64,000 bases of DNA from Bolinopsis microptera (taxonomy: Eukaryota > Ctenophora > Tentaculata > Lobata > Bolinopsidae): NCBI RefSeq assembly GCF_026151205.1, contig NC_087072.1, positions 19,992,103 to 20,056,102 of the forward strand. The letters are read 5' to 3'. This document shows, in pieces, positions 1 through 64,000 of the stretch. The position numbers and the translations under genes are program-made. The stretch's first letter is position 1. Every line of letters starts with the position of its first letter. The notes under the pieces were generated by a model. It made no database searches and was not told where the DNA came from. It saw only the letters and a list, made by a program, of their open reading frames with translations.

Positions 1-1046
1 GGGGGGGGGGGGGGGGGTTTCGGTCGTTGATTACGTAATCAAAATTTTCTTTTTTACCCTCTAGAATAATAGTATAATAACAATTTGACAATATTTAAAT
101 TCAAATTACACTCAATTTCACTCTGAAAGTGATAAAATTTAGAAATTGATCGAATATCCGGCTATAATAGTAAGTAGTTTAGAAGGTGCTTGGCCGGATA
201 TCATAACAATGATTTCGGCTCATCATGATAGCATGATCAGGGTAGCATGAAACGTAGAGAAAAGTGTTTTCTAGGAAAAAAGTCAAGGGGGGGGGGGGGG
301 GGGGTCAGGCCATGATATTGATTACGTAATATTGCTGTCAGGAGGGGGGGTGGTTGGGTCTTGATTACGGTTGATTACAGAAGGGGGGAGGGGGGGTAAA
401 AATTGTTCAAATATTGATTACGTAATATGTGAACGACCCCATACCTTAAAATTTCATATCCAGTAAGCCACTATCCGGTTTTATGGTAGAAACTGGGACT
501 GGAACGATTATAAATGCTTAATTATCCGGCCGAATGTGGATTCAACCGGTCACATAACGATTTAGCTGGATAATCAGTCTTTTGCCGTTCTGACAAAAGT
601 GCTTAAAGACCACTCAAAAATCCGAGAGTTTCAAGCACTTTTGACACATTTATGACAACTTGTGGCATTTTAAGCGGTTTCAAAAGGGGGTTTCTAAGGG
701 CCAGCGATTGGTTCAAATGGTTTCTGATAATTCGCAGGGATAGTTATTGACCCAAAAGAAAATTTGGGTTAAAGAATCCAGAATTTCAAAAATGGTCTTT
801 AAGCACATTTGTCAGAAAACGGCAGAGATGACAGGTAAACCAATCCAACGAAAAAATGATCTTTTAAGAAATCCACAAAGATGTATTTCAAAAATGTCTA
901 CCAAGAGTGGTCAAAAGGTTTAAAGTTTCAACCGTTTAACTTTAACTCAAACAGGTCCTAGACCCGGGCAGAACGCCGTGCTTCAAGGTTAAAGAGAAGA
1001 GAGCCAAAAGAGACGCAAGTATATAAGGTGCACCCCAAATAGCAAC
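1..1046. other. left edge, G-rich runs, no gene seen
   Basis: The window opens with a 17-base G run and has further poly-G/purine tracts near 290-304 and 340-395, some beside short repeats containing ATTACGTAAT. The rest is AT-rich and I see no convincing open frame in it. Further 3' exons of the minus-strand CutC-like/coiled-coil gene may lie here or beyond the left edge. Confidence 0.4.
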
Positions 1047-4000
1047 CTGAAGAGTTTTGAACTCTGGCACAAGCTTTTGAACATTGTTGGTATTGTTTGA
1101 ACTGCGACAGTGGCATTGGCAGCGGGTATTCATCATCTGAGTTGAACATAAAGCTGAGAATTAGTGCGTCAAGGACTGACCAAACTTTTAGTAATTGATA
1201 ATTGATTGTTTGATCTGTAACGTACACATGAAGGTTTAGGGTTCTGGGATTTACACTTTACATTGATAGAATAATTGAAAGGTTACAAATTACCCCTCTT
1301 ATCCCTCATGTAAAACCTACATACTGTAGTTATTGCTCATTGAGAGAAACATTTCAAGAATGAAAAAAACTTCTGGCATAATTGTAACGGTAAGAACAAG
1401 TGATAGAACTAGAATACTTAGAACTTATAGGCAAGCTTACTGGCGGATTCAACGGTTACTTAAAAGTAAATTCGAGACAACTGACCCCAGTGCTAACTCC
1501 TAAAATATTTGGCATTACACGTGACATAACACGTGACATTACACGTAACCGAATATAAAGAGATCTTCTGACCTGTGGAGAGGCGGGAGTAGAATCAAGA
1601 GGACTGTTTGTGTTGTATCTATCACTCTCACTCCTCAGCAGATCAGCCAGCAGGAACCTGATGTCAATGTTCTGCAGTTTGCTAAGTACGGAGGGGTGGC
1701 TGAGGAGGGAGCCCAGGGAGAACGCTCCTAGTCCTCCGTGGTCTGTTTCTTCCGCGCCGTGGTTATTGTTACTGCTTGCCTGCTGTGGTTTTTGTTACTG
1801 TTTGCCTGCTGTGGTTATGTCGTGAGCGTGTGTGAACTGTGACGTGTGTGTGCGACATATTGTTATATTATTAACAATGATTCATAAACTTTTCCTCGTC
1901 TATCGAATATGATCGGAACATTTCAAGAGTGAATATGAATTTCTCATTACTAGAAGTGACTGAGAAATCTCAACAGGATATGATCTTATGATAGAAAACA
2001 GATACTTAATATAACCTGAAACATTCTTAAGAATTACAGCCTAATTATTTCCTGTTCACTCTACCTTAGCCGCTGCAAGTTCCTCATGCAGCCGCTTATT
2101 TTCTTCTCTCAGCTGGTCTACCGTTGTAGACTCTGTGTTTCGAGCTGAAAAACATTTTATTACAAGGTGCAATGTGAGAAGCTCTGTAATTAAGGCAACA
2201 GCATGAGCAGTCGCTTCACACGACAGAAGATTCGTCAGAATCTATTTGACACCGAACATCGGAACATTATCCACAATCTGCGATATAATTAGATGAAGAT
2301 AAGACGTGCAACATAAAATTGTAATAATATATTCTAGTTTTACCAGGTATGATCTTGATTCGGTTTTGTGCATGCTCCTGCAGGGTTGCGATTAGCTGGG
2401 TTCCTCCGATATACCGGTCCGTGCTGACCAAGATCCTCTCAAAGCCGCACTTTATCGCATCGTCCAGCGCTTGGATAGGGTTAGCTATCTCATCAAAGGC
2501 CCTACTGAGGGTACAGGGCAGGGGTCGACACAAACCTAATTAAGGTGGGGTTTAAGTTAATAAACGTTATCATAACATTATTATTACATCTATTTTCGGA
2601 AAAACTTCTATTTTTGAAAACTTAAAAGATATCTAAATGCAGGATTGGTTAATATAAGTAATAATATAAGAAATAATATAAGTAATAATATAAGTTAACA
2701 GAAGTTAATATAAGTTAATATTTAAAGTAATAATATAAGTAATAATATAAGTTAACATAAGTTAATATAAGTTAATATAAGTTAACATAAGTTAATATAA
2801 GTTAATATAAGTTAATATAAGTTAATATAAGTTAACATAAGTTAATATAAGTTAATGTAAGTTAATACAAGTTTATATAAGTTAATATAAGTAATAATAT
2901 AAGTTAATATAAGTTAATATAAGTTAATATACAGTAAGTTAATACAAGTTAATATAAGTTAATATAAGTTATTATAATTAAAGTGCTAGCGATTGTAAGA
3001 CAAGTGTCCGAGAAATTACTCACTGATAAGAGCACTGCACCGATTTATGTCTAGCTGGTTGTTTCTGAAACAAACGTGTGTTCATTGTAGGGTGTAAATG
3101 ATACGACAAGATGACGTTATTCGTCTACGATTTGGACAGTTACTTTGAAAATGCATAGTTTGTAAAGTTCTGTAGTATAAGTTACAAACTATTTTACATT
3201 GTAACTATATAGCTACATGAAAGACTTCCCTACAACGTCTTGTCAGTGTTAAATTCAGCTCAAGCAGGTTTTATAAGAAGTAACAAAACATTTATCAGAA
3301 CTAGTAAGGTTTTATGTGCCAAAAATATGGTCAACATGAAGTAACTGAGGCAGAGTTATAACACATGAAATATTACCAATAAAGTTTTTAACCATTATTA
3401 ATAGAAGGTAAACTCATTTTTTAAAACTCACTGAGAAAGGACACCCAGGACAAATCCATTAGCACCGACATGCTTAGCAATGCTAATCTCCTCCTTCATG
3501 ATCTCGAATTCTGATTCAGAATAACAGTAATCTGTTCTGTAGGGTCGCACAACGACAAATATGGGAAGGGGAAGGTTATCTTTTACAACTTTTAATAGCC
3601 CTGCGAATAAAATTTATTAGTGACAAAGATTACCGATGTAACGAAATGGTGTCAAATGTGATCGAATACTGGTATATATTCTGTTTTATAATTATATAAT
3701 ACAGATGGCATACTGTACCTACTTGTTCGAGGATTCCGTCGCCAAAATTTGAAAAGTTCGAATATTTTAGACCACACCCATTCAATATTAAAACACCTAT
3801 ATTGTTCTCTCTGAACATGCTGGACGCCTAATGTTTTCAGAGACGGTATATTATTAAATGTTGCATCTGATCTGAAAAAATGAGGCAAAACGGATAAGAA
3901 ATGACGAAGTTATCAAGCATTTTGTGTTTGTGTATCTTGTTAACAAAATTGGGCACTCAGTGACTGGGCTAACGTATGCACACTGACTTATGGCCCCCCT

Positions 4001-4725
4001 GTATTTGTATTAAAATATTAATTACGAATTAATTAATTAATTACCAATACTAATATTTTTTTAAATTTTTAATTACCAATACTAGGACTATATCCTCCAT
4101 CGTGAGCACTGAAGCACAGCTCGACACTGCTGGCGCCTGGAAACAGGGTGAACAATTTAACTATACCATCTGCATCACGTTGTTTTCAACTAAGCAATTT
4201 ATGTGTTAAATTCATAATTTCTGGGAAAGTGCTAGTTGAACCTGTAGTTGAGGCTTGAGAGTGGGTGGCCAGTGTTTTTTGATTCTATGAGTATGGATTT
4301 ATTTATGATGATACATAGGATTTGAAAGCATAGGATTTGAAAGCATAGGATTTGAAAGCATAGGATTTGAAAGCATAGGATTTGAAAGCATAGGATTTGA
4401 AAGCATAGGATTTGAAAGGGACAAGGTTGAAACTGGCTGAAAGGGTTCTTAGTCCCCCAAGCCAGCATAGCTAAACTATGTTTCATTTTTTCATGTTCTA
4501 AGAAATCTGATGTCAGCAATATAAAAGGCTTTGGTCATTATTAATGGACATTGTAGAACAAAAATGACGTATGATATAAATATGAATAAGGATTTCATAT
4601 AAATTCTAAATCATTTAAACAATTATCAATATGAGTGAAGGAGTCTTACCTTTTTGGACGGCTTCTATGGCAGATTCCAAAGAATCCACACAAACTTCTA
4701 AATCAATGGGAGATGAAACTGACAT
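1047..4725 (-). CDS. CutC-like copper homeostasis protein, chimeric C-terminus (multi-exon)
   Basis: Exons on the minus strand, all GT/AG and in phase: 4725-4650 (Met start; LEVCVDSLESAIEAVQKG), 4136-4077, 3600-3432, 3064-3024, 2535-2344, 2144-2065; tentatively 1782-1573 and 1136-1047. The first five give a CutC TIM-barrel: the N-terminal EVCVDS strand, GASSVELC, FVVVRPY, GANGFVLGVL, a CRPLP block with RAFDEI, and GFERILVS, ending at RIKIIP. CutC proteins normally continue with a Gly-rich PGGGI loop, another helix and an SAR strand; none is found. Exon 5 instead splices in phase to a coiled-coil exon (VDQLREENKRLHEELAAAK), then to 210-nt and 90-nt phase-0 exons rich in Ser/Asn. CutC is implicated in copper handling, but its biochemical role is unsettled. 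The chimera, or two adjoining genes, is inference; the CutC identity is firm. Confidence 0.75.
1573..1782 (-). CDS. candidate 210-nt downstream exon of the CutC-like gene
   Basis: This stretch is open in phase 0 on the minus strand, bounded by a CAG|CAG (NAGNAG) acceptor and a CAG|GTCAG donor, with length divisible by three. It encodes a Ser/Leu-rich peptide including FSLGSLLSHPSVL and IDIRFLLADLL. It joins in frame to the coiled-coil exon at 2144-2065, whose AAG|GTAGAG end is a usable donor; if that donor is skipped, translation stops two codons later. The domain is not recognised. A plus-strand open frame over the same bases is taken as a shadow. Confidence 0.4.
2650..2976. repeat. AT-rich tandem repeat, unit about GTTAATATAA
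   Basis: A decamer close to GTTAATATAA, mixed with GTAATAATATAA variants, repeats for about 0.33 kb. It lies in the CutC intron between exons 3064-3024 and 2535-2344. Simple-sequence origin is seen directly; no function is inferred. Confidence 0.9.
4313..4418. repeat. 15-bp tandem repeat, about 7 copies
   Basis: Near-perfect head-to-tail copies of ATAGGATTTGAAAGC occupy the first intron of the CutC-like gene. Because the unit is a multiple of three, the minus strand stays open (repeated CFQIL), which creates a spurious ORF. Confidence 0.95.
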
Positions 4726-5381
4726 AGCCTTGGGAGACAAAATGTTTACAAATGATCCAGTAGAATTGCTCAATTCTACTGATAGTGATTTGAAAATCAT
4801 AGGCAGAACACTTAAACCAAGTCCAAAAATCATGAAAGTTATTTCAAAAAGTAGGTACACAATGTATATAGATAGAATATCTTGACATACATTGGATTAT
4901 TTATTTTCCAATGATATTAATCATAGCCGGAGCATAAGATATGGTCCTTTTTAAAAACCGCGAGGAGAGCTTCAGCAGGATTACAAGCATTTTTGGGCAT
5001 TCCTTAATGTCTTTCTGATGTGCCTACTGCATGCCAGCTTGGAACAGCAATGTTTCTTGCTTAATAATGATCCAGAATAACGCTTAACCAGTGCAGTAAT
5101 ACCTCCTGTTAGCAACAAAACCAGGAGCATGACATGCTTGGTAACAGATGAGAGTACTATTAATATTAAATATTAATGCTAAATTTAATAAAGACAAGAT
5201 AATTTTAAAGGGGATACAAGCGTGCACAAGTGCTACAGTTACAGAGCACAAATTTATGTTAAATTGGTTAATTAACCTTTTCTCGAGATCAATTCCTAAT
5301 GCAATGAACCAAAATGAACCAAAATGAACCAAATGAATCACTGTCAAACTCTCCCTGAAACTGGACAAACGACAATAAAAC

Positions 5382-5905
5382 TGGAGGTGACCGGGATTGG
5401 CAATTTTGAGCTATCCCGGTTCCGGTCAAGTCACATTTTTCATCCCGGTCCCGGTCAAATGCTGATTTATGATCCCGGTCCCGGTTAATTCAGGATTCTT
5501 GGTCCCGGTCCCGGTCAATCACTCAAATTTGCCGGGATTTTGACCGGGATCTTTTACATAATTTCATTCACTGTGATTTTAAGTTTTTACTTTCATTCAT
5601 TGTGAATTTCATCTTTAAACAACCTCTGAGCCAAATAAAACAATGTTTACTGCACTGCCCTGCTGTGTAGTGTGTACACAGTGTAGATCAAAGCTATTTC
5701 TACTCGGTAACTAATACATAACTCATAAGTGCAAAGTAACATCAAGTTTTCAACTTGGGCTACGCTCAATTGTCAATTGGAATTGGAGAATGAAACTGTT
5801 GAATAATTTGAGGGATCATTGATTGTCCCGGTCAAGTCAAATTTTGTATCCCGGTCCCGGTCCTGGTCCCGGTCAGGCCTGAAATCATGTCCCGGTCACC
5901 TCCTT
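5382..5905. mobile_element. non-autonomous DNA transposon with CCCGGTC repeats
   Basis: The ends are inverted repeats (GGAGGTGACCGGGA on the left, TCCCGGTCACCTCC on the right). They are flanked by a direct repeat CAATAAAAC at 5373-5381 and 5906-5914, which looks like an 8-9-bp target duplication. Both subterminal zones carry runs of TCCCGGTCCCGGTC-type motifs, as transposase-binding arrays often do; the centre is AT-rich and non-coding. A hAT-like MITE fits best. Confidence 0.7.
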
Positions 5906-6221
5906 CAATAAAACAAATGAAATGTTTTCCACTGTTCGGGAACTAAAGGCCAAAGGGTTATATGCTGTTAAGTAATAAGTTTTACCCAAACTAAAGGGTA
6001 AATAAAATGAAAAAATTTATATTCACCACAAAACAATCAATACATATTATGTTATATTCATGAATAAATTCAAATTTGAAATTCAGCCACATACACTGCC
6101 TGCCGCGCACACTGCCTCACACAATACCTGGAAACATAATGCACACTGAAGTATATACAGTGAAGGTAAAGTTATTTACCTCACACTCTGGTATACACTG
6201 TCTTATGATTCATTACTTTAA

Positions 6222-7386
6222 GGGGGTCTTCATCAAAATTCTCTCGAAATTGACTTTATAGTTGTTTCTGATAGAGGGGAGTGATATCTATCAGCTGTTT
6301 TTAGTCCCATGGAAAAATTGTTCCTAGCCGAAATTATTGCCGGTCAAAGGTCAGTGCCTATGTGTAATTGTATTGCGCAAGCGATTTTCAATCGCGCCCT
6401 GAAAATCGAGTCCAAAAATCTATCTTCTACTACATTTTTTTGAGAAGATAGATTTGAAAAAATCGTCAAAAAACGAGGTCCAAGATTTTCAAAATCAAAT
6501 AAAAAATTTTCTAAGGCCTATCTCAAAATTCTGAACATTTTTTGAACATTTAAAATATAATTTGAAACATTACAGTAACGTTATTCAAATCTCAAACAGA
6601 AACAGTATATAACAAAGTTTTGTGTTTTGATCATATGATCGTGGATGTATAGTGATTGATTGCATAATTTTGAATTTGATTGATGGTGATTGTGAGTGAG
6701 AAGATGTTTGGAGTGCCAGCCAGTAACTCTGTCAAATGAACAGCCCATTGAAGAGCGAATGAGCGCAATTGCGCAGGAACAGCAGAGAGGGTGGCACAAA
6801 ACGGCACACACGGAAAAGACGAAACAAAAAAGAAAAAACGCCGTGCGCGGTAAGCTTGCCTATGTCTGAGAGCTGGTGTTACCTGGCAAGAGGCCTCGAA
6901 GGAGGTGCCGTGGTGGAGTGTGAAGGGAAAGTTCGAGAGCACGGCAGCTCTAACTGATGATGATGATTGAAGAAGGAGGTCGAGCGGGAAGCTCAGAAAA
7001 AGCTAAACAGGAAGGATCCAGCTGAGGTCTGACTCATGTCAGGAAGTGATGAAAAACTCACAGACAAAATCATCAGAACTGACAATCATCAGAATTGACA
7101 ATCTTTTCTAAATGGTCCTTAGAACATATCCTGAAAGTTTTAAGGTGATTGCTCAAAAAATGTAGGAGAAGATAGATTTTTAGACTTGTTTTTCAGGGCG
7201 CGCGATTAAAAATCACTCGCGCAATACAATTACACATAGGCGCTGACCTTTGACCGGCAATAATTTCGGCTAGGAACAATATTTTTCCATGGGACTAAAA
7301 ACAGCTGATAGATATCACTCCCCTCTATCAGAAACAACTATAAAGTCAATTTCGAGAGAATTTTGATGAAGACCCCCCCGGCCCCC
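6222..7386. mobile_element. piggyBac-like non-autonomous element, TTAA target, long TIRs
   Basis: The element is flanked by TTAA at 6218-6221 and 7387-7390. Arms of about 220 bp (6222-6441 and 7155-7386) are near-perfect inverted copies beginning GGGGGTCTTCATC; the right end has about 9 extra G/C bases. The arms share the tract with GGAGTGATATCTATCAGCTG. The 0.7-kb centre has no long ORF. TTAA duplication is the hallmark of piggyBac transposases. Confidence 0.75.
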
Positions 7387-7639
7387 TTAACTTCTATGTG
7401 TGGTATTATTATGTCATTATTCCTTGCCATTGAGGGAATGATAACAAATCATCATAGAGATTTGATCTAATATGTTGATGGTTACCGTCCCTTTCTTTAC
7501 CTGGAAATGACAGACAATATGTAGGCATATTCTAATTCTCATGCAAACTAAATCAAGCAATCTTTGCACCTTCTGGTCAACCTTGCACCAATTTATCATA
7601 CTACCCTAGTAATATACGAAATACACTGCTTTCAGAATT

Positions 7640-8415
7640 TTGCATGTGATACAATTTTTTCCGTTCACACTCTTTTGTAAAAGGATAATAGTGAAAGGTT
7701 ACGAATGGACGTTTTTGCAGAAAAACGTGGATTTTGGAGAACGAGGTAGGTGGGTTTAAATATGTCGTCAGTCCTTCCTTCCGTAAGTTACCATGACAAC
7801 TAGCACACAGTGCAGCGCGCGAGTAATGCTTGCGGAGATGTGATGTATATAGCTAGCATGTCAATAAATGCGCGGCGCGAGTGTATTTTAATGTATACTA
7901 TGTAATGTATAGTATTAGGTAATAAGCCCAATTTGTACGTGGCATGCGTAGTATAGTGTACTCTGTGTATATTATTATTATGAAGTGAGCTGATTAGAGC
8001 TTATATTTATAGATATAGCGAATGGAAATCTAGCGTCCGCCAAAACGAAACAACGGGCGCAATTCTTGTTTAAATGGAAACAAATTCTAAATTCCATTCT
8101 TTGTTTACAATCAAACAAATGCAATATAATAAAATTCACAGGCATGAAGTATGCAACTAAATTTCCTCACACATATTAATGTTTTTTAATAGCTATTAGC
8201 AGGGTAAAATTTGTTAGGTGTGTTTCTATAAATTTCTCTATTGGAAATTAAAGTTTTTGATCTCTACTATTTATTGTTATTAAAATGCTCATTGTAGCCA
8301 GCTGCTAGTATACTTGTATCATTTAATTTTAAATCAAATTTATTCGGATATAATATATTTATTGATTATGTATTGAATTGGTGATAAATAATTTTTTTAT
8401 AAATTGTCTTTTCTC
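7640..8415. repeat. dispersed repeat copy I
   Basis: 7640-8075 matches the reverse complement of 43303-43870 (shared landmarks: AGTGAAAGGTTACGAATGG, GGTGGGTTTAAATATGTCGT, CTAGCGTCCGCCAAAACGAA). 8283-8415 matches the reverse complement of 23935-24055 (ATACTTGTATCATTTAA, AATTGTCTTTTCTC). Together they define a family of about 0.77 kb with truncated copies. No coding potential or clear termini are seen, so class is unknown. Confidence 0.7.
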
Positions 8416-8945
8416 ATCATCATCATAATGTATTACTAATAATGTAACCTATGTCGTTGGATCTGTGCACAGTGCAAATCAAATAAAATCAAGTACAAGA
8501 TTCCATATTTGCTTAAAATCTCCTCAGTTGACGTAGTAGTCTTATAATCGAATGATTGGGAAGCCGTAATTTTATATCTAAATGCAAAAAATCACATTTC
8601 TTTTTAGGGCACCAATCCTAGCAAGAGCATACTAAACCTCTAGACAAACAACATGGTAAATTAGCTCAAGAAAACAACAACTTGAGTTGGTATACTTGCT
8701 GTGAGGTGTATCAGCTACTGGGTTGAAGGTCCCCCTTTTTAAAATCTTTTTTAAACATCATCACGCCATAACTAAAGATGTTTGGCTGCGCAATAAGTGT
8801 TATATGTGTTAGAATCTTAATTCTATTTGTAGCTTGTTTTTGTACTTCATATTACTAACCCTGTATCTCACTTTAGCAAAGGTTTAGTTCCAGTGATTGT
8901 ATATACAGTGTTGGGGTAAAGGGACTCCAGAAGGCAGACAAGGCT

Positions 8946-9090
8946 CGACTCCAGACTCTAGTTGAAGTAACAGAAGAGAGAGGAGTGTCCAGTGTTTAGT
9001 TGACTCCAGACTCTAGCGTAGCAGAAGGGAGAGGAGTGACGTTGTCGACTCCAGACTCTAGCGTAGCAGAAGGGAGAGGAGTGACGTTGT
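8946..9090. repeat. 44-55-bp tandem repeat, 3 units
   Basis: Three units begin GACTCCAGACTCTAG at 8948, 9003 and 9047 and continue with AGAAGGGAGAGGAGTG; the last two are almost identical at 44 bp spacing. Confidence 0.85.
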
Positions 9091-10172
9091 TTTAGTGATC
9101 CCACAGATTCCAGTCGACAGATACTATCTGTGTTCTGTGACGTGGAAAGAGTGGTAAGTAGTTTATAGTTATAGTTTAGTAGTTTAGTCTAGGAGTTCCC
9201 ACTTCCTCTTTCACTTTCATTTATAGTTTCACGTGGATTACCTTTCACTTTACTCACGGTAGTTTTCCCCCAGGGTTTTTGTTTTATAGTTATCAGTTCC
9301 AGTTTTACTTGAAGTCCTCATCATTCAGAAGTCCCTCATATAGTAAGAAGAACATCATCATCAGGAGTAGTAGTTTTAATTTAATAGTAGTTTAATCTAA
9401 TAGTAAAAAAGACATTGTTTAGTTTAGTATTGAAATGTGTTTTAACTATTAGTCAGAGCAGAGTAGTGTGAGTTACTGAGTCACACCATATCAATCATTC
9501 ACTATTTAAGAGAGTACATTGTAGAGTAACAAGGTTACTTTTGACACAAGTTTTGTATAACCTCTTTATTCATCTAATTTGTATTTATAATAATTGAGTA
9601 TTATTTGTTATTTAATTAACCCAAGAACAGGGTTCCAACAATATGTACTAGAGCTCGACTTATAAAACGGGCTTTACTGATTTATTAGCATGATCATGAT
9701 CAAAATGTGCTCAACTGGACTAAATGTGAGTGTCGATCATATTTATGTAACTTTACATGTGATTCCTTTCCTTCTCTAATATTTTTGTGACTAATGACAA
9801 TTCGAATCAATACATAATAATGTAATAAACGAATGCAGAATGATACTCGCCTAAATTTCTTGGAAGTATTTGACAGATGTTACTCGTCTAAATTTCCCCG
9901 TATAGTAGCTCAACGGAGGGGGTAATCAGGGCACGTGTTACTGAAAAATGTACGTGTCCTTCCACAATCCCTTCTGTTGGGTCACACGTTATTGGGAGCT
10001 GAGATCGCTATCGTGTAACTAGAAGCAGTAAATGCAAAGTAACTTAGGTGATAGGTGATAGGCAATATGAAATTACACATCTTACTTTATCCCGTCACCC
10101 ATGAAACTTATCAATTAAGGCCTGTTGGTGGTATCATCGTTTTTGGAACTCAAAACGTTTCGCGGTTGCGAA
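9091..10172. other. AT-rich intergenic DNA, no gene seen
   Basis: This stretch has many TAGTTTAG-type short repeats and no open frame of note. A segment near 9945-9970 (GTGTCCTTCCACA) recurs inverted near 29760, hinting at an old dispersed repeat. Confidence 0.4.
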
Positions 10173-10324
10173 TGCCGGCCCATCGAGGAAAATCTTTTTA
10201 TTTTGTTTTTTAACCATTATAAAGTATGATTAGTCGGATATAATACTGAGTTCAAACAGTTCCCGAAACGAAAAAGCAAACATTTGATTTTTGTTTCGGC
10301 GACTGAATCGTCGATGGGCCGGCA
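10173..10324. mobile_element. 152-bp palindromic MITE
   Basis: A perfect 14-bp terminal inverted repeat, TGCCGGCCCATCGA ... TCGATGGGCCGGCA, brackets an AT-rich centre. A related element with GCCCATCGA ends lies at 29202-29319. The target duplication is not clear. Confidence 0.6.
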
Positions 10325-10758
10325 AATATTTGTTGTCGAGTAGTGTTAAATACTCATATTAACATGATTATTGATTTAATTTAGGAATTGTATATGAATA
10401 TCTTTGACCAAGTTTAATTGTCAATGATAATGCACCTCAGCACTCGGCGCGCGCGGCGGCTTTGATGTTAGCGGCTACAAACTAGGTAGCAGCAGAAAAA
10501 TGCAGCGCGCGTTCAGCATACGGCTTTTCGTATTTGATTTTACAAATGACAAAGCAACTTTTAATGATTATTAATGGAATTATCGGATATTTATAATTCA
10601 ATATGTATTGATTCTTCTGTGGAAAATAAAAATTGTATTTTACTTTAAAAATGTAGCGCGCACCGCTTTCTTCTCGAAATATTGGCCCGATGACAAGTGT
10701 TACGAAGTAGCGCGCGCCGGGCCAGATCATTAACAATGGTCAAGGAAGTAAAAGCGCG
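10325..10758. other. intergenic DNA with CG-rich patches
   Basis: AT-rich DNA is interrupted by short GCGCGC patches (10445-10460, 10500-10515, 10655-10720). The GCGCGC(C/G)GGGCCA string near 10715 recurs inverted near 11045. No convincing ORF is seen. Confidence 0.35.
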
Positions 10759-10841
10759 TTACCTGGGGACCCCAAGCTATTATGTTCATAAACATTATAA
10801 TAAAGATTTGGCGGAATGACAGGCTGAGCGCGGCCCAGTAA
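10759..10841 (+). mobile_element. 83-bp structured MITE, copy A
   Basis: It starts TTACCTGGGG and ends GGCCCAGTAA (imperfect TIR). Inside are a hairpin CCTGGGGACCCCAAG and the conserved core GGCGGAATGACAGGCTGAGC. It is flanked by AAGCGCG on both sides, a near 8-bp target duplication. Copies B, C and D are at 11318, 29388 and 33077. Confidence 0.75.
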
Positions 10842-11317
10842 TAAGCGCGCCGATTTCAGTTTTGATCAGTTCAAAAAATATTTGGAGGACTTTGCCGCTT
10901 CGACGCGCGAACTAGCATCCTTGCTTCGTCGTCGATCGTTGCTCTGCTACGCAGAGCAACGATCTCGATGGGTTGACATCGTCAATAAAAAAATATGACA
11001 TATGAAGTGAACAGTAATAAAATTTAACCATTGTTAATGATTTGGCCCGGCGCGCGCTACTTCGAAGAAATTTAGACGAGTAACATCCGTCAATAATAAA
11101 ATGAAAATTGATAAAATAAAAGGTTATTTGCATTTAAAATATTCATTAAAATGTTGTAGGTTTACAACCTACCAGGACGCGCGCCGAGTTGGACTCGATA
11201 TTTTACAAGTATCACTCTTTAATTAACATGTCTAAAAATATAAAATTACAAAATCTAATTGTTAAACATTTCAAAAGATTTTATTTCAAAATTTAGTTTG
11301 AAAGACTATGCACATGC

Positions 11318-11400
11318 TTACCTGGGGATCCCAGGTTATTACATTTATGTTTATAATTATATGGATTAGTTGGAATGACAGGCTGAGCGCCGCTCAGTAA
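11318..11400 (+). mobile_element. 83-bp structured MITE, copy B
   Basis: Same architecture as copy A: TTACCTGGGG start, perfect palindrome CCTGGGGATCCCAGG, core GGAATGACAGGCTGAGC, end CTCAGTAA. Flanks GCACATGC and TGAACATG are a decayed duplication. Confidence 0.7.
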
Positions 11401-11590
11401 TGAACATGTTAGCTTTTTTAATTTTGTTGTTGTTGTAAAGACCCGTATAGAGCCACCTCTAAGGGCTTTGAGACAGTTTATTAAATATAATATAATAATC
11501 AATAATATCGAAAGTCGTTTCAAAATATTTTCAAACTCAAAGTTGAAATCACACTCACACTAAAAAGATCAATTGTTTTGTCAAATAGTA

Positions 11591-11591
11591 A

Positions 11592-11628
<37 letters not shown>
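11591..11628 (+). repeat. poly-A tract
   Basis: A run of more than 30 A residues on the plus strand. No recognisable retroposon body lies directly upstream, so its origin is not assigned. Confidence 0.8.
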
Positions 11629-11631
<3 letters not shown>

Positions 11632-12029
11632 GACACATTACAGTACGTAAGCATGATTAGCATCAGCATGCCTTTCATTTTATTTGTACCACTTAAGTCC
11701 CAGAACCTTTTATCTTTTAATCCTGCTATAGTTTGTTATAATATACGGCTATTCTAATTTCTAGAAATTTTCAAGCGTGACGATGAAAATTTTATCGCGA
11801 GAATTATCTTTAAGATTTTGTGCATTAAAAAGCCGCGCGGAGTGGGGTAAGGCTTGCTGTTATCAGCGCTTTGGCAGTGAAAAATATGCTGAAATATGTC
11901 AGTCCATTAAGCGAACGTTGTTTATTACTGCTCGTTTATTGTGTGTTTGCTGTCGTCCTATGTTATGTTATGTTATGATATGATGTCATGATTTAGCGAT
12001 TATTGGTCGCTGTATTACTCAATCATCCC

Positions 12030-15000
12030 TCATCTATTGGACTTCCTCAAACCAGGTACGTTGTGTAGCAGAAATGCTGGCCAGCTGTCCTCTGAGTTAG
12101 CTAGTGTTGACTGTTGCTCAAGAAGCACGCGTTTTACGTTCGATTTGTAAATATTTATTGAAAATAAGCTAGGTAGGGACGTGATGTTCTTGTTGGTGTC
12201 TGTTAGAGCTAGTAAAGGTCCTTTAAAAAAGATGGATGCTTTGAAACATCGGTTATTGTACGTATCTAGCCATTCGCTACTGTTCTCATGATTTGAACCA
12301 TGCGTGGGTATGTTATCTGGAAACAAATTTCTAATTGATACAGGTACTGTGTTGGGAAAGTGCTTCATGCGGTGCATTAATGTAAGCGCATTCTTTACGA
12401 TGATGCCGTGTATTGTCAAAATCTCAAATTTGCAGAATGTTTCTCTGGTGTGAGCTGGCAATTTGCCGTCTTTGTAAAAGTAATTTACATATCCTGGCAT
12501 AACCATCCGCATTCCTTGCTTTTGTTTACGGAATAATGTCTCAATGTGACATTTTGCCGCGAATCCCCAGGCTAACGAGCAGTAGTTAACATGTGCCTCA
12601 ATAAAACTATGGTAGAGTTGTAGTCGCACTTTTAGGGGCAGATGTCGTTTTAATTTGAACATGATGCCTATGTACCTACTCATTTTTAATCTTACCGCTG
12701 TGATATGTTTACACCATGTTAGTTTCTCATCAATTATAACACCCAGAAACCGTGCCTCAGTAACCCGTTCAATGTTTGTTCCAGATATGTTGAGACTTAT
12801 TTTGGAATAATATACTTTACGGTTACTGAAGACCATATAGTGGGTCTTCTTCAGGTTTAAAGAAAGCCCGTTGCTTCTTACCCAATTCACTAGAAGTGTT
12901 GCAATCATAGAGAGCTTACTTTGAATTTCTTCCTCGTTATGGCCCGTGACTATAATATTTGCATCATCGGCGTAAAGTATGAACTTGGCCAGGTCTGAGA
13001 TTCCGGGGAGGTCGTTTATATAGATGACGAAGAGTAGGGGGCCCAGAATAGAGCCTTGAGGAATACCATAATTGATCGTCTTGGGACTGGAATCAACCCC
13101 GTTGACTGTGACGAACTGATGACGATCGTGAAGATAGGAGTCGAACCAGCTTAGTGCTATACCTCTAATTCCGTAGTGTTCCAGTTTTTTAAGCAAAATT
13201 TTATGTTCAAGTAGGTCGAAAGCTTTGGAGTAGTCTAACAGTAGGAGCACCGCAATTTGTTTCCTGCCAAGGTAATGAAGGATAGAGTTCTGTGCATTAA
13301 GAAGAGCATGCTCGCATGACATCCCCGGTCTAAAGCCGTATTGGCTTTCGAACAGAGAGCCGTTTTTATCAAGAAATTCAAGGACTCTAGTGTGCATTAA
13401 CTTTTCGTAAATTTTTGAGAATGAGCTAAGAAGAGATATGGGTCTATAGTTAGTGACATCTGTCTTACTACCTCCCTTGTGGATAGGGATTACGCGTGCA
13501 GTTTTAAGAGCAGTTGGAAATATGCCCTGTGTAAATGATGAGTTTATGATAGTAGAAATCACACCGGTGAACTTGCTATCATGGTTTGCGACTTTCATCG
13601 GCCCAATTTTGGTATCCAGTGTTGACTTATTCTTAAATTTTAGAATCACTTCACTCACCTCAGTTGGTGTTACCGGCCTAAGATACATCGAATTCGATGT
13701 TGGGTTCCTAAGATATCTACTAAAACCCCCAGGATCAAAAGTTTGTCTAGCACTAATCTGTGCTTTAATGTTTGAAGCTATATTTGAGAAGTAGTTGTTA
13801 AATTTTGCTGCAACATCGGTGCCATTGCTGATAATAGATCCGTCGTCGCATTTCAGTTTTATAGAATTTTTTTCTTTCAACTTCCTGTTCAACAGCGTGT
13901 TAATCATTTGCCATTGCTTTTTAGAGTTCTCACAATGCTCGTCAAAAAATTTCTTATAATATTTTGCTTTAGCTAAGTCAATGTGCTTGTTGCAGAATTT
14001 ATCAATTTTTTCATACGCTTCATCATTGGCCTTGGTTGAAGTTGTGATTTTTAGGTGGTGGAGCTTATTCCTTCGCGCACACGCATCCTCTAGCCAGGGA
14101 AGAATCCAAGGTTTTGGATCTCTTCGTTCATTTTTACGCCGCGGCCTGGATTTGTTCAAGGGGTATGCCTCAACATAATGTTTGGTGTAAATTTCACAAA
14201 ATTTTTCGTACTGTACTTCACAATTTTCGTGTAAACTCACTTCACTCCAGTCCTCACTTTCGATCAAACTTTGAAATTTAGCATTGTTAGCTTCGCCAAA
14301 TCTCCGTGCCTGTTTGATACTTGGTTTTTTACTTGTAACCCTCCCGCATGGCCCCTCTCTGTCCCCAAGTAGAAGCGTAGTAAGGGTGGCTAGGTGGTCT
14401 GATACGTGTAGAGTAAGCACCTGACAACTTGCCGTGTTCTTGATGTCATTAGAATACACGTGGTCTATGAGTGTTGCACTGTGGTCTGTAATTCTGGTGG
14501 GCCTTGAAATCATTTGAACGAAACCGTAGTTTTCAAAAGTTGCAACAAGGTTCTGACTGTGCACGTCCTTATCGTATTTTATTAGATCAATATTGAAGTC
14601 ACCCGTGAATAAAATGTGTTTACGTGAGTGCCTGTCTAGGCTTCTAAGTACATTATCTAGCAGTTTCATGAACTTATCAACATTACGCGATGGTGAGCGG
14701 TAAACATTGATTAGTAGCTTGGTCTTGTTAAAACCTTTGCAGTTGTGGATTTTTATAAATTGGAATTCACCACTTGTTTCTTCCTCACAGCTGAAGTTTG
14801 GCCTGTACTGTTCTATTTGCTCCTCTGTACATACCTGTCTATTTACGTATAACACCAGTCCACCCCCACGGCCAGATGTACGTGCTGGTTCCTGTAATAT
14901 CGGCTCATGAAATCCCTCTAGAAGTATGTCATTAATACCGTTAGGTAGCTTACTTAGAGCACAGTTTGTTTCATTGAAACTCAGTATATCGTAATTTAGA

Positions 15001-15698
15001 TACGTGTGAATTTCTTCTCGGAAATGAGTTATGTTTTTGTGTAAAGATCGTACGTTTAATGAAAATACTTTTAGTTCATTGGTTTTTGATGGTGAGATAT
15101 GGACTTGTTGAATGTACTCACATCTTGTTAGCATTTCACTAAGATCTTTCCAATACATGGAGTCGTGCTCAAGTTCCTCTATTTGGTTTCCAATTGAATT
15201 TATGAGGCTGGATTTATTGTAAGGGTTGTAAGTGTGCCGGATTGAGGAGGAGTTATAATCATCATTTAGATCTATACTGCTAGTGCTGTAACCAGGTATG
15301 TTTTCTACGCAGCATTTGACGCATCCTAGCTCATATCTATAACACTTCTTGTGGACTGCTAGTTCACACCAATCACACTCTCTCACATTTCTTGAAGAGT
15401 AAGACCAGCCCAGACAACTGTGACATTGCTGCTTGTATTTTTTTGAAGTATTGTGCGAATCTAAGATACATTCATCGCAGGCTCTTATTGGCAAAATACT
15501 ACTAAGGCATTCGTAGCAGGTCCAATAAGTTTTAGCTAGTTCATCGGCTTCTAATTTAGTTAACTTTTCACATTTGTAATGTTTCAATCGTTCGCACAGT
15601 GCACAGTAAAGATGAGGGTGGTTCTTTGGGATCCGTTTTTCACATTTGTCACAGTGGTTTGGCCTGATCTGGTCTACATAACTCGCACATGGTTTCAT
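12030..15698 (-). CDS. LINE ORF2: PHD-like zinc finger, APE endonuclease, reverse transcriptase (1222 aa)
   Basis: Residues about 16-135 hold several CxxC/CxxH clusters, the first reading like a PHD finger (CDKC ... CALC ... HYKC ... CYEC). Residues about 208-440 form an apurinic-like endonuclease: FSLNVRSL, a conserved Glu in FNETN, GRGGGLVLYV, GDFNIDL near residue 366 and a terminal SDH near 434. Residues about 690-960 are a non-LTR reverse transcriptase: [32 protein letters not shown] and the catalytic YADDAN near 909. No RNase H follows. The frame is intact with no stops, so this part is young or under constraint. It nicks target DNA and primes cDNA synthesis from its own mRNA. The CR1/L2 side of LINE diversity is the best fit. 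Confidence 0.9.
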   Translation of the reverse strand: MKPCASYVDQIRPNHCDKCEKRIPKNHPHLYCALCERLKHYKCEKLTKLEADELAKTYWTCYECLSSILPIRACDECILDSHNTSKKYKQQCHSCLGWSYSSRNVRECDWCELAVHKKCYRYELGCVKCCVENIPGYSTSSIDLNDDYNSSSIRHTYNPYNKSSLINSIGNQIEELEHDSMYWKDLSEMLTRCEYIQQVHISPSKTNELKVFSLNVRSLHKNITHFREEIHTYLNYDILSFNETNCALSKLPNGINDILLEGFHEPILQEPARTSGRGGGLVLYVNRQVCTEEQIEQYRPNFSCEEETSGEFQFIKIHNCKGFNKTKLLINVYRSPSRNVDKFMKLLDNVLRSLDRHSRKHILFTGDFNIDLIKYDKDVHSQNLVATFENYGFVQMISRPTRITDHSATLIDHVYSNDIKNTASCQVLTLHVSDHLATLTTLLLGDREGPCGRVTSKKPSIKQARRFGEANNAKFQSLIESEDWSEVSLHENCEVQYEKFCEIYTKHYVEAYPLNKSRPRRKNERRDPKPWILPWLEDACARRNKLHHLKITTSTKANDEAYEKIDKFCNKHIDLAKAKYYKKFFDEHCENSKKQWQMINTLLNRKLKEKNSIKLKCDDGSIISNGTDVAAKFNNYFSNIASNIKAQISARQTFDPGGFSRYLRNPTSNSMYLRPVTPTEVSEVILKFKNKSTLDTKIGPMKVANHDSKFTGVISTIINSSFTQGIFPTALKTARVIPIHKGGSKTDVTNYRPISLLSSFSKIYEKLMHTRVLEFLDKNGSLFESQYGFRPGMSCEHALLNAQNSILHYLGRKQIAVLLLLDYSKAFDLLEHKILLKKLEHYGIRGIALSWFDSYLHDRHQFVTVNGVDSSPKTINYGIPQGSILGPLLFVIYINDLPGISDLAKFILYADDANIIVTGHNEEEIQSKLSMIATLLVNWVRSNGLSLNLKKTHYMVFSNRKVYYSKISLNISGTNIERVTEARFLGVIIDEKLTWCKHITAVRLKMSRYIGIMFKLKRHLPLKVRLQLYHSFIEAHVNYCSLAWGFAAKCHIETLFRKQKQGMRMVMPGYVNYFYKDGKLPAHTRETFCKFEILTIHGIIVKNALTLMHRMKHFPNTVPVSIRNLFPDNIPTHGSNHENSSEWLDTYNNRCFKASIFFKGPLLALTDTNKNITSLPSLFSINIYKSNVKRVLLEQQSTLANSEDSWPAFLLHNVPGLRKSNR

Positions 15699-16508
15699 AG
15701 ATGAACAATGAGTAAAAGTAAAAGTAAAAGTAAAAATAAAATGATATGATGTTTAGTATTAATATAGCACGTAATCCTATCAGGACTGTTTAGCGAGGAC
15801 TGCTCAGCCCTGTTTGTAAATCAGCCCGTGATTTCCTAGTTTCCTGTACCTATACCTTAATACCTCCTGCAGTTAATTACCTCCTGCTGTTCTAACTGTT
15901 CTGTTCTTAACTATGAGAAAACTTTACTTTTACTTTGCAATTATGTAAACACTGTACAGGGTGGGGCGACCGCTAATCTAATGTTAGTCTAATGTTAGTC
16001 GTCTACTGTCAGTTGTGTAATGTACAATGTGTAGTGTGTAATGTAATGTACAATGTATAAAGAAGAACGCAGCTGTGTGGCGAGGTTTTAAGTTTAATCA
16101 AGGACTATATATAACGAAAAATTGAGCTAAGATAAGATATAAGATAAGCGATTTTATCGATGTTTATTTTTCCAAAATGAAGATGAGAATTAGTTGCTTA
16201 GATTTGGTAATTCTTTTGTTTCGTTGCGAGATTGTGGCAAGCATAGAATTAAGTTCTGGGACCAAAAGTGGTATGTTGTTCAGAATAAAATTTAGCTCAT
16301 ATCTCATGGTATGTTATTCAGAATAAAATTTAGCTCATATCTCATAGTACATGATAATATCTTGTTACAACACTCATTTGCAGTAAAACTCTTCAACTAT
16401 ACTAATAAATTGACGGCGTAGTGGCAATGGTCCTTGTCTAAAGCCGAGTAAAACGCGCATTTTATCACGCGACTTTATCGCTAAATATTTTTTTTTAAGG
16501 GGGAGTAA
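15699..16508. other. region between LINE ORF2 and the LTR, with a 38-bp duplication and a polypurine tract
   Basis: 15715-15740 is a run of AGTAAA units just upstream of ORF2. A 38-bp unit (GTATGTTGTTCAGAATAAAA...) is tandemly duplicated at 16270-16345. 16497-16505 is AAGGGGGAG, a polypurine tract three bases before the LTR start, so the DNA from about 16370 is likely the 3' end of the gypsy element. The boundary with LINE sequence is not resolved. No coding frame is recognised. Confidence 0.5.
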
Positions 16509-16681
16509 TGTCAAGGGACATATTGTGATTGATTGATCTAATGATATATTTGATAATATTGTGATTGAGTAATCTAATGATATCATTGATAATACATTCT
16601 AACAATTAACTTATACAGGATGCTATCTGTATCTGGAATCAGTGTGTATCATTTGTAAAAGACCATTGTAACCAACTGACA
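16509..16681 (+). repeat. gypsy-element LTR (173 bp), forward copy
   Basis: It begins TGTCAAGGGACATATTG and ends CCAACTGACA, with the terminal TG...CA and the short inverted TGTCA/TGACA ends of an LTR. A polypurine tract precedes it. It is followed directly by GTGG and gag sequence instead of a leader. The same 173 bp recurs inverted at 20173-20345. Confidence 0.85.
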
Positions 16682-19320
16682 GTGGCAAAGAAGGACATCA
16701 TGAGAAAAAATGCTATGTTAAATTGACCGAAAACAATAGCTCCAATAGCTCTAGCTCCAGCTCCAGAGGATATAATAGCCCCAGCCCCAGCTTGAGAAGG
16801 TCGAATAGCTCAAGTTCCAGAAGTTCTAGTAGCCCCAACTACTTCAAGTTGCCAAAGAAGAACAATTTATGACTATATGGCATCATCTCAGTGAACAATG
16901 TTGAGAAGGACGTGGACATACTATTTGACAGCGGAGCAGGAATATCAGTGATGAGTAAGGAACTGTTTCCTGAATTAGTATCCACCAAGTCCCATAAGGT
17001 TTATGGGATTGGAGGTGTTGAATATGCTGGAGAACCAGTTGAATGCAGGATTCTTATCAGTTCAACTTGGGAGACAAAGCATCTGGTCAAACCTCTGCCA
17101 ATTCCTGACAGGGAGAATTTGTTGATTTTGGGCAGAGACTTTTTGCAACATTTTGGAACCACTGAATTTGACTGGACAAATCAGAGAGTGAGAATTGGAG
17201 AAGACTGGGTTTTCATGGTCTCCGAAGATCATACCAAAGATATCACCAGTATCATCAACAGATGTAAGATTGGTCAAGACCTGGCTGAAAATCAGAAAGA
17301 AAGCATCAAATTGTTGTTAGAAGATTTTTGCCAAGTTTTTGTCAAAAACAGCAAAGCTCCAAAGTTGTGCACCACTGAACTTCATCGTATCTTTAGTAGA
17401 GACGACCGTGTTAGTAAAGACAAGGTACGTAGAATTCCTGACAAATGGAAAAATGAAGTTAATCAACAAGTGATTGAGATGTTAAATAATGGAATTATCC
17501 GCCCTTCTAAATCTCCATACAATAGTAACCCTCTTCTCGTCACTAAACAGGACAATACTAAACGATTTGTCATAGATTTCCGTAATTTGAATAAGAATAC
17601 GATCCAAGATTCTTATCCCCTGCCTGACGTGAATGATATGATTGATGCTTGTTTGAACTGTAACTACTTTACCCAACTAGACCTCGCTTCAGGTTACTGG
17701 TGTTTGGAGGTACATGAAGATGATAAAAAGAAAACTTCATTCAGCGTGCCTAATGGTAAATATGAATTCAATCGTATGCCTTTTGGACTTAAAAATAGCC
17801 AAGCAACTTTCCAAAGGAATATGGATAAAATGATCAATGATCTTAAAGAAAGAGATATTGATGGAGTTGGAGCATTTAGTGATAATGTTTTCATATTTTC
17901 AGAAACATTCGAAGAACACCTCTATGCGCTAACTGCAGTGTTAGAAGAGGTAGAGAGGTACAACCTGTCATTGAAACCCGAGAAGTGTGAATTTGGATTC
18001 AAAGAAATAGACTTCCTAGGATTTCATATCAGACACAATGAAGTGTTACCCAGAAAAGACAATGTTCAAAAGTTGATTGACTTCCCGATCCCTCAAACTA
18101 AAAAGCAGGTTCAAAGACTTTTAGGTATTGGTAACTTCAACAGACGTTTTGTCCCCAAATATGCAGAGATAACAAAACCTTTAACCATGATTCTATCAGA
18201 TAAAGAGAAGTTTGTCTGGGGTAATAAGCAGCAACAAGCTCTAGATCAATTGATAGACAGTCTCACCAAAGCACCAGCACTAGGGTTACCAGATTTCTCA
18301 AAATGTTTCTACATTCAATCAGATGCATCAGAAATCTCAGTGGGAGGAGTCTTGTTTCAGAAAGATGATAAAGGCCGGAATATCACGCTAGGATATCATT
18401 CCAAAACCCTACAGAAATGTCAGAGAAACTGGAAGGTAACAGAATTGGAGCTATTTGCTATCAAAGAGTGCTCAAGAAAGTGGGATGTGTATTGCTCAGG
18501 CAAAGTAATATTTATTACTGACCACGAGCCGTTGAAATTCATCCGTAATCACCAAGACAACAGAGGAAAGATTGTTAGATGGTTGTTAGAGCTTGAATCA
18601 ATTGATTACACTATTGAGTACATCAAAGGAGAAGATAACGAGATTGCTGATGCCCTAAGTAGAGTAGAAATCAGAGAAAATCCTGTAAGCACAGAAGCGG
18701 ATGGAGACGAGTATATCTATCATACTGATGATAAAACTGACTCAAAATACTGTGATATTGAAAAGATTAAAAAGTTTCAAAAGGAGGATAAAGCACTGCG
18801 ATTTGTAGTGAAAAAGCTTGAAGAACAAAAGAAAATAAATAAAGGTCCGTTCAGGAACATCAGGTTTCTCCACATTGAAGATGATGTACTGAAAAGAGGA
18901 GAAAGAATTGTCATCCCAGAAAAGCTACAAAGAGAAGTTGTAGATGAACTGCATGGACAATATCACTCAGGAGCAGAAAACACAGTGATTATGGTGAAGT
19001 CAAGATTTTGGTGGAGACGGATGACTAGCCAAATCGAAAACTGGGTACGTGACTGCCAATCCTGTGCTGCCTGTAAAAGACAAAAAACTCCTAAAGCGGA
19101 ACTAATAATTACACCTGCAGTTCCAAATCCAAGAGAATCGATCAGCATAGACGTGGCAAGTATGCCAATATCCCCACGAGGAAAGTGCTGTTTCCTTTTA
19201 ATTGTAGACTTAGCTACAAGATTCATCTCAGTAGCAGCACTCAGTAATCAGAAAGCTGAAACTCTGAAACAGGCATTGTGGGACAAGTGGCTGTCTATAT
19301 TTAGCATCCCAATAAAGCTG
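16682..19320 (+). pseudogene. gypsy gag tail and pol, truncated in integrase
   Basis: 16682-16870 is the end of gag: the second half of a CCHC knuckle (HHEKKC) and a Ser-rich tail. From about 16891 pol reads protease (LFDSGAGISVMS), reverse transcriptase (QLDLASGYW, MPFGLKNSQATFQ), RNase H (SDASEISVGGVLF, TDHEPLKFI) and an HHCC integrase finger. It enters the integrase core (IVDLATRF) and is cut at 19320, before the second catalytic Asp. The RT box reads AFSDNVFIFS where YxDD is usual, so the second Asp is Asn. The frame is open for over 800 codons, so the loss is by breakage, not decay. Ty3/gypsy class is clear; the lineage is not. Confidence 0.9.
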
Positions 19321-19351
19321 AGATCAATCAATCACAATATGTCCCTTGACA
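19321..19351 (-). repeat. 31-bp inverted LTR end fragment
   Basis: This is the reverse complement of the first 31 bases of the LTR (TGTCAAGGGACATATTGTGA...). It abuts pol at a shared GATCA and abuts gag at CCAC (19352-19355), the complement of the GTGG found after the forward LTR. Confidence 0.9.
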
Positions 19352-20145
19352 CCACAACGAACACATTTTCTTTTGCTGCATCGGTTGGCATAGTGACCGT
19401 TTTCTAGGCATATCCAACATTTTCTGTCTTTGCCATTATATCCATCAGCTTGTGAGTTGGGTTTGTTGTACATAACAATCTGTTCGTCCTCACCATCATT
19501 GTTTTGGTCGTCCTCTTCTTGAAACATTCCCAGCATCCCTTGAACATTGTGCAAACCCTCTCTCAGTTCTTCTGCCCATCTTGGCATTTCATCTGCAACA
19601 AATACATCAAAATCTTCTTTCTCTTTCTTGATGATTTGAGGTGTACTTGTGCTTTTCTTTAGGGTAGTCAATTTATCTTTCGCAATCTTGAAAATTTCTA
19701 CCACTGCTGCTGCATCCATGTCCGCTTTGAATTTGTCAGCATTGTCATCATAGATTTGCTCTCCATCTGGTATGACTTTCAAGTACTTCAGCAGTAGCAT
19801 GTCAGGTGTTATTTTGGCTATATCTGCTTCGCTTTGCAGTAAGAAGAAATAACTGACTATGTCTGTATATGATCTTGATGCTGGCTTCAGGTCCCAAAAC
19901 TCATTCACACTTGATACTCTTCCCACTGTCCCATCTATCAATTCTTCTAAAAGACTAAGTGCTTTGTCTAGGGTATCTTCTTTGATCGCAGTTTCGGCTA
20001 AGAGAACATAGCTGCTGAATACATAAGCCGGTATCATGCTCTTCTTCTGAGCCTCTGTCAGCGTCGCTGTAGCAGCCAGGTATCTCCTCTTCCATTCTCT
20101 CACAGACTGTCCCACTGTTAGGTGTGGTATTGGAGTTTGTGCCAT
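19352..20145 (-). pseudogene. gypsy gag, N-terminal part, inverted relative to pol
   Basis: The frame starts at a Met 28 bases after the inverted LTR and encodes about 265 aa: an alpha-helical capsid-like region, an acidic stretch (EEDDQNNDGEDEQ), one complete CCHC knuckle (CWICLENGHYANRC) and the first half of a second (CVRCG). At 19352 it runs into LTR sequence, adding a few foreign residues before a stop. The missing half of the second knuckle sits at 16686 on the other strand. Gag forms the particle that packages element RNA. Confidence 0.9.
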
Positions 20146-20172
20146 CTTTACTTTATAACGAGAGGATGTTAA

Positions 20173-20345
20173 TGTCAGTTGGTTACAATGGTCTTTTACA
20201 AATGATACACACTGATTCCAGATACAGATAGCATCCTGTATAAGTTAATTGTTAGAATGTATTATCAATGATATCATTAGATTACTCAATCACAATATTA
20301 TCAAATATATCATTAGATCAATCAATCACAATATGTCCCTTGACA
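20173..20345 (-). repeat. gypsy-element LTR (173 bp), inverted copy
   Basis: Reverse complement of 16509-16681 from end to end. In the gag direction it is followed by TTAACATCCTCTCG, with no TGG start, so the usual tRNA primer-binding site is not obvious. Its outer end abuts the SGNH part of the LINE ORF1. Confidence 0.85.
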
Positions 20346-20951
20346 GTATGCAGTGTACCCAGCAGTCAGTCATTGCTGATTTCCCCGCGTGGTTCAGGTG
20401 TAAGCCGTCACGTGACAGGTGAGGAAGTCCGAAACATATGTTCTCAAAGAGTTTGAAATTTGGAGTTCTGAGTGACAGTTTGAGAAGTAATTCATTGAGA
20501 TAGTTAATGCGTCTGTTCATGTTGTTGTAAGGATCAGCGGACATGGAGAGGTTTGTGATGCAGTCAAAGAGGAATTGTGTTTTGTATTTTTGCACGAAAT
20601 GTTTCAGGTGGTTGTGCAGTGTTATCGGGTTAGCTGCGGAGACTTTCATCATGTCATTTATGCCTGCTGATATCAAAACCACGTCAGCCTGTTCGATGGA
20701 TTTGCTGTGCTCATGGAGATCACGCAAAAAGAAGAGGTTCTCTCTAAATGCGATAACAGGCTCACGGAATAAGGAACAGTCAAAGGACGCATTCTTAGAG
20801 TCTGATAGTATGAGGACCTTTTTAGGTCGGCTCGCAGTGCTGGCAGGGTTGCGTGGCGGCCTGGTTGATCTAGCAGAGTGATCTAGAAGAACTCGACATG
20901 TGATGCTGATTCTAGGCCCAGTAAAATCAGATTCTTGAATGGGTGGAACGC
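20346..20951 (-). pseudogene. LINE ORF1, second half: AlkB C-terminus plus SGNH hydrolase
   Basis: The frame continues ORF1 after the 8-bp duplication of the inserted MITE. It starts with the missing end of the AlkB fold (VPPIQESDFTGPRISITCR, giving the R-x5-R 2-oxoglutarate/substrate motif). It then encodes an SGNH/GDSL-type hydrolase: block I LILSDSKN with the nucleophile Ser, GIND as the block III Gly-Asn pair, and DGLHLNHAG as the Asp-His block V. SGNH esterase domains are known in the ORF1 of CR1-like LINEs. The frame is cut at the gypsy LTR just after the last motif, so the C-terminus is lost or replaced by LTR-encoded residues. The downstream Met at 21075 lies in the inserted element and is not a real start. 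Confidence 0.8.
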
Positions 20952-21634
20952 CCCAGTGACATAAATTTAAAAAGGGACTAGGAATCCAGTCTGGAAAGAA
21001 AAAACGGCTACCATATATTTTTAAAACGACTACCATAAATTTTTCGGCCGCTCCGCGGCCGGATAACGATTTCATTTTACTTTGCTAGTTATATTACAGA
21101 GGTTTAGTTATTCATTAGTATAGTTATTAATTCATTAGTATAGTTATTCATAATTGCCAAAAGATTGTGAAAGAATTCCTTTCCGGGTCTCGAACTCGCG
21201 ATCTGCTAATGTAGTAACGATGGATTAACCAACTAGGCTACGATTTCATGTACGCTTTCGTAATATTGACATATACGTCTTCGCGCGTTCCTGCAACTAC
21301 CATACTACCATACTACCAAACAGTCCATACTACCATACTGGTAGTAGGAAAATCTTGGATCCTGACAGAAATATCTTGGATTATTTGGTAACGCGCAAGT
21401 TAAGCGCAAGAACTAGGATCCTGACAGGAATCTGGCATTTGCGCTCGATTCGAACATCTTCTCGGATAAATATAGAATTAAAGTACAGTGCGCGGCGTTA
21501 CAGTGTGTAACAACCGAGAGCGACTATTTTAAAGTTGATTTAATAATTTTTTTGACAAAAATTAGTCGGCGTGGCTATGGAAATTAATATGGCTAGGAAT
21601 TAGATTCTTAGATTCCTCACTTTATGTCACTGGG
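20952..21634. mobile_element. 683-bp hAT-like MITE inserted in LINE ORF1
   Basis: Terminal inverted repeat CCCAGTGACATAAA ... TTTATGTCACTGGG, flanked on both sides by TGGAACGC (20944-20951 and 21635-21642), an 8-bp target duplication typical of hAT transposases. Removing the element and one duplicate joins the AlkB codons in frame. Inside are a duplicated AAACGGCTACCAT/AAACGACTACCAT motif, a tRNA-like segment and a GGATCCTGACAG repeat. No transposase is encoded. Confidence 0.85.
21183..21250 (-). repeat. tRNA-like segment, probable SINE head
   Basis: On the minus strand an A-box-like TAGCCTAGTTGG is followed about 30 bases later by a B-box-like GAGTTCGAGACC, the internal pol III promoter spacing of tRNAs. 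Acceptor-stem pairing is not convincing, so a tRNA-derived SINE head is likelier than a working tRNA gene. It lies within the 683-bp MITE. Confidence 0.5.
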
Positions 21635-22702
21635 TGGAACGCTGTGATCAAACATGTCTTGGCTGGCACGTGACATAGCATACAGAGAGCCGTGGTGTGG
21701 TGTAAGTTCTCCCTTGCCATAACCGAAGGCTAGTTTCCTCCGAAAGGTAATTGGGCGGGATGCCCCCAGAGAGATGGTCATAATGAGGCTTTCAGGGTCT
21801 ATTGAGTCTTCGTTATCACTGTGTGGGGGAATACTGGACGTGTGTTTGTCGTATTTAGTGACCATAAAACTGTTGTAGTGATGAGTTTGGTCGGGGGCAA
21901 GTGTTTTAAAGTGTTCAACAATTTGTTTGAGATACGGATTCGTGCTGATGTCCCGTGGACTGTGTGACCCCCCTGCGTACTTGTAGGGTACGTCCCCATA
22001 GTAGGCCACTTTCCTATTACTGAATGTGCGGTCATAATCCGTGTCGGCGTCTAACAGGTCAGGTGTGAAGCTTTCAAACGGTGTACCGGGGAAAGTCAAA
22101 TAGGCAAGGCCAAGGAAAGTACCTGTGTTCTCCTCGTTACCCGTATCAGTGTGTGTTGTCTGCTGGACTTCAGTTATCAGTGTAGTCGCGTGCTGGATGC
22201 TTTTCTTAAGCTGTTCCATCTGTGCAGCAGCTTCTTGTTCGTGCCTCGTAAAAATTGATATTAGTTCACTAGTGTTGCGAGTCAAGTCCTTGTTGTAAAA
22301 CTCAACCTCAGGTGCAATACGCTTTTCTAATGCGTTTTGGAGTTTCCTCTCTGTATTTCGTTCATTCAGAGCTTTCTCGTCAAGAACTAGAGCTAGTTCA
22401 TTGCGCATTTGTGCAACTGAGAGGTGGCGGTCGCGAATTAACTCAAGGCATAGTCCAGGTGTGAAGGTGTATAGGTTTGTGGTTTGAGTTTCCCGGTTTG
22501 TGGTTTGAGTTTCCCGGTCAGTAAATTCGCCTGGAAAATGTTCAACTTGCGTACCTGCTTCGAGAGTGTTTGCTAGGTAGCCCTCTTGAGTACTGGTAGC
22601 GGTGGGCGGCCCGCTACCTAGCAGCCCGGGAGTAGTCGTCTTATCTTCCGTCTGAAGTTCTCCATCAGGAAGGTCCGTAGTTGTAGTGTCCGTTTCGGCC
22701 AT
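21635..22702 (-). pseudogene. LINE ORF1, first half: coiled coil and AlkB-type dioxygenase
   Basis: The ATG is in a good context (ACACCATGG). Residues 1-80 are Thr-rich with a duplicated NRETQTT unit. About 85-200 are charged and helical, probably a coiled coil as in other LINE ORF1 proteins. From about 210 the protein matches AlkB-family 2-oxoglutarate/Fe(II) dioxygenases: YNSFMVTKYDKHTSSIPPHSD with iron ligands H294 and D296, LIMTISLGASRPITFRRK, and SLYAMSRASQDMFDHSV with the second His at 353. The frame is broken after residue 356 by the MITE and resumes at 20943, where the R-x5-R motif completes the fold. AlkB enzymes remove alkyl lesions or methyl marks from nucleic acids. Every metal ligand is present, so the source copy was probably catalytic. 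Confidence 0.85.
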
Positions 22703-22933
22703 GGTGTGCAGTATAGTTGGTAAAGTATAAGCAGTCGCCCACGATGTACGAGCTTATCAGCTGCTCATTTAAAACGCACACAAATATGATAAGACAATAA
22801 TAGTTTAATAATAATTTGTTAGTCGGGCGGCATTTGCATTTTTATTTAGGTTGTATACTGGACCTAACAAGTTTATTATCAGATGTCTATTTATATTTAT
22901 TATGATATCATTATTCATTCTAATGGCAACAGA

Positions 22934-23118
22934 ATTTAAATTTTGTTTTCCTTAAATTTTGTTTTCCTTAAATTTCGTTTTCCTTAAATTGCAAATGTTA
23001 AATTTTTGTTTTCCATAAATTTTGTTTTCCTTAAATTTTGTTTTCCTTAAATTTTGTTTTTCTTAAATTTTGTTTTCCTTAATTTCGTATTCCTTAAATT
23101 TTGCTTTCCTTAAATTTT
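22934..23118. repeat. 16-bp tandem repeat (TTAAATTTTGTTTTCC)
   Basis: About ten imperfect head-to-tail copies of TTAAATTTTGTTTTCC lie just beyond the 5' end of the LINE composite. Confidence 0.9.
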
Positions 23119-24097
23119 GTTTTCTCTAATTATCAGCTTCACTACCAACTGAAACATGTCATTTGTATCGTTAAAATTTTTCAACATGATGTTTGGGCTT
23201 GCATGGCATTTGTGGCTTTATACTATATAGTCAACTATAGTACTATTATATTTCACTAATCACTGCATTTTTGTATCTAAATGATATTATTTTATATGAA
23301 TTTGTTTAAACTGTGATCCCAAATTTGCGATTTAATAGCGATTTCGATTTTTAAATTTTTTAGAAATAAAATTAGTCTGTAACTAGACAATATTTGGTTT
23401 TGTCGTGATTTTGTCGTGACTTTAGCTTTGTCCTGAAATATGTCGTGCATACAAATATGCGAAATATGCCATGATACAATTGACCTGGGAGTAGCAGAAC
23501 GTTATCATTGCCACTACTAAAATTTTCTTTAAAAAGGAAAAAAGTATGATTTTGCCAACCATCCCCCCTACAGCTTTTTGTACCTCAAGTACTTGTTTAC
23601 GTTAACCAAAGGCGTTAACCCAGTCGAGTTTGTCAGGATATGGTATATATTATACAATAAATTAAATCAAGTGATGCAATTGTCAGAGCACAATCGTAAA
23701 TCCTGAGCAATAGATACTATCTATCCCTTGTAGCTCTTCTCCTCAGGTATCAGGTTGAAGGAGACATTGGATATAGGGGCGGTCCATGCCTTCTTTGCCT
23801 TTCCACGTACACGTCTCTAACTGCTACTAGCACACTCCTCATTATATCCATGCTCAGGTGTGTCCTGATGTTACACATCACCTGGCTGGCTGTAGTCCTC
23901 CTTGGTCTTGGTCGCTATCGAGAAAAGACAATTTTTTTGAGAAAAGACAATTTTATTATTTATCACCAATTCAATACATAATCAATAAATATATATCCGA
24001 ATAAATTTGATTAAAAATTAAATGATACAAGTATGCTAGCAGCTAGCGCGCTTATATTTGATAAATATTCACGCTGTTAAAATGGGTTTTACCACAC
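23119..24097. other. AT-rich spacer with dispersed-repeat copy III
   Basis: No gene is recognised. 23935-24055 is an inverted copy of 8283-8415, preceded by a duplicated GAGAAAAGACAATTTT. A short minus-strand coding-like relic lies around 23740-23920 (readable as IMRSVLVAVRDV) but is too decayed to name. Confidence 0.4.
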
Positions 24098-24180
24098 CGC
24101 CACTCACATTAGCACAGTTGGTGAACGGACCCAGGCGCTGTTAAGCTTTTATGAGCCCTGGTTGACTGCTGAGAGTGGCG
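24098..24180. other. 83-nt potential stem-loop
   Basis: CGCCACTC at the left pairs perfectly with GAGTGGCG at the right, and inner segments (AGCACAGT with ACTGCT, CCCAGG with CCCTGG) could nest within. It could be a tiny MITE or a structured RNA; nothing else supports either. Confidence 0.35.
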
Positions 24181-24999
24181 AAGGGGCTGATATTAATTTT
24201 ATCTTAGTTTAACCTAGATTCCAATAAAATTTTAGTTTTGTGTTATATTTATATGATTTTTATGCGATATTTAAGTTACAGCTGCTCGCAATACATTATT
24301 GCTTAAAAATTGTTAAATATGCTCGCTATACGCTTAATTTTAAATACCGTATGTATATATACATATCAGCTCATAATACCAAATAACAATAATAAATAAA
24401 TTAAAAGCATTGAAGAGGTCCAAAACCAATTCAAGCATGACACAAAGTTGAATACATTTTCATCGGAAGCTGCAAGCTTATTAACGTTTGATTCCGTACG
24501 TTCATGATCCGTTATTATGCATTCACCTTCAGGCGGTGTCGACGGATCATGCGAAAAGGGTTTTTGACAGGCTGAGCCCTTACCATAATTAAACTGAACC
24601 ATTGCCTGATACGATGTAAACAAGATTGTTGGATAGGTGAGCCGCGCAAGCGCTCGCGCATTTGTGTCGCTCTGACAAATAGCACTTGAATAATTTAGCT
24701 ACCAAGACGTAAATCGCGCGTTACGTAAAGTATTATTTTTCCCTTCGGATAAAGTGAACGTTACACCCGCGTGTAACCTGCTTTAATGTTTTGTGTGCAT
24801 GTGTGAGTGTATAATGTAATGATTGAATGAATCTTTTTTCTTTTGTCATTTGTGGTGCATATATGATGTGAGTGACAGGTGTAAAATCTAAAAGATATAA
24901 ATATAAATGGGGGTCTTTTCATAGGAAAGTGTTGAAGTTTAAGTCCTGCCAGTTAATATTGTCAGGTTGTTGTTGAGCCTTCATGATAGAAAGCTTCAA
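24181..24999. other. AT-rich spacer, LINE 3' flank
   Basis: No coding region is seen. The part from about 24780 to 24999 is probably the 3' untranslated part of the LINE fragment at 25000-26185. A string TTTGACAGGCTGAGCCC at 24563 resembles the core of the 83-bp MITE family but lacks its ends. Confidence 0.35.
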
Positions 25000-26185
25000 T
25001 CAGGATTTAATTGAACCTAGTGAACCTATTTTACCACGTGCATTTGACTGCTCAAGAAACCTATTCCATAAATTTGCCCCTTTACATGCGAAATTGTGAG
25101 ATGAGTGTGGTGTCACAAATCTGTCATCTCTGAGCTCAGACTTCTTAAAGAGAGAATACATGGATATGGGCTGATGACTCTTCACTATCTTCATTGTTTC
25201 AGTAATGCATCTGTATCTATATATGTTATGTACTGTCATTAGTTCCTTAGATTGGAAAATAGGTTTTGTTGATTCTCTAGAGTGGAATTCTGCCCCAAGT
25301 ATTTGGCAGCGATGTGGCCTTGCTTGTTTATCACCAGTCTTCCTCAAGCTGATACATATAGAACACGGTTTAATGTGAGGTATAGTTGATTCATTGGATA
25401 TTTGACCTTTCTTGTTTATACTGCACTGGATTGGCCTGCTACGAGAACAAGTTTTAAACTTGTCGCTAAATGCTTCCGAGTCCCCAAATAAGATTCGGAC
25501 ACATTTCTTCTGTGCAAGGAATAGTGGTGAAAGCTTATTAATTGATACACCACCCCATACAGTTATACCGTATCCTAGATGAGATTCAAAAAGAGTGTGG
25601 TATATCTGTTTGTACAGCTGGCTGGGGAGGGAGTTTTTTATTCGATAAATACGGCCACATATGCTGTTTAATTTCTTAGTTAGTTTCTCGATATGAGGTG
25701 TCCAACTCAGTTTGTCATCAATAATTACACCTAGAAATTTCGTTTCAGTAACCTGTTTGATCGGGATCCCATCAATTTCTAGATTCAAGTCATTTTCAGT
25801 ATTATCAATGGTCTTACGTTTAGTAGGCGAGAAGTACATGTAACAAGATTTTTTAACATTAATGTGCAGTAGGTTATGGTGCATATATTGGCACACAGAG
25901 TCGAGAATTTCATTCGCTATTTTGTATGCTTGTTCCTTAGTTTCAGCAGCTACAAAGATGTTTGTGTCATCTGCAAATAGTACAAATTTTCCTAATGTAC
26001 TACATCTATAGATGTCATTTATATAGATAAGAAAAAGCAAGGGGCCCAAAACGGATCCTTGGGGTACGCCTAGTTTAACTGGGAGAGGCTCTGATTCTTC
26101 ACCAAGTACACTAACATACTGGTATCTATTATTTAGATAGATATTTAGATCAACACAGCAAATCTCCTTACGAAACGCTTGGCCT
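25000..26185 (-). pseudogene. 5'-truncated LINE, RT C-terminal part
   Basis: The open frame begins about 26185 without a natural start. It reads LGVPQGSVLGPLLFLIYIND, then the catalytic FADDTN box, FLGVIIDDKLSW and a long Cys/His-containing C-terminal region. It resembles the RT of the 12-15.7-kb LINE but is clearly a different family. Absence of endonuclease and N-terminal RT is the 5' truncation typical of LINE insertions. The remaining frame has no stops for about 390 codons, so the insertion is fairly recent. Confidence 0.85.
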
Positions 26186-27045
26186 CAGGTGTTACAACCT
26201 ATTCCTGACCTTAATTGATACACAATAAAATGGAATGTTAATACAAAATAAAACTCGGAATTATAATAAATAAACTGAAATAGAAAGTGTTAATAAATTA
26301 ACACTAGATATTATAATAATTCACTTACTCACTAACCTCCCTAGACCTGTACCCGATTCACACTATAAACTAACTACTAACTAACTACTAAAATATCACC
26401 AAATAATATCCGAACTAAAAGTCTTTACTTCCTACTAAAATATATTACTAAAACTATGTTTATACAAATTACACTTCTTCGTTACTATCTTCTTTCTTCT
26501 AGTTGACTACTACTTACACTCCTAGCTACTGTTTACTATATCTTCTTATCTTCGTTCCACACTCCACTACAATACTACACACACACACTAAAAACACCTG
26601 AAATATGATTCATAAGTAATACAATAAATATGAATCATTTACAACATAAGAAATATATAAACCTACAACTATCATCAATCAATATAAAAGAATAAACCTA
26701 AACTATAGGAAAGAAAAATTTTTAGGAAAGAAAAATTTTTATTTACCACAAAACAATCAATACATAATGTTATATTCATAAATAAATTCAAATTTCAATT
26801 TCAAACACATAATATACAGTACGCCGCGCACACAGCCACAATTTAAAATTGATCAGAAATTCGTAGGTCAGCTGTAGGCGCCGCGCACATGATCTATTTA
26901 ATTGTTATCTTACAATACATGTCAATACATATCTTACAATTACATGTCACATTTCTTAATTTCTAGAGCCAAAATTTCAGAAGCAAAATAATTTAAAAGA
27001 TATTTCTGTCGTTCACGCAGTACAGGCCGTGAACACTGCGACCTA
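26186..27045. other. AT-rich spacer with a small dispersed repeat
   Basis: No gene is seen. 26735-26830 (ACCACAAAACAATCAATACAT, CGCCGCGCACAC) is a diverged same-orientation copy of 6025-6115. Confidence 0.4.
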
Positions 27046-28489
27046 CACAGTGGGCCGCGAAGGGGGGTCATGATAGTTTAGGCATGAAGGAATGGTCTGA
27101 TTGGTCATATATACTGTTCTTAAGAGTTGTTTGGCCCAAAAAGTCGTTTAAAGACATTTTCAGAGCTCCAGTGTCATCACAAACAAAGTTATTTCGATAT
27201 TTTGAATTTTCCAAATTTTCAACATTTTCATACGCAGACCCTTTATATCCCTATAATTGATGTTTAATGCGGAATTCTGTGCAGAATGATCATTTCTAGT
27301 GGTAATACGATCAGAGAAGGGTGTTTTTTGATCAACTTTATGTAAAAGGAAGCCAATTCAATGCTCCCCAACCCGTGAACACGCGCACATAACGCGCGCG
27401 CTTTCAGGAGTTTAATCCACTATTTACATGGTTTGAAGTAACCACAGAGATGGTTATAAGTATACATTTGGGGATAAGATAAGATAGCTGGAAGGAGCTT
27501 CTGAAACTGAATTGTGTCTCTCCATAAGTTGTAGACACCAAACTGCAAACTCAATTTTAATTAGCTTCTAGAGTAGATTTTTTTCACTCTCGCCCCAGTG
27601 AAAATCAGTTTTTCTGGATTTTTTCCAAAAGTAAGCATTTTGGGCCTTCATGACCTTTATAGTGTCAATATAAACATGTGCATTGCGGTCATTTTAAGCC
27701 AAAGTTTGAGTCTCTAAGACCTTCAGAAGCTGAGATACAGATTTCCCATATATGCGAGTAATGAAAAAAATGGGCGTGGCCCCCACAGGGTTGGGAATAG
27801 CGACACAACATGTGCTGTTCGGTGATTTGAGTTACAAATGACCTATTTAACCCGATTCAGCATCAAAAAACTCCATACATCGTAGTGCACACTCAACCCC
27901 ACCCTTTTACTAGAATATTGCTTATTTAGCGCCAGGAAAATACACCAAAATGAGAGCAAATGGGGATTTTAAAAAATTCATAAAATGGAAAGCCAGATCC
28001 AGCCAGAACCATTCTTGGTTGCATTTGTTAGGAAATTGTCGGTACTTAAAGATAAAAGTGGTTTTTAGTGGGCACTAGAAGGCCCTAACAACTATTCCTG
28101 GTCTTGAAGACTTGAAAAAAGGTGAAAAAGAGGGTCAAAATTTGCCTCCGCGCGTAAATTTTTCCTAATCAATTGGCATGATAAGGCCTATTTCACCAGA
28201 AAGATCATTCAAAACTGTTCTAGGAGGCATCAAAATAATCATTAAACCTTATTAGGCCTTTTTTCTGAGCCACAGGGATTTAGTGGCCATTTTCACTGCT
28301 TAAATTGATTTTTTTGGCAGGAGAAAAAATGTCTATATTTGGCGCGCTGCCTAAATTCAGCATTTAAATATTTTCCAATTTGGTTTTTTGCACTTCATGT
28401 GTATATCTATTTACTAAGAGATGAGATAAAGAAAATGGGATTTAAGGAAAGTCGATTTATGGCCTAAACTATCATGGTGGCCCACTGTG
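27046..28489. mobile_element. Transib-like non-autonomous element (CACAGTG ends, 5-bp TSD)
   Basis: The ends are CACAGTGGGCC and GGCCCACTGTG; further in, both arms share CATGATAGTTTAGGC, with 10 extra bases on the left. A 5-bp direct repeat ACCTA flanks it (27041-27045, 28490-28494). CACWRTG termini plus 5-bp duplications characterise Transib, the superfamily ancestral to RAG1. The 1.4-kb interior has no sizable ORF. Confidence 0.65.
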
Positions 28490-29201
28490 ACCTAATTAAT
28501 ATAATAATGGAGAGATTCCAAAAAACCGCGCGCTCGTTATTTGTGATTAAATTGAGTGCGCGCCACTGTCAACCGCAGTACCGCTCAAGCATGAAGTACT
28601 AAGCGGTACGCAGTTCTGCGTGAGGCGTAGACATTTGTAGCACACGTTTCATTCAACTAATCAATTATGTGACATGTAATCTTACTATATATAAAGCGAG
28701 ACGATATATATGGTTCCGTGCCATTTTACTGACACCACGGCATCAACTTTAACGCGAATTTCCGCAAAAACCGTAAAAGATATATAACTGAAACTTTTTT
28801 GACTGGGCCAAATGCTTTAATGGCCTTCAATTCAGCATGAAAAAATAAAAAATTGGCCAAGGAATAGGAGTTTTAGTGCCCAAAATTTGGACCCCCAAGT
28901 GGTGTCAAAAACGCGAATTAAATAGGTAATAATTATTTTAGTCTCTTGAGACTTGACACCATTTTAGGGTTATACGGGTTCCTGCTAGTTATATTAAAGC
29001 AAAAAGAATATTAATTTTAGTAATAATTGACGTAAACATATGTGTTTAAATAACATCTATAATCTAGCGAGTTACTAATACCATTTGTTTGTATTATTGA
29101 TTATATATGTTTACACTAGCCTATATTATGATGGAGATATACATTGCATTATAATATAATTGCTCCAATATTCAACACTGCTAAACAACAAATACCTACT
29201 C
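28490..29201. other. AT-rich spacer, no gene seen
   Basis: Weak inverted similarity (TGACACCACGGC and GTGGTGTCAAAAACGCG) around 28730-28970 may be another decayed element; boundaries are not defined. Confidence 0.3.
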
Positions 29202-29319
29202 GCCCATCGATGAAGCAGTCGCCAAAACAAAGCTCAAAGTTAATATATCCTCGTACTTCGTTTTGGAAACTGTAGAATTCCAATGAATACTTAGTGTTTC
29301 AATTGTGTATTCGATGGGC
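29202..29319. mobile_element. 118-bp palindromic MITE related to 10173-10324
   Basis: Ends GCCCATCGA ... TCGATGGGC match the inner part of the TIR of the 10173-10324 element. The flank with TTTGTTGTTTAGCAGTGTT is also shared in inverted form, so the two loci descend from one repeat family. Confidence 0.5.
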
Positions 29320-29387
29320 AAGCACTCGCCACTCGAGGCCAAGACAAACGGCACCAGCTCCGCCCTGCAACCATGAAGTAATGTAAG

Positions 29388-29475
29388 TTACCTGAGGACC
29401 CCAGGCTATTATGTTCACTAACATATAGATTGAATATAGATTTGGCGGAATGACAGGCTGAGCGCGGCCCAGTAA
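29388..29475 (+). mobile_element. 88-bp structured MITE, copy C, perfect 8-bp TSD
   Basis: TTACCTGAGGACCCCAGG start, core GGCGGAATGACAGGCTGAGC, end GGCCCAGTAA. Perfect AATGTAAG duplications sit at 29380-29387 and 29476-29483, which fixes the element boundaries and supports hAT-like insertion. Confidence 0.85.
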
Positions 29476-29483
29476 AATGTAAG

Positions 29484-30249
29484 CAGTAAGGCGGGGCGGT
29501 GGTGTGCGCCGTTTATACGGCCCACAGCACGAGACATTTTGAGCTCCAAGACTTTAGACTATAAAAGTCCCGAATTAAACATAGCGACTTACCATCGTCA
29601 GCCGTCAAAAATTTAGAATTTGTATGTTATAAACTCTACACCTGCTATCAGTATAACATGTAATTTAGTTTGTTATTGGCTAAATTTTCAACTCGATTAA
29701 GCGATGCAGACGGATGAACTAGGCTTCTCCTCCGTCAAAAACACAATGAGAGGGGGTTGTGGAAGGACACGAACACTATTCGTTAACTCGTACCCCGGGT
29801 ACCCCCTAGAACCGTGTCCCATCAGAGAGAGCCCATCACCCGTCAGATCGAAAACAGTGTTTTAGTTTTGATATATGCTGTACCAATTACAATAAATGGT
29901 AAGCCAAGGCTGACGTTGGTAGCAAAATATAAAGTGACACGTCACAACAAAATAACCACTACACACCACACACTATATATACGCTATAACTATTGTACAC
30001 AGTACACAGTATAACTTAAATATAAAATATAAACAAGTTACAAGAGACAAAAGAGTTTACAGAAGAGTTTTTTCTATAACCTACACTAGAACCTACCGGT
30101 GTTCTACTACACTATCCACGAAGGACTTCGCAGGCTGGTACACCTTCTACACAGCACTGTTACTCTAACACACCTTCTGTTACTCCTTTCTCGTTGGATC
30201 TCTTCTTTACCTCTTCTTCACCGTGACACCTTCTCACATTAGCTATAAT
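29484..30249. other. spacer, no gene seen
   Basis: Includes a CCCGGGTACCCC palindrome near 29796 and pyrimidine-rich repeats. A 66-codon frame at 29814 has no recognisable features and no ATG in good context. Confidence 0.35.
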
Positions 30250-31168
30250 ATATATTTATAATACAAAGAATAATCTTAGAACTCATATATTATAACATCA
30301 GGTGCCATTCCTCCTGTAGTGGTAAATACAAGGGGGACGAATGACCCTTTCTCCAATTGTAGCACTCGGTTCATGTACTGGTTCTTTTTCTCATTCTCGT
30401 GCAGAGTGTAGAGCTGTGGCATGGTCTTTCCTTGATATGTAGGTGATTTAGGATTGAAAATGCGCACATCAAAGAAAGTCCTCTCAAATGTGCTCCACAC
30501 TCCTCTTGCTGATATATCAAGCCTAACCTTATTAGCATTGTTGCCCTTTTGTTGGAAGTTGGCCGATTATATAGGTGTTAAAAGGGGCTCAATCCTCACA
30601 TCCTTGGTCACCAGCCTAAGGTATTCAGCAACGGAGTCTCTCACGTTGTTATGACAGTAGTTCACATACCCCCCTCTCTTACAGTTGAGGATATGATTGT
30701 GCTCATTCTTGGCTCCACAATCGCAGAATCTTGGGGTGTTAGGGATGTCCCAACCATACCGGAGATAACAGCATCTCTGAAATCTTACTGTAAGCATACC
30801 CTAGCTGTTGAATGGGGAGACATGTTAGCCAAGCTCCTGACCCATGCTCTTGTACCAGCTGCAATGACTCCCTGGTATTCTCATCCACTTCACTCATTAT
30901 CTCAGCAAGCTCCTTCTTCAAACGTAATTCTTAAACAAACTTGAGGCTGTCTACTCTGCCCTTTATCTTAATTTTATCCAACTTCATCAGGGATGTCTCC
31001 TGGTGATAGATAAGGTCAACCAGCTCCTCTGTTTTCTTGACTGACGTCTGGTATTCCTTCTCTGCGATCTCTACTGGATTAACAATACCAAGCCCCCCTA
31101 ATCTTACAGGTAGCGCAAACATTCTCCTGTGCAGATCAGACACATTCCTACCAATAATTGCAGGGATG
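30250..31168 (-). pseudogene. reverse-transcriptase element, C-terminal part (frameshifted)
   Basis: Reading the minus strand through several frame changes gives RRMFALPVRLGGLGI, an AWLTCLPIQQLGYA block, LRYGWDIPNTPRFCDCG, a CCHC-type finger (CDCGAKNEHNHILNC) and a terminal domain with FFDVRIFNP followed by EKKNQYMNRV and PLVFTTTGGM. Order and spacing fit the finger plus PD-(D/E)xK-like nuclease that ends one class of endonuclease-bearing retroelements. The exact family is uncertain. It has accumulated frameshifts, so it is dead. Its upstream part continues at 33861-34130 beyond the inserted foldback element. Confidence 0.7.
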
Positions 31169-31380
31169 AACTTTTCTCTAGGGACTACGGGTGGAAGATG
31201 AATAATTGATATTCCAACAGCATCTTGTTCCCTGCATTGTGCTGATTCCGGGAAGCATTTTGTTTACGCTCTCATCATTCTGTAGGATGAGATATCGTTC
31301 ATTTAAAATTGGGTAATTACAGGCCTGTCAAGGATTTCAGCCTAATTAAGAGCTGATCAATTGCAGCTAGTTGTGCCATA

Positions 31381-31475
31381 TAAGGGATAACTGAGGTCAC
31401 GTGACATTCAGTCCTATCACGTGACCGCTAATCCTATCACGTGACCTTGATTCGTAAAGCCTCGGGCACGTGATC
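31381..31475. promoter_or_regulatory. cluster of CACGTG sites in the foldback arm
   Basis: Four CACGTG motifs (three as TCACGTGAC or ATCACGTGACC, one GGCACGTGATC) occur within 95 bases and are mirrored at 33555-33650 in the other arm. CACGTG is the E-box bound by bHLH-zip factors. Whether it acts on host or element transcription is unknown. Confidence 0.35.
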
Positions 31476-32450
31476 ACATTCGTAACGTGTCGTATGCCGA
31501 CTAGGAGATTTTGTGACGTCACCAGAGCTGAAGCTACTTGATCAGGCCTTATATGGAATAATATCGTGTATCGGGTGTAATTGGACCCAATTAGAGCAGC
31601 TGAGCGCTCAATTATAGCAGCATCTGGTACCACCTTCTGAAACCCAGCAGACAGCTGGCCCAGAGAATCGAAATTAGAAGGATTTTTTATTGATGGAAAT
31701 CGAAGCGGAAACCTTGTAACCCTATGTTTTCGATGACGCCGAACAAGATTAAACAGGTTATAATTGTCCTACTCTCGTGTAAATTGCTCTAAAACGTGAT
31801 TGAAATTGTAATGATGCTATCAATTGTAATACAGTTTACAGGTAACGACTGGAACCACTATATCTGCCTAATCTCAGTTATTGTCAATAACGAAGCCTGT
31901 GATCCGCACATCAGTCATTGAATGGGCTTGAATTGAACGTATCTTATCTTCTTATCTTATGAGGATTCGTTGCGACGCAACAAGGCCATCGAATGAGTCG
32001 ACCACCTTTTGTTATTTTACTTCGGCATTACCTGCATTACAATGTAAACCAGCACTTTCAAGGAAGAGCTTTACAAGAAGCCGAAGGATCGTTCCTAACG
32101 TCGTGTTATTACTATAAAAAATATCATAGTATCGGGTAAATTTTTTCAAAATGCACTTGAATGTCATCAATTTGATTAGGTTATCATAAGTTGAATAGCT
32201 GGCGCATTTACAGTGCTACGTTTTCAATTATTCTACGAACAAGGTCGTAATAATTCATTCCATGCAAATTTGGACTACAGAAAGTTTGTTGGTCATTGGT
32301 TTGGTTTCAAACATCTGTAGATTAATTTATGAAAGATCGATCGGCTATATTTCTCTTATTTTCCCCCAGCAGAAAATATATGTTTGAAACCGGACTGATG
32401 TATCGTGAACAACCTGTGCTGTAGGGTAAATACCTAAAAAACACTAGCAC

Positions 32451-32717
32451 TCACTTGACAATATTGCAAGGCTGAAAGAAGTCCGTTTGCCTGTACATTT
32501 CGATGGTACTGTAATGACTTAATATCAAACTTGAAACCTCGGCCAGCATTAAATCGACATGAGTCGCATGGTTTTCCTTGTGGCTCAAAAGAAAACGAAG
32601 GATGTCCTTGTTTGACGGAGGACTGTGACATGAAAGGCTGTCACACGTTCCATCAATAAAATCGGACAACTTCATTGCAATATTGAGAAAACTATTTGAG
32701 AAATGATCACTATTCAT
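32451..32717 (-). CDS. exon-like 88-codon frame inside the foldback element
   Basis: The frame opens with ATG and encodes a mixed-composition peptide (MKLSDFIDGTCDSLSCH, HVDLMLAEVSSLILSHY). It ends at a good splice donor (CAA|GTGAGT) two codons before a stop. It lies in the unique centre between the arms. It could be a captured host first exon; no family is recognised, so this is weakly supported. Confidence 0.3.
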   Translation of the reverse strand: MNSDHFSNSFLNIAMKLSDFIDGTCDSLSCHSPPSNKDILRFLLSHKENHATHVDLMLAEVSSLILSHYSTIEMYRQTDFFQPCNIVK

Positions 32718-33076
32718 ATAGCGGTGTTACATTGATTTTAGTTACGTTGCAATTTTACTCGACTCTTATCAGTTCACTTCTTATCAGCGCGATCGCAGTA
32801 AGTTTTACTGTGTGCAACAGTTACATAACTGTAACTGTATAATACACATAACATTAACTCTGTAATGCACTTCAAACTGCAGTATAAAGAGTACGCACTT
32901 CGCACAAATGACAAGAAGGTAATCTAGTAATACGATTTTTGGTATTAATATCTTTAATATTAATAACACGGCTTGTTCGATTCAAGCCCGTTCAATGTGG
33001 TCAATACCTGATGTGCGGATCACAGGCTTCGTTATTTACAATAGCTGAGATTAGGCAGATATAGCGGTTCCAGTCG

Positions 33077-33159
33077 TTACCTGGGGACCCCAGGCTGTAA
33101 TATCCAGATAAATTGAAGCTGCGGCGGAATGACAATCTGGGATGAGTGCGGCCCAGGAA
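33077..33159 (+). mobile_element. 83-bp structured MITE, copy D
   Basis: TTACCTGGGGACCCCAGG start, core GGCGGAATGAC with a variant loop, end GGCCCAGGAA. Flanks CCAGTCG and CCAGCCG are a decayed duplication. In the left arm only a CAGGTAA remnant remains at the equivalent place, so one arm lost most of it. Confidence 0.65.
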
Positions 33160-33860
33160 TGCCAGCCGTTACGCCGCTCAGCTTAATGTAAAAACTGTAT
33201 TACAATTGATAGCATCATTACAATTTCAATCACGTTTTAGAGCAATTTACACGAGAGTAGGACAATTATAACCTGTTTAATCTTGTTCGGCGTCATCGAA
33301 AACATAGGGTTACAAGGTTTCCGCTTCGATTTCCATCAATAAAAAATCCTTCTAATTTCGATTCTCTGGGCCAGCTGTCTGCTGGGTTTCAGAAGGTGGT
33401 ACCAGATGCTGCTATAATTGAGCGCTCAGCTGCTCTAATTGGGTCCAATTACACCCGATACACGATATTATTCCATATAAGGCCTGATCAAGTAGCTTCA
33501 GCTCTGGTGACGTCACAAAATCTCCTAGTCGGCATACGACACGTTACGAATGTGATCACGTGCCCGAGGCTTTACGAATCAAGGTCACGTGATAGGATTA
33601 GCGGTCACGTGATAGGACTGAATGTCACGTGACCTCAGTTATCCCTTATATGGCACAACTAGCTGCAATTGATCAGCTCTTAATTAGGCTGAAATCCTTG
33701 ACAGGCCTATAATTACCCAATTTTAAATGAACGATATCTCATCCTACAGAATGATGAGAGCGTAAACAAAATGCTTCCCGGAATCAGCACAATGCAGGGA
33801 ACAAGATGCTGTTGGAATATCAATTATTCATCTTCCACCCGTAGTCCCTAACTTTTCTCT

Positions 33861-34130
33861 TATACACTTCTCCAATGGGATGGAGAGGTCTTGGATGGTA
33901 CGCATCACAAAGGTCCACCGATGACACCGATGGCTTTAGTATACCCTGATAGGGCTGCCTGAGGTTCATCAAGGGCAATATCTGACAACTCTTCTACATC
34001 CTTCACCCATTTCTCTACTTTCTTTTTTACATATGTCTCTCTAGCCTCCTCTCCACCTATCACTGCTCCCAGATGACGCTCCCCATCACATGTGATCTCT
34101 ATACCAGTCTCTCCAGGATATGGTCAGGAT
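33861..34130 (-). pseudogene. upstream part of the split RT element
   Basis: The minus strand reads, with frameshifts, a GERHLGAVIGGEEARETYV block, a WVKDVEELSDIALDEPQAA helix-like block and PLEKCIREK, which joins in frame to FIPAIIGRNVSDL at 31168 when the foldback element is removed. The RT core itself is not found further upstream, so the copy is 5'-truncated. Confidence 0.65.
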
Positions 34131-35632
34131 TATGGTACCTTTTGCTACTTCAGATGATTTTTTAAAAGACCTACATTACCGTATTTGAAGGTAACCTACA
34201 TTAGAGTTATAGAAATTTCTGAAACTTCGTTTTCCAATGCACCCATACCTTACTAGCAGTTGAGGAGGTACGGGTCTGCATTGAATGACTCCAGCGGTAT
34301 GTAACGAAGGGCCCTGCTGACCCTGCTGTGCAGGGGGGGGGCGCCAAATCGTCGTTCAAATGTGGGACGATTTTGTAAAACTTAACTGCAGGACTAGCAA
34401 AACTGCGCGTCTTGCTCGATAGAAACTTTTTTTTTGAGATTTTGTCCGCGTTTCCTCTAAAATCAACTAATTTATCTAATTTCAGGAAGGGGCGCTAAAA
34501 GGGGAGGAGGGCCAATTATTAGGGGGCACTTTTTCGGAGGGGCGGGGGGCCAACATGCAACGTCTGGGTTCCAGACGGAGGAGCTTGTCTATAAATCTAT
34601 GTGACTGAACTATCTGAAGTCAGCTATAGGTGGAGATAAAATAAAGAGAATTCACTTTAACTTAACATCACAGAGATTCAGAAATAAAGATTATTAGTTA
34701 CTTATTATTTAACATATATTATAATAATCAGAATCTTTACACCACAATTGCTAAGTGCTCCACACAATGTTTATTTCACTTGCTGGAAGATGTCACTTAT
34801 CAAATATTGTCAGTTCTGAGAAAGCTCAGCATATGGCTGACTGCATTTAGCCTCACTCACAATCAAAGTTTTAGTTTTTGTCCTTCAAGACAACACATAA
34901 TAGTTTATTTAATTTGTCATTATTAAATTTCACTTTGAAATTTAATGTTTTCATTTCATTAAAAATCTCTTTATAACTTAAATCTTGATGGTATTATTCC
35001 TTACCATTATACACACTGTAAGTATTGGTCAGCGTTTTATTCGGACAGTTAAGATCAAAGAATCAAACATTGTAAATCTTACATTATTTATAGCAATATT
35101 TTGTTTCAGCGAAGGATCAAATTATTACGATTTTTCAGTCCCATCCAAGTTTGCACTGTAGGTAGTAATGCCAGATTAATTAAGTCACACGAGGAGCCAA
35201 TTTGATGCCTTGCTTACTTTTCACATCATTAGCATCACTTCTTATGTCTTTGATATTCTAGGCATTGTTTCCAAAAAAACATTATCTCTAAATTACATAT
35301 CCTGAATCTTCTTTTAATCTATTCAGATTCAAGTGGAACGTACATTTATCAATGATGTTAACTAATTTCGTGTAGTGTTACTAATCTACAAAGAGTCACC
35401 AATTAGGGAAAGCATAACCTCAAATGTTTCGAAAAACAACAATTTGTAAATATTTCGGCAGTTTCACCTTGGGACACCCTGTACTTTCAATGGTATATAA
35501 CTACTGTAATAGCAGGCTGCTTAATCAAACCCAGATTGAATCTTTAAATTCATAATAAATGACCCTAACATCTTTCCATAATTTTAGGTGACCAGTTATA
35601 GTATGGCACCTCTACATCCTTAAAGTTAAAAC
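34131..35632. other. spacer upstream of the TBC gene
   Basis: Low-complexity G and purine runs occur at 34331-34340 and 34500-34550; the rest is AT-rich. No ORF is seen. The promoter and any 5' untranslated exons of the TBC gene probably lie in the right half. Confidence 0.4.
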
Positions 35633-38600
35633 ATGAATGGTGTTGAAGACAACAACAACACTCCTATTCTAGAGGTAATAACACTGGTTAGCATGAATGT
35701 TTAATTGTTCTACCTTCTTCAGTCTCTTACAGAGTAAAATACTTTGATTGACCTACAACTTCATCATATAAGGCTGGATACAATGTACATAGTACCTATT
35801 TGTATAAACACAATTTGTTCTATTGTATTACATTCCTCTAACACAACTGTTTCCCCATCAGGTTGATATAGAAGAGGTGAGAAGTACAAGTATAAGCGAG
35901 TCATCCTCCAGCAATGAACCTCGTATACGGCACGACAGTACCGTAAGATCTAGACATGACAGTAACCAAGAGCAGAGCACGTCAAGTAGTGTTCACAGCT
36001 TTGAGCACCCTGAACCAGAAGCACTCTCTCCTATATCTATAACTAATGGCAGGAAACATCACAGGCGCAATCTCTCCAATCTAACAACTGGTAAGTAACT
36101 TCAATTTAAGATAAACTGTTCTTCAAATCATTTCATCATCAGTTCATCAAATACTTGCCCTTCTGATTTTAAGAGAATTATGTAATTTCTAGAGGTCATG
36201 CTTTATCGTCAAAGACTTCATGAGCTGCCAAGAATGATTTCAGTTATTACCGTACTCCTGGCCCTGTACTGTACCACATCATGGGTATGGCTTGTCTTGA
36301 GGTTCCCACTGAAATTAGATGGTTCCAAAATATCATGTTATATCTAATTTCGTTTGGGTCACCCAGACCTCCTGTAATTCTGAGCCTGTATGTTACACAT
36401 GTGGTACCATGTGTTGTATGTTTCTTGTTTACGACACATGTATCTAATGTGGTTATTGGTTGGGGAGTTTCTTGCTTTTAACTTTATATGATATATGGTC
36501 ATCATGGGATTGAACATAACATCTTGTATTTATCAGTCGTTTTTGCTAAGAATGGGAATAAATGATTCATTGCTTTATTAGTGCAATTAGTGAATTAGAA
36601 GATCCCAACCAATCTTGTTGCTGACAGTATATCTCGTGTCACAGGATCAGGAAGAAGTGGTTCAATGGACTCGGTCTCACTGGGCAACTCTAGTCTCGAC
36701 TATAACACCCACTTCACAGGTCAGTTTTCAAGACATTCCACACTTTTATAACATTTTAAAATAACAACAATTGTTTATTTTTACAACACAATCAAACAAA
36801 ACCAATTATGCTTTATTTTGTTCCATACTTCAATTGATTCTGTTTTGATTGGTGGATTATTGTTTAGAAGTCAAAATTAAAATCAAGCGAGGACAGTTAT
36901 ATGCACCAATTAAATCGGAAGTTGAAATTGAAAACAAGATGTTGGATTTTACAGCAGTGACATTTGCACACATACATCATCTTTTACATTAACTAATCAT
37001 ACAGCATGGAGTAACCCGGATAACCCACTAACCCATTTCTTTTACAGAGCTTCCAAGTCCGATAGACACTTCAACCCTGGAAGATATTTCACTCCATGAC
37101 GAAGATGACTCAGAAGACACGGACCCAAAGAAAAAACAAAACTCCACAACCAGCAAAATGTCATTGCTTGCCAGGTGCGGTTCGTGTTAAAAAAAATAGA
37201 AATTATTGTTATTTAAATTGATATTGGAGTTGATCTTTCTTTTGGACACGCGCCAAGATCTCAAAGCATATTAAGCACTTTGAGAGTTGGGACAGGTTTT
37301 TTTTATCAAAAGATTGAAATTCAATCATCTACAGTAGGTCAGTGTCGGACAGTGTAACAATTTAATATCCTGATTGCTTAAAATTGGATACGCAGAATAC
37401 TGAATTTCTGTGGAAATGCATGGCATTATTCGTTCCAAGGAATTAGTGTAACGTGGGGTTAAGTTATATTATGTATTATATTAGGTTACTTTATGTATTG
37501 TACCGTATCCCGGTATCCAGATCGTGCATTATGTTAATTCTTTGCATTACCTCGTACTACGATTTGAGGTTTTAAGGTCTTGCTCATAAAATGGGATGGG
37601 AAATTGTCTCAGCATTTAGAAAACAGGTTTCGTGATCTGTTTATAGATCACGTGACTCGAGCGTGATCAAACCTTTTTTAAAGTGCGTTTATGCATGAAC
37701 ATTTGAGATCAGATCAACTATGCAAACATTTTCAGGAAGCTGTTCAAGCGCTCAGAGCCAGTAGTGTTGACCACCAATCTCATCTTTGAAAACAGACCTA
37801 GGTAAGAATCAACTTCATAAGATTTATTGTACTAAATTTAAACTAGCGATATTGGTCACCCCCATCGTTCAACCATGTTTGTTGGGTACTAAATACCGAA
37901 CGGGAGACATGGTTAGCTTATTTATAAGATTAGCTGAACACAATAAAACACATACATAGTATTAGTGTACATACCACAATAGTTTACATACCAGACTGTT
38001 CCAACGTTCCGGTAATTGCCCGCCAAGTGGATTCCATGTGACTGTTAGGCTGTCACGTGACATATCTCAAAGGTGTAGAGATGTCCATGTTCAGTACAAT
38101 GACACAGATGGTCATCCTACTGTATCGCTGTGACGTCACGGATAATAATGTGGAAATTATGCGGTATATCGGCATCAGCAGATGTTTAACTTTAGTATCT
38201 ACGATTTTACAATTTAAGCTCGAATAGCAGTGTAAACTGTAGCTTAGCGCGAACAATAGTATTTGATACAATTGTCAAATTAACAACAGCTGATAGTTTG
38301 ACACATGCCCATGTAATGTAAAAGTAGGTGAACATTGTATTAATATTTATAATAATAATAATAATAACGCTTTATTTGTATACCGCTTAGGCCGTATAAG
38401 CGACCAAAGTCCAAAAAATGGAGTTGATACTGGCCAACAAAGCGGTGCAGATAAATTTACCTTAGTAGTCCCTTTTCTAATCAAAAATTCAAATTTATAA
38501 ATTGTAGATTGATCTTAAAGTCCTGCGTCCATGACTACTGAATCACCAAAAATACTGTTCGCACATACAGGATAGGCTTGATGAAATAGATGGGTCTTGA

Positions 38601-41600
38601 GAGCCTTCTTGAAAACATCCAGTCGAGAGATGGAGCGTAGTGAGTAGGGAAGTGTATTCCAGATTTTAGGAGCAGTGTGAGAGAAAGCACCAGCTGTAGC
38701 CCTCAGCCGTGATAAAGGAGGGCGTTCCAGTAGGAAGAAGTCATGGTCCATTCTGACATGATGTTTACTAGTGTCCCTAATTTTGACCATTGTCCTTAGA
38801 TATTCAGGAGCACAATCGTTTAGGCACTTGAAAACCAGTAACGCTATCTTGAATTTGATTCGCATTGCTACAGGTAAGAAGTGTAATTCAATCATATAGG
38901 GTGTGATGGGCTCCTGTCTCAACTTCCCATGAAGTCCGAATATGAATCTCACAGCAGTATTCTGCACTTTTTGAAGTTTCTGGAGAAGTCTTTCAGAAAG
39001 GGCACCATAAGTAGCATTTCCATTGTCCAGAATGGAATGAATTGAAGCGTGTACCATTTGGATTTTGAGCTCCTTACTCAGTTTGGAACCTATTCTGCCA
39101 AGATTTCGCTGATTTACATAGCAAACTCTGACAACGTTGTTGATCTGTGCCTCTAAATTGAGATGGTTGTCAAAAATAAATCCCAGATTCTTTGCTGACT
39201 TGGTAGGTTTAATGGAGCATATAATGCTGTCAAGATTGAATTCAACTTGTTTTGGAGCTTTGGAGTTTGTAGAGATCTCGATTATCTCACTTTTATTGTC
39301 GTTGAGTTTCAGGTAGTTCTCACTCATCCATGATTTGATGTGCTCGAAACATTCTTTCAATTTGCTCTTCATAGATTCAATGTCCATGTCGTTCTTAGGA
39401 TCAAATGAGAAGTATATCTGAGTATCATCAGCATATAGATGGATTTGGAGACCATGCATACTTGCAATATCTTGTAGCTGTTTAGTGTAAAGGATGAAAA
39501 ATATAGGACCAAGAATTGAGCCCTGAGGAACTCCAATCTCGAGGTCACAGAGAGAGGAATATTCACCCTTAACACCAACGATAAAGGATCGATTTGACAG
39601 GTAGCTTGCAACCCATTGAAGAATAATACCACTAAATCCATAGCTATGTTCGAGTCGTCTCAAAAGTCTTTTGTGATTGATGGTATCAAATGCAGCTGAC
39701 AAGTCAAGAAGAAGAAGAACAGTATGACTCTTCTTGTCAACTTGGAGGAGTATATCATTATGTACCTTGAGCACTGCAGTTTCACAGCTCATGTTTTTCC
39801 GGTAACCTGATTGATTTGCTGCGAAAAGATTGTTCTTATTTAGGTACTCGGAAAACTGTGAGTGGGCACACTTTTCTATAACCTTGGAAATAAAACTGAG
39901 GTTACTCACAGGTCTATAGCTTTTCAAGTCGTCTGCATCTAGAGAGGCTTTCTTTAGGACTGGTCGTACTATAGCAGACTTCAGAGCATGTGGAAAATAG
40001 CCCTCTTGGAGGGATAGGTTAACTATGAGGGTGATATGAGGGAGCAATTCATCGAGGCAGTGCTTGAGGAGCCATGTTGGAAGAGGATCGAGTTCACACG
40101 ACTTATTATTCATCGTCTTAGTAATCAGGGAAAGAACCTCTGATCGAGTAACTAATCTGAAAGCTGTAGCAGAGCATGGTAGAGAACTATGTGTATCATT
40201 AGGCATCTCTAACTCTTTTACACAAGGTTTGTCTTCAGATTGACTATCAGCACTGGACAGGTTTTCCTCTGAGATAGACCCATAAATCTTCTTTACTTTA
40301 TCGTCAAAGTAGTTTTTGAGACTTTCTGCAACTGCTTGATGCGTGGGCCCAGAAGGGGACTTCTGAGAAAGATCTTTATCCAGAAGGTTATTTATAATTC
40401 TGTATGTAGCTTTTGGATCTCCTTTAGCATCTGTAAGTCGTTTCTCATAATAGCGATTCCGTTCTCTAGAGATGATTAAGGTAGTATCTACACAAGCTTC
40501 CCTGTAGATTTCTCTATAATCTTGAGCATCAGCCATACCTTTATGCTTCTTCCAGAGTCTTTCAGCAGCTCTGCGCTTTTTACGGGCATCATTGCAGTTT
40601 TCATTCCACCAGTCACTACGACCAGGTATACAATAGATGTTCTTAGCTGGTGCATGCTTATTAAGAACTGAGGATATAACAGAATCGTATTTGTCGACTG
40701 CGTCATCTAAACTAGTTAGCTGGGATGGAGATGGCATGTGGAGTACAATGTCAGCTTTGAAAGCATCAATATCAATTTTTCTAAACTCACGAACTGTTTT
40801 TTGTTCCTTACTTGGCTGCTTTGATGACACATCAATCTCGGGTGCACTAAACTTAACCAGGAAGTGATCTGACGTTGTGCCCGTGTCTTCCACAATTTCA
40901 AGCTCTGTGATGTTTAAGTTGTCAGCCGGTGATTCCAATGTTAGCACTAGGTCCAGTGTGCCGCCAGAGATGTGTGTTGGTGAGGAAACATGCTGCTTCA
41001 AGCCTTTTGAATGACAGAGTGCCATGAATTGTTTAGCCCAATAGTCTGGATCCTCTACATGAAAGTTGAAATCCCCTGCTAATATAGGAATACCAGATTT
41101 AGTTATCAAGGTATCCATGTAATCAGAAAACTGTTCAAGAAACAATTTCTTTCGGGTTTCTTGATATTTCTTATGAGAAGAAACTTGAGTTGATCGATAA
41201 AGGACACAAAATCTGATCAAGTGAGATTTTGCTCTGAAGACAGTTTCCAAAACCTCAAAGGAACTAAACTTCATACTGTTTCTTGTTAGGGAGACAACCT
41301 TTGGGTCATAGATGAAGGCAACACCGCCACCCCTCCCACGTCTTGGAGCACTAATAATATCATATTTGTGGTCTTTCACCTCAGCGATTTTGGCCTTATC
41401 ATCAACTCTCAGCCAAGTCTCTGTCAGGAAGCATATATCCACGTTCTCTTCTCTCAGTAGCTCTAGTACAGATACCGTTTTGTTGCAAATGGATCTTGCA
41501 TTAAAGGTTGCCATTTTCAGAGCATGGGGTGGACTGTGATGGTGTCCTGGTGTCACATCATGTTTTTTGAGTCATATTCTGTATTCATCATTAGCCTCTG

Positions 41601-44600
41601 TATCTCTCTGGCAATGATTGGACACTCCATTGATGCTGCATTGTGGGACTTGTGCTGTGCTTTATCACTGGGATTCTTCGAGTCTTTGCACCTGGCACAG
41701 CACTTTGCTTCACTTTTGGACTTGTTACTGCAATCTTTAGACAGGTGGTTTCCTGAGCAGCGGAAGCAAGTTGGGTCATCAACCTTGGTAGGACAGTTTG
41801 TAGAAGTGTGACCAATTCCTTGACAATGGTAACAAAAAACAACATGAACTCGATCGGACACAGGATGGCAGGTATTTCCAAAATAAAGAGCTCTTCCTTG
41901 GTCATTCATGATGCAAGATCGGATAGCAGGAGAGACTTTAAGTGCAAATGTGAAATACTTGCTATTTTCAGTAAAACGTGACATGTACACAACCTCCAAT
42001 TTGTGACCAGCATCCACAAGCTTGCGTACTCCGTCATTTTTGGCCAAGATGGACGGTTTCAGTAGCGATCTGCACTTATCTCTTAGTTTATCATCATCGT
42101 CTGCTGTAAGTCTGCGGAAGGCATCGTCCCTATGGACGTTCTCTATTGTTAACTTTGGATACATCTTCTTTGCTTCACGCAAAGTATATCCCTTTGAAGA
42201 ATCTTCATCAATCAACTGAGTAGCATTTTGCCTTGCCTCTGAATCAGGAAAACCAATAGCGATAGAGTTATTGGATTTGTTAACCTTTACAAAGTCCGTT
42301 TGTACTGATGACAATTTCTCACATACATTATTGCAAACGGACTCAGCGGACTCAGCTGTGACATCTTCAGGGGGAGATAATATAAGCACTGAACTCTTGG
42401 ACTGGATCCTAGAACGAGGTGCCAATTGCTGCATCTGTGGAGGACTGCCCATGGTAGATGCCTGGAATACCTCCTGCTGTCTTTCCTGCGACTTGTTAGT
42501 AAATAGATCGGACATAAGGAATTTTTGAGAGTTAGAACTTCGGGGCCCTGATGGACCAAGCTTAGCATCAATAGCATCATGAACACTTTTAAGGATATCA
42601 ACTTTGAAATCTTTCATTTCACTTCTGAACTGATCACTGTCCATACCACCCGACACAACCTGTTCAGAGTCTGCGTCATTACCCGTCTCGAAGGAGATTT
42701 TCTTGTTGTCGGTCAGATTACCTGTAGTTATGCAGTTGGGACAGAACCACCAGGTACAGGGGTTCTTCTCCATAGCTGCAAGGACGTCACTGGAGAGGGG
42801 AATTGTTAAACAGAGGTTGTGGTACTTGGATTTACATTTCATGCATTCCAAAAGCTGGTCACCCGGCTGAGCATTGCAGGATTTGCAAGTGCCACTTGAA
42901 GCAATATGACCTAATCCAGGGTCAAAATCTTGGGTTTTGGACCACGTGATTAGAAGCTTCCCTCGTGGAGTTCGCCCGTCAATCTTTAACTTTAAGCAAT
43001 CAGTCATTGTAGTACTTGTATAGTACTTGTATAGTACTTGTATAGAGGTATAGTACCGTTAAAGGCACAGCACCAACAATGTGCAGTAGCAGGGGCAACT
43101 GGCAGTTAAAAATTGCCGATATAACAGAGATAAGGGAGCTCTGTTTTCAACACGTAACAAAACTGCAAAACTACATCGTTTATGTCACAACTATGTTAAG
43201 AATGTAAGTATAACAACTAACGGTATAACAAATCCTCGTGGGGATTAAGTCCTGGAAACTTTGTATCCTGCTAATTATAATTCTAAACTGATTCGATGTA
43301 ATCAGAACAAGAATTGCGCCCGTTGTTTCGTTTTGGCGGACGCTAGATTTCCATTTCACATTTACTATAAATTTAAGTATAAGCTCCAATCAGCTCACTT
43401 CAATCTTCATGATAATAATATTGATAAAGTATGCATCAAATACGGGAAACACTTGAAATTCAGTTCAATTGCCGTAGAACTTAACTTGCAGTATCTTTAA
43501 TTCAAGAAATTATCAGCAAAGGTAAACTATACTCGTGTACACATGAATTTACTATGCGTGCCACGTACAAATTGGGCGTATTACCTAATAGTAATTTTAT
43601 ACATTACATGCATCATATACATTAAAACACAGTAGCGCCGCGCATTTATAGATCACAGGCTATCTATACATCACATCTCCGCAAGCAATCCTCGCGCGCG
43701 CCCAACTTTTTCGTTGCATGGTAACGAACGGAAGGAAGGACACACGACATATTTAAACCCACCTATCTCGTTCTCCAAATCCACGTTTTTCTGCAAAAAC
43801 CTCCATTCGTAACCTTTCACTATTGCCTTTTTTCAAAAGGGTGAAAAGGAAAAAATTCTGAGAATTTCAAATCAACTTGCTTCGATACTATTAATAGCCC
43901 TGGTAATGAGCTGTATTTAAAAAGAATGATGAATTTAATCGTGGTTTTAATGGTATTTCATTGATACCGTCTTATATAAAGAGATATTTTACAGTTTGAG
44001 GAAGTCTACGATATTATGTTATAGGATCTTTAACGTCGGCCATATTATTATTGAATAGGCCATGTAGATATTGACTAGGCCATGTAGATATTGACTAGAC
44101 CATGTAGATATTTACTAGGCCATGTAGATATTGACTAGGCCATGTAGAATGTAGATATTGACTAGGCCATGAAGATATTGACTAGGCCATGTAGATATTG
44201 ACTAGGCCATATTAATATTGACTAGGCCATATTAATATTGACTAGGCCATATATAATATATTGACTAGGCCATATTAATATTGACTAGGCCATATATATA
44301 TATTGACTAGGCCATATTAATATTGACTAGGCCATATATATATTGACTAGGGCATATTAATATTGACTAGGCCATGTAGATATTGACTAGGCCATGTAGA
44401 TATTGACTAGGCCATGTAGATATTGACTAGGCCATGTAGATATTGACTAGGCCATGTATATATTGACTAGGCCATGTAGATATTGACTAGGCCATGTAGA
44501 TATTGACTAGGCCATATTAATATTGACTAGGCCATATATAATATATTGACTAGGCCATATTAATATTGACTAGGCCATGTAGATATTGACTAGGCCATGT

Positions 44601-47600
44601 AGATATTGACTAGGCCATGTAGATATTGACTAGGCCATGTAGATATTGACCATATTATAGATATTGACTAAACCACTGTTACATTAATTGCTCTATATTA
44701 GTATCTAGCCCACATAATGATTATCAAACTGTATTTACATCAGTCATGACACCTTAATCGCTATTACACTGAAAGATTCACTATTTCATGGGATTGTTGA
44801 CATGGTTTGTCGAACTTTAAGATAAGCTAATTTTATTAATACCACATTGGTTCTCCAAGAGCATGGTACCACGTCTGTAAAGTTTTGATGTGACCCCAGA
44901 AAATCAGTTTGTCTATTAATTAGCGAACATTATACGACTCGTGCATGTAATAACAACACTAGAATCATGAGAAGCACTATTATAATTGTGCTGTCACCGT
45001 AAAGTGCAACTTTGGCACAGATATCTGTATACCTACAGTGCCAAAATTGCACTTTAGGGTGACAGCACTATTATACAAACTTTGTAGCTCAGATCTCAAG
45101 GTTAAAGGGCAGCCTTCGCCCTTCATTCACCAAATCATGGGAGAATGGTACAAGCTCTCATTCTAGAGCTTTGAAATTAACCATGGCCGTAATACAAAGA
45201 AAAAAGGAAATTGGCACCTGGACAGATAGCTTGATAAGGATTCACCTATATTCTTCCAGCATTACCTAGCAGACACCCTGCTTACCACAATGCCCTGTAC
45301 GCTACTTTATAATGAAGTAGAATAACCGAAATAAAATATGGTTAAGAGTCATGTACGTGTCATTAAACCGTACTATCAGTATTCTACGGTGCAGCTGACG
45401 CACTCTGTAGTGACATATCTCGACTGTCTCTTGAGTATGCTTTTAATGATATCTCTAGTAAATAGTGTGATAATAACTGCACTACTGTAGATATGATAAT
45501 AAGCTTCGGTAACATTTAACTGAAGCTTCTAACTTAAATTTGAGCTTTAAGAGTTTTGTGATCAAAATATCTTAAGTTATTTATGAGTATTTATGATTTA
45601 AATGGTTTATCATCTGAAAGTTCATTTTAATATTTAACGTTGATTTTCGCTAAATATCCCGTTAACCACGAACCTTCGCCTCTCAACGGTGACAAATTGG
45701 TTGTTTGAAGAACAATATCCCTATAACATTCGGTTATTAGGGCGCAATTCCTGCATTTTCCTCAGAATCCAGAATATAATCACACCATTTGGAGGATAAT
45801 ATTGACATAGATTATTCCCGAGGCCCTTCTTCTGTCATTTATTACAGTATTGACATATCGATATATTTTGTAAAGATATTGATCGCATTGCAGTGGCATT
45901 CTAAAAATAGCTCAGCGGCGCTATCACGCTCCGTGTTGCAACTGCTCAACTGCAATTTCATTTATTGTACCAACTCCTTGATTAAACGTTTTAAGATCAA
46001 TCAAATCAATCACATATTGCCTTTAATGTAGTGCTGATGATGTCGCAAGTGTTAATATTAAGAATTAAGTTGTAGTCAAAACCACGTGCTAAACTTTACC
46101 CAAAACACGTGCTTTGCCCTCAAGTACCTATTGCGTGTTGAATTATCGTGAACGTTAAATCATGTTTAATCACGTCACGCTTTTTGGATTATCTTAAATT
46201 AATCTAACACTATATTCAATGTGCATGTTAATATGTAACTTTACACCAACTCTAATCCTCATTACTTCAGCAACCTGCCCGCCAAGAATCCGGAAGAGGA
46301 ACAAGCTCAGAGGAAAGCGTACGAGGAAATGGTAGCTTGTGCTAAACGCAAAGGTGGGATCATCATGTCTGATATACTATTGTGCAGAGCTGATAGATCT
46401 GGTTAACTAGATAATCGGTTTGAGTGTAGGAAATGTGCCACCTAGATATATCTTAGTCCAATGATAACTGTGGGGGGGGGGCATCACTACTGGTGCAGAC
46501 TGATGCGCTATTAGCACTTTTAGCACTATTAGCACTACTGGTGCAGACTGCAGTGTGCTATTAGCGCTACCAGTGCAGACTGCAATGATGACTTACCAAA
46601 AGTCACACGCTGTCACTGTTTTACAATCACGAGCTTTATTAGAAAATCAGCACAACCACTACTTGTTCACTTTGCACTACTCCACCTGTCAAGAAAATTG
46701 AGAAGAAAGTCGAGAAACTGCTTCAAGTTTTATAATATAAGAGCCATCAACTACTTTAGTAGCTCACCTCCCTGCACCACCCCATCATTCCCTGCAACTC
46801 TCTTTTTTAATTTAATGTGCATTCCTTGACAGTGAACCCTCCTTGAACAACCACCAGTCTTGTCACTACTGTCTCTAAATACCTTTACTTTGATCAGCAA
46901 CTGTAAACTACCTTAATACCAGTGTATTTAGATACACAGTCATAATTACACTACTGCTAGTACAGAATGATGATTACAGAGAAACGGATTACACACATAT
47001 ACACCATGTGCCTACTCGTCTGTGCAAATCATCTTGACACACAACCCAGCAGCAGCAATAATATGTTGTAATCCCAAATATGTTGTAATCCCAAATATGT
47101 GTGTGTACTGTATTATTGTGATTATTGTGTTACACAGGTAAGCAGGTATGATAGTTATGATAAGGTCATCTTCAGGACCTGCAATCCCGTGCTTATAAAC
47201 TACGTGTTGGATTGTAGGAGCAACATTCCACTTCCTACACTGCAGGTTTAAGGGCGCGTCATAGTCTAACTAGATATTAATTATTAGGGGTATAACTGTC
47301 TTACTGTGACCTGTGTTCTCCATAAAGTAAAGCAAAGTAAAGTAAAATGTATGACATCACATCATCACACATGTCTACAAAATATCATCGCACTAGGCAC
47401 TAATGCACTATAGGCAAATAAGTAATAAATTAACTTACTTTACCTGGTAAGATACATGTATCTTGTTTGAGCTAGTGCCTGGAAATACACCCTGGAAATA
47501 CACTACACATTGTATTATCTGGGTTGATTGTTGTTTTTTAATCTAGGAAGTAGATTTATAGTATTTATAAGTATAACTTTCAGCTACCCACGTACGATTA

Positions 47601-50463
47601 TGTACCCCAAATTTAGTAGTTTATCCCTAGATGTCGTCCCCAAGTCACCCGGCCCAAACTTACATACATTTTAATAGTAGAATATTATGCCGACCAACTC
47701 AAAGTATCGAACCTGCATTATTGCTTGTTGTATATTTATATGTGGTTACTTACCTGCATGTTGAAGAGCCATAATGCATTAATGCTGTAATGCAACGAAC
47801 ACGAAAATCCCCTACAATTGTTGTAGACGTAGTACACATTCCCGTCTACAATCTAACATGATGTATGTATACAGTGATACAGCATTACAGCTACATATTA
47901 TCCTATACAATGAATAATTCAACAGTACCACATATATAATGAATAATCACTGAACTTACACACAATCTGTAATTTACTCCTGCGCATAATTTAGTCCTTA
48001 TCTGTGAGCACTGAGATAATCTGCATACAATTACCAATCTGTCTGCTGGGACTTCCGGTCTTACGCTAAATTTAACTTAGTTGTAAAAGTAAATGTTCCT
48101 GATGTTGTATCAGTATCTGATATTACAGTGTAATAATAACAGTGAAAATGTGCTGTTGGAATGTCATGAGATACAGCATTGGCAGTGAGGAGTGTTGTTA
48201 ATGAATCAAGAGGCTTACACGTTGGCAGCCTACAACATATTATATAATAATGAGTTGTGCAATCAATTTAACACTAATCGTTCCTAAACGGCTTTCTTGC
48301 TGGTAAATCACACTCTGTACCTTCAACCTTTACTTGGTGCTCATTTCCATGTTATTATCAGGTTGAATAGTTGAGGTCTTTTCGCAACTTCATCTTTCTT
48401 TAGTTAAAGTGCTTGGCTTTGATCCGCTGATAGGGAGGTCTACATAAACCTGAGTTTGGAACACGCGAAAAAGTTTACGGTCAACTTAAAATGACGCCGC
48501 TATTCGTCTTTGTGTACGGCGCGCACGTGCGTACGTGCGGTCGCGTGTGCACGATTACGATATATTAATTTGATTCTGAGGAACTAAGTTTTCGTTGTCA
48601 TATGCACGATAATTCGAGAGTGAGTATTTCACGTTAATTGTATGTTTATCCGAATAAATATGAACAAAAGACCACTGCTATGCTTGCAGGGGACCGTCAA
48701 TAGTTCGCCGAAATGATACTATCTTTTCTCACAGTTTGAAAACACATAACGGCGAGAACGATTGTGATCCCAAACTAAATTAACAGTTGATCTAATTTCA
48801 GAGGTTGCAGAACTAAAGAAGAAACAAAGAGCTGCAGAGGAACGTAAGAAATACGAAGAATCCGTCGCATCGTGCACTAATGTATGGCTGAAGGAGATCT
48901 TACCCGAGTGGCATCTTGTAAACCACACTAAACGTGTCCACAACCTCTGGTGGCGAGGCCTGCCTCCCAAAGTTAGGGGCACTATTTGGAAACTAGCCGT
49001 CGGGAACGAACTCCAACTCACTAAAAGTCTGTATTACATCATGGTCGACAGAGCACAGGACACATTAAAGTGTTGTAAAGATAGTACTCGTATCCAAGAT
49101 GAAACAATGGAAAACGTCAGAGATATCAGACTTGACGTGTTGCGAACATTTCCAAGTCTTTGTATATTTCAAGAGAATGGCCCATACCATGAACAGTTGC
49201 TCAATGTACTGGGCGCGTACGCGAGTTATCGACCTGACGTGGGGTATGTTCAGGGGATGTCATTCCTTACAGCGGTATTGCTGCTGAACATGGACCCTGC
49301 TGACGCTTTTATTTTACTTAGTAACCTCCTCCATCAGCCTTGTCAGCGAGCCTTCTTCCGTATGGATGCTGATATGGTAAGTTAATGTTGTGTTAAAGTT
49401 AATTTGGTTGACCTTCCCACCAGTATGTTGTGAACGAGCTATCAGTCAAATTGGATAGGTAGGAAATTGTAGATACTTTCCTGGCACTTATTCATGATTA
49501 TAACAATTTAACACACTCCTCACTTTCAGATGTTCGTTTATTTTGATGTGTTTAATCTGTTCTTCGAGGAAGCTCTGCCTCCCCTCTTCAATTTCTTCAC
49601 CCACCTCCAACTTACTCCCGACCTTTATCTTATCGGATGGTAGGTTTATTAAAAAACAAATTCTAACCCCAATTTATGGTTTCTCTTGGATGTGTGAGAA
49701 ATGGATATATCATAGATTTCATCCCATTAAATATTTGTTGTTTAATTTTGTTATTAGATATTTCCACTCGTGATTCCTCTACCAGGGTTTTCACACTGTT
49801 CAGTAAATCCTTGCCTCTTGATGTTGTTTCTCGTATATGGGATGTCTACTTCAGAGACGGCGATTCCTTCCTCTTCGCTGCTGCATTAGGTAATCAGACT
49901 AAGAGTTTAAATAGTTAATCATTTGGATCTGACCATGTGATCGTTAAACGTTTTGAGGTCACTCGATTTGATAACTGTTTATTTATGGTCTTTAAACTTG
50001 ATTGGGAACATATCATAAACTTACATCACCCGCAGGTATCTTACGGATGTACATGCCGCAACTACTCCATATGGAATTTGAAGTAATACTACAGTTCCTA
50101 CGCAAATTACCAGGTTAGTGCTCTGCCTCAAGAATTGACTCCAATTTTTGTGGTAACCTTGTAACCGAGTGTTTATGATTAATCATCTTGTCTGAAGACT
50201 GAAATATTGTGTTAATGGTATTAAGATGAGTTTTCTTTTTCGAAATTGTCGCTAAAAAGGGGTAACTTAGCGGAACCGTTCTGTAATGCTCTCACCCTTA
50301 CCCCGCTATAATTACAGAGGATATGAACGCAGACGTCCTGTTCGAGCACATCAAAGCTGTGGGACTGACACCTCGCAAGTTCCAACATACCATGGTTGAG
50401 CTTGTAGATATGAACAATGTGGAGAGGAGAAAGAAGAACGCGGCTATTCCCGCCACGAACTGA
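35633..50463 (+). CDS. TBC-domain Rab GTPase-activating protein, TBC1D12/TBC1D14 type (11 exons)
   Basis: Exons: 35633-35674, 35862-36090, 36645-36719, 37048-37174, 37736-37801, 46271-46353, 48802-49376, 49530-49639, 49786-49889, 50036-50113, 50318-50463. Every junction is GT/AG and in phase from ATG to TGA. The first 180 codons are Ser-rich and acidic, as in TBC1D12/14. A basic linker with [11 protein letters not shown] and a charged helix precede the TBC domain. The TBC domain carries the arginine finger (PPKVRGTIW), the [11 protein letters not shown] helix and the glutamine finger (YVQGMSFL), so GAP activity should be intact. TBC1D14 relatives act on Rab11-linked recycling and autophagy membranes. 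Intron 5 is 8.5 kb and holds a full LINE on the opposite strand. An AATAAA at about 50913 is a plausible polyadenylation signal. Confidence 0.9.
38515..41556 (-). CDS. LINE ORF2: APE endonuclease and reverse transcriptase (about 1000 aa)
   Basis: The frame opens where ORF1 stops (GATGTGACACC), and its first ATG is at 41514 ([12 protein letters not shown]), so it may be translated by reinitiation. Residues about 15-235 are the endonuclease: FNARSI, a Glu in [22 protein letters not shown] and TSDHFLV. The RT follows with [43 protein letters not shown] and catalytic YADDTQ near residue 708. The C-terminus ([21 protein letters not shown]) is a conserved LINE tail. All catalytic residues are present with no internal stop. 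Confidence 0.93.
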   Translation of the reverse strand: MTPGHHHSPPHALKMATFNARSICNKTVSVLELLREENVDICFLTETWLRVDDKAKIAEVKDHKYDIISAPRRGRGGGVAFIYDPKVVSLTRNSMKFSSFEVLETVFRAKSHLIRFCVLYRSTQVSSHKKYQETRKKLFLEQFSDYMDTLITKSGIPILAGDFNFHVEDPDYWAKQFMALCHSKGLKQHVSSPTHISGGTLDLVLTLESPADNLNITELEIVEDTGTTSDHFLVKFSAPEIDVSSKQPSKEQKTVREFRKIDIDAFKADIVLHMPSPSQLTSLDDAVDKYDSVISSVLNKHAPAKNIYCIPGRSDWWNENCNDARKKRRAAERLWKKHKGMADAQDYREIYREACVDTTLIISRERNRYYEKRLTDAKGDPKATYRIINNLLDKDLSQKSPSGPTHQAVAESLKNYFDDKVKKIYGSISEENLSSADSQSEDKPCVKELEMPNDTHSSLPCSATAFRLVTRSEVLSLITKTMNNKSCELDPLPTWLLKHCLDELLPHITLIVNLSLQEGYFPHALKSAIVRPVLKKASLDADDLKSYRPVSNLSFISKVIEKCAHSQFSEYLNKNNLFAANQSGYRKNMSCETAVLKVHNDILLQVDKKSHTVLLLLDLSAAFDTINHKRLLRRLEHSYGFSGIILQWVASYLSNRSFIVGVKGEYSSLCDLEIGVPQGSILGPIFFILYTKQLQDIASMHGLQIHLYADDTQIYFSFDPKNDMDIESMKSKLKECFEHIKSWMSENYLKLNDNKSEIIEISTNSKAPKQVEFNLDSIICSIKPTKSAKNLGFIFDNHLNLEAQINNVVRVCYVNQRNLGRIGSKLSKELKIQMVHASIHSILDNGNATYGALSERLLQKLQKVQNTAVRFIFGLHGKLRQEPITPYMIELHFLPVAMRIKFKIALLVFKCLNDCAPEYLRTMVKIRDTSKHHVRMDHDFFLLERPPLSRLRATAGAFSHTAPKIWNTLPYSLRSISRLDVFKKALKTHLFHQAYPVCANSIFGDSVVMDAGL
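41553..43007 (-). CDS. LINE ORF1: PHD finger and zinc-knuckle RNA-binding protein (484 aa)
   Basis: Residues about 40-90 form a PHD-type finger ([15 protein letters not shown] ... HNLC ... WWFCPNC). The middle is charged with an RRM-like stretch around 220-300 ([12 protein letters not shown]). The C-terminus has CCHC knuckles ([27 protein letters not shown]) and another CxxC cluster. ORF1 proteins of LINEs coat the element RNA; the PHD finger is a known addition in CR1-like elements. The start ATG at 43007 follows the leader repeats, and the stop touches the ORF2 frame. Confidence 0.88.
   Translation of the reverse strand: MTDCLKLKIDGRTPRGKLLITWSKTQDFDPGLGHIASSGTCKSCNAQPGDQLLECMKCKSKYHNLCLTIPLSSDVLAAMEKNPCTWWFCPNCITTGNLTDNKKISFETGNDADSEQVVSGGMDSDQFRSEMKDFKVDILKSVHDAIDAKLGPSGPRSSNSQKFLMSDLFTNKSQERQQEVFQASTMGSPPQMQQLAPRSRIQSKSSVLILSPPEDVTAESAESVCNNVCEKLSSVQTDFVKVNKSNNSIAIGFPDSEARQNATQLIDEDSSKGYTLREAKKMYPKLTIENVHRDDAFRRLTADDDDKLRDKCRSLLKPSILAKNDGVRKLVDAGHKLEVVYMSRFTENSKYFTFALKVSPAIRSCIMNDQGRALYFGNTCHPVSDRVHVVFCYHCQGIGHTSTNCPTKVDDPTCFRCSGNHLSKDCSNKSKSEAKCCARCKDSKNPSDKAQHKSHNAASMECPIIAREIQRLMMNTEYDSKNMM
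43303..43870. repeat. dispersed repeat copy II (inverted relative to 7640-8075)
   Basis: Shares with copy I the CAAGAATTGCGCCCGTTGTTT, GGCGGACGCTAGATTTCC and CCATTCGTAACCTTTCACTA blocks in reverse orientation. It sits just 5' of the LINE within TBC intron 5. Confidence 0.75.
44047..44660. repeat. 20-bp minisatellite, about 30 copies
   Basis: The unit TTGACTAGGCCATGTAGATA alternates with TTGACTAGGCCATATTAATA and ATATATA-containing variants in blocks. It lies in TBC intron 5 and is likely length-variable. Confidence 0.97.
44988..45068. mobile_element. 81-bp palindromic MITE
   Basis: GTGCTGTCACC and GGTGACAGCAC end an almost complete hairpin (TAAAGTGCAA paired with TTGCACTTTA). A 12-bp direct repeat AGCACTATTATA occurs at 44973-44984 and 45064-45075, partly overlapping the right end. 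Confidence 0.6.
45069..48801. other. TBC intron DNA with no other gene seen
   Basis: Only the small exon 46271-46353 is coding. A G run and CTATTAGCACT/GGTGCAGACTG repeats occur at 46462-46585. A CG-rich patch at 48490-48560 (GGCGCGCACGTGCGTACGTGCGG) lies 250 bases before the TBC-domain exon and might be an internal promoter; that is speculative. Confidence 0.4.
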
Positions 50464-53192
50464 ACTTTAGGTATGAGCCGCTACAAGGCGAGCTGTTCAA
50501 CATGAGAAGTTTGAGTCTAGGATGATTAGTTTGATATGAAGATAGAAGAAAATATGTTCTCTCCACGCTCAAATCCGTTGATTCTGTGTTTGTGGGCAGC
50601 CATTTTCTGGTAGTTTACAAGAATATTGCCAGCCATTGGGACCGGATTTGTTGATGACCGTTTCACCCTTTTGTAAATATTAAAATATAGATTATGCCGA
50701 CCCGCATTATAATACACAGTTTCAACTCTCAAGATCTTAAAACCGCTCATACTACACTGTAATATGGTTCGGTTATTATTAGATTTATCCACACTTCTTG
50801 CAACAACTGAGTGACTTGATCTTTCTTTATGTTTTACGTATCGGCCATCATTGTTCTGTGTTTAAAACCCATACCATTAAAAAAACCATATATTATCAAC
50901 TCTTGTTAAATAAATAAAGTATAAGATTGATTCAGAGAATTATGTTTTGTGAAATGACAGAAAACTTTTATGGGTACGGTTTGATATTTGCATGAAACGA
51001 TCCAATAAATGTTTGAATTTCTAATTAGAATCCAGATTTAGGGAGGGTTTCCATTTTATGTCAGCACCTTAGGTAGGAGCGAGGGAGGGTGGTTTCGACG
51101 CGAATGTTCTTTTCGCACGATAGCCATAGTAAAATAGGAGGGAAAGGGAGGGTGTGAAAATGGCCAAATATTGCTGACCTAAAATGTGAAACGTCTCTTA
51201 GTGTTTTGGTAACATTTTTCAAATTTGCATCAGCTATTCAATATTCATAAGTTATAATCATCAATTTGAAATCATTACATTGAAGCCACGTATTACGACT
51301 GTTATGAGAATAGTCGTTTCCAGAATATTTTAAAACTTTGATTGTGATTAATGTTAAATATATTTCGACAGACTTAGCTCAATACTTTAGGTTTTAATGA
51401 TATGGGCTTGACTTCTGCTAAAAACGTAAACAGCATTAGGTTTGACACGTGACAGCAATTTGACCAGCCAGCCTAAACAGCTGTAATATTTGAGTTGATG
51501 TAACGGGTCAAAGCTATTGTGCTTCGCCTACCCAGCAGTAGTCCAGTTCATTATAGTTGCAATGGTTTATGCATTATGCGTACATTATTAATTGTTCATG
51601 TGTTGTAGAATTCGTTCATTTTAAACTAAAAGTCAGATTTAACAGCCCTATAATCTCGATATGATTATGTAAATATGATTACACTGTTACTAATTTTATT
51701 TATTTTTGTATACAACCAAAGATATCTGTTTACTTTTGTTTTGAACAGATGAGAATTTGCTCCAATGTCCCACCACCAAATTCAGAAGCTCAGAATTAAA
51801 GCCTCAACACGACATCATGATCCATGATATTGACAAGTTATGAATACTTAATCCTACTTTCTGATTACAAGATTACGTAGCCTCGACGTGTGCTACTGCG
51901 GATTTAAACTGTTTGAAAAATACACTCAATACATATTATCCTCGAGAGGTGTCTAGTCGTTGTTTACTGATCACTGATGGAAGGTATAGTTTTAAAAGAT
52001 AATTTGTACACCATGAGCTCACAATGACGTCAATGACAATATTCAACTATACAATAATTTCAGCAATCTATAAGAGTATATGACAACGTTTACTCGGATT
52101 GATACATGCTTTCTTATACTCATACTAAATAATATATGCATCATATTCTCAGCGGATAGGTACTGGCTAGGAAAAGCAATTAGTCAGATCAACAGCTCGC
52201 CAAGACACCAAAGTCTTAGCGGGGGCAAAACAATCTCGAAGATTGCTTCACACATCGGCTAGGTATCAGTTGACATCATCGTTAGTTGGTACATCCAGTT
52301 AGAAGAATGTGTCTCAGAGAGCTACAGTTTCGTACATCGCATGGTTGTATCGGAGCTGCACGTTTTTTATACCGTGCTTTAAAACACTATTCCCATGGGA
52401 AAGTGAGGCCCACATTGTACATGGTTATGAAGGTGCTTCTACTTCTAGAACTAGAAGCAAAGTTTTATAGTTTCACAAGATTTCATTAAGAAGCATTTAT
52501 ACTAATATACTAATAGTTACACTTAATCTCTGCAACTGATAGTAAATGTAATGCATAATTTCGATCGCGTTGTACGAAATCTTATTCTAAATTTAACTCA
52601 AATCGTTCGATGAAAATATGTAAAAGATTCCGTGAAATAACTATAAGCGAAGCGCGGTTACAAGATCATGATATGTATGAGTAAGACTAAGCACTAAGCA
52701 CTAAGCAAGGTTATTGTTTGTTATTATAAACATTATAAACAAGTGCTTGATCAGACGGCTCAGTTAGCCAATCTCAACAGATTTGGGTTTTTATCCAAGT
52801 TCGTTATAATATTTCGTTATAAAGTTATGTATATAAAGTTTCGTTATAATATTCGGATTCCTAATATGGCAAAAAATTACAATTTATGTAAATTTAGATT
52901 GTGTAAATTTCTATTGTACGCAGTAGTAAGTATGCACGATATTATTCACATGATGAAAGCACACTAAACCGAATTTTTTAAATTCCAATACGGCGCCGTG
53001 ACACTGACATTTTGATTGTTTGCTCTGCCCTTGAGTTTGAATGGTGGTTTTTAATAATTAATTTTACGAACTTGCCAGAGCTTTGCCGCTTTATCCTTTC
53101 AATTATAATATTCTATTTCTACGAATTTAGTTGAACGTGAGGTTTTTAAGATGGGATGGTCACGTTATATCAACCGTATGCATATTGCACAT
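50464..53192. other. intergenic DNA between the TBC and DUSP genes
   Basis: Contains the TBC 3' untranslated region to about 50.9 kb. Beyond that there are only short frames without recognisable motifs. Nothing else could be supported. Confidence 0.4.
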
Positions 53193-53623
53193 GGTAATAC
53201 GACTCCTGTCCGACAGCGACTCCTGTGACCTGTCCGACATGAGCACTATTTTCTTGTGTTTGAAGTGATATCTCAAATTTGGCACATACAAATTCACCCA
53301 AACTTGCACAAATTATTTGTCTTAAACTATACTATCTTACTATCTAGAAAGTTTCAAGAAAATCGTATCGTTGGATCTCCAGATATATGCCTTGGTACCA
53401 CTGCAAACCACCGAATTGGAGATATTTTTTGTGTTTAAGGTGATATCTCAAATTTGGCACATAGAAACTCGCTCAAACTTACACAGATTATTCGTCATGT
53501 AACCACCATACTTTATGGAAAGTTTCAAGAAAATTGAATGGTAGGATCCGAAATAAACTATTGTCCGAATAACCTATTTTCTGAGTCGGACAGGAGTCGC
53601 TGTCGGACAGGAGTCGCCCAATC
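53193..53623. mobile_element. 431-bp MITE with 9-bp TSD and internal tandem repeat
   Basis: The ends share CGACTCCTGTCCGAC in inverted orientation, with the motif itself repeated in each arm. ATTGCACAT flanks at 53184-53192 and 53624-53632. Inside, a unit of about 145 bp (TGATATCTCAAATTTGGCAC ... GAAAGTTTCAAGAAAAT) is duplicated head to tail. A Mutator- or hAT-like MITE is the best guess. Confidence 0.65.
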
Positions 53624-54870
53624 ATTGCACATTGACATCCGTTAAAATGTACCGGCCGAATTATTGGTCAAATCGGGTGTAACCTTTGTATGTATACTGT
53701 TGGTTTGAAGGTTATTCAATGTCAAACTTAGTACACTTGACATGAACAAATCACTACATCTTATTGAATTTAATGGCAAAGTTTTTCTATTTAAATTGAT
53801 TTAAACATAGTAAAGCATAAAGAGGACACTAGATTCGACCGATTGTTTTACCGATCATTATAAATACCGGTGCACACAATGACATACGAGTAACCATAAG
53901 TTGCCACGAAAAGCTGCAGTCCGTTTTCAGTTTTACTTTTACACGGATCACATGAGACAATCACAACTTACATTTTAATAAAACTGATGTCTAATACATA
54001 ATAGGCTAAAAATACCACAGTTTTAACCTAGCATGCACATGCGATCCGACAGATTTGACTGCCAAACCGACCAATAAACCACTTTCAGTTTTAACACTTT
54101 CAACACTATTAATATTATATAACAAATATTTTGAGAATATGAGTTTGACGTAGAAATGTCGATACGTGATTTATCTATTTACCTTCATTAGAACATTGTC
54201 ATCACTGACTCTGAGTCTCTGTCTAACCAGGAACAAATCTTGAAAGAATCGTCAAATGAGACTCAATAACACTACACGACTGAATCACTCTTTCAGGCCG
54301 ATATTAGACATGATACATAGTCGTATTATATAACATATAAGAGAAATTATTCCTACAGTACAAAACTATGAATTAGAAAAACGAATGATCATGCAAAGCT
54401 GACGTTTAAAAATGGAAGTCAGGTTTTGTAAAAATGAAATTTCCATTGTGCCACGTGTATAGAACTATTAATGATAGTGATTAATCGTAAATTCTAACTG
54501 AACATCAGGAAATATTGTTAATGCTGAGTCAGTGAGTGGGTAGTACGGGGACAAGCACATCGTATGATACAAAACTATTTCTGTCACGTGACATTTATCT
54601 GTATTCTGATTGGCTCGCCACACCCAATCAGCTATATTGATATTAACGATTAAAGTGAACAATGTTGCATTGTAAATTGTAATTGTTATTATTAGATTGT
54701 AAGTTTTAAGTTTATTCGGAAAGTTTAAGCACACAGTTTTTGTCAAAATCTGTGCTCACATTTTAATTTACTCTCTACTTCTTGTTACCAGTCTTACTCG
54801 TGTTACTACACTAGCAATCGTTAGCAGAATCAATATACAGCTCAGATCAATCTTGTCAGAACTGAGAAAC
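53624..54870. other. spacer upstream of the phosphatase gene
   Basis: AT-rich, no coding region seen. The promoter of the phosphatase gene should lie toward the right end; no core motif stands out. Confidence 0.35.
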
Positions 54871-56722
54871 ATGTCATTCGATGAGATCTGTCACAAACAC
54901 CTATACCTCGGTAAGCTTTCTAATCAAATAACATTAAACTTAAATAATTGATTGGGTCTTCTACATTCTAGAACTATCTCAACTAGATGAGATCACATTT
55001 TTGGGCATTTTCTTATCGTCTATAAAACCATCTCAACTATTTGAAATTAAAAATTATAAAATATTTTTCCAAAATCCATCCTGCCTCACAATCGAGACCA
55101 AACCCATTAGTTTAATTTATTTCTAGAGGTCATTGCCATCATTCGTCGTAACACTATTTAGCCATAATTATATTCACAATAGGAATGATTTTGAATGATC
55201 TAGCTGCTAGCACAAAATAAATGCTAAGATGTTGACAAAAATCATGTTCTGTTGTTGTAAAATAACATATTATATTGCTCTATATATATATCCTATATAA
55301 TAATAATATTATTGTTAAAGATGATCTTATTATTTATTAAATAAGGACCATCGCAAAGAAAATCGCACACAGCGACCATCTATTCCTTTCTAAAACTTTA
55401 AGCACTATCCTGGTGCAGGTAACTACGGCTCTATAAAGAAGGAGCCCTGCAAAACGTTCGGAATTAGTCACGTGGTCAACTGTACACGTGACCTGCCTCC
55501 TCCAAACGTCAAGACTGTTCAGTTCCTCAGGTAGTAATCAGATTGAGATAAATTGTTTTTAATTTGTGGCAAACTGCCTGCAATTGTGTGTAATATCATG
55601 TTACAAATGACCATTTAGTGAGTTTATATTAGTAAATAGTACATTACATGATATAATGCTTGATGTGGACTAAAATGGCCAAATAATAATTTCTTCACGG
55701 ACGTGATGATTTCCTCACGTTTTCGCTCCACTATCTGCACCCGTCATTTCATTTTCAGGGTACCAATTGACGACAGCCCGAATGACAAAATTGGGAAGCA
55801 CTTTGAGAAAATGACGAGGAAAATATTTGACATTATTAAGACAGGAGGAAAGGTTTTGGTGACATGCAGAGCAGGTGATTAGAATATCAGACATATTCTG
55901 ATGACAGACTGACTGTGATTATACAGCACATATTTTGTTACATATTATGTTGTTGCAGTAGTTCAATGCCTGAATCTTTGTGTAGATAAAGAATTTAATG
56001 TTTCAACTCTATTATTTCAACTCTATTATATGCTATTTCTGTTCTCTGTCGTCACTGTTATAGACGTAAGTTGTGTACAAGAGGCTCAAGTTCGTTGAGA
56101 CACATAACACTGTGACAGCCGTTAACCAATCAGCTCTTAGGATCAACAGGTCAAATCGCAGGATTGATGTCACATCATGCCAAAACTAACTGACGCCACT
56201 TCCCTACCAGTGGTGCAGGATCAAATTATTTGTTTAAATAATATTTTTTCAGGTATCAGCCGATCCACTACAATGGTTATAGCATTCCTGATGAGGTACC
56301 ACAACATGTCGCTAACAGACGCCCACAGACTCGTTAGAACACAGCGACCCAAGGTAAACCCTTGTAACAATACCAGCACTAGTTTTAAGCTCAATAATAT
56401 TTACTACCACTGATAGCACGATCCCTGCTTCGGAAGTCTAGCCTGTATGTTTACGTCATGTAACATACATTTTTGAAACACCCTGTATTCATCCTTTCCT
56501 GTAACATTTACACCGTGTCGTTGACGGTGCATTGTTTACTAGTACAAAACTTTACAGGTTCGGCCGAACGATGGTTTCTGGAAACAACTGGTTGAGTACG
56601 AGAGAACGTTGTTCAACAATTCAACAGTACATTTCATCAGAACCAAGGCTGGGGTTATACCCAGCGTTTATCTTGTGGATACAGCCGTACAGATGGCTAC
56701 TGAAAAACAAGAAGCTACTTGA
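54871..56722 (+). CDS. atypical dual-specificity phosphatase, DUSP14/18-like (5 exons)
   Basis: Exons 54871-54910, 55419-55530, 55759-55874, 56253-56353 and 56558-56722 splice GT/AG in phase from MSFDEICHKHLYLG to TEKQEAT. The protein is about 177 aa, the size of the small atypical DUSPs. It shows HVVNCTRDLPPP, the general-acid loop VPIDDSPND, the P-loop CRAGISRSTT and the MRYHNMSLTDAH and RPNDGFWKQLVEYE helices of this subfamily. These enzymes dephosphorylate Ser/Thr/Tyr on signalling proteins. Oddly the residue before the catalytic Cys is Thr (LVTCRAG) where His is nearly universal; this would be expected to alter the Cys pKa and could slow catalysis. Asp, Cys and Arg are all present. Confidence 0.88.
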
Positions 56723-57231
56723 ACAATGTGATACTACCTGAACAACTTTGTCAAATCTTCTTTAACAACACTCTTCAACAACATTATCTAACAATGTTTT
56801 CTAAACGTTAACGGTATTAAGAATGAAAATGTAAAATCATCTGGCTGGCTAGGTGACGCTACAATTATTCTACAAAACGGAACATGCACATCCGATGACA
56901 AATTGCTGACTTATTTAGCGAGGTTTACGGGCTAGTTAATGGCTTTGTAAACTTAAAATGTATTTAAAGTTAATGTACAAAAGCAAATTTTTGTGTATTC
57001 TGATTCAGTTCTTGCGTCAAATGTAAACAATCAGTTTTAGAAAGTTTGGCTTTAGAGGATTTAAAAAATAATTCAAAAATATAACTTTAGTTAAAATCAG
57101 ATCATGATAGAAACCCAAATATCGAGAATTAAAGTCCGTACTGGCAAGGTAACAGTACAAGTGGCGCTGCGAAAAACTGTCCCTCGTGTCTATCATCACC
57201 AAGCTCAGGCGGAATAATAAGGTCAAATCTT
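56723..57231. other. convergent 3' ends of the DUSP and CNOT10 genes
   Basis: About 0.5 kb separates the two stop codons, so the 3' untranslated regions probably abut or overlap. No clear AATAAA was found on either strand and no other feature is seen. Confidence 0.4.
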
Positions 57232-60200
57232 CTAAGTGGTCAGGGCGGGGAGTTGGAGATTGATTTGTTGCTGTTTTAGGATACTCAGAGCCGCTTCCGT
57301 ATTCCCTGTAAAAATTAATTAATCTAGAAAGAGGCCAAAAACTTAAAAGTTCTTCAAAGCGGCATATGAACTGCTCTGAGAGCTCTGTACAACCATTAGA
57401 AAAGTAGCTTATCTTACCCTGTCGGAGCTCGATGTAAACAAGTAACATGGTCGCTTGGGCGGGAATCTCGCCATCATTCAGGGTGGAGAGATGCTGCGCC
57501 AGGATCCGTTTCGCTCGGTTAAGATCTCGCTTCATACAGTACAACGCTACGCTGTTCAGAATGATTATGTTGTGGACGTCTTGGACCAAGGTTTCTTGAG
57601 TTGCTGGCACCTTGCCCGGTATAGGACTACTACCTGTGCTACTTGCGTCATCTTCATTGGCTGCAACACAGACAAGTCAGAAATTCATAACATGTGGGGG
57701 CTACAAATTAATCTAGAACAAAATTTAAGTTGTAATAACAGCACATAAAATAATAATTGTGGTCCTACTCACTCTTAGTTTGACAATTGGCGGAGTTGAT
57801 GATAGCCCCAACAAACTCTGGTGCTAAACAGTTTGTTGCCTCGTTACTACGATTCAGTAAAATGAGCGCTTCTGCAGCGTACACACTTCCCAACAACCTG
57901 TAATTAAGAGAGTTTTCAGCTAGTACACAAATAAACTCAGTGCATCCTATCATTTAATGATCATTTATCATAACATGATAATGAATATATTATGGATAAC
58001 ATCCCTCCAAATGACGCCAAGCAACTGCAATAATTCATCTCAACACATACAATCTCCAACAATACTAACCTCAAATTAACAGGAGCAGCTGTAAGACTGA
58101 ACAATTCCTGGGCTGGTTTCAGGGCCTGTAGAGGGTCTCCCAGTCCTAACCAAACATATGCAAGGTTACAGAGAATGGAGGCTCGCAGCTTCGAAACGTC
58201 CTTTAAAGGGGCAGCTGGGAGCGCACTCACATTCACCGGGCCTCTGAGGAGAAAATTAGAGAATGTCATAAAATATTAGAAAATATTGCTTTTGATTTTG
58301 GCCTTTGATGATATTGATTGAATTTTCGGGTTTATTGATTAGCATCGAAAGTGTTAAAATAAATCAATGTTTAAAATAAATCTAACAATAATTATCTGAT
58401 TTCCAGATTTATAACTAAGAACAAACCCGCTGTTAGAAGGCGGAAGGAGCTCCAGGGCATTGTTGAGACAAAGTGCAGCGTAGGTGAGGGAGGGTGTAGG
58501 TTCCTCGCTCAACAGTCCTGCGCTGAAGAGTTGTACTTTTTATTGATAACTGCTTTAATTGTTATTTCCTTCTCTTAAGGTTAGAATGAAGATCACATTG
58601 GGAATTACGTATTTCAAAACCATAAAAGTGATCTGATTTATAAGTCCTGTGATCCACTAGTTTAAATAACTGACATAATGATACACAATACTTAAGTACA
58701 CATTATGATCCTTTTATGGACTAAAATTATCATGAAATCAAATTACCAGTTAAAGAGTTAAGTTATTAATATATTGTGATTTCACATCGAACCTCTATTA
58801 CGACACCTGGCCTGATAATCTGCGGAATACTCCCACAGGACGCAAGCCTACCAGCTCCTCTGTAAGAGCGTCAGGTCACTCATATTACTCCCAACTCAAA
58901 AGTCGAAATACGAACTCAAAGTAAGATTACGTGATTGCATTTTGCTATATATATCACTTCAGCCTATGCTGTAACCGCCTTCAATTCCCACAGCTTCTCT
59001 CGATCGTATTTTACAACTTGTATTTTTTCTTTGTGCACCAGACTTATGGCATAGGAAGACATGATGAACTACGAATTCGATGCTAAATTAAGTGCAGCTC
59101 TGAATGTTTTGGTGCCTGTATTGAGTGCCCTAGTCCTCCTGCTAAGCCTCCTTAACACGTACATTATCGGGAGGCAAAATATCAGCCAGAAGCCTTCACT
59201 CCGAATCTACCTCAACTTGCTGACGATTGACTTTGTCACAGTTCTAGGAGGACTATGTCTGATAATACACCTGAAGTACGAGTGGAGCCTGGCGTCGGCG
59301 CTGTTTCGAACCTCAAACTGGATGACATTCTACAACAGCCTGTTTCTATTCTTCTCCCTGGCTGTGGTTCGTATTCTCATTGCGAAAGGTAAAATTCAAA
59401 CAAATGGGACTAGAGTAGCAGTGATTATGATAGCAGGATCTTGGATCACCACCATCTTCATCGTCACGGTACATCACATGGCAAGTTTTCCGGACTACGA
59501 AAAGTACCCAATCCCCTCTGCAATCCAATCCATCCTCATCCTCCTAATAGGAATCTCCACTTTGGTAATGAACTTCTACATGATAATCCTAACGCTACGT
59601 ACGAGCACCCTCCACCCTTCCCGAGCCTCTGCTAACATCACGGCAATCCTCCTCTTCTCAAACTGCTTCCTCTGCATCCTCTTCCCCCTCATAGTTAACG
59701 GTTACTTCCTCAAGTTGTACTTCTCAGGAGAAACCTGTCCAGATCCTGATGCTATCCTGAGTTGGTTTAACTTCTTCGTGTGTACCAGGGAAGGGAGACA
59801 CTACCTTGAGCTTGTATTTCTCTTGGTGCAGTCGGTGGGGAACAATGTTATAATGCTGCTCCAAAAAAACAGTAGAGATGAACTGAGGGTCTTGTGGCAA
59901 AGTTCAAGATGTCCTATATTTGGGACGAACGAAGATTACATATAAAACTGCCCGTATTATTTGAGAACTTGATTTTTGTTATTCATAATTAATTTGAATA
60001 TACTGAAGGATAAAAGAAGAAGTTAGTAAAATGAGATCTTCGTGATTTACAGATCCTTGACCAACCTGCATTTCTTGGGATGATTTTGGAAGTTAGTATT
60101 GAGAATGGTTTTTCTGTAAATTCCACTTCCCACAATTGCTTTGACTGTGCTACTCTTACAGTTTTGAATTTGTTCGTTTTCTTGAGATTGCTTTACCACG

Positions 60201-63200
60201 CCAATAGCACACTCAGCTATCCGTAGCCAAAGTCTTGGATTCCGAGAGTAAACAGTTGCGGCTTGAGATAGACAGTTGAATGCAGCTTTCGGTTGTCCTG
60301 AATTAGTTATCACAATTAAAAAAGGAACCGAAATACAAACCACTGGTTCTAAATTAGCCTAATACTTACGACATCGGCTGTAGGACTATTGAGCGGAGGA
60401 CTGTTGAGCGTAGGACTGTAGGTCGGTGAAGGTCGGAAGTAGGACTGTAGAGCGGTGTCAAATCGCCAGGGTAGGACTCTAGAATGTCATGACCATAATC
60501 AATAACGAGTTACAATGTATAACTTAGCTTCGTTGAATCTTCAAATTTTCAACCGCTATAGAGTCCTCATGTTATAGGAGGGTACCGCTCTACCGTCCTC
60601 ATGTTATGGGATCTAGAAGGGAGGGCCGCTCTACAGTCCTTCTTCCGACCTTCACCGGCCTACAGTCCACCGCTCAACAGTCCACCGCTCAATAGTCCTG
60701 CTCCCGACTCTATCTACTGAAGCAGTTAGAGACTCCGACATCGATGATCAATTGTAGACTACGTGCTGATGTGAAGTTCTAGATCATTAATATGAGATCA
60801 CCTGCGTGAAGAAGCACGATCCCGTAGTTGTAGAGTATTTGATAGTGATGATTGATGCTATACATCGTACTGTTACAACCTGAAACACAAAATATTGTTG
60901 ATTGGGACTCGCAACCAAAACTCAAAATTATATTTCGGTTGTCGCATTGTTATCACGACATCCAGAAGGCAGGAACAAAGGCGTAACTTGTGATACAATT
61001 AGCTAATTCGATATAGCACATTTCTGATTTCTGACCGTCTTAGCTGTACGTAAGTGCATGTTGCTACAAAATGGCTGAGCGCGGCTCTTATGTTATGTCG
61101 CGTCGTGCGTGGCAGGCTAGGCGCGCGCGCTGACGCCGCGCAATAATCATGCTGACTAACAGAAAATTTTCTAACGCGTGTTCCTTGAAATAATGTCCCG
61201 AACGCACCAGTAATGTTATAGACAAGAATTTTAAGGAAATGTCGGCCCAACTTCAGATTGAAAATGGTTCAAAAGTCAGTTCCTTTCATTCGAGTTAGTA
61301 CCTAATCTGGCTTCATGGTACACCGTAATTGGTTGCAGTGTGATGAGATTTTGCTGAAAAACAATTTTATTATTTTACGGCAACAAAATGTTGTGCAGAT
61401 AAATGTTCATAGTCCAGGCGAGAAATGCACCTCCTCGTACGCACAGTAGATGTTCTAGTCAGGAATTGTAAGAGAATGCCACACTATTTCAGAATTCAGA
61501 TGCTATAATATACCAGTAAGTTCCTTTTATTCAACGAATAAGAAGTTTAGTGACCCAATATGTCACATGGTATTACATTTGTACACGAAGATATGTCACA
61601 CGGTATACGAAGAAATCAGGAATTGGAAAAATATGTGTTGTTACTTTTTCAAATGATAATTTTGATTAACAGTTTACCTTAAGATGCTGGTGCATTGACA
61701 TTGATACATCGTAGTTAGTTTTAGACTTTAGTTTGGTAAAAGTTTGCCGATGAACAATTTTCCAGGTAACAAACTTTGTGCAGTTTAATTTTTAGTCCAG
61801 GTGAGGACAGTTCACCACCATCCACCATGGATCAAATTAGTGTAATTAGATTTCTACAGTAGGAACACACACACCTACTCGTGCGATATGCAGAAATGAT
61901 ATTTAAATGATATTTCAAAGTGTGGCATTCTTACAATTAAGTGTGGCTTTCTTACAATTTTATTAATTTTGCACCTCCTCCGCCGCAGTCACATGTCTAC
62001 TCTCTCATTTTCATTCAGAAGAAAGCGCCAATGATGACATGGCGCCGGTCTAGCCAAAACAGCAACCTGACTAGTGAATTTAACAAAAAGAAGAGTCGGC
62101 AATTAAGTGGTGACTAGTTGAACGAGAGAGCAGGAAACAGCATGACGATGGAATTTTTTAGAGGATTAATTTAACTCCTAATTAATTTGACTCCTCTTTA
62201 AATAAAATTATTAAATGTGTTCTTTGATCTGCAAGATTTGAATGCATAATTTTAAAAATTCGAATACTTTTAATTGCGTCTATTGTCAGTCAGACGAATC
62301 AGGACAATTTCGAAACATAATTTCTAATTTGCCGCTGTAAATGCGATCATACTTTCACCGGCGGATATTTAGAAAGACAGATAGGTTGGAACTTATGTAA
62401 TGTTATACGTACACCGACACTGGTTGTGGCAGGTCATTTTCTCGCCATTAAGCGAATCTCCTTTTTTTACAAATTACACCGATATCTAGTACGTATTTTA
62501 TAACCATCACAAGTACTTGGCTGTCTACACTAAGGACAGGGAGGCAGTTTGTTTTGACACGTGACATAAACTTCCGTTTTATATAGATCCCGGCTGATCG
62601 GTATGAATAAGGCAAGTATCAACAAGCTGGTATAGCCTCCCCACCCTAGAAGGTACGTGACACTAGGTACAGTCTTTGATTATAGGATATCAGATAACAA
62701 CAAACCAATAATATCTGCCCTTTTAGTCGCTGTACTCTTTGTTCCCACAGTAGCGGGAATTTTTGAACTCTTAAATTCCGAACTTATCTTATAAGATAGA
62801 AAATACCTTGAGGGGCGGCTTTTACTGCTTTAGTGTTTGCCTCCAATGCTTGACTGAGATACAGAACTCCCAAATTGTACTTCTTCATCTGTTAGAAATG
62901 TTATGGTTTAACATTTAATATACAATACATATTATATGGTCAAAGGTACGAAAAAATTAACGAGATTTAGAAAACATTCCGCAAATAGATTGCACGAATA
63001 TTTTGCATTTCTGTGTCGGCCTCAGTCAGTGCACTCAACCTATCAACAGTTAAAACTAGAAGCATAACATAACAGTATCTTACAGAACGAATATAACCGT
63101 ATCACGACCTGAACAACAGGATGAATTACAAAACGAAAAGAATTTCAAAAATAACATCTAATTATAAAAGTAACAAATTTAAGAGATCTAACAAACCTTG

Positions 63201-63352
63201 AAATGCATACACCCAAAGTTGTTGTAGTAGAGTGTGGGTATGTGTTCTTTGCTGGGACACGATTTGGGAGCCGAGTTCAGCAGCTTGCAACTCTTCTTGA
63301 AGTTATTCCTCAGGTACTCGAACTCAGACTTCAAAAACAGAGACGATGCCGT
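57232..63352 (-). CDS. CNOT10: CCR4-NOT complex subunit 10, C-terminal two thirds
   Basis: Minus-strand exons, all GT/AG and in phase: 63352-63197, 62888-62807, 60879-60802, 60297-60066, 58522-58427, 58243-58070, 57897-57773, 57660-57418, 57305-57232 (stop). Diagnostic blocks are SEFEYLRNNFKKSCKLLNSA, NNFGCMHFKMKKYNLGVLY, NPRLWLRIAECAI, VKAIVGSGIYRKTI, AALCLNNALELLP, GSVYAAEALILLN, IIILNSVALYC and AEAALSILKQ-like ending NTEAALSILKQQQ. They follow the TPR-repeat protein CNOT10 in order. CNOT10 pairs with CNOT11 on the CNOT1 N-terminus and tunes mRNA deadenylation. The 5' exons, encoding roughly the first 200 residues, lie beyond the right edge. Introns hold a nested receptor gene and a foldback MITE. 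Confidence 0.92.
59061..59945 (+). CDS. intronless seven-transmembrane receptor-like protein (294 aa)
   Basis: Seven hydrophobic helices are visible at about residues 11-37, 47-71, 89-110, 119-141, 153-177, 190-217 and 245-266, with very short termini. A rhodopsin-type layout is suggested by the Asp in helix 2 (LLTIDF), Arg after helix 3 (VVRILIAKGK), Trp in helix 4 (GSW) and Pro in helix 6 (ILFPL). The usual DRY, CWxP and NPxxY motifs are absent or altered (SVGNNVIMLL in helix 7). Cysteines near helix 6-7 could form a disulfide. The gene lies antisense within the CNOT10 intron 60066-58522, so it likely arose by retroposition or belongs to a lineage-specific intronless family. Ligand unknown. 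Confidence 0.8.
   Translation: MMNYEFDAKLSAALNVLVPVLSALVLLLSLLNTYIIGRQNISQKPSLRIYLNLLTIDFVTVLGGLCLIIHLKYEWSLASALFRTSNWMTFYNSLFLFFSLAVVRILIAKGKIQTNGTRVAVIMIAGSWITTIFIVTVHHMASFPDYEKYPIPSAIQSILILLIGISTLVMNFYMIILTLRTSTLHPSRASANITAILLFSNCFLCILFPLIVNGYFLKLYFSGETCPDPDAILSWFNFFVCTREGRHYLELVFLLVQSVGNNVIMLLQKNSRDELRVLWQSSRCPIFGTNEDYI
60374..60710. mobile_element. foldback MITE of AGGACTGTTGAGCGG repeats
   Basis: The left arm carries serial AGGACTATTGAGCGG/AGGACTGTTGAGCGT/AGGACTGTAGGTCGG units, and the right arm is their inverted copy (CCGCTCAACAGTCCACCG). Each arm is about 80 bp with a 170-bp spacer. It sits in a CNOT10 intron; no target duplication was identified. Confidence 0.65.
60880..62806. other. 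CNOT10 intron, no further gene seen
   Basis: A CG-rich patch occurs at 61080-61145 (GCGCGCGCTGACGCCGCGC). Only short random frames are present on either strand. Confidence 0.4.
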
Positions 63353-64000
63353 CTGAAATTGTTTTTACTAATTACCTTATTTTCAGTAACCTTTTTGATT
63401 CAATTCTGCTGATGGCGAATTGAAAAAATCTACAGCTCTTAAAATGTGTTTTATTATGATTTTTGGTTGTTATCTTACGGTTCTTCTCCACTCTACAGTT
63501 GAACAAGTAACACATATGGTAAGCGGGAGGACATTATGCTGACTCGTAAATAAATTACCCTAACTATAGTGCTTCATTACAATTGTAATGAAACCGCATT
63601 ATCAAAGTCATATTAGGCGACACATTGTAAACTTAGGGAATTCTGAAGCTGCCTTTATATAGAAATGTATTAATAAGTTATTTATAAACTATTTATAAAG
63701 AAACATTATATCGACTCATTCACACATTATATGTCGATAGTTCACCATAGATCCCAGAAGACCTATAGCATATACATTATATTATATACCTATAATGTGT
63801 AAACCTCGCAATATGTCTTATGCTGCTAATAAATAATCTTGTCGTGAGAATAGAATTAACCTGAAATTTCTATTTAATGGGGGCAATATTTTGAACGATT
63901 CTATTTTATATTCATTTATTGCTATACTCTGTACTAAAATTTGAAAAGTATTTAATTTAAAAAATGTATAGAAGTTAATCTACAACAAAATTGTACTTTT
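63353..64000. other. right edge, CNOT10 intron
   Basis: AT-rich. A 14-base open stretch between AG and GTAAGA near 63486-63499 (minus strand) could be a micro-exon, but its length and sequence do not allow a call. Confidence 0.3.

Follow-up and report, generated by a model that had tools for sequence, protein, structure and literature searches.

The window analysed here, a stretch of 64,000 nucleotides from the comb jelly Bolinopsis microptera, contains a LINE copy of family A on the minus strand (11430..22801), whose blocks are 97.7-100% identical to the copies L013 and L014. The 5' end lies near 22801 and the 3' end, with a CAACAA-type tail, near 11430, and both ends are common to other copies. 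The first part of ORF1 (21635..22702, minus strand) begins with an ATG at 22702, runs as far as an insert, and is 100% identical to residues 1-358 of the L013 ORF1. It includes a long helix that is probably a coiled coil (22166..22351, minus strand; approximately residues 118-179 in L013 numbering) and the N-terminal and central part of an AlkB domain (21635..22120, minus strand) with HSD, the Glu of HxDxE, and the second Fe-binding His. A MITE-like insert of 683 bp (20952..21634) is followed by the C-terminal part of the AlkB domain with R-x5-R (20869..20951, minus strand, register from L013) and by an SGNH hydrolase domain with SDS, GIND, and DGLH (20344..20826, minus strand), the last part of which is lost to a second insertion of 3.8 kb (16506..20348). 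ORF2 (12030..15698, minus strand; 1222 aa) encodes a PHD/C1-like finger, an APE endonuclease, and a reverse transcriptase (RT).

Read from its flanks, the 683-bp insert ends in 14-bp inverted repeats, CCCAGTGACATAAA, and is flanked by an 8-bp direct repeat, TGGAACGC; these features are hAT-like. In an alternative reading based on the longest repeat in the script output (12 bp, TGGGTGGAACGC), the insert is 679 bp long. This insert splits the AlkB domain: in the register of L013, the second Fe-binding His (~21646-21644) lies immediately upstream of it and R-x5-R (~20913-20893) past it. The 3.8-kb element has 176-nt inverted ends (16506-16681 and 20173-20348), removes the last ~26 codons of ORF1, and parts ORF1 from ORF2 (15698-12030). 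Oddly, it has its gag-like CCHC ORF and its gypsy-like protease-RT-RNaseH-integrase ORF on opposite strands, minus and plus, respectively. In L013, located elsewhere in the same genome, AlkB and SGNH lie in a single uninterrupted ORF of 582 aa, to which the window is 100% (22801-21631) and 99.8% (20951-20344) identical. Because of this near-identity and the two insertions, the window LINE is, judging by these alignments, a copy of a two-ORF element (22801-11430) that was broken recently. An earlier sequence-only reading had proposed that AlkB and SGNH form one frame once a 683-bp insertion is set aside, and L013 bears this out. The inverted ends and direct repeats agree with the insertion it described, all the motifs it named for both domains (HxD, second His, R-x5-R; SDS, GIND, DGLH) are present in the window copy, and the second break was missed. 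The whole analysis relied on natural uninterrupted copies in place of joined window pieces.

A Pfam match to 2OG-FeII_Oxy_2 was obtained in the ORF at 22702-21617 (minus strand; E 3.4e-13, above gathering) and to Lipase_GDSL_2 in the ORF at 21075-20326 (minus strand; E 1.2e-4, below the gathering score). The profile expectation of the earlier reading therefore held for AlkB, but the SGNH half stayed below gathering, as it did throughout the ORF1s scanned. Furthermore, no SGNH match at E 0.1 was obtained in L034 and L036, and the AlkB match of L017 and L021 was limited to the weak PF03171 profile; these profile results count against the explanation that we favour below. The coiled coil proposed earlier is supported by a 62-residue helix (112-173) in the predicted model of P0001, a relative 95% identical, and a 42-residue helix was found in the predicted model of P0055. 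Computation thus assigns to the ORF1 of young APE-type LINEs a long helix (probable coiled coil), an ALKBH2/3-type Fe(II)/2-oxoglutarate dioxygenase, and an SGNH hydrolase, and the coil-AlkB-SGNH architecture is almost certainly that of a LINE ORF1.

Catalytic residues were counted in 156 proteins (141 of 144 database proteins and 15 genome ORF1s), 128 of which have at least 480 aa. Among these 128, the AlkB residues H294, D296, and R373 are kept in all and Glu298, H353, and R367 in 127; Glu298 is presumably a base contact. The SGNH fold is accompanied by the Ser/Gly/Asn/Asp/His residues of esterase-type (type IV) ORF1, with Ser405 kept in 128, Gly450 and Asn452 in 127, Asp535 in 118, and His538 in 122. 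Two further positions, taken as equivalent to N120 and N206 of AlkB, count against the favoured explanation: the Asn206 equivalent is Ser in 151 of 152 proteins, and most of the sequences inspected have Thr or Asn at the Asn120 equivalent. The AlkB domain is very probably an active dioxygenase. The AlkB fold might instead merely bind nucleic acid, its catalysis being incidental. Such a structural co-option would suit a type of ORF1 protein described in PMC3905857 as having no structural RNA-binding domains, and a scan of 14 ORF1s at E 0.1 listed neither RRM nor CCHC. Pure binding needs neither iron ligands nor 2OG arginines, yet the three ligands and two arginines are retained in 127-128 of 128 proteins, and we regard co-option as very unlikely.

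As far as computed substitution patterns show, the fused ORF1 is under purifying selection. Six between-family pairs gave pN 0.10-0.35 and pS 0.60-0.91, with AlkB and SGNH alike. Between families dS is saturated, except for the AlkB of families G and H (dN/dS 0.09). The N-terminal part of ORF1 is under weaker constraint (0.27-0.41 in the five pairs giving a value). Near-identical copies gave dN/dS 0.15-0.41 in five pairs, and the values of 1.2 for L017/L018 and L017/L019, on 5 changes each, are uninformative because the changes are so few.

The window copy alone, with its two insertions, could look like unrelated ORFs joined by insertion or like a host AlkB gene beside a LINE. The genome of the same animal was searched (264.65 Mb in 232 contigs; all match counts are lower bounds). 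The AlkB piece gave at least 125 matches (113 of 728 candidates scored), the SGNH piece at least 123 (150 of 159 scored), and a lineage II ORF1 at least 82 (79 of 812 scored); 22 of the lineage II matches are 96-100% identical over residues 1-550, each within a stop-free frame of 551-552 aa. Among 83 AlkB rows with stop-free open frames of at least 500 aa, the SGNH and lineage II searches placed SGNH in the same frame in 69. Twelve of the other 14 have frames of 606-646 aa, in which SGNH was out of reach of both queries, and the two of these that were read (L030 and L031) do carry it; of the remaining two, one has a TAA (lineage II search) and one (L032) a disrupted SGNH. In 25 shorter AlkB frames, SGNH was matched in 10 and unmatched in 15. 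Many copies thus have both domains in one frame, with both halves matching profiles or folds, as the earlier reading required. Near-identical uninterrupted copies on many contigs, with common 5' and 3' ends and a common ORF2, refute both chance juxtaposition and a host gene, whose probability we put close to nil.

ORF1s with SGNH only were sought as well. The divergent frames L033-L036 (593-646 aa) all carry AlkB, and the other two candidates, L037 (982-3501 of the fetched piece of contig G000:C1; 839 aa) and L038 (1037-3499, G000:C8; 820 aa), are helicase-like fusions. Their N-terminal part is a weakly helicase-like P-loop region, and their LINE-type SGNH at the C-terminus, which shares 44 and 42% identity with that of the window, has the catalytic Asn and His replaced (GIHD/GIYD, DGLY); it looks like a captured and presumably catalytically dead copy. 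Three family A fragments on one strand with ~5.1 kb spacing were observed at L016 and G000:C10:4948255-4958929, possibly a tandem array of truncated copies, and one SGNH match (G000:C11:648128-648394) lies within an open frame of 1854 aa. Homologue searches of proteins returned 53 and 88 proteins, and the 11 with an organism name are all from Mnemiopsis leidyi, in which gene model P0131 has AlkB (partial), SGNH, and RT in this order. A search for stand-alone AlkB relatives returned five proteins at E 1e-10 among 817 candidates, and at least one of them, P0140, is probably an ORF1 piece, since it has an ORF1-like N-terminus.

The window ORF2 matched RVT_1 (3.5e-35) and Exo_endo_phos (2.6e-12), and its predicted AP-like endonuclease and RT class the element as an APE-type LINE, that is, a non-LTR retrotransposon. 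It is 99% identical to the ORF2 following the fused ORF1 in L013-L015. Of 20 loci fetched (10 kb each), 19 have a same-strand RT match downstream of the fused ORF1, and in 18 of those 19 ORF2 starts within ~3 kb. In L030 the same-strand RT is 4.9 kb off, with an opposite-strand LINE in between, and could be part of a different element. In L016, ORF2 is reduced to its first 74 residues and lies 0.8 kb downstream; stops interrupt the ORF2 of L019, and the ORF2 of L025 has suffered a partial deletion. In all, 15 ORF2s were read as frames without a stop, 855-1253 aa in length. The PHD-EN-RT ORF expected earlier is thus present after the copies as EN-RT, with a PHD-like N-terminus (below the Pfam gathering score) in the window family and its nearer relatives; in the window ORF2 itself, C1_1 and PHD are both below the Pfam cut-offs. 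Dispersed copies of families A-E and G/H have common 3' ends with a repeat or poly-A tail: CAACAA in A, CAATCAATCA in D, CAAACAAAC in E, TCAATCAA in G/H, an A-rich end in C, and poly-A in B. Target-site duplications, read without a chance control, comprise one candidate of at least 13 bp (L019) and 5-7 bp in the other 14 copies. RNase H was absent from the Pfam matches of the window ORF2, and together with the tail type this is only suggestive of the CR1/L2 clade. Another LINE in the window (38515-43007) has a PHD+CCHC ORF1 with scores near the cut-offs and an EN-RT ORF2 of ~28% identity, and gave no AlkB match.

The fused ORF1s fall into three lineages, with the motifs LSDSKN/SAGIND/RDGLHLN (I), SSSMF/GTN/DNVHLN (II), and DS/GIND/GxH (III); in lineage III the SGNH Asp is replaced or shifted, which counts against the favoured explanation. 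The ORF2s of families A and C-F are 54-67% related to that of the window. The ORF1 of family B (L017) joins family C inside lineage I (support 98/97). On the other hand, the ORF2 of family B has 24-27% identity to the ORF2s of those ORF1 relatives and is placed outside them (99/100); forcing it with C, or with A and C, was rejected (AU p 4e-6 and 7e-7), and keeping B out of the lineage I clade in the ORF1 tree was rejected more weakly (p 0.026). Both trees have long branches, including that of the family B ORF2. Moreover, the tail of family B is poly-A, in contrast to the short repeats of A, D, and E, and families G and H have ORF2s 97% identical but ORF1s only 60% identical. Given the conflicting position of B and the G/H identities, ORF1 is, by these comparisons, transferred between ORF2 lineages. 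Such exchange is reported for other ORF1 types (PMC4120745, PMC3905857). Where the earlier reading had seen a single element carrying both domains, the LINE ORF1 stands, but it is a widespread exchangeable cassette.

Sequence and structural comparison both place the AlkB domain nearest to ALKBH2/3, not ALKBH5/FTO, and its HxD...H...R-x5-R pattern and jelly-roll fold assign it to the ALKBH2/3 subgroup of the AlkB family. ALKBH2/3 are m1A/m3C enzymes, and ALKBH3 acts on single-strand DNA and RNA. Neither FTO nor ALKBH5 was among the sequence matches of the ORF1 AlkB, and structural alignments with human ALKBH2/ALKBH3, host repair enzymes whose aligned parts have neither coil nor SGNH, gave 22-31% identity. 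Thus, of the substrates guessed earlier, 1-meA is favoured and m6A is less likely. By structure, the domain matches ALKBH2 best, an enzyme of dsDNA repair, and it could clear 3mC/1mA from DNA, either where the element integrates or on the newly made cDNA strand, for example side products of host cytosine methyltransferases, with RNA not being a substrate. ALKB2 is reported to co-evolve with DNMTs, which introduce 3mC, and CG methylation to be present in Mnemiopsis (PMC9246332). Nevertheless, ALKBH3 scores above ALKBH2 by sequence, the two are tied within 1 Z in one structural comparison, and the domain belongs to ORF1, which packages the RNA, and not to ORF2; DNA repair is a less probable reading, at roughly one chance in five.

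Alternatively, m6A or other marks may be removed so that host readers neither degrade nor silence the element RNA, a role already proposed for the AlkB of an orchid Gypsy element. A Gypsy-encoded AlkBH5-like protein of Phalaenopsis orchids is described as demethylating m6A ssRNA in vitro (PMC9289625), while the ALKBH2/3 subgroup and human L1 data (PMC7873242) weaken such evasion. With ALKBH2/3 nearest, an m6A eraser was demoted from first choice, and we consider evasion improbable. The giant Ty3/Gypsy element of Phalaenopsis, the only AlkB-bearing retrotransposon recognised among the papers listed in searches of the open-licence PMC literature, likewise carries an AlkB-family domain, but there it is a separate ORF of the AlkBH5 (m6A) subgroup on a plant LTR element with activity in vitro, and here it is an ALKBH2/3 type fused with SGNH in a LINE ORF1 known from its sequence. 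An element of the orchid type is ruled out by the EN-RT ORF2, the LINE-type 3' ends, and the ALKBH2/3 affinity. Plant RNA viruses also have an AlkB fold on a mobile RNA element, within their replicases and not within a LINE ORF1, and many viral AlkB folds were among the top 50 BFVD matches of the lineage II model. A viral origin of the ORF1 AlkB gained no support from viral_contigs, where none of 26 matches to a single peptide pattern from the AlkB alignment was confirmed as a relative.

With a C-terminal SGNH preceded by a long helix or coiled coil, the fused ORF1 resembles ZfL2-1 ORF1p and the esterase-type (type IV) ORF1 of CR1/L2/RTEX LINEs, from which it differs by the dioxygenase between coil and esterase. 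Its SGNH gave a marginal sequence match (E 0.031) to PDB 4c1b, which we take to be the zebrafish ZfL2-1 ORF1p esterase; 4c1b was absent from the top 50 of either structural match list, from which no exclusion follows. The absence of RRM or CCHC and the exchange between ORF2 lineages are also shared with esterase-type ORF1, as described in PMC3905857 and PMC4120745. Among ORF1ps, only the esterase type is reported to have an enzymatic function, and the ZfL2-1 esterase is reported to be active and phospholipid-binding; ZfL2-1 ORF1p was not needed in HeLa cells (PMC3905857), which counts against the favoured explanation. Extra esterase-type ORFs are described in LTR retrotransposons of bdelloids, additional ORFs being common to different retroelement types; the term AlkB does not occur in that paper (PMC5408684). 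No AlkB in a LINE was found among the papers listed (for the broader searches, those ranked highest) in the open-licence PMC literature. Esterase-type LINE ORF1 is already known, and within this scope we found no earlier report of a LINE with its own predicted demethylase.

We hypothesize that ORF1p multimerises on its own RNA via the coiled coil and that the AlkB domain would strip putative Watson-Crick-face methyl groups (m1A, m3C) off the element RNA, perhaps also off single-stranded cDNA, which would otherwise block the RT of the element during target-primed reverse transcription. The SGNH domain may tether or release the particle at membranes, as was proposed for zebrafish ZfL2-1 ORF1p. 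Taken as a whole, this explanation is slightly better than an even bet, and template or cDNA clearing as the selected role of the AlkB domain falls somewhat short of one. According to PMC12140624, m1A and similar marks hinder reverse transcriptases, and the R2 RT of OTTR is no exception; AlkB treatment raises capture, the gain being modest with intact tRNAs and clear with 3' tRNA halves. More tentatively still, comb-jelly LINEs may carry their own eraser, the exchangeable coil-AlkB-SGNH cassette letting unrelated LINE polymerases copy methylated, RT-blocking templates. If true, this would be, to our knowledge, the first enzymatic template repair by a LINE itself, and it would parallel in nature the use of AlkB in AlkB-assisted RNA sequencing. 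The long-standing question of an ORF1p role beyond RNA packaging becomes directly testable by point mutants, and the fused ORF1s offer a large set of naturally selected variants. The exchange of ORF1 between distant ORF2s is relevant to LINE recombination. In one protein, an abundant LINE family combines a predicted nucleic-acid demethylase with a predicted lipid-type esterase, and this second, nucleic-acid-directed enzyme in an esterase-type ORF1 suggests that RNA/cDNA methylation limits LINE replication in comb jellies.
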